From Telopea speciosissima (taxonomy: Eukaryota > Streptophyta > Magnoliopsida > Proteales > Proteaceae), in the NCBI RefSeq assembly GCF_018873765.1, contig NC_057923.1, forward strand, positions 56,042,593-56,106,592: a stretch of DNA of 64,000 nt. Reading direction: 5' to 3'. The notes beneath the pieces are model-generated. The model did no database searches and had not been told where the DNA came from. It was given only the letters and a program-made list of their open reading frames with translations. The translations under genes and the position numbers were made by a program. Below are positions 1 to 64,000 of this stretch, one piece after another. Numbering within the stretch: the first letter of the stretch is position 1; every line of letters starts with the position of its first letter.

Positions 1-278
1 TGTTGCCTGCTAGGGTTGGATGTTCAACGCAAATCGAAAGGGACGAAAGGGAAAGTGAAATCGTTTCCCTAAATTCTAATCTTGTGGGTTTTTTTTTTTT
101 TTTTTAAAGTATAAACCGTATAATACATGAATTATACGAATATAATACTCCATCGATTAAAAAACGTATTTTTTTATAAAAATATGAGAAAATGCAGGGA
201 CAGAAGTATTATGCGTTCAAAAATTTGGATATGCATATAATACGCGTATTTACTAACTAAGGTAAAGCATGGCGACCA

Positions 279-385
279 TGCTTAGACACAAAAAAACGTC
301 TTGGATGTTTGGAAATTTTGCTTTTATATGGGGTAAGCAAAAAGCGAAATTTCCAGACACCCAAGGCGCTTTTTGTGTCTACGAC
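279..385. repeat. Hairpin MITE
   Basis: Two arms of about 43 bases (283-324 and 339-381) are nearly perfect reverse complements around a short A/T-rich loop. The arms run from TAGACACAAAAAA inward to TTTGCTTTT and back. This is the shape of a small non-autonomous DNA transposon. The short reading frames predicted here are a by-product of the palindrome. I could not see a target-site duplication, so the superfamily is unknown. The rest of 1-560 is A/T-rich and shows no gene. Confidence 0.6.
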
Positions 386-699
386 ATGTTCGATGCGCCT
401 TGCGTAGGACCGATAGCGTACTTTTCCCCAAAAGTCAAATCTTTCGTTTCAATAGGAATATGACTGATGCAAATGCATTCAATATTTCAATCCTTGTTCC
501 TTTCTCTATCCCCCGCCCTCCAAACAAAAAATCCTCATTCTTTTCTAAGTTTTTTTTTAAAAAATTTTTAGGGAAAATTACATGAGTAGACAAAATCAGG
601 TATGTTTTTACAAAACTATCCATTGTTGTTTCACTTAACAAAAATACATAGTTTTGTGTTTACATTTACAAAATTAGCCAAAACAGTGTTCTCCCCTCA

Positions 700-2290
700 A
701 TTAAGGATTGTTTTCTATAACATCACCCTCTCAAAAAATCGTCTCTCATACGCCAGGATTTGTGGGGAGATAAAAGCCACGGCGGAGCCCCCGCAGTCCA
801 TTACCATTTGTCCTGAGGGAGGTACCAACTTTGAACAAGAAGTTTACTTTGAATGGTTGCCTCCAAGATGTGAGATGTGCTGCTCCTTTGGGCACTCTGC
901 AGTTCATTGTGGCAAGGTCATTGCAAGCCAAATGACTTGTCACTCTAGCTCTAGGAATGGTAGAAGATCGGGTCACAACTCATTCCAGCCTACTGGTAGT
1001 CGAGTTAGAACCCAAGGTTTTGGATTTCAGCCCCAATCGGAAGGGATGCAAGGTCCGACCATGGAGGGTGTCTCCTCCGCTAACCTCCCCTCTCCAATGC
1101 CCGGGGTTCCTGAAACCACTGCTTTAGGCCCTTTTCTTGAGGCTCCCTCTGCTGCAGTGTCTACAGGCCTGAACTTAGCACACTCTAAGCTTTCATCCGC
1201 TCTACAGCTCTATTCCAACACAACTGTCGCTTGCAGTTTGACCCCAAATAAACATCATTTTAAAATCCTAAGTACTTACTCTGAGTTGGGTGTGGAGGAT
1301 GGCTCTAATGGTCCTCTAATCTCAACCATGTTGGACCCCTCGAGTCCTACTGGGCCTAGGCTTTCAACGACTTCTCCTGTGCATGAGGCTGAAAAGTTGC
1401 AAGTAGTCGTTGACTTAAAAGTGAAGCCCACTATGGAGATTGGGTCTATGATTGAAGAAGGTGAGATTCAAGAGGACCCACCTCCTCCCATATCCTATTT
1501 TTGTTATGCTCATGTGGGGGAAGTTAACTCGATGGTGGAGTTAGGTACTTCCGCAGTGGAAGAGGTGTTTGTGGATGACGGTAATCTATCTGTCTCATCC
1601 TCTCCCCCCCCCCTCCTCCTCATTGGGGTTAAGGTCTAAGAAGTTGAAAAAGAAGTCGAAGAAGAAATCAATGTACAAAAAGAATAATGGGTCGGGTGTT
1701 TGTAGAAGAAGCTCGAGGGTGTGTAAGCCACCTCCTCCGAGATAGGATCCAGGAGCTCCTGAAGTTAATGACCTCTCTCGCCAAAAGATTTTGATGATTT
1801 CATGTTCTATTTCATCATTTGTCGACTATAGGGTTATTGTTAGTCTGGGCCAGAGCAATGCTCACAATGATTATGATGTAGGTTCTGAGGGTGTTGTTCC
1901 GGGCAGCAACTCTCCTATGGGGGACCTAAATTCTGACTTAGTCACCAATACTCGGGGAGATCCTAGAGCGGATGGTAGTGGTTTTAGCAGCAGATGGGTG
2001 GTTCCTCCTATTCCTTCCTATAATCCAAGTGGGAAGACAGTCAAGTTTAAAATCTCGTGATTTGTTGTTTGGGACCGTTTTGTTCTTTAGTTCCTCTTTG
2101 GGTGGTTTCTCTTTAACGTGATCTGATTGTTGCTCTATCTGTTGTTCTGTGTTTCCCCTCCTCTAGAGGTTTGGGGTTTGTCTAGCTGATTTTATTTTTT
2201 ATTTTTTTTCTCCCTCCCGATTCTCGAGCCCTTGTTTCTTTCTCCTTTTGGTAATGACTTTCTTATTCACCAAAATAATAAAAAAAAACA
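700..2290 (+). mobile_element. 5'-truncated LINE (L1-type) ORF1 with 3' tail
   Basis: The frame from 602 to 1639 contains, from about 740, a stretch typical of plant L1 ORF1 proteins. It reads through RLSYARICGEI and FEQEVYFEW into a CCHC zinc knuckle (CEMCCSFGHSAVHC, about 868-909). These proteins bind element RNA. The usual N-terminal DUF4283 part is missing, so the copy is 5' truncated. The frame shifts near 1640, and a lysine-rich tail continues in another frame to a stop at about 1743. No reverse transcriptase follows. Instead there is a T-rich 3' region ending at an A-run at 2277-2288. This suggests an internally deleted LINE or an ORF1-only derivative. Confidence 0.7.
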
Positions 2291-2423
2291 AGAACCCTAT
2301 TTAATGTGATTGTGTAGGAAAATTTGAAGATTATACCCACTAACTCACTGACCCTCACAGATTACGATAGAAATGAAAACAATATCTAAAATATGTTAGA
2401 GAAAAAGGCAAGACTTCCTCTCT

Positions 2424-2832
2424 AGGGACGTAAATGAATAGCCGAAATCTATTTTCGTATCCGTGTCCGTATTCATTTAGCACTATTTGAATTCGTCCAA
2501 AAGCTAAACGAATACGGATACAAGTATACTATAGCTATCTGAAAAGCTATATTTACATATAAATAGATAAATATCCAATCTGTATCCGTGTCCATATTCA
2601 TGTAGCACTATCCGAATCCGTTCAAAAACTAATCGGATGCTGATGCAGAGGCAGATAAGTATACCTATCTGAAAAGCTATATTTACATATAAATAGATAA
2701 ATATCCAATCTGTATCCGTGTCCATATTCATGTAGCACTATCCGAATCCGTTCACAAACTAATCGGATGCTGATGCAGATGCAGATGCAGATATAGCACT
2801 ATCCGAGCCGAATCCGATCCGTTTACATCCCT
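2424..2832. mobile_element. 409-bp TIR element (MULE-like MITE)
   Basis: The ends are AGGGACGTAAATG on the left and GTTTACATCCCT on the right, an inverted pair. The flanks ACTTCCTCTC and ACTCCTCTCC resemble a damaged target-site duplication. The interior is full of ATCCGTATCCG-type motifs and holds a 130-bp direct repeat. Length and ends match the element at 5174-5580, which has a clean 10-bp duplication, so both probably belong to one Mutator-like MITE family. It carries no gene. Confidence 0.65.
2535..2790. repeat. 130-bp tandem duplication inside the TIR element
   Basis: The block beginning CTATCTGAAAAGCTATATTT at about 2535 recurs exactly 130 bases later at about 2665. It runs through GTATCCGTGTCCATATTC to ATCGGATGCTGATGCAGA, with only a few differences between copies. 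It lies wholly inside the 2424-2832 element and explains the minus-strand reading frame seen there. Confidence 0.85.
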
Positions 2833-3823
2833 ACTCCTCTCCTTACATTAAACAAGAAGAGACACAATCAAACGGTGTATCAAAAAAAACACACCCAACA
2901 AAAATCAAACCTATTTTGAATCTTTAATTTTTAAAACATAAAAAATTCCAACAGAAAGAATCATTGAAAAAGGATAACTGGAACATTGTTCAAAAGAAAC
3001 ACCAGCCTCACTCGGTGCGATAATCATCTCAGGCCTAATCTTAAGAAAGGTAACCTTCTCTCCCGAGGAAGTGCGTCTCATTCTCGAGCTCCACGCCAAG
3101 CTCGGCAACAAATGGTGTTGCATGGCCGCTCAGGTTCTCTCTCTCTCTCTCTCTCTGCACTCCTCCCACCGATCATGTAAAAAGTCTCTCTCTCCCCTCC
3201 TCTGTGCACTCTCCTTTTTCCCACCGATCATGTAAGAAGAGGAAATCACAGAGATGACCTCTACCCCACCCCAACGCCGGCGAAATCACAGACAGATAAA
3301 GGGAACTTGCCAAGATTGTGGAGAGGAAAAAGTTAGTCTCAAAGCAAAAGGTAACCCAAGGATGACTGGATGAGATCATCATTATCCCCACCTCGCCCTC
3401 TCTCTCCCTACAACATCCACCGGATCTCTTCCCCCTCTGCCCTGCCTCTGCGGTTAGCCCCCTCTTTTCCACTCGACATGTGTTACCTCACACGCTGCAA
3501 GTGCCAACTACCTCTTTCCCACTCAACCATGTTTATTTTACCCTCAAAACAAAGTTGTTAAAACTTTTAGACAGAGGGGTGCTGTTGCAGGGGAGGGAAA
3601 TGAGAGTGTGGAGGGGCAGGGAAACGGGCAGAGGGAGAGAACCAGAGATTGAGGCATGATGGAAACACAATTTTCTTTTTGTTTTTAGGAAAGTGTAATC
3701 ACACAAACACAATTAACAAATGGAAAAAACATAGATTAGGGAGTCAAATAGTATATTAAAACAATAATTACATAATCAAATAAACAAAGCAGGATTTTTA
3801 CTTCCTGTCTCTATCTTTCACTC
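2833..3823. other. Intergenic region with (TC)n tract
   Basis: No gene is visible. There is a CT microsatellite at about 3135-3157, and two similar TC-rich blocks that each end in a CCACCGATCATGTAA motif (about 3168 and 3219). The tail nearest 3824 is the 3' flank of the minus-strand LOR gene. Confidence 0.5.
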
Positions 3824-4767
3824 TCAATCGCTCCCGTCCTTATCCTCATTAATCTCGTTGAGAATGACAATTAGGGAAACGATGAACGCATAATCGACGT
3901 TCGGATAAGCAGTCACCGTGAAAGTATCCTTCCCAAACAGCACACTTTGAGCAGTATGTTTCTTATGCATCTGCAAATCAAAAATTAATAAAAAAATTAA
4001 AACAGAACCCACCCAGATCCAGAGACTAATTAATCACATTCTTCTGTTTCTTACTTACTTGAGCGATTACGTTAAGAGAGTCTCCCATATAGATCGTGCA
4101 AGATCTCTCCAACCAACTCCCTTTGATCTTGAAATCACAAACTTCTTCTTTGGTATTAGCAGCCAAGAACACATCGAGTTCTGTTTTAAATTGAAGCATA
4201 GAAGACTTCTTCGCACTAAATAATAGATCTTTCGAATCTGAACTATCTCCCCTGAACACTTGCCATCTTCTATGAGCACTCAGTATCTGAAACAAATTAA
4301 AAAGGATTGAAGCTTTAAATAAAACTAAAATTCCAGATCACAATTTAACGAAAATTTCAGATCTGAACCTTTTGTTGCATAGAGAGAAGGGGATTTCCAT
4401 TGGCATCGACAAGAACACGACGATCACGAAGACTTAAAAGGGTATCCTTGACTTTGAAGACGATGTTGCCGTTGACGTCGGCGACGGAGAAATTGCCTTC
4501 ACCAAGAGTTAAAACTTTCTTTATGACGGTGAGATCTACAGGGTAGGGAGCACAGAATTGGACTCCGACGACGGAGATGGGGTTAGTCAATGGTGGATAA
4601 TTAGAGGGTTCAGCCATGGTCACGGCACCGACGATTCCAGATAGAGATGGATTTCTATCAATGTCTGGGGGACGAGGGATAAAGGACATGGCTTTTCTTA
4701 TTTGAAATCTCTGAAGATATAATTTGGATGGATAGGAACAGAAGAATTCAGAACGAGACAAAGGCAA
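3824..4767 (-). CDS. LURP-one-related (LOR) family protein, three exons
   Basis: Minus-strand gene with coding exons 4369-4767 (the true start is probably inside it), 4059-4286 and 3824-3970. All junctions have GT and AG ends and keep the frame. The likely start is the ATG at 4617 (MAEPSNYPP), because LOR proteins begin shortly before the motif CAPYPVDLTVIKK; ATGs at 4767 and 4689 are also in frame. The protein then shows the family landmarks VADVNGNIVFKVKD, RRVLVDANGNPLL, RWQVFRGDSSDSKDLLFS, FKIKGSWLERSC and PNVDYAFIVSLIVIL. These build the Tubby-like beta barrel with a C-terminal hydrophobic helix. With the 4617 start it is about 207 residues, normal for Arabidopsis LOR15-like proteins. Family members are linked to basal defence and membrane association, but the role of this copy is not known. 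It looks intact. Confidence 0.93.
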
Positions 4768-5173
4768 GCATTTCCTCAGCGCTGGGGTCGAGGCGACAAA
4801 GTTTTGCCCTAAAGTCTCGATAAAATGATTTCACGATGTGGTGAAGAAGACGAAAGAATTTGCTCTTTGCAGGACGTGGGCCCTTGTAAAGCGTCGAAAT
4901 ATCGGTTTCATGGTGTTTTATTCAACAGTTTTGCTTTCACGACGTGAAGAAGACGAAAGAATTTGTTCTCTGTATTGCGGTGGTGCACTACAGTCAATAA
5001 GGGTGTCTATTGGTGCGGTTCTAGTTATCCGGTTAGGTTGTGGTGTGATTTAAAGTGAAATCAAAATCGAATTCGATAGGAATAAGTCAAAATTGGAACC
5101 GTTTTGCATACGGTATATAGTTTTATTGGTTTCTATTCGATTTTTATTATTCAATTCACAACTAGTTTTACAT

Positions 5174-5580
5174 AGGGTTGTAAATGGATAATCGAAAATT
5201 CGAATTCGATCCGCATCCGTATCCGTTTAGGAGTATCCGTATTCGATAAGAAATATCTGAAAAAAAATCCAAATACTTAATTATAAAAAATTAAGTAAAT
5301 AACAATCTTGAGGGTTTTTTAAGATTCAACAGGTTCTATAATATGAGGAGAAGAGAATCATGATCTAAAACTATGGATTGAGAGTGAATTGTGTCCACTA
5401 GGGGGAGGAAGGTTCGGGTTACACATGGCAGAAGTGGAAACGGATGGTCGAAAATCAGAATTCGATCCGCATCCGAATCCATCCGAATCCGTTTAGAGGC
5501 ATCCGTATTCGACCAAAAAATATCTGACTCCGATTACATCCGATCCGTATCCGAGCCGAGTCCGATCCTTTTACAGGCCT
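5174..5580. mobile_element. 407-bp MULE-like MITE with 10-bp TSD
   Basis: The ends AGGGTTGTAAATGG and CCTTTTACAGGCCT are inverted repeats. The element is flanked on both sides by the same ten bases, AGTTTTACAT (5164-5173 and 5581-5590). A 9-11 bp duplication is the habit of Mutator-like elements. The interior has repeated ATTCGATCCGCATCCG motifs, as in the 2424-2832 copy. No coding capacity is present. Confidence 0.85.
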
Positions 5581-5779
5581 AGTTTTACATGCAGTTTGTA
5601 TAGTGTCGGTTTCGTAAAACAGTAATGAGGACAACCTTGGATTTCAAAGTGTTTATATTCCCGTGTTTCCTCATTCTCTTCCGGTCTTCTTCATAATTTC
5701 ATTCATCATATTTCACATGCGCTAATAAAAAAAAAAAAACTTTCCATGTTCACTTGTTTTTCTTTTCCTTTCCTAATTG

Positions 5780-6635
5780 GGTAATTTACACATACCACTC
5801 CTAAGGTTTGACAAAAGGATGATTTTACCCCCAGTTTTGAAAAATTCTGCATACCTCCCCTAAGGTTTACAAACGGTAACAAATAAACCCATTCCGTCAG
5901 TTTATGACTAACACTGTTAAAATCAAAACTGGATAGTTAGAGGGCTCTGATTGCCCTCAAATCAGAATCGAATCTCCCTTGGTATAGAGAGAAGGTTATC
6001 CTCGAATTTTGCATCAATCCGATTACAAATGAGTAAGATCTTGAAAACTCCCTTTTTCAGATTAGGGTTTGGAAAGAAAATCCAGCAATATGACATACTA
6101 GCATCATAGAGAGCATGGTACCGCAGGGAACATAATAGATATGATCAGATCTTTAATTAATGAGGCAGCAACATACCAAATCAACAATTACAAAGTGGAA
6201 AACAAAAACCATGTGGATATGACAGAATCTTCTCCTTGCGTAGAAACCCTAGATTTTTTTTTTTGGTATAAGCAGAAACCCTAGATTCAGGTTAAGGCTT
6301 CTTCAACTTTATAGATGAATGGACAACAACAATGGTGAAGATCAATGGTGTTCCCTACAATGGTGTTCCCTTCTTCGATACTTGCAACTTATCTTCCCCA
6401 AATCGACTTGGTCGATTTGGGGAAGATGAGTTGTAGGTTTTTTTTTTTGTTTTTTTTTTTTGAAGGGGTATTTTTGTCATTTTACCATTTGATTTTAATA
6501 GTGTTAGTCATAAACTAATGGAATGGATTTATTTATTACCGTTTGTAAACCTCAGGGGAGTATACAGAATTTTTTAAAACTGGGGGGTAAAATCATTCTT
6601 TCGTCAAACCTCAGGGGTGATATGTGTAAATTACC
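5780..6635. mobile_element. 856-bp element with ~148-bp terminal inverted repeats
   Basis: The left arm (5780-5927) starts GGTAATTTACACATACCAC and the right arm (6488-6635) is its reverse complement with scattered differences, ending GGTGATATGTGTAAATTACC. The arms include paired CTAAGGTTTG / CAAACCTCAG and TATGACTAACACTGTTAAAA / TTTTAATAGTGTTAGTCATA motifs. Very long arms and no transposase make it a MITE or fold-back element. The interior carries a strong 23-bp hairpin. I could not find a clear target-site duplication. Confidence 0.75.
6385..6433. repeat. 23-bp near-perfect hairpin with 3-base loop
   Basis: The arms 6385-6407 and 6411-6433 are reverse complements except for one base that would still pair as G-U in RNA. 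The loop is TTG and the core is CTTCCCCAAATCGAC. The hairpin sits inside the 5780-6635 element. The loop is too small for a canonical microRNA precursor. Confidence 0.8.
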
Positions 6636-7070
6636 TTTTTTGTTTTTCTATTTTTTTTCTTTCCACTCTCGCATGATAAACAAATTATTTCTTCTTTCAA
6701 CAAGTAGGGTTTTGTTAATCCATTTTAGCATTATCCATCATTTTCAATTCATACTTGAACAAATATAATATTAGTTAACCCAATACATTTTACTTATTTT
6801 ATGTTTTAAATATGTTGCAATAATTGTTGTCCATTAAATTGATTATTATGTTATTAATTAATCCAATTGATGCATGTATTAGTATTCAAGTAAGAGGTAC
6901 TGGTTTCTATTCGATTTAGAACGGCGATTTTACGGTGCAAATCAAAACCGAATCGAAAAAAGAACCTATAAAATCAAAATCGGATCATTTTTCTATGATG
7001 AGATTTGGTTCGACCATAAAAATCAATTTCGATTCTGATATTCGGTTCTGGTTCCATTTTGACACCCTTA

Positions 7071-8381
7071 GCTACAAATCTTGTTGCGAGCTCATGACGA
7101 GCACCAGAGCTCGCCATTCGCTACATGGACGAGTTCTTATTTGTACAACGCAGATCGAGTTGGAAATCCTAAGCATGGACGCACACAATAAAAAGCGAAT
7201 TACTTAATTTTGGAATTTGGATTTCCAGTTCAATCCACGACATTCAAATAGAAGCTCGTCACGTGGTGAGCTCCAGTGTTGTGCCACAAGATTTGTAGCG
7301 CGGAGTCGGATCTGATCCGACCACTTTGAACCATGAAGTCTGAAGACAACTACTTCTACCAAAAAAAAATATTTTGACGACCACTACTATGGTCAAATTG
7401 AATAGGACTACAATATGGAAGGAATTCCATTGGAATTTTTTTTAATAAATTCCATTGGATAAACGACATGTCAAGTTTTAATTTTGGGTTTTTAAACTTA
7501 CTTATATGCATAAAAAGATCTCATCTGTGTTGATGCCCTTCTCTCATTGAGTGTTCAAACAAGGATCGCTTTCTTGTTTCTTCGTAGGTTATCAATACTA
7601 AGGAACCTAATCGAACTGAACTGAAAATAGGAACACATTTTCAAAAATAAAGCTGAATCGACTTGGTTTGCTTCTGTCTCGATTTTTATTCAGTTTCTTA
7701 GTGAGTTTTAATTTGATTTCATATTCTGTTTAGATCCTACTTGAAATGTTTGGGCCAACTTTTTACATCTTCATAATAAAAAAAACCCTTGTTTGTTAGA
7801 AAGGAACACTAAAAAGGAATAGAATTTATCATCAGCCTTTGATTGAAAATTTAAAAAGAAAATAATTTTATCCGATTCCTTTTTCGATTTAAAAATAGAT
7901 AATTTGATTCAGTTAAACGATTTTAGGCATGAAACCGAACCAAATCAACAAAAGATTCCAACTTTTGAAACCAAAACCAAACCAATTTATTTCGATTTGA
8001 TTCGATTTGGTTTTATTTTAAACGGCCGTTTTCAATTTCGATTCTAAATCAGCACCCTTGAATTCAATACTAGGCTTCTCTAAGTTGTCCTAATTGCTCT
8101 TGTTGTTAATTGACACCCTTAATCAATACAAGGCTTCTCTTAATTCCATGTTACAGTTGTAGAATGCCGCATAGCCTCAGATTGAATAGCAGAACAAGGC
8201 TTTTCATCTCTTCAGCCACCATTAGCTTCTTTGTATCTTCATCTTCCATTTGGATGCTCTATTATTTTCTTAGATGGTGCTTGGATTAGTTCTAATTCCT
8301 TGGCCAGCAGAATAGTTGTTATAGGAGATTCATTTGGGTCTTTCAATGAAGCTAATTCTATAATGGGTTTTCACCCTCGAG
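7071..8381. other. Intergenic, no gene seen
   Basis: This is A/T-rich sequence with scattered AACCGAA / TTCGGTT and GACACCCTTA-type motifs (for example about 8045-8060 and 8111-8124), like the ends of the GGGTGTCAA elements elsewhere in the window. These are probably worn fragments of that family. No reading frame looks coding. Confidence 0.4.
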
Positions 8382-8545
8382 AATGAATCATCTGCACGAA
8401 CGTGCAGGTGCAAGTGCATGTGAGAGGTAACCACTTGTCTTTTTTGTTTTCAATTAATACCCCTTGTCCCCTTGTAAATGGCAAAATTAGGACAGATGGT
8501 TACTTCTCACATGTATGTGCATGTACGTGTAGAGTAACTAGACTC
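8382..8545. repeat. Inverted-repeat MITE
   Basis: The left arm, from about GCACGAACGTGCAGG through GTGAGAGGTAACCACTTGTC (near 8440), is matched in reverse by GACAGATGGTTACTTCTCAC through GTACGTG (about 8494-8541). The arms are around 45 bases with several mismatches. The loop is T-rich. There is no coding content. Confidence 0.55.
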
Positions 8546-9244
8546 ACCTCCAATTCCGATGCACTTTTTTTTTTAACACTCAAGACTTTCTAAGTTGAAT
8601 CATCAATTAAATTTCACTTTCTTATATACATGTGGGAGAATGGGATCCCCCATTTAGAACTTTCCAAACTAATAGATGATAATGTGAACAACATACATCT
8701 ATAAATTTTGAATATCTATAGAGTTGGCACATTGCAGATATTTAGGTCATATACAAACGCCTCTCTACATACACCTTGTTAATAGGTCTTCCCGAATTGA
8801 GAAAATTAATAACAAAATTATTTGGGAAGGGGTAGGAAAGCAATTGTTCAGCGGGACTATAAGCAACACGAGGAGGCTATAACTTCCCTGTGACAACACA
8901 TTTGGTGCTCAAATTTTAGCCTCAAGTAGAATTCATCAATCTTGTGCCATCCCTTCTCATTGCATTTTCCCAACAGCACTTTAGGATATGAAAATGAAAG
9001 CTAGAGATCTTGTTGGAAAATAACCATCCAAAACATACACGTAAGACATGTAATAAGGGAGATAGATTACTTATCTTAATTGTAGACAAATCGAAGTTGA
9101 TGACGGTAATCTCAAACACCATATAAAACATAAGAAATCTGAAAAATCATGAAGAAACTTGAGGAATTGAAAGGATTGAGTCGTGTCAAACCGGCTTCTT
9201 ATGAACCAACCTCCAAGATAAAATAATCCCCAAGTATAAGGCGA

Positions 9245-9952
9245 TTTAGTAGTGATGCACTTCATTTACTAGGCCACTAAGATTACCAAGAGTTGCACTC
9301 AATTGGACATAAACAATGAAGAGAGAAAGTCAGAGCAAAACAGAGATGAGATTGTCTACAAAATTGTTAGAGTAATGGACTAAACCTCCTCTCTATATAT
9401 AGGACAAAAAGAGACACCATCAATTTGTATGTCTCCAGGAGAGTTGCCCAAATACCAAATACCAAATATTTTCCTACAAGACATGTTTGTTGACCATTCA
9501 AACATTTCTTCCAATAAATATATATATTGGTCATTTAGATGTCTATTAAAAAAATAAAAAACCCTCTAATATGTTGAATAATTTTTTAAAATGTTTTAAA
9601 TATTCCAACTGCCCTTCATTTGTTTCTTGCTAACCAATCACTTCTTTCATTCTCTGACTGTAGCCAATATTGGCATATTGCCTCTCTTCAGACATACTCA
9701 TGGGTCGGAAAACTAAGATGGCTATCCTTTTCTGCTAACTTATATTATAATGTTTAAAAATTTGGACTAAGCCATTATAACCTCTAGCTCTGTTATCAAA
9801 TGCGAGTAAAAGGTCCTCTGCGTATGCAGCCCAAACATCAGGTCCTTCCACTCCCCAGTAATCTCCTTCTAAAGTTTCGGTATCCAGTATACATAATTAA
9901 ATATATATGATTATAATATAATATATAAAATATACTTTCTTTGCACCCATAT
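9245..9952. repeat. Duplicated 5' flank of tRNA-Ala copy 1
   Basis: This stretch is paralogous to about 24250-24762, upstream of tRNA-Ala copy 3. Shared landmarks include ACTAGGCCACTAAG, ACCAAGAGTTGCACTCA, TTGTTAGAGTAATGGACTAA and a TATA-like CTATATATAGGA (about 9393), followed by AGAGACACCA. The conservation shows that the tRNA was copied with at least 500-700 bases of 5' flank. Whether the TATA-like site drives anything is unknown; plant tRNA genes often have TATA-like upstream boxes, but much closer to the gene. Confidence 0.7.
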
Positions 9953-10025
9953 GGGGATGTAGCTCAGATGGTAGAGCGCTCGCTTAGCATGCGAGAGGTA
10001 CGGGGATCGATACCCCGCATCTCCA
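9953..10025 (+). tRNA. tRNA-Ala (AGC), copy 1
   Basis: A 73-base cloverleaf with no intron. The acceptor stem is GGGGATG/CATCTCC, the D arm GCTC/GAGC, the anticodon stem CTCGC/GCGAG around loop TTAGCAT (anticodon AGC at 9986-9988), and the T stem CGGGG/CCCCG. The discriminator base is A and no CCA is encoded, as expected for a nuclear tRNA gene. It contains both internal promoter boxes with the B box intact (GGATCGATACC). It delivers alanine at GCT codons, and at GCC after A34 is modified to inosine. A T-run in TATATTTTTAC (about 10036-10046) could end Pol III transcription. This is the best-preserved of four copies in the window. Confidence 0.95.
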
Positions 10026-10031
10026 GACGTT

Positions 10032-10125
10032 TGCTTTATATTTTTACTTCATCCGTTCATCTACAGAAGTAGAGATGTTGCTTTATATTTTTACTTCATC
10101 CGTTCATCTACAGAAGTAGAGATGT
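10032..10125. repeat. Identical 47-bp tandem duplication after tRNA copy 1
   Basis: The unit TGCTTTATATTTTTACTTCA through AGTAGAGATGT occupies 10032-10078 and is repeated without change at 10079-10125. It includes the T-run that may act as the Pol III terminator, so copy 1 has two such runs. The other tRNA copies have one. Confidence 0.9.
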
Positions 10126-10364
10126 CCCCAGATAGGATACCTATGGGGTTTTTTTTTTTTTTTTAACATTATAAAAATTCAGATACCCCTAAACGGATAC
10201 GAATCGAATTCGGATTTTCGGGTACCCGTTTACATACCTATACAAAAGCAGGGTACCCCTCCATAGATTCCTTCCCGACCTACTTCCCGAGGAAAACTTT
10301 TGCCCTATTTGTTCCGGGTGGTTCGAATCTTTTATAGTTAGAAGAGGGTTTTCAGTTTTCACCA
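10126..10364. repeat. Duplicated 3' flank of tRNA copy 1
   Basis: This matches the flanks after copies 2, 3 and 4, with shared blocks TACCCCTCCATAGATTCCTT, GAAAACTTTTGCCCTAT, GGTGGTTCGAATC and AGAGGGTTTTCA. It includes a possible short AGAGATGTCCCC.../...GTTTACATACCT inverted-end insert (about 10121-10238), shared with copy 2. The paralogy resumes after the inserted element, at 11079-11188. Confidence 0.75.
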
Positions 10365-11078
10365 TGGAAGAAGAACTCGACCGAAACCTGTCGAAACCAC
10401 CGAGTTAACTCGGTTTCAGAAGTTTCCGAGACGAGTTGAAGGGTGATTTTAAAAAATCAAGGGTTTCGATCGAAATTCGATAGTTTCGACCCAGATGTTG
10501 GTAATTTTGCAAGTTTCGACACTTATGCCTATCGAAACTTGGGGAAACCTGACTCAAAACCAGTACAGATACTTAAGTATGCCAGTAACCAGGCCAGACA
10601 CTTATTTATGCCTAACATCATTTAAGTAAATGTTTTTGTATTTGTATTTCATTTATTTAAGATATTATTCATAAATAAGCAAATACCCCTTTTTTAATCC
10701 AATAAAAATAATTACAAAATCAAATTCCAAAAAGAAAAAAAATCAACCCTCAATACAAGAACAAAAACTGGATGTTCCGGTCAAACATTATTCGATATCA
10801 TGTCCAAGAACAATATACAGTATCAAACTTGGATCAAAATCACAAGTATTATTTTTAGTGTTCTCTATGTGAAACTAATGCATGGATTGAATTTAAAAAG
10901 CCAAAAATAGGCAGCACAACAAGAATCAGGGCAAAAAAACAATTTATGAGCCTCGAAATCAGGGTTCAAGTTAACTTGGAGAAAGTTTCAAGTTTCGACC
11001 GAGATATGGTCAAAACCGAGATAAACTCAGTTTCTGGTTGATCGAAACCTAGTCGAAACCCGAGCTTTAGAACCTTGG
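10365..11078. mobile_element. 714-bp DNA transposon remnant with 9-bp TSD in tRNA flank
   Basis: The nine bases TTTTCACCA are present at both ends (10356-10364 and 11079-11087). The paralogous flank after tRNA copy 2 has a single copy of this site (about 23535-23544) and no insert, so the borders are read directly from an empty site. The subterminal regions are rich in CGAAAC / GTTTCG and CCGAG motifs, with imperfect inverted ends. A 9-bp duplication fits Mutator-like elements. There is no transposase. The 46670-47860 element has similar ends. Confidence 0.85.
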
Positions 11079-11201
11079 TTTTCACCATACCAATACTTGA
11101 TCCTAAGAATTCGAGAAGAGGGTTTTCACTAGACTAATATTTGCTATGATTTTTTTTTTCTTTTTAGTAAAGAATACTTGGTAATGACATAATTAAATAG
11201 A

Positions 11202-13013
11202 GAAAAAATTACACTGCCACCCCTTGAGGTTTGTATTAATTATAGTGCAACCCCCTGTGTTTTTAAAATATACATCCTTATCCCTGAGTTTAGGGTATTT
11301 GTTACACTCAGCCCAACCCCCTTAGACCATTCTTATTAGTTGCTGATGTGTTGGCCATTGATGCCTTAAAATGACAAATATACCCTTAATGGGGTGTGAG
11401 CTTACCATTTTGCCCATAGGGTAGCCCAAACTTCACCTCCTTCCTCAGGCCATCTTCAAGCCCATCACCGACGACCTGCCTCAGGTTCCTGCTGTGGAGA
11501 TCTGCTGAGGCCATCACCAATGACCTACAACAAACTCAGACGAAGGCACACGGTTCGCCTTGAACTCAACGTCTCCCAAATTCTACTCTCTTAACTCCAG
11601 TCCAGAATTCAATCTTCAGCAGGTTGGGTTTTTCCTTAATACCAGAGATTCCTGGATCCATGTCCTCCAACAGATTCAGGATCTGGAAATCAAGGTCGTC
11701 TACACCTTTGATCGTCTCAAAGGCACTAAAAGCTTTTGCGAACTGGCACAACCGTTGTTGCGCAGAAGAAAGTAGAAGTCCCGGTCAGAATTTCAGTAGC
11801 CGGTTCGTCAATGGTTGCCGTGGAAAAGAGTCGTGGTCCAAGCTACTTAACTAGCTGACCGGCCATCCTCCAACCCCTCAACATCTCAGAGCAACAGAGA
11901 GCCAAAGAAAAACGATAAGAAGGAAACGGTAACAACCAAGATATTGGAAACGATCTTCAACAGGTTCACCTCGAACTCAATGTCTCCCAAATTTTACTCT
12001 CTGACCCCAGTCCAGAACTCGATCTTCAACAGGTTGGGTTTTTCCTCAATACCAGAGATTCCTGGATCCATGCCCTCCAACAAATTTTAGGCATCTGTGT
12101 TCGTACAAGTCCTGCGAAGCCTTCCTCGATTCTTGCTCTGTCTGCTGTTCTTTAAAAAATGCAAGCATGGAGGTCTTGTTATACGAGAAAAAAAACGAAA
12201 AAATAAAAGAACATTAAAATCTTTTCCTTTCTTTCTTTCTTCGCAACTTGTCCTTTACTTGGGGAAATGGGTTCTTCTTTTTCTTTTCTTTTACTTTAAC
12301 GAGAAAAGAACAACAACAACATCCATTAACTTTGAACAGAATTGCAGAGCAGAGAGTTATTTTGCTTCTTTTAGGTTGGACTATTCAATTCAATTGTTTG
12401 GTTATTTTTTGTTTGATTGATTTGATTTTGCCATCTTTTTTCATATAAAATTGTTTTAATGTCTGAGATAGCATTGTTCCTTCGTACTACTGTTACACTG
12501 ACTGAAAAGCAAAATTAAATCTGAAGGAGAAGGGAGGAATAAGGAGGGGATTCAGTTTTTCCAGTTCTAGATTTCTAGGGGGGAAATACCAAGAAAGATA
12601 TTTGATTTGTTGAAACGATGGAAATCCAAAGGAGGGAGAGAGATTTTCTCGCTATAAAAGCAATCGACAACTTTTTTTTCTTATTTTTGGGGGTTTGACG
12701 GGGAGATTGATTCTTATCATCCCACAGCTTCCTGCCAGTAAGTGAGCCTCTGAACCATTTTCAAGAAGTGGGACGAAAGGTTGAAGAAGAAGAAGAAAGA
12801 AGAAGAGGAAGAAATAGTGGTGGGTCCCATTTTTTTATGTTAGAAAAATAAAAAAATTGGAATAGGGTTATTTTAATTGAAGGGCAAAATTGTTATTTAA
12901 ATTTTATACTTAACACCGTCCACTTAATGGTGTTGATTGTATATTTTGAAAACACAGGGGGTTATTTGTATTTAAAGTACAAACCTCAGGGAGTGGCAAT
13001 GTAATTTTTCTTA
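11202..13013. mobile_element. 1.8-kb TIR element, full copy, possibly carrying gene-derived sequence
   Basis: The left end GAAAAAATTACACTGCCACC...TGAGGTTTGT is matched in reverse by ACAAACCTCAGGGAGTGGCA...TGTAATTTTTC at the right end, with arms of about 75 bases. A 5'-truncated second copy lies at 21545-23146. The interior contains a protein-like stretch at about 11560-11760 and an internal direct repeat of about 125 bases (11548-11670 and 11962-12087, about 85-90% alike). One minus-strand reading includes FETIKGVDDLDFQ and [15 protein letters not shown]. No transposase is seen. It may be a Pack-type element with captured exon sequence, but the donor gene is not recognised. Confidence 0.7.
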
Positions 13014-13022
13014 AATTTTTTA

Positions 13023-15507
13023 GGGCAAATTTCATGGATACCCCCTCAGTATTCAATATGTCAGGGACTTGTCAAACTTCGTCAAAATGGTAACCTTCCC
13101 CCTGACGTTAAGCACAGTTAGTAAGGGTGTCAATTTGGGATCGAAACCGGGAACCGTCCCGTTAAAACCCGGTACCATACTGTCCCATTAGTAAATGGGA
13201 CGGTACTGGTATCTGATTTTGGTATCGAATGGTAAATGGGACGGGATGGTTCTGGGACGGGATTCCCAACGGTACTAGTACCAAAATACCAATTAGATAT
13301 CGGATGGTACCGAAACTATTAGTATCGTTTAAAAAGAAAGAATATATAAGATCTTTTTTTTAAAAAAAAAGAAAAAAAAAGAAAGGGTATAAGAATTACG
13401 ATTCATTAGGGTTTCACTAATTACCTTTTGAATACGAAGAGGAACAACAGGTCAACAGCCGTAGCTTGAAGTCTCTCCTCACAGAACCTACTACAGTGCT
13501 ACTCCCTCCTCCCTCCTCCCTCAACCAACTACATCTACCAGGTTCTTCTTTTTTGCACTTCGTATTTCGTACCATACTACCATGTGACATGTGTGATAAA
13601 TAGAATTTTGTTTGGGCAAATCAAAAAGGAAAAACAACGGGATTCTTCCATTTTGTAGGACTTTTTTAGATTTAACAAAATGAGAAGCTTATTATATATG
13701 ATCTTAGGGAGTTTTAAGAAGTAAAACTATGATTTCATAATTTAAGTTGCTTTATAAAAAGCAGTAGACAACTTAGATTTCATGATAGTGAAAAAATTCC
13801 ACAATACTAATAAACCCACCTTATTAGAAGCAATTAAACTTCTTCTCCCTTTTTCTACAGTGCCTAGAACCGTTTAAGAACCAGTACCGTCCCGTCCCAC
13901 TAGTAATTGGGACTGGGATCTAGGTTTGGTATCGTTAACTAAATGAGACGGTACTAGGATTGGCACTTTTAGTACCGGTACCAGTACCGTCCCATCCCAA
14001 ACACCGGGAACCGTCCCAATTGACACCCTTAACAGTTAGTATCTAAAGGTGAAATATCCATTTTACCCCTTAGTTATTTAAATAAAAAAACTGTGAACTG
14101 GATCCTTGGGCGACCATTACCTGCTCCGGCATCGGTGATCATTGCCAGCGGCATCTCCCTATCCCTTTCCTTCTCCGTCTCCGATACCCGTCCCCCTCCT
14201 CTGCGGCTCTTCTTAGCGAGATGATCTCTCCCTACATGACCTCCACCTAACGCTTCATAGCCAAACAGACTGCTGCCACGTCATCTTCTCCCCTCGATGT
14301 TTTCTCCTTCTCCGACTTGCCCGGAAAGATGCAGTTTTGAGTAGGCCCATGCAATTTGTGCCGTCCTTGAAGATGTGTGTCCTGTACTGCGCAGGATGGA
14401 GCCAAAATATATTCACATAAATCCCCTGTTCTACATGCACAGCTTTTTCAGTTGTGCGAGTGACTGCATCCTCTGCTGTCAAAGATGTCTTCCCATCCAC
14501 ATCTGTGTGGGTGAACTAAGAAGAGGTAAAATAAAATAGAATCTTGTTTTCATGCACAGCTTTTCCCTGTATGGGATGATTAAGGAATTTAATCATAAAG
14601 AGTTATTTTGATTTCCTTCAAATTTTAATTGATCCCTCTTCTCGTCTATGTTTAACTTGTTTCATAACTTTGAAATGCTTCTCTTTCCATTGTCGGTTAT
14701 ATTTTATGAGCTTTCCTTTGACATTCGAATTGAAACAACCACCATCAAAGTTGACCTGCCCAAACTGAATGATTCCACTCTGGCTTTTAAAAAAAAAAAC
14801 TTTCAGGGTATAAAACCTTCATCTATATTTAATTTTTGGGAAAAAGAGACAGAAATACTCTGTTTATAACTTTATAGAGGAGTATTTTTTTGTAAAAATA
14901 TCTGATTGTTAAACCAATATTCCTTTTGTCTCATATTTCATCTGTATCTGCCCACCGAGAAGGGCTTGGCCGTCAGAGAACACAGAGGATTTGGAGAAAA
15001 AAACGAACAGGAAGGAAGGGTTGAACTATGCCGAATTATTCTGCTCTTGTTAACAACAAAACGAACTCTTTATTTGGGGTGAATTCCATGGCAATCGAAC
15101 CTTTGTTTTTCAATACTTCGTCGGAGATGGCATCTCGATCTTCAGAGTCTCCTTCGATTGCAGGTCTCCAACGATGTGAATCTTGATTGGGGTTCGCCTC
15201 CCTCTGTGAACATGGAGAAGAAATCTTGATTGCAGGCGGCCTCGCTCTAAGTTGCAGGTCTCCAACGATGAAGAGAATGGTTTGTATTTGGGGTTTTACC
15301 CTTAAGGATATTATGGTAAATTCATTCTCTGATAAGGGTAATTTCACCATTATAAAAGAATTAACAGCAATTTAACTGCACAGACCTAACGGAGTGGACT
15401 AAGTTGAAATAAAAACATAAAGTAAGGGTAGTCTGTGATATTTTTCTAAAGTTTGGTATGTTCGTGATATTTCATATACTTATAAGGGGTGTCTGTGAAA
15501 GTTACCC
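13023..15507. mobile_element. 2.5-kb TIR element split by a nested element
   Basis: The left end GGGCAAATTTCATGGATACC and the right end GGTGTCTGTGAAAGTTACCC are imperfect inverted repeats, about 17 of the first 22 bases alike, with weaker match continuing for roughly 60 bases. It is interrupted by the 13123-14031 insertion. The remaining interior (14100-15360) has GC-richer patches but no frame that I can assign to a protein. The family is uncertain. Confidence 0.5.
13123..14031. mobile_element. 909-bp MULE-like MITE with 9-bp TSD (nested)
   Basis: It starts AAGGGTGTCAATTTGGGA and ends TCCCAATTGACACCCTTA. It is flanked by ACAGTTAGT on both sides (13114-13122 and 14032-14040). The subterminal zones carry mirror-image GGTACCGT / ACGGTACC motifs. 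It sits inside the 13023-15507 element and is therefore younger. A 9-bp duplication suggests the Mutator superfamily. There is no coding content. Confidence 0.85.
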
Positions 15508-16026
15508 AATTTTTATAATAGAGTTCTGTTTTTTAACATTTTATTTTTTGTTTTGTTATTTATGAAAACTCCCAGTGATTACTGATAAAAGCCCATCCAT
15601 TAATCGATATGCTATCAAATAAATAAGGGTTTGACAAATGCCCCCTACAATTTTTCTAATTGTAAATTGTTTCCTATTTTTAAAACATTGTAGCACTTTG
15701 GTCCAATTCGTTAATTTGGGACGTTAGACGTTAGTTTTAAAGAATCTAATGACCAAAATGCCCTTATGATAAAAATACCAATTAGTGCTGAAACTGAAAA
15801 TTTTTTCCCCAAATTGATTAGGATTTGAACCCATCTAGAAAGCAAGAATTTGTGTCACTATCCTACACAAAGAATTTGTGTTCACACTTTAAAATGCATT
15901 TTAATGGTATCTTAGGGAATAAACTAATAAAAGATAGCAAAATTTTACTAGGCATAGCTAATGTTAAATTTTATCAAGAAAAAATAGGAAAAGTAAACAA
16001 TGGAAAAAAATCCTCTGTAGTACACT
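15508..16026. other. Intergenic, no gene seen
   Basis: A/T-rich sequence. AGGGTTTGACAAATGCCCCC at about 15627 looks like one end of a TIR element of the kind seen above, but I found no partner end. No coding frame is convincing. Confidence 0.4.
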
Positions 16027-16164
16027 GATCTTGCAGTGTAGGTTTGAGAGCTCGATACATGGATCGGTGTGATATCCAACTGGGTCAATCAAACTCACAC
16101 CATTGAATGAAGCATCATCCACATGTTGAGCTCTCAAGCTCGCACTGCAATGCACTGCAAGATC
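16027..16164. repeat. Hairpin MITE
   Basis: TGATCTTGCAGTG and TTTGAGAGCTCGATACATGG on the left are matched in reverse by CCACATGTTGAGCTCTCAAG and CACTGCAAGATC on the right. The right arm carries about ten extra bases. The shape is a compact fold-back element. The flanking sequence up to about 17000 shows no gene apart from the promoter side of the receptor kinase. Confidence 0.6.
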
Positions 16165-17008
16165 GATGCACATCAGAAGACTTTAATCCGTAAAATAATG
16201 GCTTTTGCTTGACTTGGGTTGACACAAACAGTCAAGATACACAGCCCCAAGAAAAGGCAGTAATCCAAAGCCATCCACAAAAGGTTGCATTAGCAGTACA
16301 TCCAAAGTAACAAAAACACAACACTGGACCAATCAACTCAACTCGACTATTCCTCAGCAAACTTTGATTACTCCAGTTTTCATTGACCCAAAGGCCATGA
16401 CTTTCATATTTTGTCTCTTGGGGGATGGGGGGAGGGAGGGAGAGGCAGAGAAGACAATTTTTGAACAGGGTTGAAAGGTAGAAAAAATTGAATCTGACCC
16501 CATTTAGTGTGGAAAATTCTTGGTTGAGTTAAATAACCTGGAAAACACACCAGGGCACGGCCCTGGGCATGTGCAAAGGCCTTGACTTGACACGATTGAA
16601 TTATTGATCCAGAAGTGTGATCAGAAAGAAAAAAAAAAAATTTGCAATTTCTATGAGCATCATTCAAAGGAAAATGACACGGTGGGGGCAGAGACCATAA
16701 TGACTTTGACTCAAGAGGTAAGCAGCCTCTGGTCCCAAAATCCAGACTTGGAAATTTCCAGAGTTGGAAATTTGAAGTCTAATTGAACGGCTTATCAAGG
16801 GCCAATCAATCAAAATTCTGGAATAAAATAACAAAAACCAACAACTACGTATACAAATGGCTCCTCCTTCTGGAATTTTTGTTGCTTTCATTTCCTTTGC
16901 TAGGTAGGTTCCTTTCAACCTCTTACTGCTTAAAGAAAGTTCAAATAAGAAGTCATTTGTAGCAGTGAGAGATCATAGAATTGAGCCAAACAGAATCAAA
17001 CTGTTCCC

Positions 17009-19773
17009 ATGGCGTCATCCTTGGTTGGATTTGTAGTTGTTGTATTGGGTTCTTTGATCACTACCATTCTAAGCCCTGCAACAATAGCAGTACTAGCATC
17101 TGAATTATCATCATCATCACCTCTCTTAAACTCTCTGGGAACAAACTTTCAGGCAAATTGCCTTCTTCACTAGCTAATCTTACCCGATTACTTGAGTTGG
17201 ATATTTCTAATAACGAAATAAGTGGTGAAATTGATGGATATCTATTCACCACCTGGACCAACCTCTGTTTCATTTATCTTCGCAACAATGTGCTCCAAGG
17301 AGAAATCCCTCATACCATAGGTAAGTTGAGCAACCTCACCAATCTCTCCCTCTATGGCAATCGCATCAATGGCTCGATCCCTCACGAGATAGGAAATCTA
17401 AAAAGTCTCAATCAGTTGGAACTAGGAAGTAACATGCTTTCAGGTCCAATACCTGCAACACTGGGGAATCTGAGATATCTAAATGTATTGGACTTAAGCC
17501 GGAATGTTCTTTCGGGGTTCAGTACCGGCCGAACTGGGGGATATGGAAGCTCTGAATGAGTTAGACCTAAGTAACAACATGTTAACTGGTTCAATACCTC
17601 CGGCAATAGGGAATCTTAACAATCTGTACCTATTGGACCTAAGTAACAATGCCTTGAATGGTTCAATCCCTATGGAAATTGGAGATATAGAACAGCTGAC
17701 GCGCCTTAATCTCGGCCACAACAAACTACAAGGTGCAATACCTGCAACAATGGGGAATCTTGGGAATCTCTACCTATTGGACCTGAGTAAAAATTTGTTG
17801 AATGGTACAATCCCTATGGAAATTGGAGATATGGAACAGCTTTCACTACTTAATCTCAATCACAACAAGCTACATTGTCCGATGCACGGAGAGATAGGGA
17901 AACATGATTCTTTGGATTTGTCCTACAATGATTTAGAAACTCCATGTAAAAGCAGAGAGAAAAGGCTTAATTTCAAGATTTCCATCATTCTCTCTCTTTT
18001 TGGTATCATACTTATTGTTGCAATTGTAACTCTTGTTGTCAAGTTCTTTTTCAAACAAAAGTCAGATAAATTCCATCATTGATACAAGTGCACAAAAAAA
18101 TGGAGATATATTTTCCGTATGGAACTACGATGGCACAATTGCATATAATGGAAGTTATGGGAGTGTTTACATAGCAAAGCTACCTACTGGGAAGGTAGTT
18201 GCTGTAAAGAAGCTTCATCGCCTAGAAGCTGAAGAGAGAGCCTATTATGAGAGCTTCATTAATGAGATCCATGTATTGACAAGAATACGACATCGGAACA
18301 TTGTGAAACTTTATGGGTTTTGCTACCATCCAAGCTGCAAATTTTTAGTTTACCAATATATCAAAAGGGGAAGCTTAGCTTATGTACTTGGAAATGAAAC
18401 AGAAGCTGTGGAATTGGATTGGTGGAAATGTTTAAATATCATCAAAGGAGTCGCTCATGTTTTGTCTTACATGCATCATGACTGCACGCTACCATTAATT
18501 CATCGGGACATATCAAGCAATAATGTTTTGTTGGATGAAGAACTTGAGCCTCATGTCGGTGACTTTGGGACTGCTAAATTTCTAATTCCTGATTCATCCA
18601 AGTGCACTGTACGTGTAGGCACATATGGATATATTGCTCCAGGTAAGTTAAAACATATTCATCCTTGTCCTATGCTTATAATTTTAAATACATTGACATT
18701 GATTTTCATTACTTTACTAATATTTTCCATTTTTTGAATAAAAATTTAAAAATGCATAAGGGAGGAAACTTTAAGAGAGGTTGCCGGTGGTTTCTTTGCT
18801 AGATGTCTATGTTATTTACTCTTCACATACATGCAGATTCCCCACTCTTCCCTTTTTTAGGGTAAGCATTGTTTGAGTGAAACTATTCCCACTTAGAACA
18901 CCCTTACTTAGAATCTGGAAGTGCATTTGATGGATTAATTAGTCTAAACAAAATTAGGGATGGTTAAGGCCCCAACCCAAATCTAAGCTCAAGCCCATCT
19001 AAAATCCAATCTCTCAATCCGAATATGCACTTATCTATAAGTATGCCCACCCAAAATATAGTTCAACAATATTCACTAGGGAACCCAAAGGCCCATTATC
19101 TTATGACATCCTCAAACAGCTACACATTAATTGGTCTACCTTGGTAAACTCTCATTCAAGCCTCATTTAAACACCAATAAATTTACTCATTATTTTTTAT
19201 GAAATATTTTTTAATAGGGGAATACATTGTATCAGTACATAAGGAACAAACAGGCCTCTTAAAAAACCTAAAAACATTAATAAATAAAAAAAAGGCAAAG
19301 AGGTGAAAAGAAAAATTGTTACCTCTGTTGTTGTCTCATATTACATATTTCTTGAATTGATATTCTTTGAATATGAGTGTGTTCACAATTTTATTAAGAA
19401 GCTGAATTTGTTGTTTTATCTTTCTGCTTTTTCAGAGCTTGCTTATACAATGGTTGTGACGGAAAAATGCGATGTTTTTAGCTTTGGGGTCTTGACACCA
19501 GAGACAATTATGGGAAGACATCCGGGTGAACTCATCTCTTCACTATCCTTCTCAAATGGAAATGGTATAATACTAAAGGATTTGTTGGACCCACGTCTCC
19601 AACCACCAACACAATCGGCAACACAATATTTGACTTTCTCAATGATGCTTGCAATTGCATGCTTGCACACCAATCCAAAATCTCGTCCAATTATGCAATA
19701 CAGTTCTCAGGAACTAGAAAATATTGCCAACCCTCATAACATCCCTTTTGCACAATTTCATTGTGGCAATTAG
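17009..19773 (+). pseudogene. Decayed LRR receptor-like kinase, MIK2/At1g35710 type
   Basis: An ATG at 17009 opens a signal-peptide-like start (MASSLVGFVVVVLGSL). The frame then breaks near 17130 and jumps straight into leucine-rich repeats, so the usual N-terminal cap and many repeats are missing. About eight LRRs follow (17130-17930), with a further frame change at a G-run near 17514. A membrane segment (IILSLFGIILIVAIVTLVV, about 17977-18036) comes next, then another frame change near 18060. The kinase part keeps the VAVKK lysine, HRDISSNN and GDFGTAKF. The stretch before GSYGSVY, which should hold the start of the glycine loop, is missing. The intron 18643-19435 (GT/AG) is normal and joins to [15 protein letters not shown]. 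The last exon is 19436-19773. Three frame breaks plus two in-frame losses make a working receptor unlikely. Confidence 0.88.
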
Positions 19774-20512
19774 GAAACCTTGAAATAAAATTAGATCCAT
19801 AAAGTTTGATGGAACTGAATCATATGTTACTAAGGTGCTTTCTTGTTGTATTTAAATTTTTGTTACAACGGAAATTGTTCTTTAAAATCTTTTACTCTTT
19901 AGTTCTTCATAGTTTATGTATGAATGCTATGGTAGTTCACATATCATTTTCATGAGTAAAAACTAATATTCTCAATTAACGCTATTGTTGAAGGTCCAAA
20001 ATACCCTTCTCCAGTTCAATCAGAAGGTTAGATCTAATGAAAGTTCTCTCTTCATCATGGGTTAAGAGAAACGGGGTCCTTCTTGGATTTGAATAATCCG
20101 AATAGAAAAACCTTTCTATGTGGTCCACTAATTAGGCAATTCCAATATTTGATATTACATGTTTCAAATTACTCACATATCAAATTTTGAAATCCAAACT
20201 CTTTCATTTACTGCTCAAAAAGCTTAGGCAATGTCCTCAAGGTTTCAAGGACTGGGATCAGAATCAAAACCAACATCAACGATACGATATTAGCCGATAC
20301 ATATGGAAATTGGACAGAGATTGATTGGTCTACTCGAATCAAGATTGTTGAATACTGATTAAATTGGTCTTTCGTTGGATTTATATTGGAAGTCTCTCTC
20401 TCACCAAAAAAAAAAAAAAGAGGCCATATATAGTTCCATCTAAGGGTCAAGCCATTGTGAGTTCTTCTCTGAATATATGGAGATGCCAAGTATAGGAAAG
20501 TAGTGAAAAAAT
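19774..20512. other. Intergenic, 3' flank of the receptor kinase
   Basis: This holds the likely 3' untranslated part of the kinase copy and A/T-rich sequence, with a CCGATACATATGG-type patch near 20290-20310. No independent gene was found. Confidence 0.4.
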
Positions 20513-21545
20513 AGGAAATGGTAATTCCACTTTTTTCTGGATTGAAAAATGGATTCCTTTTCTATCAGGTAATCTCTCTTCCTTTTCCATCTCTCCTGTT
20601 ACTTCTGCTGCAAGCATGGAAAAAATTGACAGGTTCAGAGTGGGTTCTAACTGGAATTCTGATTCACTTAATTCTATGTTACCTGCACCTATCTGTTCTC
20701 GAATTCAATTAATGAATCTGTCAAATTCTGAGGATAGATAATGGTGTACTATGGTCAAAAATGGTACCCTCAGTACTAAACTGGCTGCTAGAGAAATCAC
20801 TCCTAATTGTGGTCTTAATAATTTGTTTATTAAATCTTGGTGGAATTTCTTTTGGAAACTCAAAATTCATCCAAAATTTAAATTCTTCTTCTGGCGTTTG
20901 CTAAATGCAGGACTTCCAATCAGAGCTACTCTCTCAAAATGGCTTCAGATCGACTCTTCCTGTGCTCTATGTGAAAATTGTATCGAATCCTCCGGGCATT
21001 TGTTCTTATCTTGTGATTGGGTTAAACACTTATGAGTGGCCGGACCTCTGGGTCTGAGAACCGAATTATTGGCTTATGAAAGTTTGATAGATTTCTGCCA
21101 AGCACTTTACTTTAATCATCATCTACATAAACAAACGCTAACCTGTTTTTCAGTGTCTTTATTATTACTTGCTTCTTTATTTAGGCAACTAGAAACAAAG
21201 TTGTCAATGGGTCTGGAAAGCCTAATCCAATTTAGATTATGAAACATATCTGCAAATGGTTGGTGGATTTAAAATTATCCCCCCCCCCCCGGTCAGTTTC
21301 ATCCCAGTGCTCAATATTGTTTTAATCTGTGTAGGATACAGCATACCTGGACCACGTCAGGCAGGATGATCCTATATCTTTTTGAAAGATGGCAAATTCA
21401 TCTTTCTTGCTGTAGGTTATATAAGTACTACTAATGATATGGGACCTGAAATTTTTGGTATTCGATCAAGTCTAGACCATGCTACTAGCATGGGGTTAAA
21501 GGTTAAAAAAATATGGTGCTCCAATCCACGCATCACTGATATTCT
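20513..21545 (+). mobile_element. LINE (L1-type) ORF2 C-terminal fragment: zf-RVT and RNase H
   Basis: From about 20751 the translation contains FIKSWWNFFWKLKIHPKFK, FFFWRLLNAGLPIRATLSK and CALCENCIESSGHLFLSC, the cysteine/histidine reverse-transcriptase-associated zinc-binding domain of plant L1 elements. Further on, in other frames, RNase H-like sequence appears (LKDGKFIFLAVGYISTT ... EIFGIRSSLDHATSMGLKV, about 21382-21505). The reverse-transcriptase core is absent. Several frame changes mark it as dead. It stops abruptly at the join with the 21545 TIR-element copy. Confidence 0.85.
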
Positions 21546-23146
21546 TCCATCTTCAAACTCATCACCGACGACCTGCCTCAGGTTCCTGCTGTGGAGATCT
21601 GCTGAGGCCATCACTGATGACCTACGACGAACTCAGACGAAGGCACACGGTTCTCCTCGAACTCAACGTCTCCCAAATTTTACTCTCTTAACTCCAGTCC
21701 AGAATTCGATCTTCAGCAGGTTGGGTTTTTCCTTAATACCAGAGATTCCTGGATCCATTTCCTCCAACAGATTCCGGATCTGGAAATCAAGGTCGTCTAC
21801 ACCTTTGATCGTCTCAAAGGCGCTAAAAGCTTTTGCGAACTGGCACGACCGTTGTTGTGCAGAAGAAAGTAGAAGTCCCGGTTAGAATTTCAGTAGCTGG
21901 TTCGTCATTGGTTGCCGTGGAAAAGAGCCGTGGTCCAAGCTGCTTAACCAGCTGACCGGCCATCCTCCAGCCCCTCAACATCTCAGAGCAAAAGAAGAGC
22001 CAAAGAAAAACGATAAGAAGGAAACGGTAACAACCAAGATATTGGAAACGATCTTCAACAGGTTCGCCTCGAACTCAACGTCTCCCAAATTTTACTCTCT
22101 AACCCCATTCCAGAACTCGATCTTCAACAAGTTGGGTTTTTCCTCAATACCAGAGATTCCTGGATCCATGCCCTCCAACAAATTTTAGGCACCTGTGTTC
22201 GTGCAAGTCCTGCGAAGCCTTCCTCGATTCTTGCTCTGTCTGCAATTCTTTAAAAAATGCAAGCATGGAAGTCTTCTTGTTATAGGAGAAAAAAACAAAA
22301 AAAAAATGACATTAAAATCTTTTCCTTTCTTTCTTTCTTCTCAACTCGTCCTTTACTTGGGGAAATGGGTTCTTCTTTTTCTTTTCTTTTACTTTAACGA
22401 GAAAAGAACAACAACAACATCCATTAACTTCGAACAGAATTGCAGTACAGAGAGTTATTTTGCTTCTTTTAGGTTGGACTATGCAATTCAATTATTTGGT
22501 TATTTTTTGTTTGACTGATTTGATTTTGCCATCTTTTTTCACATAAAATTGTTTTAATGTCTGAGATAGCATTGTTCCTTCGTACTACTGTTACACTGAC
22601 TGAAAAGATTTGCAATATAAGCAAAATTAAATCTGAAGGAGAAAGGGAGGAATAAGGAGGGGATTCAGTTTTTCCAGTTCTAAATTTCTAGGGGGGAAAT
22701 ACCAAGAAAGATATTTGATTCGTTGAAACGATGGAAATCCGAAGGAGGGAGAGAGATTTTCTCGCTATAAAAGCAAATCGACAACTTTTTTTTCTTATTT
22801 TTGGGGGTTTGATGAGGAGATTGATTCTTATTTTTCCACAGCTTCCTGCCAGGTAATGAGCCTCTGAACCATTTTCAAGAAGTGGGACGGAAGTTGCAGC
22901 GGTGGTGGGGTGGTGGTTGAAGAAGAAGAAAGAAGAAGAGGAAAAAATAGTGGTGGGTCCCATTTTTTTATGTTAGAAAAAAAAAAAAAAGAATAGAGTT
23001 ATTTTAATTGAAGGGTAAAATTGTCACTTAAATTTTATATTTAACACCGCCCATTTAAAGGTGCTGGTTGTATATTTTGAAAACACAGTTGGTCGCACTG
23101 TATTTAGTACAAACTTCAGGGGGTGGCAATAAAATTTTTCCTTAAA
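21545..23146. mobile_element. Second, 5'-truncated copy of the 11.2-kb TIR element
   Basis: Homology to 11450-13013 starts abruptly at CATCACCGACGACCTGCCTC and runs to the right-hand inverted end (GGGGGTGGCAATAAAATTTTT). The left inverted end is missing, replaced by the LINE fragment. The two copies are roughly 93-95% alike by eye. The copy keeps the internal direct repeat and the protein-like stretch (LRRTQTKAHGSPRTQRLPNF). Confidence 0.8.
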
Positions 23147-23190
23147 TACATGATTATAATTTATAAAATATACCTTCACTCGAACCTTGT

Positions 23191-23263
23191 CGGGATGTAT
23201 CTCAGATGATAGAGCGCTCGCTTAGCATGTGAGAAGTACGAGGATCGATACCCCACATCTCCA
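23191..23263 (+). pseudogene. tRNA-Ala (AGC) pseudogene, copy 2
   Basis: This aligns over all 73 bases with copy 1 and keeps the AGC anticodon, but has about nine changes. The first base is C instead of G (a C-C mismatch with C72). G10 is T, which breaks the D stem. The conserved G19 is A. The T stem CGAGG/CCCCA has two mismatches. The same flanks surround it as the other copies. It is almost certainly non-functional. Confidence 0.85.
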
Positions 23264-23640
23264 TTATCTCCATACTTTTGCTTTATATTTTTACGTCATC
23301 CTCATCTAAAGAAGTAGGGATGTGCCCAGATAAGATACCCATGGGTAATATTTTTTTTTTTTGGAATATTCAAATAAAAATTCAGATACCCTTAAACGGA
23401 TAGGAATCGAATTTGGATTTTCGGGTACTCTTCCATGGATTCCTTCCTGACCTACTTCCCTAGGAAAACTTTTGCCCTATTTATTCCGGATGGTTCAAAT
23501 CTTTTACAGTTAGAAGAGGGTTTTCAGTTTTCACCAGACCAATACTTGACCCTTGGAATTCGAGAAGAGGTTTTTCACCACACTAATACTTGCTATGGTT
23601 TTTTTCTTTTTTAGTAAAGAATACTTGGTATGGTTCGAAT
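23264..23640. repeat. Duplicated 3' flank of tRNA copy 2 (empty-site reference)
   Basis: Paralogous to 10026-10364 plus 11079-11188, without the 714-bp insertion. It continues through TAGTAAAGAATACTTGGTATG, where the copy 1 flank diverges into other sequence. It therefore records the pre-insertion state of the copy 1 flank. Confidence 0.75.
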
Positions 23641-23757
23641 CCTTGATTTCCAAAGTATCTATCATATAAAGGTTTTGACCATTGGAACAACCAAGGTTAT
23701 TTGTTGGTGGTTCAAATGTTTGGATACTCAATACTTCTTCCCAATATATATATATGG

Positions 23758-23883
23758 AGTGTTGTTCCCTGTACAGCAGCGCAGCCTGCACCCAGGCACA
23801 TGGGGGTGGACACAATAATCACATTACCCCTTGCACAGGCTGCCCATGTACCTAGGCGCAGGCTGCTGCGGTACAGAGAACAT
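23758..23883. repeat. MITE of the GTTCTCTGT family
   Basis: The ends are GTTGTTCCCTGTACAGCAGC on the left and GCTGCGGTACAGAGAAC on the right, inverted repeats with GCAGCCTGC / GCAGGCTGC inside. It is about 126 bp long and related to 26969-27094. Confidence 0.65.
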
Positions 23884-24249
23884 TCTCCCACAGTATATGA
23901 TTTAAGCTTTAAATAAGTAACACCAAGGACCAACAGCGATGCTTAAAAAATGGGTAAACTGTTGGAGGCTTATTGAAACCAGAGCAAATGTGTATCCTCA
24001 AAAATCAAAACACATCCTAGATATATGGGTGCTCTAAACCAACCTTTGGCTCTCGAAGATGTTACTCTGGAGGCTCTCAACCATCCTATCTTGTTTTGAA
24101 TACCTAAAACTAAAAAGAAGTATTGAACATTGAAGGAAGGAGAAGTTGAATATTACAGGGGATGGACGCCATTAAGTTTACAAAAGAAGTGGCCATGGCA
24201 GGGTGGGGGCGGGGCTGAGGCAGGTAAAGGAAGGCATATGCCGCATAAG

Positions 24250-24762
24250 TGGTGCCTTACTAGGCCACTAAGGGTACCAAGAGTTGCACTCAGTTGAACT
24301 TTAAGATTGTTTACAAAATTGTTAGAGTAATGGACTAAACCTCCTCTAGCTGTATATATAGGAGAGAAAGAGACACCACCCATTTGTACTTCTCCAAGAT
24401 ACATGCCCAAATACCAAGTCTTTTCTCGTAAGACATGTTCGTTGATCATTCAAATATGTCTTCAAGTAAACATATCTATTGGTCATTTAAGGTGCCTATT
24501 AAGAAACGAGATAACCCTCTAATATTTTGAATCATTTGTTTAAATGATTTAAATATTTCTATAGACCTTCATTTGTTTCTTTCATGCTCCAGCTCGTGCC
24601 AATATTGGCATATTGCGCTTAGGACACACTCATGGGTTTGAAAACTAAGATGGCTAAACTTTAAGTCCTTTCACTCCCAGTAATCTCCTCCAAAAGGTCG
24701 ATATCCAGTATGCAGAAATTAATAAATATAATAGTAACAATCTTCTTCAATTAAAGCCTCAT
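24250..24762. repeat. Duplicated 5' flank of tRNA-Ala copy 3
   Basis: Paralogous to 9260-9952, with the same TATA-like tract (CTGTATATATAGGAGAG, about 24349) and the same GAGACACCACC and AATACCAAGTC order. It diverges most near the tRNA itself, where copies 1 and 3 no longer share the last 40 bases. Confidence 0.7.
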
Positions 24763-24835
24763 GGGGATGTAGCTCAGATGGTAGAGCGCTCGCTTAGCAT
24801 GCGAGAGGTACGGGGATCGATACCCTGCATCTCCA
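24763..24835 (+). tRNA. tRNA-Ala (AGC), copy 3
   Basis: A 73-base tRNA identical to copy 1 except one base in the T stem (CCCTG for CCCCG), which leaves a G-U pair. The anticodon AGC is at 24796-24798. The A and B promoter boxes keep their invariant bases. It is followed by a T-rich stretch (CATTTTCTCC), a plausible Pol III stop. It is likely functional. It sits in the same duplicated context as copies 1 and 4. Confidence 0.92.
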
Positions 24836-25091
24836 TTTTCTCCTTTGTTATATTTGTTTACATCATCCTTCCATGTATCTGTAGGGTACCTCTCCATAAA
24901 TTCCTTCCCGACCTACCTCTGTAGGAAAACTTTTGCCCTATATATCAGGGGTGGTTCGAATGTTTTAGAGAAGAGGGTTTTCAGCATACCAATACTTGAT
25001 CCTTGGTTTTCAAGGTATCATAAAAAGGTTTTGAGTTTTAACCATTGGAGCAATACCTCTTACCAAGTTACCAAAACAAATATGGGAGACC

Positions 25092-25239
25092 GTTCTCTGT
25101 GGGGGAACGTGTATGCGCAGATCAATGAGAGGGGGCCAAAGGCATCTTGGGGGTGGAATTTTCATCTTTCAGAGGGGGCGGGATAGTCATTTCACCCCCA
25201 CTAAGTCTGGGTGTGGGGGTATGTACACCCCACAGAGAA
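25092..25239. repeat. MITE of the GTTCTCTGT family, in tRNA flank
   Basis: The ends are GTTCTCTGTGGGGGAACGTG and ACACCCCACAGAGAAT, inverted repeats. A sister copy with the same interior (TCAATGAGAG, TTTCACCCCC, CTAAGTCTGG) lies at 25736-25880 after tRNA copy 4, so the MITE was probably inserted before the flank was duplicated. Confidence 0.7.
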
Positions 25240-25286
25240 TAAATAGATGAGTATAATATACAAAATTACCACTAATTATATTTCAT

Positions 25287-25359
25287 GGGGATGTAGCTCA
25301 GATGGTAGAGCGCTCGCTTAGCATGCGAGAGGTACGGGGATTGATACCCCGCATCTCCA
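25287..25359 (+). tRNA. tRNA-Ala (AGC), copy 4, altered T loop
   Basis: All 73 bases align with copy 1, with one difference: the T loop reads ATTGATA instead of ATCGATA. That changes C56, which normally pairs with G19 to hold the tRNA elbow and is also a key base of the Pol III B box. The stems are intact and the anticodon AGC is at 25320-25322. The gene may be poorly transcribed or unstable. It could be called a tRNA pseudogene. Confidence 0.8.
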
Positions 25360-25735
25360 TTTTCTCCTTTGCTATATTTTTTTACATCATCCTTCCATGG
25401 ACAGAAGTACGGTACCCCTCCATAGATTCCTTCCCTTTAGAGAAGAGGGTTTTCACCTTAGCAATACTTGATCCTTGGTTTCCAAGGTATCATTCAAAGG
25501 TTTTGAGTTCTGACCATGTACAGAAGTAGTGTACCCCTCCATGGATTCCTCCCCAACCTACCCCCTAGGGAAACTTTTGCCCTATCCATTAGGGGTGGTT
25601 CAAATGTTTTAGAGATGAGGGTTTTCACCATACCAATACTTGATCCTTGGTTTCCAAGGTATCATACAAAGGTTTTGAGTTGACCATTGGAACAATACCT
25701 CTTTACCAAAACAAATATGGGAGACTGTTCTCTAT
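25360..25735. repeat. 3' flank of tRNA copy 4, itself tandemly repeated
   Basis: The block from ACAGAAGTA(C/G)(G/T)GTACCCCTCC through TACTTGATCCTTGGTTTCCA appears at about 25402-25485 and again at about 25518-25660, the second copy without a tRNA. These match the 3' flanks of the other tRNA copies. Confidence 0.75.
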
Positions 25736-25880
25736 GGGGGAGTGTGTGCGCGGGGATCAATGAGAGGCGGTGCAGACGCATCTTCGGGGAGGGATTTCCG
25801 TCTTTCACAGGGGGAGGGGCGATCATTTCACCCCCCCACCACTAAGTCTGGGCATGGGGGTACACTCCCCAATAGAGAAC
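25736..25880. repeat. MITE of the GTTCTCTGT family, second flank copy
   Basis: The ends are GTTCTCTATGGGGGAGTGTG and ACACTCCCCAATAGAGAAC. It is the same family and position in the duplicated flank as 25092-25239. Confidence 0.7.
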
Positions 25881-26450
25881 TTTTCTTCAAAAAAAAATAT
25901 AATGAAAGCAAACGCTACCCCTACGCCCAAACATAAGGGCGTGCAAAATGACCATCGCACCCCGTGGAGAGGCAGAAATTCTCGTGAGTGCGACGGTCAT
26001 TTTGCTAGGTGCACGGGTGGGGGCAGGGGCAGGGGCTGAGGCAAGCAAAGGAAGGCATAGATGGTGTTGCTACCGAGATCTTCTCCGGTGGTCTTGTTCA
26101 GGCCTACACACAAGAACCAAAAGACAAAGTGGATGAGTGGCCCAGAGCCGACTCTGGGAGGGGGGGGAGGGACTATCCCATGCCTAAGTCAGATCTCGGA
26201 GAAATCAACAGTTAACAGGGCTAGAGACGAAAAGCTGATAGTAGAGCTTCAAGATGAATCCAATAGATCAGTAGAAGGAGAATTAGGTCCTTGAGTTACC
26301 TTGTTCCGAGTGTAGTTTCCTTATTTATATGTTGTCGTCTGAAATGTCCTTCCTATCCCTTGAATCAGGGGAGTGGGGGAGATAGAGTGGAGGGGAGGGA
26401 GAAAGCGAGTTAGGGGATTGTTGCGGGATTTGAAGCGGAAGAGGGTGAGA

Positions 26451-26483
<33 letters not shown>

Positions 26484-26968
26484 GGCAAGGCAGGGGAGGG
26501 AATTACAGAGGGCAAAGGGCAGCCAGAGTGGGAAGTAACCGTAGGGTTTGGTGCAGTTTAGTAGTGTGTAAAATTACTATTATAACCTCAATATATTGAA
26601 TAATATAAAAGAAATCATGGGCAAAAAAGTCGTAATGAAATGGATTGCTTCATTCTCCATCGTGCCAAGAAAGATAAACCTTTCACTTTTATTCCAGCCA
26701 AAATCCCAGTCGGCGGTTCACATTATCAGCTTTGGTGTGTCATGAGCTGATGCTAGGCCTGGGCTCTTTATAGAATGTTTAATAAACGCGCCGAATCTAG
26801 AACTGTTGTTGACTCTTGCGATGCAACTTTGCAAACTCTGGCCCGAACAGCAGACAGGCCACAGGTCCACCAGAAATTAGTGGAGGGAAGGGAGAGAATG
26901 GTTGCCCGGTGAATGCTACCATCAACTTTCAAGTCTAAATTGACAAACAGCTCCTAAAAATTGGCCAA
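25881..26968. other. Intergenic with GA-rich tract
   Basis: Contains an inverted pair at about 25939-26011 (GTGCAAAATGACCATCGCAC / GTGCGACGGTCATTTTGCTA), a G-rich patch, and a (GA)n microsatellite at about 26443-26483 inside a purine-rich stretch from 26370. The open frames here are simple-sequence artefacts. No gene is recognised. Confidence 0.5.
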
Positions 26969-27094
26969 ATGTTCTCTGTGCCCGGGCGTAGGCTGCATCA
27001 AGATACATGGGGGTGGGTGAAATGTCCACCCTACCCCCCCTGAATGACAGACCCATGTGTCTAGATGCAAGCTGCGCTGCGGCACAGAGAACAT
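26969..27094. repeat. 126-bp MITE with GTTCTCTGTG ends
   Basis: ATGTTCTCTGTGCCCGGGCG on the left is matched in reverse by GCGCTGCGGCACAGAGAACAT on the right. GGCTGCATC and GATGCAAGC form the inner arms. It is the same family as 23758-23883 and, by its end motif, the tRNA-flank MITEs. Confidence 0.75.
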
Positions 27095-27873
27095 CAGCCC
27101 TTTTAGGCCTAATAACAATCTTGGGTAGTCGCACATAGCGTATGTGCTGGTCTGTGCACTAAGGAAGCGGCATAATAATGAATCCCACCACACAGTGGTT
27201 TGTGAACAATTTGGATTTACCAAAGCAAAGGAGCTCAAAGAATCAATCGCTCGTCACCCATCATATCAAACACCTATAACCACATCTAGAGCCACGATCA
27301 GACAACAAAAAAATCCCAGACTGAGAAAGTATTTACAGATGAATTTGAAAAAATGTTTCGAAATATTGATCTGCAAATAATGGATTTCACTTCCATCTTT
27401 CACAAGGTTCATGTTCCAAAATCAATGGCCCATCATTAAATCGCCCATTGTGACAAACCTCATTGACAATACAGGAAAAGCCTCAACTATTATTAATACA
27501 CATAGCTGCCTCATTGTGAATCCTCTCAGGTTTTGGTGTTCCCCGGGAACCAATCTTCAGAATAAATATTTTCTCTGGATATCAACATGAATGCCCTGAT
27601 TGATGTCTCAGGGCAAACATTGGCTGGCAACATAAAAAATCACCCTGAGGGCATATAGGCAGCTTTGCTGCATCAACCAACATCAACTAATCTAACTCAA
27701 CACTTACTAATTACTGACGATGAACTTGAGTGTTGTTGCTCCTCCACGGGCCGAATGTGAGGTAACCTGAGAGAAAATGAAACCTTGATTTACCCCTGGA
27801 AAGGAAAACTGGCAAATGTAGGGATTCTCTGCTGCCACAAAATGTTTCATTGACTGCCGGGGTTTGAATCACA

Positions 27874-30800
27874 TCAGATTTCAGCATTTCTCCCAGCTCT
27901 CCTCTTCTTCTGTTTTTCTTCCTCCCGATACCTTCCTCGCCGTTCTTCTCTTTGCCGCTTCCTAGACAGCTCCTCATTTTTCGCCTTCTCTGCTTCATGT
28001 GCTTTCCTCTTTTCGTCTTCCTTCAGCTTTCGCTTTTTCATCTACATAAAGGCATAAATTGACAAACTCAGACAGGAACTTTGAACTTGAAATATAAACA
28101 GCCATCTGTAATTGTAAAATATTTACAACATCAGTCAATAAATAGCATTTTCCAGAGAGGTACAAAGGAAACACAAGAGGGAGAACGGTGGGACCAACCA
28201 GTGGCTAAAAAAGAAGGCTTAGCAGGCAAAATAACAAAAAAAGCAAATAAGATACTTGAAACTGAATGGCAGGACATACAACACAGTACACACCAAATAA
28301 TCAATCTAAACAATTCAATTGGTGGGCAACCACTCATACAGTCATACAGACAATTCCCAAGCCCAGATCATCAAATAACTACAAAGACATCTTAATCACC
28401 AAGGATCTAACTTAGAAAGCTCGCCGACACGGAGTGAAGTCCATCCCATGCCCCCACCTAGAAGCTGGATTTTGGTTTATATCCATGAAGAGAAGGCCAT
28501 GGTGAGGAGGTTGGTGGCCCATCCCATGCACCTGTCTAAGACACTTCGTAAAACTGCAGCTCACAGCCATGCAGAGTGAGGTTGGACTGGGTTCAGAAGC
28601 ATGTACCTTTTCATTTCTTATCAGCTGAAGGTGTTGGACAAGAGCATGTACTTTGCGCTCGTGTGGTTCCATAACCACAGCCCGTCGGCTTTCAAGAAGT
28701 GGCCGCTTCCTACTAGACCTGTCCTTAGGCTTTGAAGCAAATGGGAGAGCCGCTTGAAGAGACTTTGGGATCACCAATGGATTGAACTTCCTTTGCTTGC
28801 GTTCAATCGGCTGTTCATCAAGGAGAAACTGGAATATCAGAAACAGTGTAGAGAAAGGATAAATTGAAAGGGCAACCAAATCTGCGCCTAACATTAAATG
28901 TTCACCTTGTACAATGAGTCCTTGTTGACAGGAACAGGAAGATTTTGTTCTTTCCTTAGCTCAGCAACTGTTTTCATGCCACTCCAGACCTGATCGCGAG
29001 ACTGCAGAGCATTTGTTAATGGGTTGAAGAAGCGGGGAACCTCAACTTGAGTCCATGCACGCAAGAAAACAATATCACTCATCAGAATTCTGTCTTCAAA
29101 TGTGCATCTTGCAATCCCTTCTCTAGGTTGCCCTCCCTTCTTTTTTGGTTTGTTGCCAATCTCTTCTTTTGCAGCCTGCCAATGAAAATTCAATTAACAA
29201 TCAAGCAGAACTAACCCACTATGAAGACTGTAAATTGACATGCTCTTTATCAGCCAGTGCCAATGGCAATACATTGTGAAGGGTTTGTCAGAACATTTAT
29301 TTTGAAAGGAAATTTTGATCAACTTTAAGATGCCCGTACAACCAATTATCACAACAAAAATACCGAAACATAAATACCTAGATTGTACACATCAACCATG
29401 AAACACAAACATAGAATAACAGTTTTATCATACTGCATACATTACCTTCTTAACCTGCCCTCGTATCCCACTCACAGTTCTGATAGCTGCACCTTCAAAC
29501 CTTGCCACTTCAAGATCTGATGTGAACATGTCCCTGATAAGTGCTGTCTTTTTGAAGATCTTGCAGGGGTTGCCAACAAGCTTAATTTTCTTCGCTATCC
29601 GTGTTGCATGGTTGAACTCTAGAACGACTGCAGTTGCTGTAATCCTAAATGATGCCTGCCAAACCAAATGAAAGACATTTAGCAACTAAAACTCACACAA
29701 AGTAGAAATGGAAACAAAGTTTATCAGGCCACTCAGATTTACTCCAAATAAATAGTATTCCTAAACTATCCTAATTCAAACTAACACAGTATCTAGACAT
29801 ATATAATCTCCTATGTGAAGGTATGGCCGATTAACATGATGGAAGATCAAAGTGCTAGGCCCCGAGAAAAGTATATAAACAACAAGGAAGAAGGTCAATA
29901 GCATTGAGGACGCCATATGGAAAATGGAATATATGGTCCAAGGATCACTTCAGGCAATATTGATCACAAAAATGTCTGGACAATGAAAGAAGCAAACCTT
30001 CAAAGGAGATGTAGGAGGATCATCTGTAATGGTAATTTCACCAAAAATAGGTGGAAATCAAGTCCCTCAAACTTGATCAATAGCAGGATTCATTGACTCG
30101 TATCTCTGATAAAAGTAACATAACCATTGATATGTGTACAAGGTTTTGGAGCCACCACTTGATCAATGATCAATCGTTCTTCCTTGGATATAATTAAATG
30201 ACATTAATTTTTTACCTAGTTTTATGATCTCAACCATCTAATTCTACAATAAACTATCATATTGACCATGAGATCTTGGAAATAATATGAATGGAATAAA
30301 AATCAATCACAATTCTCAATCTGGACAAACCTTGACCATGAGATCTTGGAGATAATATGAATCAATTCATGGGCTCCAATCCATAACACGCATTTCAAAT
30401 TTATTGATGAAATCTCATGCATAATGATGTTCACGGTTCGGACATTGTGTCCACTGATTGAATAGTCCTCAGATATTCAGGTTGTATGCTTGTCATAAGA
30501 GTTGGTGAGGGTGAGACTACCTATTGAGAAAGATACAGCAGTCTTTGTGACTCCTCACCCAGTTGGTATGGTAAAACTCCACTTTGATGGGTAGGAACCT
30601 GGGGCTTTCAAGGTGGGAAGAGGTATAGGTGCAGTTCGGATGATATTGCTAGGGTGTTTTTGGGCCCAATTGGAGAAGAGACTCAATGCTTGCTTGGTTG
30701 CTTTTCTTACACAGGTTGAAATGTCCATAAGGGAGGGATTTTCAGATTTATTGGTTTAGAGGAACTCTACAATGGCTATTGCTCAAATTAAGTCTCAGAA

Positions 30801-33800
30801 GACCAATCTTGAAGGTTTGCCAATATCATAAGGAAAATAGAGCATTGGGCTTCATAAATGAACCGCTGGTTCCAATGGAAGTCAAGGTCAGCGAATGAGT
30901 TGACAGATCTTCTAGCTAAGCAAGGAGTGGTTAGGCCAAGAAGGTATGAGGTAAGGGATTATCTGTTGTAATTTTTTTGTTGTTTCTGTTTGGGACCTTT
31001 GTAGGGTTGCTTGCTTTGTCTCTTTGTTTTGGTTGTGGCTGTCTTTGATGAATAATGCAGAATCAATCTCAAACAAATAAAACTAGCAAAATATCATTCA
31101 TGACAGGATCGAATATAGGGACAATCCATTAATAAAAAAGGCATACCCAGTGCACAAGGCTCCCGCCCCTGCGGGGTCTGGGAAGGGTCATAATGTATGC
31201 AGCCTTACCCCTGCTTTCGCAGAGATGCTGTTTCCAGACTCGAACCCGTGACCACTTGATCACAATGAGAACATAATTATCTCACACTTTTTTTAATATA
31301 TGAGAGAACAAAGAAGGATACAAACTAGACCTCCCAACTACAACTCGACTAGCACCTCACCAGTCCAAAACAAGACATCTTACCAAGCAACCAAGCATCT
31401 CACTAGGCTCCACTGCATATCATAGTTGTCACGATGTCTAGGCAACCCAAGGCGCCTGGAAACCTTGACAACTATGCTACATATCACAGCTATTAGCATA
31501 GAACCAGAAATTTCATTGCAACTTCTTTAACTTCTTCAAAACACTTGCAATCAGCTCTTTTTATATAGGTTGGGAGGGTTCTAGACTCTCATTGGAACTT
31601 CCTCCTAAACTTAATGGCCTGTACATTTCCCAGAACTTACATTGGGACTCCTTTCAAGATATTTAATGAACCTTACATTTTCAAGGCCTTTCACAACTAA
31701 CAATGAAACTAACCTATTGACATCCCCAATACTTCACAAGTTCAAAGGACTAGATACAACTAACTAATTAAATTCGTATGGCCCACTTATCCCTCATATA
31801 TGAGCTGTTAAAATAGGACCATTACAATAGAAAACATGAAAATTTCAAGCCCATAACCCATTAGGCTACTACTTTAACCAATTAGACTAAAATTGGGCTT
31901 GTTCCGGCATGAATACTTGTGGTGGAACCTCTCTTGATCTAGATCAGCTCTCACCGACTTTAAAAAAACTCATCCACGAGTTTTGTAGTGACGACGGGAT
32001 AACAGCATGTGAGTAGCAGCTTTGACCTGTTCCAAACAATACTCTGATGATGTAGAGGCGTTAGGAATAAAATCTTCAACCCTAGGAACTTTCTCTTCAA
32101 AGTATTCGGGTGGAATGACAAACTCAATTTGTGCAATGTCACAATCATCATCAAGAGTAAAGCATGTACCCAGGTGGTCTCCCGTAACAGTATCGTCGAC
32201 TTCTTCACCATCCACTTCAGCTTCCATTGTAGAAGCAGCCGCCTTAGATTCCCCATCACTGTCTTCCTCAGTATTCTCTGTTGATGGAGCCAAACATAAA
32301 AAGTGACTGCCTTGTGCCACTGTACTGTCCTCATCATCAGCAGGTTGTTTTTCAACCTCCTCAGGAGGAAGTTCATCATATAACTCAGTCTCCGTATTGG
32401 CGTCAACGGCAACCACGATAGCATTCTCTGGGCATTGAGGGCAGAACTTAGCAAAGTGCCCATATTTGGCTTCAAACCTATATTTGATAGCAGTCATGCA
32501 ATCTAATAACTGCCTAATCATGTCAATGGTCTGATTGAAAATATTTGTTGGGTCAGAATTCCTTGAACAGGGTTTAGCCATAGCTCTAACACCAAATAAT
32601 GGAGACTCAATCTTGAACCAGTAAAACCAGTGAGATATCATTTCGAAACAGAATCGCATATAGGGACAAACTAAAATAATTTTCTAACCCCTTTTTTTTT
32701 TTACAAATGGGCGAAGAAAAAGAAAGATATGAAGGCCTACCACCCAGAACCTGACTAGCATCTCACAGCTATTGGCATAAAACCAGAAATTCCATTTAAC
32801 TTTTTTTAACTTCTTCAAAATGCTTACACTCAGCTCTTATTATAGAGAGGTTGGGAGGTTTTTAGACCCGCATTGGAACTTCATCCTAGACTTAATGGCC
32901 TGTACATTTCCCAGGACTTACATTGGGACTCTTTTCAAGATACTTAATGGACCATACATTTTCAAGGTCTTTCACAACTAACAATGACACTAACCTATAA
33001 CCCATTAGGCTAGTCATTTAACCCATTAGACTAGGATTTGAGCTTGTTCCGGCGAGAATACTTGTGCTAGAAACTCTCTTGATCCACATCAATGAAGGCA
33101 ATTGTACTCTCTTCTCTAATCTGTACCAATAAGTTTAGTCGATTAATGAGAGGAGATAATGAAATAAATAAGAGTATTTCTGTTCTCAAAAAGAAATAAG
33201 GGGTATTGATGCAGTTAAGACTGTCCAATTGGGTCAACTGGCCTTCAAAGACTTTATTTGGGCCCATGGTTGGGTTCTATAGACCTTAGGCTTCTTATTT
33301 TTGAGTTTATTGATGTAAATGGACCTAATTTATAAGCCTATAAAGTGGGGATAGTGTTAGTACACGGGATTAGTAGTTATATTGAGTGTTTTGAGTTTGA
33401 TTAGGATACTTAATAGATAGATAGAATTCTGTTTTGAGTTTATTTACTTTATTAAGTGTATTAGATTGATTAGGAATCCTTTTATGAGTCAAAGTAGGAA
33501 TTTTAGAAGGTCTATATATATGTAATACATCCCCCATCAATTAGAGATGATTTGAATAAAGAATGAGTTTTTTTTACAGAGTTTTGGTGCTGTTGAGCAG
33601 TGCTTACTGGATTGATGTCCCAAATCTGAAATCTTCTCTTCTCTTTTGTTTCTCTTCTTCTTTCTTCTTTCTCCCAAGAAGACCGATCTCATCTCTCATC
33701 CCTCCCCTTCCATCAATCTTATTTCTTCCCTTGACAACACAGTTGCTTCCTTTATCTCAGATTTGATTATTGGGCCTACTTGCATCTGAGATCCTTAATC

Positions 33801-36800
33801 TGGATTTTCAGATTGCATCAGGTATCATGAAATATTTTTGAAAGGGTGTCTCACAACTCTCACAACTTTCTTAATAACCTTTTGCAGGTGGAACTTATGC
33901 CATCCTTGAAGTATATGTGAGCTCAAACAGGAAACTAACAACTAACAAGCATTAGGGAAATGCTTCCACTTTTTTATAAATTCAAAATGCACAGGTTGAA
34001 ATAACCTCCATGTTAAAAGGTGAACCATAGGTTGACCTCAACACTTGCTTAGGTGTGTCTACCAACAGAACCAGTGCAGCACATGGCTGCAAAAATATTC
34101 CTTAGTCATCATTCTCCTCAACAACAAAGGATGCAGCCCAAATTTGCAGTGTAAATACACCCAATTCACAGGCACCTCATTAAGGCTAATACATGCGCTG
34201 CAATAAATACAGAAGGAATTGTATCTCTCAACAAGCCTCCAAAAATTAATGAAAATTAACATGTCTCCTTTCTTCGTCAGCAGTTCAATGATCAAGCATC
34301 TCAATTAATAACCAGAAGCAGAAGAGTAAAGACAAACTTAATTCCCAAACGAGTAATAAATCTATATCAAAGCATTTCCTATTTCAAGGCTAATAAAAAT
34401 GGGGAAGCCCTGACTAAACATTTGAGGCTACTAAAAACGAGGAAACAAGGCCTCAGAAAATAGAACACTAGTCTAAAATAATTTTAGATCCCTAGGAATT
34501 TCAAGACGCAAAGAAACAAACAGTAGTTATTGGCCAGAGAATTTGATGGAAAATCTTAACCCCCCCCCCACCCCAAGTACCATGAAGACCTTGAGGAAGT
34601 CTTCAAAAAAAAAAAGATAAGTAAACCAAAAAACTTCTGTGAATGAAATAGAAAAGTATGTTTATTCATAAGATTGTAACTATATTTGTTACAAACTCAA
34701 AATCATAATAAACAAATTAATGCCAATACCAATGACAATACTTTCTAAGGTTTCAGTTCGTCCAGCCGTATTCCAGCTTCGACCATAACCTTCTCAGGGT
34801 CTGCCTGAGGCAGCCTGGCCTCTTTTGCTAATTGGTCTGCTTCTTTATTGAGCTTTCGCGAGAGGAACCCTTCAGATAGCCAGGCTGACCTTTTAAAGGA
34901 TTGTTGAGTGTGGGACCCTGTTACAGCGAAGAAGAGTTTCGCCGAAGCTGGAAAACAACACTTAGTTCTTCAATCTAAGCTTAGCTTAATCTAAGCTTAA
35001 GCTAAGCTAAGCTAAGTACACTTGCTTATTCTTATTATATGATTGATAAAAGAAAATGGGTGTTTTCTTTTCTTTGCTGACAGTAATCAATCCTATTCTT
35101 GCACTAGGAGAAATTATATACAAGTGCTCAAATCTCGGGGGTATTAGAATGCCGATGAAAAGTAGATAACTCGAACAACAGCAAAACTGAGGAAAACATA
35201 ATACCTGATTGTTTGACACATTCTGGACAGCAACCACTCCAGTGTTGGGAGGTGCAAGAGGGCCCCAAAACATTGCGAGGCAGTGCATGTGTTCGGGAGT
35301 ATACTTGAGCATACGATGTCGTCCATTCCGGTCCTCAATGGCATAAACTGGTACAGTCTGGAAACGCCTCCAACCAATTGAGACAATGATTGGGTCTCTA
35401 GTCTTCAATACCTTCCTGTGCCATCTATGCCGCTTTAGCCTAACCTGAAAGCAGAGAACACAAAAACCGCCTTAGTACAATAACCAATGCAACGCGTAAT
35501 ATACCTGTTTCATTTCACATTAAACCTCTCTCCCGCCAACTTCCCCAATAGCAGTACCCCCCATGCATAATATACATGTTTCATTTCATATTAAACCTCT
35601 CTCTTTCTCCGCAACTAACCCCCTCCCCCCCCCCCCCAAAAAAAGGAAACCTACATTACTGTACACTTCAAAATGGGACCAGCATCTAATACTTCACTTT
35701 AAGCATGGCTGCAAGGAAGCGTGGTACAGGGTGGAAGGTACCACTTTTGCTTCTCGCACCTCTTATATTCTAAATCTTTATTTTGTTCAATGTAGACGCT
35801 TCTCACATCTTGCTTCCATTCCATTTCACTCTGGTATTATCTCCCTTATTTTCTAGAACTTGTATTACCTCAACACGCACATCTGACATTTCAACTTCAC
35901 AAATAACGGCAGGAAGCTCAGTCCAAGGCGGGGAAGCTACCAATTCTTGCTTATTGTGTTCAAATATTTCAATTAGGCATCATCCCCATAACTTGTGTAA
36001 ACTGTCATTCATGTCTAGTACTTCCCTCTTAAGAATAGTTTCAAGAAGCTTGGTTCAAGGTGGCAGCTACTGCTCACAGTTTCGACTAAACCCCTGTACT
36101 AACTTCACCCTCATTTTATGGACACACCCTAATGTAGTCCTAGATAGGTAGGAGACCTACTAGGAGCCAGACAACCAGGACCTGTTGAGCTGCTGGTTCG
36201 ATGGGGGCAGAATTGAGGTTTTAGGTCAAATTTAGGGTTAGGATTAGGTCAATGAAGATGTATCTTATATGGTAAAGCTAGGCAGGTGTAGGGGAGTCTA
36301 ATGAACTATGTTTTTGGCTTTGGGATGAGTAGAAGTAGGATAGATGGATTTGGGCAGCAACTAGGATTAGGGTTTTGAAAGGGGAAAGATGAGAGAATCT
36401 AGGGTTATAATAACAGGAATCCAGGTGGTTGAATGGGCCGAATATTTAGGTCAAGTGTGGGTAGGGTGGAGAGGAATACATGCTGAAATTTACAGCTAAA
36501 TCAAATGGTTAGATATGGAATTATGGAGGTTTCTTAGTAGAAGTAGGAGAGAGGGGTAAAAGTGTAGTTTCAGACAATCGGCTGAGTGGATGGTGCTGAA
36601 ATTTGAATCAAGTCTCTCTTAGGGTTTGAGGAAGATTCGATCAAATTTAGCAGGTTCTAACGATTAGATTGGGCTGGGTAGAATTCTCTCGAAAATCACC
36701 TTGTATGTGACCTTCTAGAAGGGAAGCAAAATAGTTGCAGGTTTTAGGGTTCCAATGGATCTATGGTATTAATGGTGGATGAGGAAGGTAGTAAGGATTG

Positions 36801-39800
36801 AGTATTGAAAATGGGGATCGATGGGGTTGGGTTTAGAGGATTAGGAGAAGAAGGGGATGACTAATAACAATAACAACTTACTTGGTAAGGCAGGTCTTCA
36901 ATGGCAGTAGCTTGAAGACTAGAAGCAGGTCCTCCCGATCTACAAGATGCAAGGAGTCGATTGGAGATCCACCAATCCCTTAAAACAGATCCTTCTTGTC
37001 TACAAGACGCAAGGAGTCAACTAGAGATCCACCAATCCTTTCACCTTGATATTACTCACAAGGCAACACTCAATAGAGCAAAACAGCAGCAGCAATGGCA
37101 GCAAGCAAAAGCTAATTTTATTAATCAAATTTGAGTTCAAGGTTTGCCCCCTTACCATAGTTGTCACGGCAATCCAAGTCGGTGGAGGGGTGTTTGATCG
37201 ATATATCGATACGTTGCCCGCCATGGCATTGCCATGGCGATCATGTCGACCATGGCAGAATTGTAATTAAATCCAAAGTTGAATGGCAAAGTTGAATGGC
37301 AAACTAGTAGATAAATCAAGATTTAAAAGAGCAATGGCAGAATTGAAATTAATCTGAAGTCGTAAAGAAGGAGTGGCAGAACTGTAATTAATAGAAATCA
37401 ATTTAATAAAGAAAATAAACGAAGAAGTAGGATAGCACGTTTGATGGGTAAAGGGTATACTTGGAACAAAATGGAAAATAATAGATGGTGGGAATAAAAG
37501 TAAAAGAAAAGGGTAATGTTGGGAACTAAGGAAAATGGGTTTAATAGATAAGAAATAGACAAACAAAAAACAAAGGAATTCAGTTTTCTTCAACCTCACG
37601 ACTCCTCAGCTAAAGAAGGAACCATAACCCAGTGGCAGAATGGAAGTTATTTCGAAGGTGGGCCTTCCTCGTAAGAACACAATTGATACGAAGCTTCAGG
37701 CAAGAATCACCAAAACCTGTTCTCTCAAGGGCACCAAAAATCTAATTGAAAGAACTTGCAACCAAGAGATCGATGGAACTAAACCAAATCTGATGGTAGT
37801 AATGGAGGTGCAGGTCTGACGTGCGATGGAGCCTCAATGTTGAAAGGGGCTGAGCCAAAGGTTTGGAAGGATGAATCGCCCAGACCTACGAGAAATAGCC
37901 CCAAAATTCTGCTGGCAACCGAATGGTGAGAGCAAAGCTAAAATAGGAGATTTAGGGAAACAGACGCCATGGCGTAGGTCGATATGGCCATTTCTCCAAC
38001 GCCAGGACGCCATGACAACTATGCCCCTTACAACCGTATATAAAAGACTCAAAATTAGACTCATATACTAAAAAGGAAAAGCTTAACCCAATCCTTAACC
38101 TATAGGAACTTAAATTGACTAGGAAACTAAAATAGACTCAAAATAGAGTCCTAATCCAGCCCAACTTAAATACTTAAAAGAAAACTAATAAAATCACTTA
38201 AATTGAACCATTGGTTCAAACCAGCTTTGGACCGGTTCAATTTAGAACATTAAAAAACATGAAAATAAAATCAAGTATAGGACTAAAACATCTAAACCCG
38301 TATGCAACCTAATTACCCATATTTTAGGCCCATAAAAGTGCCCTATTACATAGAAAACCCATGGGATCAAAGGTCCAACATGTATATAACTCAACCCTAG
38401 ACTTATTCCTAATAAAATAAGCTCATTTCAGTGATGAATCTGCATCACACCCTTTATAATGAAACTAAAGAAAATAAAAGGCCAAACCTATAACATAACT
38501 ACCCAAAGCTTGTTTTCAGTCCATGGGACTGCTGCCACCAGCACCATGTGGACAGAATTCAAGCCTACATTGATCCAACCAGTCTAATGCAACTGCATCA
38601 GAATTCAAGATTGCTACGGTCTAAGGCCTACAATGTTGGGGATATCAATGGCTGACTGGTCTGTGAGATCTAAAACACTGAACACACCTGTTGTTTCTTT
38701 AGAAATAAGGAAAACAGTGTTAGTTGCAGCCAGATTGTAATTCTTTAAGTATTTTTAAAAAAAAAAAAAACTAAATAATCAAGAAGTTTTAGAAGTCATT
38801 TTCTATCTTTATAATTACTCCAGTAAGTTCGCATTTTACACCACCAACTTTCACCCATGCATGTGCAAATAGCACATTCAATTTTATCATTTCTGATGTG
38901 AATTTTTTTCCATACAATTAGCACAAACAAACCTGCATGTATCCGACATTTTCCTCCCCAAGACCAATGCCTCCAACCAGAATAGGATGACAGGGGTCAA
39001 AATGCTCAACCATCTCAAAAGGGACATTGTGGACCTCCAACCTCAAGTAAGTTCCAGTTCTGAAACCCTCTATCTCTAATCGAGCGGCCTCATCAAGATC
39101 ATTGAGTTCGGCTATATTGATCTGTTTCCGGAGTTCAGCCTCTTCCTTCAACTGCAAAATCCATCACTGAGCTCATAAGCATCTCGAACTCAAGAAAAAT
39201 GCAAGGTTAAAACAAAGTAGCCAATATACTTTGTCAAAGTATCCACCATCATTTGCTTCACTTCCGTGGAGCTTAGAACCACTCTTTTCATCAGCTTCCT
39301 CATCTGGTGGCTCCGATACTTCATATGTAGACTCATGTTAAGGTTGCACAAGCTATGAGAGAAGATTTAAAACTACAATCACAAAATAATCCACACACTG
39401 AGACCATGGTGGCTCTTATGAGATCAAACTGCAGAAAAATGTTTACAATTTCTGCCACCAACAAATAATGCAGGCCCAGTCCAAAAATTGGTCCTATTTT
39501 AATAACTATGGAGTACTGATTTTTAATCTGTGTTGTACTTGTAATGGGCAGAATTTTAAGGCCCAAAAGTGAAGGCCTAAAGAGATGTGCGAAAATAGAT
39601 ATTTAATTAGTAGTGGGATCCATTAGGTAATGCAGTTGGACATAGTTTAATCATTTTTTTTTGGTGAATGTTGGACATAGTTTAATCATTAAAGAGTACT
39701 ATTTTGGTTAGTTGTGACTTGTGAGGCCCAAGTTATCTAGAAGACTTGGGCTTCAATAATTTTAATTAGTTAAGTATTAAAGAGTCCTTATTAGTTAAGT

Positions 39801-42800
39801 TAGTCTAGCTACCTAAGAGTTTAAGATTTAGGAAACTTTCTTTTGTTTTCTTAGAAATTTCCCTCCCCCCAATAATGATGGTTAAAGAAATAGAATTAAG
39901 AGCTTGAGTTTCAAATGTGTAGCCAAAAAGGCTCTCTTTTCCCTTTTTATCTCCCCTATCCCTCTATTCTCTCTCTTCCTTTTCTTCAGTTACTATTCAT
40001 GGGTATTGTTCACAGTCCCAGAACAGCCTCTATCTCCTCTTCTTTCTCTCTTTCTTTCCCAATAACAGGCTACTGAAACCAACAAATCAGCAAGCCTTTT
40101 CAAACTCTATTTTATCAGGAAAATAGTTCAGATCTGGAACTGTAGAGCAGCTGATATAATCTTTGAATCCTAATCTGGAATCTAGGGTGGTTGGCTGCAT
40201 CAATAGAACTTTGAAAACTGACAGCAGCGCAGCTGATCTAATCTTTGAATCTTAATCTGGAATCTAGGTTGGTCGGCTGCATCTATAAAAATTCGAAAAC
40301 ATAATTAGAATACAGAATAAAAGAGAACACTACAAAGGGAAAAAGGATATTGAGCATCAAATTTTGCACGAAGCGCAAGCTTTTTAAGCCTCCTCTCCTC
40401 ATTTGCTTGATCATCATTATTTTGGCTTCTAGAACCTACATTGTTTGTCTGATGGCTTTCATTCTTCTCTCCTGTTTCTAAATCTTCAAAGTCACCAGAG
40501 ACATCATCATCATCATCTTCACTGTCATCATCTGAGGCTTGACCTCTTCGAGCAGCCTTTGACCAATCACCAGTAACAAAACGATCACGAATACTTTCAA
40601 TAATTTCTTCATTTTTCCAGTTTTTGAGTTTTCCATGATTTGTGAATTTGGAGCAGTCCTCTCCATTGGCATCGTAACTGTCCAACTCTTCACTTTTCTG
40701 TAGTTCATATCAGAGCAGGAAAAAATTGCAGAAGACATAAGTTTTGCTCCATCAAAGTCCGATTTATAAACTAGATCTAGGAAGGCAAAAAGAATTCATC
40801 CATAAGACTGAACAGGAAAAGAGCAACAAAAGAAGACATTTGAACAATATGAGTAACTTTTAGAAAGTACCTTGTTAGCCTCTCCTTTTGGCCTGAAGAA
40901 GTCATCGTCCTCGCTTTCTTCATCCTCACTACTAGCCTGCTCTTCATGAATAGATGTTACTGACTCCAATGTAGACTTTCCATAAACAAGTTGCATGAGA
41001 TTGGTACTCTGTCTCATGGCAGTTCTTTCTTTCAAAGATTCTCTCCACTTTGAAGCATTTCCTGCCTCTTCTATAAGGATAATGAGAAAATAAAGAGGAA
41101 ATAAGGACATTTTCAGAACAAACAGAAATTCATGAATATAATGCACATTAGAAGTGAAAGAATTTCCTAAAAAGCAAAACATAAGGATAACTTTCTTCAT
41201 TACAATTTGCAATAACCAGTCCTAACTCATTCCTGGTTCAATTGATTCTATTGACAAAACTACAAAAGCATATGATCCATTAGCAGCTACTAAGTTGTAA
41301 CTAATGGTTAGAGAAAAAAGACTGACTATTTCCCAACACCCATATAAGAGTACTGACATTTAATTAATGAAGTGAAATTCTACCTTCAGTTTGGTGGTCC
41401 TCCTCATCTTCCACAGCAAAATCTGAACTAGCAGATGACTTGCTATCCATATCATCTTCCTCATCCTCATCAGAATCCTATCATTAAGGGAATAGTGTGA
41501 ACATGATTATATGCCACAACAAAAAAACTGCTTTAGAATTTTAGTTAAAACCTTGTTTTTATTGGAAAAATATACATCGCATCCAGTATTAACCTTTTAG
41601 AACATAAATAATCTTTAAAAAATCATAAATATTAATTGACCATACACATAAAAGTTTAACAAACTTCTTTTTCAGGTGTGCACAGATGTAGTTTCATTAA
41701 GAATGTAATCACATGCCTAAGTTTGGAAATCCCATATCGGCAAATGGCAAGTAGAGTTCTTAACAGCAGTGCATACACAGCAAAATTCCAGATTTTAAAG
41801 ACAACGTAACTAGATGTTATGAAACCTATTTTAAAAGGTAAAATTAGCAAGGTGTGGTGTTACCTTTACCAAGAAATTATGGCATTTCCTTTAATTATAT
41901 GGATATGTTACACAACAAATTCAGTAACTTGCTTCTAAAGGAATGAGAAGATCCAATATGCCAAACCATGAACCGGATAGCGGAGAGATTTAGACCAAAC
42001 ACTCATTAGCATCTTCGACTGATTTATCTACCATTCTGCTATTAAGCCAATACAGATCATATGAAGGGCTCAAAAGACAGCTTTTTATGAAACGACACTG
42101 CAGTCGAGATAATGAAATAGTTCTATGACCAATCATTAGGTAGCAGAAATCATGCATGATGCGTGCACAACATATTCATTAATATTACAACAAATTAAGA
42201 GAGTGATTAAGAGAAAGAGAGAGTTCTTATAGTACTCTCTAAGGGTATTTTTCACCTCAGACCCCACAAATCACACAAAAGAAACATTATAATCCAAAAC
42301 TAATAACACACAAAAATCACAGGCAAACAGCTCTTTTTTCTTTTTCATTGTGTGTGTGGGTGGGGGGTTGGGGGGGGGGGGGGATGGGACAGAAATTAGG
42401 AATTGTAACCCAGAAGACATATTCGAATATTACCTTCAGATCGCCATCATGAACATCGTGAGCTGAGACAGCTTTTCTCCTCAGCCTTCCATTGTGAAAC
42501 TCAATTTTTTCTTCAAAATCACAATTTGGTGTAGGTTGCTGCTCTTTATCTCCATCTCCTTCCCACTCATCGTCATCTTCTTCATCAGAATCATTATCCT
42601 CATTTTCAGCAACTACATGTTTTTCCCCTGATTTATCTTGCTCTGAAGATTCAGAGATACTGTCAGTATCAATAGTTCCATCTTCCCCTGATTCAGCTTT
42701 CTCAGAAGCAAATGGGCCATCCATATGCACCATATCCTCAACACAATCTTCAGAATAAGATGCCTTTGCATCACCCTTATCTTCTGCTGAAACAGGAGGT

Positions 42801-45800
42801 TTCCTACCAAAGAGTGTAATGAAGCTATTCTCTAATTTTTCATCAACTGAATATTTCATGTTCTGAAGTGACTTCACCAATACTTCACCTACATCACGGT
42901 CTTTTCCTGAAATGATCATAAAACAAGCATTTTAGCAAGGAGGAGATACCACAAGATGAGATTCTGGCTTTATCTCACTTTACAATCCCAAAAGCTTTAC
43001 TTTACTCGACATTATTGCCGAATTTGTCCAGATCAATCCACCAATCAAAAAAATTAAAGAAAGAAATGACAACAACAATGAGGAAAACAAACATATAGAA
43101 AACAGTCCACGAGAGTTAGTGAATTATCAGGGGAACTTGAAGACACAATTTTTAGGCAGTTTATATGAAAACTATGGATACCTTTTCGTGACGTCCCTGC
43201 AATCTCGTCATCTACTTTAGAAAACTGGACAAGGTGGTCATTTATGTTTATGTAGACAGCATCCTTGTCATACAAAAGATCCCCAAGACCAGACATAGGT
43301 GCATAGAAAAGTTTATCCTTATCACGTAGTCCCTTCTTTTTGGCAGCAGATGGCAAAGGGCAAGGATCAGGTAGGACTGTCACACCAGCTAAATTGCAAT
43401 CTCCTACGCCAGCAATATGCACCTAGTTTACACAATGCAAGTCAGTTCCTTTTTCCATCCTCAAATATATTCATATGTACAGTTTTGGGATGAAGGAGAA
43501 AGCATACAGAAACTCAAACAGGTGGGGCAAGGTTAGAGACCAACCCATACCCAACCAAGACCAATGAACGGCCTAGTGACAAACACACAGAACAGTGGGG
43601 ATTGAAGGGGAGGGAGAGAGAGAGAGGCCCAAAATGCAGCAACTTAATCCATCCATACACACACACACAGGGGGTGGCCAAAATGCTGTACCTTTGTGCC
43701 CTGCTTCATATTACAACCTCGCAAGTAACCATATAATGTCACATTTCTGTCACATTTTCTGTTCATCTGCAATTTTTCTGGAGGAGTAACATCTTCAAAA
43801 CGATCTACCAATACATAAGGATGTGAAGTTCTCCAAGACAAAGGGCGAAATTTCATAACAGATATAAATCTTGCAAGATTGTGAATTTCACGTTTTGGGT
43901 ATCTGTTCATTCAGTATAAGGATTATAAATCATTAGGAGTATCAAATGTTGTTACTAGTTGCATGAAATGATCGAGAAACCATCATGTTCATTAATATTC
44001 ATGTGCATATAACACAAAAACACAATAGTCTACAACTGATGGGCATCAAAGAACTCACTTTCCATGTATGAGGCCAGATAGATAAAACAGCTTTGCACCA
44101 TCGTATATTTCAGTCCAGAACCGATGCTTGAGACGTTGCTTAGTCTTTTTCAGTTTCTTTACATCCTTAAACTTATCAAGATGTGTAAGAACTCCCATAA
44201 TCTTTGGGAAGCCATGGACTTGCAAAATATTTAGAAACTCAAAAGTTTCCTGAAAAAGACAAAGGTCATTTATCAACAGTGAGATCTGAGTGAACAAATA
44301 ATGGTAGTAAATAAACCTTTTTCTCTTGGACAAAACGAGTTTATGGAAAATACTGTTCAGGAACATCAGTGAAGAATAAGAGCTCCACTGCTGTACAACT
44401 ACCACAAAACAGTTAAGTATTAATCTAATTAAATTATCCAACCAATACAAAAAAATCCCCCATCCACACCCACAAATGGAAGAAATTTGAAAATGCAACA
44501 CCAAACGAACACACAAATTCACATAAAATTTGAAAGAAATTTCATATAACCACCCAAGGATTAAAAAATCCCAAACTACAATGCCAAAGAGAATGATGTT
44601 GAAGTCAATAGAAGAATATAATGCAGGTTGACACTTAAAAAACTGGTTAAATGAGAAAGCTTGCCGGAGAATTAGATTCAGAACTTGATTACTTTCGAAG
44701 GAATGAGAGAAAGGGAGGACAGAGGCAGGAAGGAAGAGGTCACAGGACAGTCATTGAGAACTTTGACAATGTCATTGAAATTCCATAGCCTCAAAAAGGT
44801 TTAAGCAGAACTTGGCAATGAAATTTTTAACAAGAATAAAACCAAAAAAAATTTGCCCTTAAATACAATAATTTGAGTAAATCTCTCCACAGTTAGACTT
44901 ACCATTTCAAACCCATAACTGCCATCAACCAGTAGAAGAGCAAGATCAGCGATTTTTGCTGCATCAATCATGCCATTAATATCATCTGGGCACTCAACAA
45001 ATTGTAGCCGTCTTTGCTTCCCTAATTCAAATATTAATGCGCATTATAAGTAGGAGCAGAATGAGAGAATCATTAGGCAAGATCGTCACATTCACTTCAC
45101 ATCTAAAGGCCAGTTCAACAATCAAGTACATGAAAAAAGGAACTTCTTAGTTAAGCATAGAACCTGAAACAATGGTAATTGGGCCTCGAACCTCTGGTAA
45201 GTTCTGCTTAGTGTAATGCTTAACAAGGGATTTTATGACAAGAGACTTCCCAACCTGAGACAAACACATGTGGCAGGCTATTCAGGAAACAATTCATACA
45301 CAACCAAATTAAAGGTGTGGACTTTCTGTCAGCTACTAGTTGCTAGAACTGAGAAAGACTTAATTGGCTGCTCAAAAGCTACTGATCAACTGCCGTCTCG
45401 CTGAATAGTGCCTACCTTAGGAGGTCCATGCACCACCACAACAAATGGAGCTGGTTCTCCAGTTGAACGATCAACTATAGGAATATGAAGCTTGCGCTGC
45501 TCTTTCTCTGTGGCTCGTGCTTGTAAACGCTTGGCCTTCACCGTTGAATTAAAAGCAAATGCCTATAATAAAAAAGAAGTAATAACATGCAAAACCGTCA
45601 TAAAAGTCAACGCTGAATCAAGAATTAATCCTCTCAACACTGAAAACAACAAGAGGACAATAAATATCGGATAAGAGATGAACCTTGGGATTGTGTTTCT
45701 TCTCTTCCAAAACGTCGCCCTTCTTCTTATCAGATTTCTTCTTTCTCTTTGCAGATGGACCTGCTTGACGAGATCGATGGGCCTTGTGAAGCTGGTCTTG

Positions 45801-45821
45801 ATTACCAGAAACAACCGCCAT
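27874..45821 (-). CDS. BMS1: Ribosome biogenesis GTPase BMS1, 18 exons
   Basis: Exons on the minus strand: 45684-45821, 45416-45562, 45164-45254, 44903-45021, 44059-44249, 43692-43902, 43182-43422, 42434-42906, 41384-41477, 40871-41070, 40351-40697, 39230-39326, 38933-39151, 35205-35444, 29446-29655, 28906-29175, 28607-28828, 27874-28041. Together they give an uninterrupted 1225-residue protein, close to the usual length (about 1180). A basic N-terminus ([10 protein letters not shown]) leads into the GTPase P-loop GPPKVGKS (residues 92-99), which spans the exon 2/3 join, and the G4-like THLDK at about 187-191. Next come the AARP2CN-type region (about 229-310), long acidic linkers (about 450-760), the conserved C-terminal domain ([50 protein letters not shown]) and a lysine/arginine-rich tail. 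BMS1 acts in the nucleolar U3 processome with RCL1 in early 40S maturation. All introns are GT-AG except intron 11, which is AT-AC. It looks intact. Confidence 0.96.
30530..31047 (+). mobile_element. LINE RNase H and 3' tail fragment
   Basis: Translation pieces such as GMVKLHFDG and GRGIGAV match the start of the RNase H domain of plant L1 ORF2. The T-rich tail (TTGTTGTTTCTGTTTGGGAC ... TTTGATGAATAATG) resembles LINE 3' ends. Stops and frame changes are frequent. The reverse-transcriptase part is absent. Confidence 0.6.
31140..31265 (-). mobile_element. Au-like SINE nested in an LTR
   Basis: Read on the minus strand it shows the tRNA-derived B box region GGGTTCGAGTCTGG, then AGGGGTAAGGCTGC, ACCCTTCCCAGACCCCGC and GGAGCCTTGTGCACTGGGT. 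These are the hallmarks of the Au SINE family widespread in flowering plants. It interrupts the left LTR of the 31053-33091 element. A truncated relative is at 62742-62822. Confidence 0.85.
31421..31476. repeat. 56-bp CATAGTTGTC MITE remnant
   Basis: The ends CATAGTTGTCACGATGTC and CCTTGACAACTATG are inverted repeats around a GGCGCC centre. Longer relatives lie at about 37157-37260, 37960-38030 and 47166-47335. It is nested in the left LTR of the 31053-33091 element. Confidence 0.65.
33207..33820 (+). mobile_element. 614-bp solo LTR with 5-bp TSD
   Basis: It begins TGATGCAGTTAAG, ends GATTGCATCA, and is flanked by GGTAT on both sides (33202-33206 and 33821-33825). Inside are a TATA-like TCTATATATATG (about 33511) and an AATAAA (33555-33560), in LTR order. 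No internal region remains, as expected after recombination between two LTRs. It lies in BMS1 intron 14 in the orientation opposite to the gene. Confidence 0.88.
34745..34875 (-). mobile_element. LINE RNase H C-terminal fragment
   Basis: The minus-strand translation reads [19 protein letters not shown] then [18 protein letters not shown] and a stop. NKEADxLAKEA is the typical end of the RNase H domain of plant L1 elements. Nothing upstream of it is recognisable. A patch of AAGCTTAGCT / AGCTAAGCTA simple repeat lies just beyond, at about 34976-35015. Confidence 0.75.
35445..38932 (-). other. BMS1 intron 13 (3.5 kb) with LTR-like fill
   Basis: GT-AG intron between exons 13 and 14. From roughly 36150 to 38452 the sequence looks like a long LTR read on the minus strand, starting TGATGCAGATTCATCACTG at 38452, with a TATA-like site near 38037. 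It contains a 2x ~64-bp repeat (36924-36985 and 36989-37045) and two CATAGTTGTC-type MITE pieces (about 37157-37260 and 37960-38030). I could not fix the far border or a duplication. Confidence 0.5.
39327..40350 (-). other. BMS1 intron 11: AT-AC, U12-type
   Basis: On the minus strand the intron starts ATATCCTTTTT (from 40350), the consensus 5' site of AT-AC minor-spliceosome introns. It ends GTCTAC at 39327. ACCTTAAC at 39344-39337, eleven to twelve bases before the end, matches the U12 branch-point consensus. No GT-AG alternative keeps the frame: exon 11 ends ...GATGCTCA and exon 12 starts ATATGAAG, giving [13 protein letters not shown]. The intron also contains LTR-like fill and an 80-bp tandem repeat close to its 5' end. 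Confidence 0.92.
39476..40301 (+). mobile_element. LTR-like remnant with 80-bp tandem repeat, inside the U12 intron
   Basis: The stretch has the composition of a plant LTR (ATTAGTTAAGT blocks, pyrimidine tracts, and a tail ending GGTTGGCTGCATCA near 40202). The final block CTGATATAATCTTTGAATCC through GGCTGCATC is duplicated about 80 bases later (about 40146-40202 and 40227-40281). I found no clear target-site duplication. It is a fossil and its family is unsure. Confidence 0.35.
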
Positions 45822-46140
45822 TATCGCTTAAACCCTAAAACCAACCTGAAGCTAGAAAATATTTGTAGATGAGCATAGATAACTGATTCACCAATCACTT
45901 CAGAAAGCAAAAGAATTCGAAAATGAACTTTTGAGATTTTTGTGCCCTGTTGGTTGAATTTCTGCCGAGTTCTGGCTGTGTTCCCAAGCTAGAAGAAAGG
46001 GGAAAAGTGTGGTAATTGGAAGCTCTTGCACCCCACCCCCACTGATTTCCCAGTGAGGGATGATTGGCTCTGGGGCCTTTTGGCTCAAAACATGAATAAG
46101 ATGCACGGTCCACCACAGCCCATCCTTGCCATGGGATGGG
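45822..46140 (-). promoter_or_regulatory. BMS1: BMS1 5' untranslated and promoter region
   Basis: The start codon at 45821 is preceded on the minus strand by AAACCCTAAAACC-type sequence. AAACCCTAA (telo-box) is a known element in promoters of plant ribosomal-protein and ribosome-biogenesis genes; here GGTTTTAGGGTTTAAGCG is read just 5' of the ATG. This is a motif reading only. Confidence 0.5.
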
Positions 46141-46189
46141 TGTCACAAACTAGGAGTTTTGGACCTTCAACTAGTAGGGGAGTAATAAT

Positions 46190-46640
46190 GACCCTAGGAT
46201 AGTGCACCCGCTAATGCAAAATCGACCTCAACCAGGGAAACCAGCAGGATCAATACAATAAAAGGAACACAATAAAATAACTGAAACTCTTTTCTTATAT
46301 TACTAATTTTCTGTTTACATATGAAGGAGAACATAAAGGATAAGGAAAAGAAGAAGAAAGGGATATACAAGGGGGGATAGGATCAGCTCTCTCAATCCAT
46401 CATCCTCTCACCCAGGGCCTCTCACCATTGCCGCATATCACAGCTTCAACCATAACTTTTTTCTCTTCAACCTCTGTCCATTTTCTGCTCAGCCAGATAC
46501 TTATTTATAATAAAACCTAAGACAACTACTAGGAATAAATCCCCTTTAAAATAGAAACTTGAGTCTAACTAGGATTCCCAATTAGGATTACAACTCAAAT
46601 AGGAAACTAAATCTCTAAGCCAGCAGTCCATATCAGCCCG
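46190..46640 (-). mobile_element. LTR-like remnant
   Basis: Minus-strand sequence resembling a plant Ty1/copia LTR (GGGGATTTATTCCTAGTAGT and TTTATTATAAATAAGTATC). Its borders are not certain and no duplication was found. It is a fossil without coding content. Confidence 0.35.
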
Positions 46641-46669
46641 AACTTAACCACGGTGTGAAAAACTTTCTC

Positions 46670-47860
46670 CACAAGGTTTTAGATCTCGGTTTCACCACTG
46701 GTTTCGCCAGGCCATGAAACCGAGATCTCGGCGAGATCTTGTATTTTTTTTTTTTCTCAACTAGATGGTTGGTTTCGGTGGCCATATGGCCAAGATAGGT
46801 CGTGAAACTTGACATTCACCCTATTTTAGACCTTCTAAACACAGTGGAATCACTAGTTTTTACAAATTCAAACCCAAAATGGTACTTTGACTATGGACCC
46901 TAGGTTGGTAGTCTACAGCGTGCGTGAGATCTACCCTAGGCTCTTCCACACAATATTTAGAACTCATATAATTAAAGTAGAGGTGTAAAACAACTTATAT
47001 AAGCATTAAGAATTAAAATACATCAAACCATAAACCATTTAAGCATTAGGCATCAAATTCATATTTCATTATTATACATAGTGATGGTTCGACTATTTGT
47101 TCATAATTGTTAGAAACTTGGAAAGAGACATAGTCACATAGATTAAATAAATACAAGCTAGTACTGAAACCATAGTTGTCACGGCGTCTCGGCGACCCAA
47201 GGTGTTGGAGAGGGGCCAAATCCAAGACGACACCAATTAGGCAACCAAGGCGTCCAAGGCACCCGCCTAGGCGACCAAGGCACCCAAGTCGATCCAAGGC
47301 TCCTGGACGCCTAGGCGACGCCTTGAAAACTAAGACTGAAACGAGTGTTGGGCCGGATCATCATAATGACCATGTTGTTGTTGTTGTCGAATCAAGCTCA
47401 ATCAATACATCGGTGGACATTGTATAACATATAATAATTTCATAGTCAACAAAACAAGGTTAGATCATGTTTCTATGAAACAATGGTTTTTTAGAAGGAA
47501 TTTTTACCTAAAAGTGTCCTTGAGATGCAATGCAACTCCCAAGAGAGATGTTGAAGCTTCAATCTTCAGTTGGAGTTGAGATTTGACCAAAAAAATCACA
47601 AAACTTCCACTTTGTAGGAGTTTTCCCTTCACAGCAAACCAACAGAGGTGAGATTTTGACTCCAAGGGGGGATTTTATAAGACTTAAGTTGGTCTGGTTC
47701 AACCGAGATGAACTGAGACCGAGATATTTGGCGAGATCTCGGCGAGATACCGAGATCTCGGCCGAGATATTGTAGTATTTAGGTATCGACTATGATCTCG
47801 TCTCGAGATCCATCGAAACCGAGATAATAGCGAGATCTCGCCGAGATCTTGTACCATGTT
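46670..47860. mobile_element. 1.2-kb TIR element rich in GAGATCTCGG motifs
   Basis: Both ends carry arrays of GATCTCGG / CCGAGATC / GCGAGATCTCG: about 46679-46740 on the left, 47700-47850 on the right. The left edge ACAAGGTTTTAGATCTCGG and the right edge CGAGATCTTGTACCATGTT are rough inverted repeats. Their order resembles the ends of the 10365-11078 element (CCAAGGTTC ... CGGGTTTCGAC), so they may be related families. A CATAGTTGTC-type MITE (47166-47335) is nested in the middle. No transposase was seen. Confidence 0.55.
47166..47335. repeat. CATAGTTGTC MITE, longer copy
   Basis: It starts CATAGTTGTCACGGCGTCTC and ends GCGACGCCTTGAAAACTAAG, inverted with mismatches. The interior is rich in AGGCGACC / CCAAGGCACC units. 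It is nested in the 46670-47860 element and is the same family as 31421-31476. Confidence 0.6.
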
Positions 47861-49980
47861 TATCCATTCATTTTTTACCAAAGTGACCCTATAAGTATAT
47901 GACTAAACAATTTAAGTTTAACAGATCAAGTATTCAACCTTCATATTTTAGCATTTGAAATCTTTGAGTTTGATTGGCATGGTTTATTCAGCATTTTAAA
48001 TCATGGCAACTGCTAAGGTTCACTAAATTAATGGTTACAATCATTGAACTCATTCGTTTGAACTTTAATCACATGATTTAAACATTTATATTTACTGCAT
48101 GATCGAATGCTTTTGCATGGTAACAAAAAATTATGCTTAAAATCAAAAGGCTTATAAATTCTAAAAGGTTGAATGGTATTCTTTTGATCAAAACCTTTTA
48201 GAAGCTTTCGATGGACTTATCTTAGATCATACAATATCATTGTGTTTGCCATGATTTAAATACAAAGGGTCATGATCCCAATGAAAAGGTTTATAAATCC
48301 TAAAACATGACAGTTGAACTATATCATTCCAATTAAAATCTTAGAATCTTGTACTGGGCTGATCTTATATCAAATTGTATCATCTTATTTACCATGATTT
48401 AAAATGCTAAATGAACGACTATCATCCAAATCAAATGTTTAAATAGGCTAAAAGATGATGGGTGAAGCATATCCTTCCAATTAAAATCTTCTAGAAGATC
48501 TGATTGGTCTAATCCTAAACTATGTTTGGCATGATTTAAAATGCTAAATGAACACCATGATCTAAATTAAAAGTTTAAAATGTTAAAACATGATGTTTAA
48601 ATTGTATTCTTAGAATTAATATCACTCAAAAGATGTAGAAGGCCAGGTAGTTTGGTCATTTCATTGTCAATCATTGATCTACAGTAGTTTTTTTTTGTGT
48701 TTGGGCACCTCAAACCTCAAATTTTGAACATTAGTAATGTACATTGAAGCATGAAGAAGAGAACAGTCAGGAATTACTATTCGGGTAAACAGTGTCACAG
48801 CCCATATTGCCTTGATGGTAATCCTTCTAGAAGACCCAAGTTGAAGACTAAAACACTCTTCACGTCACTGTTCACGTGAACAGTGTCAAAGCAAAAAATT
48901 ACCTTGTTTGGGATTGATTTTTAGAAGATCTTGTGGGCCCATCAAGTGGAGGAAGATTCTATCCTAATCCTGCCATAGTTTAGTTTATATTAGGTAGTTT
49001 CTAATTTGGTTATCTTTGCATGTTTAGAATGTTGAGTTATAAAGCCTTTAGTAGTTTCTAATTTCATTTAGTTTCTATTTCCATTAGTTACTATTTCATT
49101 AGTTTCTATTTTCCAAACAGTTGCTAAGTTTTACTTTCTATTTCTGTAGCCCAACCTCAGTCTATATAAAGGCAGCTATTGTAATTAATTGATACAGAAT
49201 TAATGAACGAAGTTTTGAGGCATTCTTGCACTCGATTATGGGAGTAAGACCCCTGTCCAACAGCTGGGATAGTTGTGGGTGAGAGACCCAGGGCTGAGAG
49301 AGCCCATCCCCCTACCGCCTTTTGCTATCCTATTCTCCTATCTTCAATCGATTCCCTGTTGTTATAGTTGTTTGAGTCACCAACCAAGTGCTGTTGCTAT
49401 ACCTGATAAGGACCAGAACTCGATCCAGACTACTGTTGGAGTTGTTGTTGCTGCTGACACACTCCAACCCGCCACTGTGCTACAGTCTTGAAGACCTAAT
49501 CAGCCACTAACCACCTCCGTGAATTGCTGCTACTGCCTCCCATCAACAGAGAGTTGCAGTCCTCCTGCGATTCCAGTTTCTGCCCAGATTTTCCAGCAAA
49601 CTTCAAGTGCTAATATCTCTACAACCAAGGCTCATACTCCTTGGAGGTTTGGAGAGCAGAATCCCAAAATCAAAGGCCACACTAGATCCCAAGTTTGGTG
49701 TTCTAGATTCCATTTGGGAGATCTGTCCTAACCTTCTATTTTGGGATTCCCTTCATATCTCCCTTTTTAGCCATCAGAACTGGCTGAGATTTGGAACACA
49801 AGACCTACCCAGCCCCTGCTCCACTCAACCTAAGCCTGGTGACCTTCTGCTGGCTGGTTTGGTTCCTATTTACTAAGTAACTAATACTGATTTTGTTTCA
49901 AATTTGATGTTCTGTTGCAACCTATCATCAATCCTACTGTAGAGTGGTTCTTAGTTGAACCCCATCTACATTAATTAGGT
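47861..49980 (+). mobile_element. LTR-like region, probable old copia-type LTR
   Basis: From about 48780 to 49970 the sequence has LTR hallmarks: a TTAGTTTCTATTTCCATTAG repeat zone, then TATA-like TCTATATAAAGG (about 49161), then pyrimidine-rich sequence. The stretch 47900-48650 has diverged repeats built on TTTAAATGCTAAATGAAC and CCAATTAAAATCTT. No gag or pol is seen and I found no terminal duplication, so the borders are estimates. It is a fossil. Confidence 0.4.
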
Positions 49981-50773
49981 CACCCTTGTCGTAGTTACCT
50001 TGACGTTAGAAACCTCATGTATGTTTCCAAAAAAAAATTGGAAAGAAAAGCTCCAACGGAGCGCAAGCCCAAATGCTCCAAATAAACTCATGATGTACTT
50101 GTGACCATAGTTATCTAATTCGGATTCGGGAACTATTCGTATGGAGAATTATTCAGAACAATTCGTTTTGTTAATTTAAGAATTCGGTCGAAAAAGCAGA
50201 CACAATAACATTCGGATTTGGATTCGGGAATTATTCGTTTACCCAAAAAAATCGGGCAGAAAATTTCGGATGTTATTTCTAATATTTGTAATGCATATTT
50301 AACATCGTCAATCAATTATCAGATGTGGTAGGTGCTCTTAAAAGAATGAGGACCATAAAACTTGGTGAAACAAAATGACAGACACAAGAGCTTCAGGATG
50401 GCAACAATGAGGAGACTGAACAAGAATCAAAGTAAAAGGATGCATATATTTTGAGGAAAGACAAACTCTTTACAATACTGCTATTCTCTTTTCTATCCAA
50501 AGGCTCCTAAAATAGAAGAGCTGCAACAAGTGGCAAAACAACAATTTTATTTTGCAGTTATTTGTTTTGTCTAAACTGTGGACAATATGAAGCATTTTCA
50601 GAGTTTTGGGCTTAAGATTTTTGCTTGGGGTTAAATTTCAAGTGATCAAACTTAGTATTATTATCACTGTCTAAAAATTTTTTCCTAACTATCCCTCAAA
50701 ATCTTATTCTTTCATTTTTCTTCACCATAGTTTTCTCATGAGGCCAGACAAACATTCTCTGCTAACGAAACTA
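49981..50773. other. Intergenic with a worn ATTCGGATTCGG element
   Basis: At 50115-50280 there are repeated AATTCGGATTCGGGAACTAT / GGATTCGGGAATTATTCG motifs facing one another, like the ATTCGGAT-rich TIR elements elsewhere. The rest is A/T-rich with no gene. Confidence 0.4.
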
Positions 50774-51472
50774 TCAGTAAGGCACCATATCACTGGCAAT
50801 TTCAAGTGCATACTCGCCTGGTGGGATTTCAGCAGGAGACACAAAAGATGCAGAAAGAAGCTTATGTTCCACTCTTCTATACGATGAAACTAGTCTTCCC
50901 GAGAACAACCTCCATAAAATAAAGAAAGAAAAAGGAACGACCTAACTTTATCAATTCTAAAACAACAAAGACTTAAAAAGGAGCAGAATCAGATATTCAA
51001 GTTCTTAGTTTCATCATTTGATAATTTCCTACTAGACTGACCAATATATCGAGCTGGTTAATTAGAACTAGACATCCAAAATAAGAGAGAGATAGAGAAG
51101 TGTAATCGATTGATACCCATAAACGTAAACTCCAGTCTCGAGATGAAATATCAGAGCCAGAGATGCCCTCAAAATATCTAGAACCTTGTCAGGAGACTCA
51201 GGACTCGTGCATGTGCAAGCAGAACCCATATATTGCAGTCTGTTTCGCAAACGCAGGAAGCAAGTTCCTAACATTTGGAACACTCGTAGAGGACGGGGCA
51301 GAGAGAAACGAAAACTAAGTTGCATAGGGAAAGGACGGGGAGAGAGAGAGAGACAGAAGATGGAGTAGCAAGGCATTACCTGAGTTGCCGGATTGCTCGC
51401 TTCAGCAATGGCCTGTCGTCGACTCCTTGTAAATCTAAGTCTCAAAACTCGATCGCTCTGTGAGTCCTCCAC
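50774..51472 (-). CDS. Possible small gene, about 102 residues, three exons, unidentified
   Basis: A candidate gene with exons 51380-51472, 51117-51196 and 50774-50909. The first starts MEDSQSDRVLRLRFTRSRRQ and ends at a consensus donor (CAG/GTAATG). The second encodes SPDKVLDILRASLALIFHLE and the third ends PPGEYALEIASDMVPY then stop. The splice phases agree (0, then 2). The acceptor of exon 2 (CTGAG) has a poor pyrimidine tract. I do not recognise the protein and no domain is evident. It could also be a partly transcribed non-coding locus or a gene remnant. The region upstream (51480-51760) is GC-richer than its surroundings, as at many promoters. Confidence 0.33.
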
Positions 51473-51779
51473 CTTGCAACTAGTGAAGAATGGGTGAAGG
51501 CCGAAGTCTTCTTATTCGTTGTGGTTTGTTGTGTTCTCTTTCTCCTGTGTCAACATCGATTTTCGTTGGATTAGTGTTTCTCTTAGATTGGTAGTCGATC
51601 CAGCAGATGAAGCTTCAATTAAATTGATTTTCATTTGAACAACACTGTAAACACTCAGAACAGAGGCAGTGGAGGAGGCGGCAGCGGCGACAGCGGTGGC
51701 GGTTCTAGGGGTGGAAGAGGAATGATAGTTATGAGTGTTTTAGGTTGAAAATGAATAAAAGGGTAGCATTGTAATTTTA

Positions 51780-53980
51780 TTTCAAATATTTTCAAACTAA
51801 AACTAACATTAGACTAACACCGTCAGCCAGAGGCCCAGAGGGAGTTTAAGTGTAATTAAAAAAAATCGAGGAGAAGAAAATTTAATTAAGGTAAATATAG
51901 TGGAGGGGATGTAATTTTCTCTAAAATAAAATTAAATATCGAATGACATTGAGGGTTCTTAAAAATTGAATAGGTTCTAGAGTATCAGGAAAATAGCTAA
52001 AAATACTACGAGACATGGATTGAATACAAATCATATAAATCAAGGGAGGAAGGTTTAAGTTATACAAGTCAATGATGGAAACTGATAGTCGAAACTCTGA
52101 TTCGCATCTGTATCCGATCAAGAGCATAGTTAGCAAAAATCAAAACGGCAAAAAATTGGAGTTTTACTATATGGGTTTTAAACAGAGAAAAACTGTACGA
52201 AAAAAAATAAAAAAACAACAAACATATTGAAACAGATGGTACGGAGTTTTAAATACATAGATTTCAAAAAACCAAAAAACAAAATGTAACATATTCATAT
52301 AAATTAAGAGATTATTACCTAATATAGCTAACACTAATCAAACTTGATTACATTATAAAATATTTTCATGTAACATTATTTAAAAATGGTACCAATGGTT
52401 ATTATTAACTGAATGCCATAAAATCGAATTTGGTTGTTTGAAAAATTATTTATTATTGTAAACCTTTATCTGTCCAATTATATAATATTTGACAAACCAA
52501 AATAGACGTCCTAGTCATCTTCCATGCTCTCGTATTCATTGTTGTTGATTCCTAGCTTTGTCTTATAATAAATACAAACTTATTCCCATTATACTCCCTT
52601 GCTTCTTTTTCTTTAAAGAGCTTGGTGATGAGTGAAGACAAATTGATTACTCAATTTACTTACCCCCCAAAAAAAAAACATACTCAACTTACAATTAATA
52701 TTCTTTTTCTCCATTTTTTTGGCTCTTAATATAATATTAACTACAAAGACATTGTTTGCTCCAATACATCATTTGTGTGTTTCTCATTTGAAAGCTTGGT
52801 AACAGATGTATTGACTAATTTATTAGGAATTAAGTCAGTTACTTAGATTATATATAAATAATATCTCTTGTACCTAGTTACTAGCTAGCAAAATGTATTT
52901 CACACTAAAACCCTTCTATACATGAATAGATAGATAAATAATTAGATCTGGTATCCAATCAATTGATCAATTATTCTTCAACTATGAATTGTACAAAAAG
53001 TGTAACTCATCAAATGCCATACATATGTTTATAATGGGACATTTTATTTGATCTGAATGATTAATTATCTTTCAACTATGTGTTTTTTAGGAAAATGTAA
53101 CGCATGAAAATCTTTTATATATACGTAATTACACATTTTATTAGATGCAATCAAACGTTATCCTATGACCATGTTATCGTGTGAGGAAGGAATTTGCATG
53201 CCACATCAATGAGAGTGCAAAGAATGATATCATCTACATGAGCCCACATGGGGCAGAAGACTCATAACAGGAGAGACTTTAAGTGTGGGTCCCACATTAA
53301 TGTGAGAGGATGCAAGTTGGAATCTGCACTCTTTTTTTTTTTTTGGGGTGAAGAAGGTGGAATCTGCACTCCAGTGTTGTACATCTTTTTTTTTAGATTA
53401 ATAATATTAATGAATAAATGCTTCTAAGTCATTAACTGGAATATTTTTGTGCAATACATGGATCAAATGACCAATACTATATATATATATATATTGTTAG
53501 ATAAAAAGGGAAAGAAAAAAATTCTTAACATTTAAAAGGTAAACATTTAATTTTGTTAATATTACAATATCCATATTATTTGTACGTAAACCATGTTTCA
53601 TTCTCTTCACATTCCGATGGATTCAAAATTCGTATTTCTACTGATAGTGTGGCACCTTATTGATACTTTACATGGCCCATTGGAAAACATTTTGACTTCG
53701 TAAGATTTTTATAAAATAATATTATGTTCACATAAGACCATTGGTACCAACTGTAAGATGTGATCAACTGATCAAACTGCTAGCTTGATCAGTTGATCGG
53801 TGGCTTGCCAATAGAGTGCATGCCCCCAGGTGATCACAAGATCGATCCTCTTGTTTCACATTTGTGCCATAACGCAGCCCTACCCCTCCCTTGATAGTTG
53901 TAGTTAATTTTTCACCATATAAATTCATAATTATTGCTTTTGTAGGTATGGGTGTAGATAGACCAGTCATTTTTTAAGGA
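51780..53980. other. A/T-rich intergenic region, no gene seen
   Basis: Low-complexity A/T sequence with a short (TA)n tract near 53478-53495 and a repeated GGAATCTGCACTC around a T-run (about 53322 and 53360). It contains the perfect palindrome at 53762-53798. No coding frame is convincing. Confidence 0.5.
53762..53798. repeat. Perfect 14-bp inverted repeat
   Basis: GATCAACTGATCAA (53762-53775) and TTGATCAGTTGATC (53785-53798) are exact reverse complements around a 9-base loop. Each arm is also partly self-complementary (TGATCA). It may be the ends of a lost element or a chance palindrome. Confidence 0.8.
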
Positions 53981-54039
53981 GTTGGACGTTATCTTCCAGG
54001 GTATAACTCTATGCATAGAAAAAGGTTTCTTTGAAATGT

Positions 54040-54502
54040 CCATTAGGTCAGAATCCAAATTGGTTGTGGAGACATTAAATGAAAAGATTAAAGGTTATTG
54101 AGCATTACAGTGGTTAAAAAGCAAAATTCACCATTTGAGTGTCTCTCTTTCTTTGGTAGAATATAAGCATGTGTGGAGGGAGGTGAATTAACCAACAGAT
54201 TACATTGCCTTCTTACCTACGGGTGATATGAAGACTATTCTCCAATCGGTTGACTTCCCAGAGAATCTTTGTAAATTGGTTAAGGAGGATGCTGATTTTT
54301 GTATCTATTATCGATTGTAACTTCCTTGTTTTTGGCACTTTTGGTGATGCGGGGTCTGTCCCCTTTTTGTCAGGGGTCTTCCATTTCCGTCATTAAGCTT
54401 ATTTTAAAAGGGTTCTAAGTGGCTGCCTTTTTTTTGTATATTTAAAATTTTTTCCTTTTTTATTTTTTTAATATAATTTACTTAACCAAAAAAAAAAAAA
54501 AC
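54040..54502 (+). mobile_element. LINE 3' end with poly-A
   Basis: The translation includes HVWREVN and DYIAFLPTGDM, the end of plant L1 RNase H domains (compare HVxREANxxAD). It is followed by a 3' tail and a run of about 13 A at 54489-54501. It is 5' truncated and has frame breaks, so it is a dead copy. Confidence 0.75.
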
Positions 54503-54530
54503 TATTACAAAGTAGATAAAACATGGAAAA

Positions 54531-54696
54531 TTATCACCTCCAGTTTGCTGACCGGCCTAGTTCCCTAGTTCCTCTAATAGGGGGATGGTGGACCCCATCC
54601 GGGCAGAGTGTTTGGGCATGGATAGAGAGGTCATTTCGGCCCCCCTTTGTTAGAGGAACTGAGGAACTGGGCCGGGCAGCCAACTGGAGGTGATAA
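54531..54696. repeat. 166-bp fold-back MITE
   Basis: TTATCACCTCCAGTTTGCTG and GACCGGCC at the left are matched by GGCCGGGCAGCCAACTGGAG and GTGATAA at the right. TAGTTCCTCTAA / TTAGAGGAACT form inner arms. It is non-coding. It inserted about 30 bases after the LINE poly-A. Confidence 0.75.
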
Positions 54697-56534
54697 AGAT
54701 CCGATGAAACACAGTTGGTAGTGAGTTGGTACTGCATAGGCTGGCTATATTATTAGCTACTCCTACTACTAGTCTAGGTTCCTGTATAAACATAACATTT
54801 TCAAAATAAGTCTTAGGTACAAATATAATGTCTTTCAAAAAGGGAAGGAGTTCCCAAGGCCATCCTTCAAAATCTTCAGCTTGAGCCCTCTCCATATTGC
54901 TCTCTTCTCTACTTCTTGTGCACTTCCTACCTTCCTTCGTGCACCAAAAACTAAACACAATTTCTATAATGTTCGACAATCAGAAAAACCCATTATATAT
55001 GCACATTTAGATAATAAACAAAAGCTTTCTACCAAAAAAAAAAAAAGATAATAAACAAAAGCTTCCATCATATATAACAAGGGACCTTATGTGTATTTAA
55101 CATGTTTGAAAGCAATTTGGTTTTCTTGGACAAAGGGAACAAAAATGTTTACATTCCTTCTAATCAATTTAAGCATATCATTTTGAATCAAAATTCTCTA
55201 CTTCTGCGCCGGGGGTAAGACGGTATTTTCTACCTTGCTTGTGTGTAGGGCGCATGGCAATACCGGGCAGGCGAAAGTAGAGGATCAGGACTCTATCATT
55301 TCTGTCCAAGGATTGGTTTTTAAGATATGGTGCCGGCTGATCATGTGAACTCCTAAATTGAGATTGTCAATAGCCGAATGGGCTGGAAATGTTGAGGTTG
55401 AGATCAGCTAAGATTGATTAATCTCAGATTAAGCTGCAGTGGTTGGCTAGATTTTTTTATTGTCATGCATTTAGTTCCTAAGAAGCCCTATAAAAAATAA
55501 CCAATGATTGTAACAATTGTAACCAACCTTATCTTCTCAGTCCAACAAATGTTCTTTGCTCTTTCAATTTGTAAAAATTAAGGAATGAACAAACTCAAAG
55601 CTCAGGTGCCAAAAATACTTATACCTAAGATTGGCTCAGTTTGGTTGTGTAGGTAAATAATTATATCACAGGAAGTTGATTTAGAACTTCGCAATACCAA
55701 GAAGAATCGTCCAAGCCAGTCCTTCTGTTGTAGCAAAACTATTGACAGTAGAGTTGAGTTGTATTGAAGATACTGTCCTTAAGGTTTTTAAACGCCCCAA
55801 TTCGTGTAATTCAGTTTATACCTCCAAGATTAAACAACTCTAATCACATAAGTTGTACTTCTAAATGTGATTACCTAGCTAGAGAGTCCAAAGGCTATAC
55901 TCTTTGAATCACTTACAGAGTGTGGTAGAGAAGGAAACAGTAGAGAAAAACACAAACATGATATAAGAATATTGTAAAAACATTGTTGCAGAATAACTCT
56001 CACGCAGAGACAGAAGCACTCTCAGCAAGTATGTAGTTACCAATACAAATCTCAGATGTGTCTATATGTGTATATATGGTCATTGTACCCGTATATATGT
56101 TTCCCTATACACACAGGTTTTGAATTTGAAAATTGAGAGCCAAACTAAAAACTTACAACATGCGTGTGTGAAAAGGCACCCTGGACCCAACTTGAACATT
56201 TCCAAAGGAGGAATACTTTCCTTCTGAACCTACATCCCTTATAAGTCCCATGAATACTTATAAGCTCGTCCTCACTCTTATTTGTGAGCAATGTGAGGTA
56301 GAAACCTAACTAATCCTTTGTTTAAAAGGAAAGAATATTGATAGAACCTTAATCTAAAAGGCAAGAATTTTGATAGAAACCTAACTAATCCTTTGATTAT
56401 TGCTACTACCTGACGTACACAAAAAAAAATTCAAAAAATTTAGTTGACTTCACTATAAAGATCTGATTAATTATAACCTAACCAAAAACGTTTTGTTAGT
56501 ATTGATTGCATTTTGGTATCCGAATGAGCCAGGT
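54697..56534. other. Intergenic, no confident gene
   Basis: A half-palindromic patch at 55196-55290 (TCTCTACTTCTGCGCCGGGG / CGGGCAGGCGAAAGTAGAGGA) looks like another small fold-back element. Elsewhere the sequence is A/T-rich. A repeated GATAGAAACCTAACTAATCC-type block occurs near 56300-56395. No gene is seen. Confidence 0.45.
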
Positions 56535-57110
56535 TTTAGGCCTGATTTGGTATATGTTTGTTTCAATTTCATGGGAGTTATTTCTATTTTAGAAATTGTT
56601 TGATTTGAATTTTGCACCTTATTTTAGTGAAATAGAAATCGAATGGAATAGAAATTCTGAAATAGTTGAGGAGCTATTTCAATTTCGAAACTCCAATTGA
56701 TTTCACTTTTGCTCTTTAATGAGCACATGGTTAATTTGATGGATAAAGCAGTAATTTCATGTAAAAAATATACCACATTTCTTCTTCTCTTGATGGTCTC
56801 ACCACCACCATGCCACAGCCACCACTACCACAATCACCACCCTACTGCCACCACTGCTACCATCCTCATTGCCTCCACCATAATCACAACACTGCCACCA
56901 CCACCGCCACCCTCTCCCAAAGAAATATAGAGAATTTATTCTTAGAAATTGAACTATCAAATGGATTTCTTATTCTTTAAATATTTTTTACTGATGCAAT
57001 GAAAATAAATTTAATTTATTGACTACAAATCTATTTGTTCGACAATTTCATGAAATCAATTCGAAATTGAAATAGAAATCATACCAAATGATACAAAGAT
57101 CCAAAAATTC
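56535..57110. mobile_element. Possible MITE with CCA/CCG microsatellite
   Basis: GATTTGGTATATGTTTGTTT at the left and AATAGAAATCATACCAAAT at the right are imperfect inverted repeats, with AATTTC / GAAATT motifs continuing inward. A (CCA)n-like tract lies at about 56807-56915. The frame reading through this tract is simple-sequence. Confidence 0.4.
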
Positions 57111-58979
57111 CATTTCGAACACTGAATTAAAATGGCCATTGAAACAAGGTCACTTCTACACCCGAGGGTGATCTGATTAAACAGGTAGGGTTTTTTTTTT
57201 TCTTTTTCCGGGTGAATCAAAGAGGTAACGGTGTTGGTATCCTTATGTTCATGTTGTTTGTCTTTGTTAATGATAAGGTTGCCTTAATTACCTCTATCCA
57301 CCACCTACATTGATGATAAACCTCGACTTGATAAGGCTAATGTTGGGCAGCTAGAGATGTTGATGCGGTTGATAAGACTCCTACATATGATATAACTCCA
57401 GCCAAGAACCCAAGATGTAACTAAGGGGAGTGTCTAGATAACACCTCTATAGCTGTTTTTAGAACTTGACACCTTCTTTTAATTGTCATTTGTATTATTT
57501 TTAAAAGATTTTTAAGATAGGGGTATATAAAAAGGTTTTCAAAAATAAATTAAAAGTGACATATCATTATGTCATTATCAAAAAGTGTCATTGTTATGCA
57601 CTTTTTTCATGTGAAATGATACTATTATTGACGCAATAGGAAATATGGAGGCTAGATCTCGTTCTAGTGCTCACAACCCTCAAATTTTCATGGTAACGAA
57701 AACCCTAATTCCAAGGTGGAAGAAGAGCAAACAAACTGAATTGATTCAAAACTTCAAGATGATTTTATTTCATCCAAAACGACATTTATAGAAGAAGGTT
57801 GGATTACAAAGACAAAAAGAAATGTAAATAAAACAGGAATGAACTAATATAGAAAAATAAAATAGAAAACTAAAATTCCTAAATCATGTGCAAAACTTCA
57901 TAGGCCCAAAACACCCCTTAAACATATGAATTTGAGCTTGAAACTGGTGGCTGATATTTCCTAAAAGTTATTATGGCTCTCGTAATTCCACCCGAGTCAA
58001 AAGTTACAGTTCTCGAAAGTTGCTCTAACAAATAAGTACTTTTAACTTGATTGGGGTAGACTTCTGGATGTTTAACCGATCCAAACTTTCTTCAAAAATC
58101 TTTTCTACATTAATTTAACTTTATTGGGAAAAAAAATTGCATATCATACAAAAGGGTAAAAAAGTAAAATTACAAATTATGCGATATGGGCAAAGTTATA
58201 ACACTCTAAGAATTTCATTATCGACACATATTGATCGGAAGGGAAGTATCAACATGGATCAATCTAATTGTACATCAGACAGTGATTGGAAGTCATCAAG
58301 AACCCAACCATTAGTCAGAGTTTCGAACAGGAAGAACCAGTGACTTAACTAGTCACCTCCAACCCTAGCCAGCAGCCACTGAAATGACTGTAGTTCAAGC
58401 CTTATCAAGCTCAAACTTATCTTCTTAGCCTCTAGCTAATGCATGTATGCAACCATAATTAAAAGCTTTGACCTTCTAACCCACTACTACTTGAAAAATA
58501 TAGTCAATTAAGTGATCAAACTATCACAGATAGTGTTACAATTTTCAAATCTAACTAATATTTGCTTCAGGGAAATAGAAATTCTGGATCCTTTCCATTT
58601 ATATTTCACTAGTGTACAAGTAAAAAATCATAAAAAAATAATAACAAATGGATTCGTAATAATCACAAAAGAGAACAATAAAAAGCTAAGAGATGGATCA
58701 AATGTTGGTGTTTTGATTTGTAGACTATCCATCTTGCAGATACCTCAGATGCCCTAAATCCATGTAAAAGAGAACTGGAAGCTTTAGAAATTAAATCTAT
58801 TCATCTAGAGTCTGAGAGCACGCTTAGAAGTTAAAACTTGGAGTTGGAGCTGAGATTGCACGGGGGATGTGGATGAGATTAGAAGATGAAACATTAATGA
58901 AGGTGTACCTGAATTCCAATTTTAAAGAGCACAGAATGTCACCTATTTGGTGATGGCTGTCCAAAGGGCACATTCCTAA
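57111..58979. other. Intergenic, no gene seen
   Basis: A/T-rich sequence with no recognisable coding frame, RNA gene or clean repeat end. Confidence 0.4.
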
Positions 58980-59295
58980 ATGTATTTATGTTGAAAACGA
59001 AGCCTATAATGATGCAGAAAAAATGGAAATCACAAACAACAATCACACAATCGAAAACAAGAATTTACGTGGTTCGGTAAGGTTGCCTACATCTACGGTG
59101 AGATGAGATCTATTTAGTTATCAATGAAGAATAGGGTTATACTCGCTTATCCTTCCACCTCGATTGCATTACAGAGAATGAACCCTCACTACAAATTTAT
59201 AACGAAACCCTACACAAAACATCATACCCCCAAACAATTTCATCTCTCTCTCTCTCCGCAACATCATTCTATGGAGAACCGAACTTTAACTTCTA
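58980..59295 (-). mobile_element. LTR-like fragment
   Basis: On the minus strand this reads CCGAACCACGTAAATTCTTG followed by TTGTGTGATTGTTG-type sequence, a very common signature of the 3' part of plant Ty1/copia LTRs. The borders are uncertain. It is a fossil. Confidence 0.45.
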
Positions 59296-59660
59296 CACTA
59301 CATGATTGAGATATTTCGATCCATGATGGCAGGTGGATGGCGATCTCACGTTGGTAACAGTGGCAGGTTGGATGTCGGCAGGGGAGGAGGCGGCGGCTGT
59401 GCGATGGGAGGATTGTGAATGGCGTTAGCCATTAGGGCTCTGATACCATAACAGAACCCTAGGAAACGATTTCAGAATTTTGTTATTGTACATATTGCTC
59501 TCTCAATTCTAGAGAAGCTTAAAGCATTTATACATGCAATGGTTAATTAGTCAATCTCAAAGTACAATCAAATCTAATCTCCAAGTCAATCGATCTCATA
59601 TTCTGCTAGATGCGATATGGTTTCAGTAATAGGTATTACCCATATTTCAGAGTTGTTAGG
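59296..59660 (-). mobile_element. 5' end of an old Ty1/copia element (LTR plus primer-binding site)
   Basis: A perfect initiator-tRNA-Met primer-binding site, TGGTATCAGAGC, lies at 59449-59438 on the minus strand. The LTR end (TTTCCTAGGGTTCTGTTA) is just before it, and a TATA-like TGTATAAATGC further up. After the site a short gag-like start (MANAIHNPP) follows, and then the element is cut off. It is broken, and its far LTR border was not found. Confidence 0.6.
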
Positions 59661-60425
59661 CTGAGTGGCCAACAATTGCTCAAAAGTGTGAGTGATGGAG
59701 ATGGAGAAACAAGGCATGACAGGCTTTGATAAGAAAAATAACTACCTACCTACCTACCTATCTACCTTGAGTTTTAATCTTCAATTCAGTCCTAGCTTAG
59801 CTTACCTAACCTGCAAATGGAGAAGCTCCGCACATGTGTAAGATGGTCATTCCCCGTCTCGCTGTGTCTCGACAGCACGGTCTTGCCGGACAGCTCGACA
59901 ATAGAGAATCCAAATTGCAGATGAAGAGACTGAAGGCATAGTTCTGCAGAATCAACCAATTAAAGAAGAAGGTAAATGTGGGCATGATGGAGGAGGAGGG
60001 CACATGGATAACTATCTATGATGTTAGATAGTAATGCACGTGCCCTGCTTCTCCATCTTGCGCAGCACACACCTTGACAGGCCATGCCGTATATATGTAG
60101 TCAGCAGCTTTACACAGTCAGGTCGAGTAGCAGAGAAGCTTAACACTCTCTTTACTTGTAAGAGTGAGTTTGGGAGATTCATATCCATTTCACCAGTCTC
60201 ACCAGTCTTTCTCCATCTCTTTTATAGGAAAAAGAGGTCACATGGGAGGGGAGGGGGGGGGGGGGTGTTACCTGTTAAGTGTGGGGGACAGGGCGCGCAA
60301 AGATGTGAGCTGGGTGTGGGACCCTATTATTAGTTTGCAAATTGCAACCAAAGGACATGTGAGAAGTAACCCTTGCAATCCCTTTAAACATCCCAGGGAA
60401 AAATATAGAAGTAGGAATTTATAAT
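59661..60425. other. Intergenic with simple repeat and single MITE arm
   Basis: Contains (CTAC)n at about 59744-59765 and, at 59815-59920, a one-armed copy of the 60426-60612 fold-back (CGCTGTGTCTCGACAGCACG, CCGGACAGCTCGACAATAGA). A G-run lies at 60250-60264. No gene is seen. Confidence 0.5.
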
Positions 60426-60612
60426 TTGGATCCTTTACTGCCGAGCTGTCCGATAGGACCGTGCTGCCTAGACACGGTGAGGCGTGCAATGATCGCCTTA
60501 CCCCTGCCCGAGTGCCTTGCCCTAATGGGGGTAAGGTGGTCATTGCATGCCTCACCGTGTCTGTGCAGCACTGTCCTGCTGGGCAGCTCGGCAGTAGAGG
60601 ATCTGGATCCAA
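60426..60612. repeat. 187-bp fold-back MITE
   Basis: The left arm (TTGGATCC ... ACTGCCGAGCTGTCC ... GACACGGTGAGGCGTGCAAT) and the right arm (ATTGCATGCCTCACCGTGTC ... GGGCAGCTCGGCAGT ... GGATCCAA) are long inverted repeats of about 80 bases with some mismatches. The centre is CCTTGCCCTAATGGGGGTAAG-like. It causes long open frames on both strands that are not genes. Confidence 0.8.
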
Positions 60613-62025
60613 GAATTTATCGAAGTGGGAACAAGGCCAAATTAATTCCCTCAAGTTCTTGCCCTCCTCTGACGGTCAGATCGACTTACTAGCCGGGTAG
60701 ACCCAAGTGATTGTGGTAGTGGTAAGGGTTTGTAGGGGTGTGGTCCTTAGACCAGTTGGTTCGGTTCTCTTGGGTAAGCCCAAGTGTATGACAATTTAGG
60801 GTTGACTCCCTCCTTGTATCCTCTTCGGATTTCCCCTCCAGTTTGATTCAGCTCTTGGGATAGGTCGTTGATTTTGTTGTGGAGTTCACTCTATGTATTT
60901 TTTATTTCTGTTCGTTCTTCCATTTTTTGGGGAAAGAATTGTAGACTTCGTTGAGTATAGTTTTGTTATGAGTGTCTCGAATTCTTATACCCGTTTCGTT
61001 GATTGGCCCGCTCTGACATCTTTGGTGGCGAACCGAATGAGATTTTTTTTTAGGTCTATGATGGTAGTCGAGGCCCAAGCCTGGACCTAATGGATCAACC
61101 CGACTTGGAGGAGTATTTATAGGTTTTACTGTCTTGTTGTGTATGCAAGTAAAACAAGTGAGATTTTGAGATTTTTTGAGTTAGGGTTTTCGAGGAAGAG
61201 TTTTTGCGCGACTTTTGGGTGTTCTTGGGAGATCTCTGTTGTATTTTCTTCTATTACATAGTGAATCATTTTCAGCTTTGCCCATGGATGTAGCACATCA
61301 TATTGATGTATTAAGCACGTTAAATCATTGTGTCATCTTTGCTCTATTTTGTTTTTTCGTGTTTCTTTGGTGTTTGTTTTAACAATTTTAATTACCAATA
61401 AAAAATTATCTAAGAACCACACTCCTTCAGTGGAACTCATCATCTTTTTTCTTCATTCATTTGGATCTCTTCTGCTTCATCTATTTTGTCCGGATACTCC
61501 TTTTCCACATAACAAAGGGAAAGGTAAAGTTGCCATCTTCTCTTGACTGCAGTAAAAAGAAATATTATCCACCATATTCATCTGCTCTTAACTGTATTAA
61601 TTCTCTAGATCTTGGTGTTTTAACTGTTACTATTAACTAGCAAATGTGGTAGGTAACACTGGAAAGTAGATCCCAAATTTTGTAGTCATTAAGTGCTCTA
61701 CATTTGTGAGGCCATTCCCATAACTGCCATATTTATGAGACCTTTTCATTGGCAACAGAAGATAACATCAACTTTCCACCACAAACCTGTCCAAGGGACT
61801 CTCCATCCTCCTTACCGACATGTTACATCATATCTAGCTGCAAATGAACCCTTCAACTATTGTTCAAAAGGAACCAAAAGGAAAAGAACAACCTAGTATT
61901 TGTTCCATACTGGAAGGAGTGGACATGAATCAACCCCCTTGAAAACCAAAAACCAAAACAAATTTGGGGTTCATGTTTCTCACTGAACCACTGCGATCAC
62001 CACAGAACATGATTAATGAAATATG
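60613..62025. other. Intergenic, no gene seen
   Basis: T-rich sequence with one weak frame at 60893-61090 that lacks any known domain. TTTGAGTTAGGGTTTTCGAG ... GAGATCTCTGTTGTATTTTC near 61175-61250 has an LTR-like look, but no borders were found. Confidence 0.35.
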
Positions 62026-62400
62026 TCATTTTCAATAATGCCTCTGGTGGGAAGCCTCGGACAAATTCCAGTCTTAGTACATGTCAGAAATCGCGAGATA
62101 ACCATTGAAAAATTCTCGCCATTTTCAGGAAAGTTTTCCTCCACCCATAGAGGATGGTTCACCCACCATCCTAGGTTTTTAGTATATTCCAAAATACCCT
62201 CTTGATATCCATTTCCACCCGCTCCTGCCCCTCGGCGAATGAGATCCCATTCACTATGGGTGGAGGGAAACTCTGTCCTTTTCAATAATGCAGCAGGGGA
62301 AAGCCTTGGGCAAATTCTAGTCTTAGTATATCTTGAAAATTGTGAGATACCTTTGAAAAATTCTAGCCATTTTTGCACAAAGTGGCCACCCTCATGACTC
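62026..62400. repeat. Diverged ~250-bp direct repeat
   Basis: TTTTCAATAATGCCTCTGGT...GGACAAATTCCAGTCTTAGT at 62029 recurs as TTTTCAATAATGCAGCAGGG...GGCAAATTCTAGTCTTAGT at 62279, then GAGATA(A)CC(A)TTTGAAAAATTC in both. The two halves are about 75-80% alike by eye. The spacing suggests an old tandem duplication. There is no clear coding role. Confidence 0.7.
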
Positions 62401-62559
62401 AAAATTTGCCCCGGTAAAGAAATTACCCCTTCTCTCCTTAGTTAACAGTTTATCTGAACATATGTTACCTTTGATTGTATTTATTCCCCATAAGATAAAA
62501 ATGTATTTCACCTGCATTTGAAGACAAGGGATAAAATTATTTCAATTTGGTTTTTCTTA

Positions 62560-62697
62560 GGCTGTGTTTAGTATGCATTCTTGGAATGCATTCTGGGTTG
62601 ATTTCGCATTATCGGATCGTGAAAATAGTTCTTTTTATCGACCGAGAATGCGAAATTGACCCAAAATGTATTCCAAAAATGCATACCAAATACAGCC
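62560..62697. mobile_element. 138-bp Tourist-like MITE (PIF/Harbinger) with TTA TSD
   Basis: The ends GGCTGTGTTTAGTATGCATT and AATGCATACCAAATACAGCC are near-perfect inverted repeats that continue inward for about 50 bases (TGATTTCGCATT / AATGCGAAATTGA). TTA occurs on both sides (62557-62559 and 62698-62700). The short length, GGC ends and 3-bp TTA duplication are the Tourist pattern. Confidence 0.85.
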
Positions 62698-62741
62698 TTA
62701 GTTTTCGATAATTACTAAAAATAAAAAATAAAAAAAATTTA

Positions 62742-62822
62742 CCCAATGCACAAGGCTCCTGCGTTTAGCAGGGTCTGGGGAAGGTCAAATGTACGTAGCC
62801 TTACCCCTATTTCCAAATAAAC
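62742..62822 (-). mobile_element. Truncated Au-like SINE
   Basis: On the minus strand it reads AGGGGTAAGGCTACGTACAT, CCTTCCCCAGACCCTGC and AGGAGCCTTGTGCATTGGGT, matching the 3' part of the SINE at 31140-31265. The tRNA-derived 5' part is absent. Confidence 0.75.
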
Positions 62823-63400
62823 TGTTTTCGATAATTATAAAAAAATAAAACAAACACCTTAGTCAATTTTAACTCCAGATTGTTCCATTCTATATGGTAA
62901 TCCAAACAAATCCAATTGCTTCACAAAACCCAAACATAAATCATTACATTTCACATAATTGGAGTTGAGTTACATTATTCTTTCACCTTGTTCTATTTTT
63001 TTTTTTTCTTTCCAAATTGATTATGGCATGTCTTAAAACATGGAAATAAGATTGAAAACCCAAGTAAAGTTGTGGACCACAACAGAAGAAAGAAGGCGTA
63101 CTTTTTAAATCTTTGTTTCTTTCTTCATCTTAGTGTGGAAGGCATTTGGCTATATTCAGGATTTGATGAGAACCTCATAATTGTTGAGGGGTCATTCAGG
63201 TAGACCCACTTCCTGAGTGGACTCCCAGTCTTTTCCATCTACCACTTTCCATGACAGAGGTTGAAGCTAGTCTTCAAGATGCTTCTCACATCTTGAAATG
63301 TATAAGAATTCTTTTTTTTATTCCTCTCACTATGTATGTTATCATTTCTAAATGGAAAATGTGAGAGACTTTAGTGTCAAGGACTGCAAATCTGTCATCA
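62823..63400. other. Intergenic, no gene seen
   Basis: A/T-rich sequence with T-runs near 62998-63011. No coding frame or repeat end was recognised. Confidence 0.4.
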
Positions 63401-64000
63401 TCTCTGGAATAACAGTTCTACAGAAACACTAACTAAATCATCCTTGGACTCTTAAGAAATCTAGTTGATTAGGACACACTAGAATAGGAATTCCAAAGTT
63501 TTGGATGTCTAAGTGTACAAGGAGGGAGGACTTTTCCACTATGACCAGATAGTTGTTATTGGTGAAGCCTGATTTTTGGTCCAGAATGTGCGGTTGAGAT
63601 CTTCGGAAGGCCATTTCAGCCTCGAAACGATCTCGGATTACCGAAAAATGGCAAACATCATGCCAATGGCAAGGTGTTGTGTTGAGCTCATCGAGATCTT
63701 CGAAATGATATATTATGGGATATACGTTATGTTTTGGTCCGATCCTGTCCGGTTTGGCAAATTCTGGGTCCAAGTGTATTCTTGTACTTCTTCAGATTAG
63801 GGCTTCTCTATATAATGTTCTTATCTCTGAGAGGACTGTAAGAGAGATTTTGTAACATTTCCAGAGAATAGTGAAATTGGTTCTGTTGTTCGATCGTGGA
63901 TGTAGCTTCCATTTTGAGGGTGAACCACGTAAATCCTATGTGTTTGTGTGTGCTTGTTCTTTTCTGTTTTTCATATTTCTTCTGCAAATTGCCATTCTGG
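63401..64000 (+). mobile_element. LTR-like sequence running off the right edge
   Basis: A TATA-like CTCTATATAATG (about 63807) is followed by GTAACATTTCCAGAGAATAG and GGTGAACCACGTAAATCC (about 63918-63936), the usual order inside plant Ty1/copia LTRs. The upstream border is not fixed and the element continues beyond the window. Its state cannot be judged here. Confidence 0.5.

Follow-up and report, generated by a model that had tools for sequence, protein, structure and literature searches.

The BMS1 gene and its AT-AC intron

The window (the whole 64,000-nucleotide stretch of Telopea speciosissima DNA that was analysed) carries a BMS1 gene, and the features of the locus are collected in Table 1. 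The exon model was drawn up by visual reading of the sequence and then translated. The exons form a 3660-base coding sequence without internal stops, separated by 17 introns. In the comparison with the PDB, the encoded protein matches BMS1 chains best (E 2.8e-302), and the TSR1 chains match more weakly (best E 3.5e-28). The Pfam domains AARP2CN or RIBIOP_C were present in three of the ten single open frames scanned. The product resembles the BMS1 GTPase, a small-subunit processome factor, in its long match to the human and fungal BMS1 chains; the locus departs from that system in that two intact copies are present in the Telopea genome.

Table 1. Positions of the BMS1 gene, the intron 11 signals and the insert within the window
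Feature	Positions	Strand	Basis or description
BMS1 gene, coding span, 18 exons, 1219 aa	27874..45821	-	Exon model, PDB match and Pfam
Exon 11	40351..40697	-	Last residues ...AKFDA, then the first two bases of the following Gln codon (phase 2)
Exon 12	39230..39326	-	Exon model
Intron 11, AT-AC, predicted U12-type, 1024 nt, phase 2	39327..40350	-	Exon model, signals, duplicate-gene conservation
Predicted U12-type 5' splice site ATATCCTTTTT	40340..40350	-	9/9 to RTATCCTTT; predicted U11 and U6atac pairing
Branch-site motif AACCTTAAC	39337..39345	-	10 nt from intron end; predicted U12 pairing
3' splice site TCTAC	39327..39331	-	Pyrimidine tract absent after the branch site
Putative old antisense LTR-type repeat insertion, including 82-bp tandem duplication	39466..40284	-	Dispersed repeat matches, boundaries
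82-bp tandem duplication, host/LTR edge	40139..40300	.	Two copies, 86% identical

Sixteen of the 17 introns of the window gene have GT-AG ends, and intron 11 is the only one with AT-AC ends. Its first bases are ATATCCTTTTT and its last bases are AACCTTAAC-ATGAGTCTAC, so that the junctions read ...GATGCTCA|ATATCCTTTTTCCC ... GCAACCTTAACATGAGTCTAC|ATATGAAG.... The first-pass annotation had assigned AT-AC ends and U12 consensus signals to this intron; the coordinates proved exact, and the AT-AC junction preserves the reading frame of the 1219-aa protein, as it does in the 1217-aa protein of the duplicate gene described below. The stretch FDAEYDEGESTYFD of human BMS1 fits FDAQY|E by eye, and HMMER aligned this human stretch to later residues; as protein homology across the exon 11/12 junction it carries little weight. 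Intron 11 lies at residue 751 of 1219, whereas minor introns are biased toward the 5' end in many plants, according to an excerpt of PMC10639083.

The U12 consensus, as given in the excerpt of PMC2846911, comprises the 5' site RTATCCTTT, the branch site UCCUUAACU, AT-AC ends in some introns and the absence of a pyrimidine-rich region. The 5' site ATATCCTTT matches RTATCCTTT at all nine positions in both BMS1 copies, and none of the other 16 introns of either copy scores above 7/9. At the other end of the intron, ACCTTAAC occupies positions 39344-39337, and, counted from the intron end, its two candidate branch adenosines are bases 13 and 12, close to the eleven to twelve bases first reported. 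The branch-site consensus has the form TTCCTTRAY, and the motifs AACCTTAAC and AACCTTGAC (the latter in the duplicate) match it at 7/9, with the CCTTRAC core complete. As introns 2, 8 and 16 of at least one BMS1 gene score 8/9, the branch motif by itself is non-discriminating. The segment ATGAGTCTAC between the branch motif and exon 12 contains no pyrimidine tract. The AT-AC end type is unexceptional, since 13 to 26% of U12-type introns are AT-AC in the four plants tabulated in the portion of PMC7367187 consulted.

The rate of such motifs was estimated by a first-order Markov simulation of the window, which gave 51.5 occurrences of [AG]TATCCTT and 128 of CCTT[AG]AC per Mb of one strand. By arithmetic from these rates, the chance of finding the 5' motif at one fixed exon boundary together with the branch motif within about 15 bases of the 3' end is roughly 1e-7. 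Across the 823-Mb genome, the 5' 11-mer with a loose tail occurs 583 times, with some overlap, and the reversed control pattern occurs 1193 times. The 11-mer is not rare alone; its weight is its placement at the exon boundary.

The ends might be genuine and intron 11 might still be spliced by the major spliceosome, as is known for a few AT-AC introns. Such introns make up 0.01% of the U2-type introns of Arabidopsis in the text excerpted from PMC7367187. Intron 11 bears three U12 marks: a perfect RTATCCTTT, a branch motif lying 10 nt from the end and the lack of a pyrimidine tract. We therefore consider major splicing at AT-AC ends extremely improbable.

A second BMS1 gene with the same intron

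A search with the whole of intron 11 yielded a second full-length match (82%) on another contig, inside a second BMS1 gene; its intron 11 occupies 65930602-65929558 on C2. All 18 exons of the duplicate were located; they encode 1217 aa, and the single stop is terminal. Between the copies, 1165 of the 1217 aligned residues are identical, with dS 0.089, dN 0.019 and dN/dS about 0.21. The common introns and the common upstream sequence show that BMS1 was duplicated at the DNA level. Intron 11 of the duplicate starts with ATATCCTTTTCC and ends with AACCTTGAC-ATGAGTCTAC, so that the AT-AC ends are kept; it also retains ATATCCTTTT, CTTGTGCAACCTT[A/G]ACATGAGTCTAC and the insert. At the branch site of the duplicate, one A is changed to G, and the next A is the only adenosine left at the branch position of the motif. 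The branch consensus tolerates either purine where this change occurred.

According to the alignment of the two introns, the 5' site is identical at 10/10 aligned bases (with one gap column) and the last 34 nt at 32/34. The corresponding values are 694/776 for the insert, 48/55 for the host sequence before the insert and 97/105 for that after it. The identity of the signals agrees with constraint, the sites being few and the agreement no proof. A T run in intron 11 differs in length by 1 nt between the copies.

This duplicate bears on the possibility that the major spliceosome removes intron 11 through GT-AG sites close by, the AT-AC look being coincidental. Donors and upstream acceptors within 120 nt of the window junction were scanned for in-frame, stop-free pairs, and 90 were found (65 GT/GC-AG and 25 AT-AC), some of the GT/GC-AG donors lying past the exon end. 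For 54 of the 90, the corresponding sites are open in the two genes alike; the count covers pairs present in the window gene. Among the GT/GC-AG pairs within 120 nt, none of those whose donor lies past the exon end stays open in both copies, because the difference in the T run shifts the frames; these alternatives were rejected. Both genes are open for some pairs whose donors lie inside exon 11, but these pairs excise residues that both copies keep; alternative isoforms through these donors are possible on the basis of the sequence. The closest GT-AG pair of the window has its donor at +17 (GTAGTG) and its acceptor at ATGAAG|TAT, and this acceptor also lacks a pyrimidine tract. Taken with the perfect U12 5' consensus of intron 11, these results make removal at GT-AG sites very improbable.

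The genome has 14 RIBIOP_C matches, and no third BMS1 is among them; the other loci, on C3 and C4, are presumably TSR1. A U12 position shared with a deep paralogue was looked for and not seen: at the TSR1-like locus on C4, the only one covered by this comparison, the nearest intron has GT-AG ends and phase 1, as judged by eye. A processed copy (a fossil cDNA) was rejected as well, since all six matches of the junction-spanning protein search were to separate exons of the two genes. The extra matches of another search (five of seven) were not accepted as processed copies; they fall in intron-derived sequence, beyond the exonic portion of the query.

The insert inside intron 11

The insert occupies intron positions of about 67-885, that is, 819 of the 1024 nt, and begins about 66 nt from the 5' site; the tandem repeat at its edge begins about 51 nt into the intron. 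These values agree with the roughly 800 bases of LTR-like and tandem-repeat sequence, about 50 bases from the 5' site, noted earlier. Intron positions of about 149-885 belong to a dispersed repeat with at least 57 matches in the genome, two of which are the BMS1 introns themselves. At the 18 loci whose termini were examined, most copies start at intron position 146-149, and eight reach 883-888. In gene orientation, an exact TGATGCAG start and CTGCATTA end were found in 2 of the 14 copies shown (L012 and L017), and the other copies shown have variant ends or stop short. The insert of the BMS1 intron ends near TGATGCAG...CTGCATTA, with the first base decayed.

A target-site duplication (AGAAG) is exact at L017; four of five bases agree at L012, L027 and the BMS1 intron, and none was seen at L014, L015 and L016. 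The flanks of the BMS1 insert, TTTAT and TTTGT, are possibly a decayed target duplication. In 3 of the 14 copies shown (L015, L019 and L025), the flank contains the primer-site-like GATACCAAG or AATACCAAG, which we take to be an initiator-tRNA-Met-type primer-binding site in reverse. From these features, the insert reads as an antisense LTR remnant and is probably a solo LTR. It is like plant LTR retrotransposon remnants of the solo-LTR type in its at least 55 further matches, its short inverted ends, the exact 5-bp target duplication (1/14 copies shown) and the primer-site-like flank (3/14), and the label 'LTR-like' given at first pass is reasonable on the last two of these grounds. It is unlike them in that the BMS1 insert is decayed, antisense and enlarged by a tandem duplication.

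The order of events can be read from the edge of the insert. The 82-bp duplication spans the last host bases and the first LTR bases, and is therefore later than the insertion; its host-derived part is absent from the flanks of the other repeat copies shown. As the insertion and the tandem duplication are common to both genes, both predate the duplication of BMS1. By subtraction, intron 11 without the insert and the tandem duplication would be about 205 nt.

An insert of this size, so near the 5' site, might weaken splicing or add regulation, the antisense LTR causing premature ends of transcripts or silencing, and so act as a switch on BMS1. This would be compatible with U12-type splicing of intron 11. 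However, the insert is old and is common to two intact genes whose dN/dS indicates constraint, and we regard a switch of this kind as unlikely. The same observation bears on the first-pass statement that the intron tolerates insertions: tolerance is supported to the extent that both genes are intact under this constraint, and the support is limited to that. It is a further and quite unlikely idea that the same minor intron and a large antisense LTR were kept because slow U12 splicing tunes 40S assembly to the activity of the minor spliceosome, as a regulatory switch for ribosome production.

Minor-spliceosome genes and interpretation

Genes for minor-spliceosome snRNAs were detected above the Rfam cut-offs in the Telopea genome: U12 (87.2 bits), U11 (73.6 and 50.6 bits) and U6atac (ten matches, best 91.3 bits). 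No U4atac was found in the genome at E 0.001. At a looser limit, one U4atac candidate scores 33.9 bits against a cut-off of 53 (E 0.14); 11 of the 14 prokaryote controls also gave sub-threshold matches, and thus the score alone means little. The candidate is, however, preceded by a TATA at -35 and an exact promoter element at -80, and the predicted pairing of its 5' part with U6atac equals or betters that of 296 of 300 shuffles.

Twelve snRNA loci were checked for the plant snRNA promoter element, RTCCCACATCG. An exact copy precedes one of the two U11 loci and four of the eight U6atac loci, and a copy with two mismatches precedes U12. With four or five mismatches, the second U11 and the remaining four U6atac loci may be pseudogenes. 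The search for minor-spliceosome proteins consisted of the zf-U11-48K profile only (25 positions), which had no match at E 0.001 in 823 Mb; one of the 14 controls matched. For so short a profile in a genome of this size, the negative is uninformative.

Duplexes were predicted for the 5' site with U11, the 5' site with U6atac and the branch site with U12. Shuffled sequences did as well in 21/1000, 126/1000 and 105/1000 cases, respectively, and only the predicted pairing of the 5' site with U11 is notable.

According to the signals, the reading frame, the same ends in the intact duplicate and the U11, U12 and U6atac genes, intron 11 is almost certainly a U12-type AT-AC intron with an old antisense LTR insert, and both BMS1 copies should need minor splicing; the U12-type reading of the first-pass annotation is supported on the same grounds. 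Intron 11 is like the U12-type AT-AC introns described in the excerpts of PMC2846911 and PMC7367187 in its 5' site, its AT-AC ends and its branch motif near the 3' end. The lack of a pyrimidine tract and the presence of minor snRNA genes in the genome are further likenesses. No mechanistic difference was seen, and intron 11 differs in being longer than its inferred insert-free form. Judged by its sequence, intron 11 is an ordinary, well-formed member of a known intron class.

The 5' sequence ATATCCTTTT would be recognized by U11 and then by U6atac, and U12 would pair with the branch-site motif. The branch point would be the adenosine at 39338, which precedes the C, and removal of the intron in two steps would join CA|A of the glutamine codon. 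As for the history of the intron, an LTR-type element would have inserted in antisense orientation near the 5' site and later gained the tandem duplication across its own edge. The duplication of BMS1 would have followed, and the U12 signals outside the insert would have stayed intact through these events, so that full-length protein from either copy should require minor splicing.

The dependence of BMS1 expression on minor splicing, first proposed from the window gene, is something we infer; it gains weight from the same intron in the second intact BMS1 and from the lack of a third copy. Both BMS1 copies thus probably need the minor spliceosome. Two things are added to the earlier observation: the intron recurs in a second BMS1 gene, and the events in the insert can be placed in order. 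No literature linking BMS1 or AT1G06720, which we take to be Arabidopsis BMS1, with U12 was found among the papers listed in a search that lay outside supplements and intron databases, where intron 11 may well be listed.

The significance is modest, because U12-type introns are well described in plants. The duplicate pair preserves a natural record of the bases that held in a U12 intron while the LTR and much else drifted. Should the predicted splicing of intron 11 hold, both genes would make full-length BMS1 by way of the minor spliceosome, which would tie ribosome assembly in this plant to U12 splicing.

Intron 7 and intron lengths in the two BMS1 copies

The 5' site of window intron 7, GTATCCATA, is U12-like and matches RTATCCTTT at 7 of 9 positions; the corresponding site in the duplicate BMS1 is GTTTCCCTA. 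Despite this 5' site, intron 7 is probably an ordinary intron as read from its sequence, because its ends are GT-AG and the region close to its 3' end lacks a good branch motif. Intron 5 is 5493 nt long in the duplicate (loci L037/L038), whereas it is 156 nt long in the window gene. The difference in length corresponds to an insertion of ~5.3 kb specific to the duplicate copy. Introns 13 and 14 of the window gene are long, and both exceed their counterparts in the duplicate (see the table). Two open frames lie inside intron 14, and searches of PDB and Pfam with the 74-aa frame gave no match.

Features of BMS1 and snRNA loci
Feature	Location	Strand	Remarks
Intron 7	window 43181-42907	minus	
Intron 13	window 38932-35445	minus	3488 nt; duplicate 1559 nt
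Intron 14	window 35204-29656	minus	5549 nt; duplicate 4880 nt
Open frame	window 34745-34969	minus, as BMS1	74 aa
Open frame	window 31970-32683	minus, as BMS1	237 aa
U6atac match, weak	G000:C8:56137873-56138013		33.8 bits; cut-off 33
U6atac gene	L054 1501-1625	as U1 gene	
U1 gene	L054 2063-2222	as U6atac gene	
Candidate U4atac gene	L061 1501-1647	minus	score under Rfam cut-off

snRNA loci and candidates

The weak U6atac match is located ~31 kb beyond the right end of the window, and is probably a pseudogene. At the genome locus L054, the U1 gene is preceded by a U6atac gene ~440 bases upstream. The candidate at the locus L061 carries an exact promoter element and a TATA; from its sequence, it is possibly a divergent plant U4atac gene.
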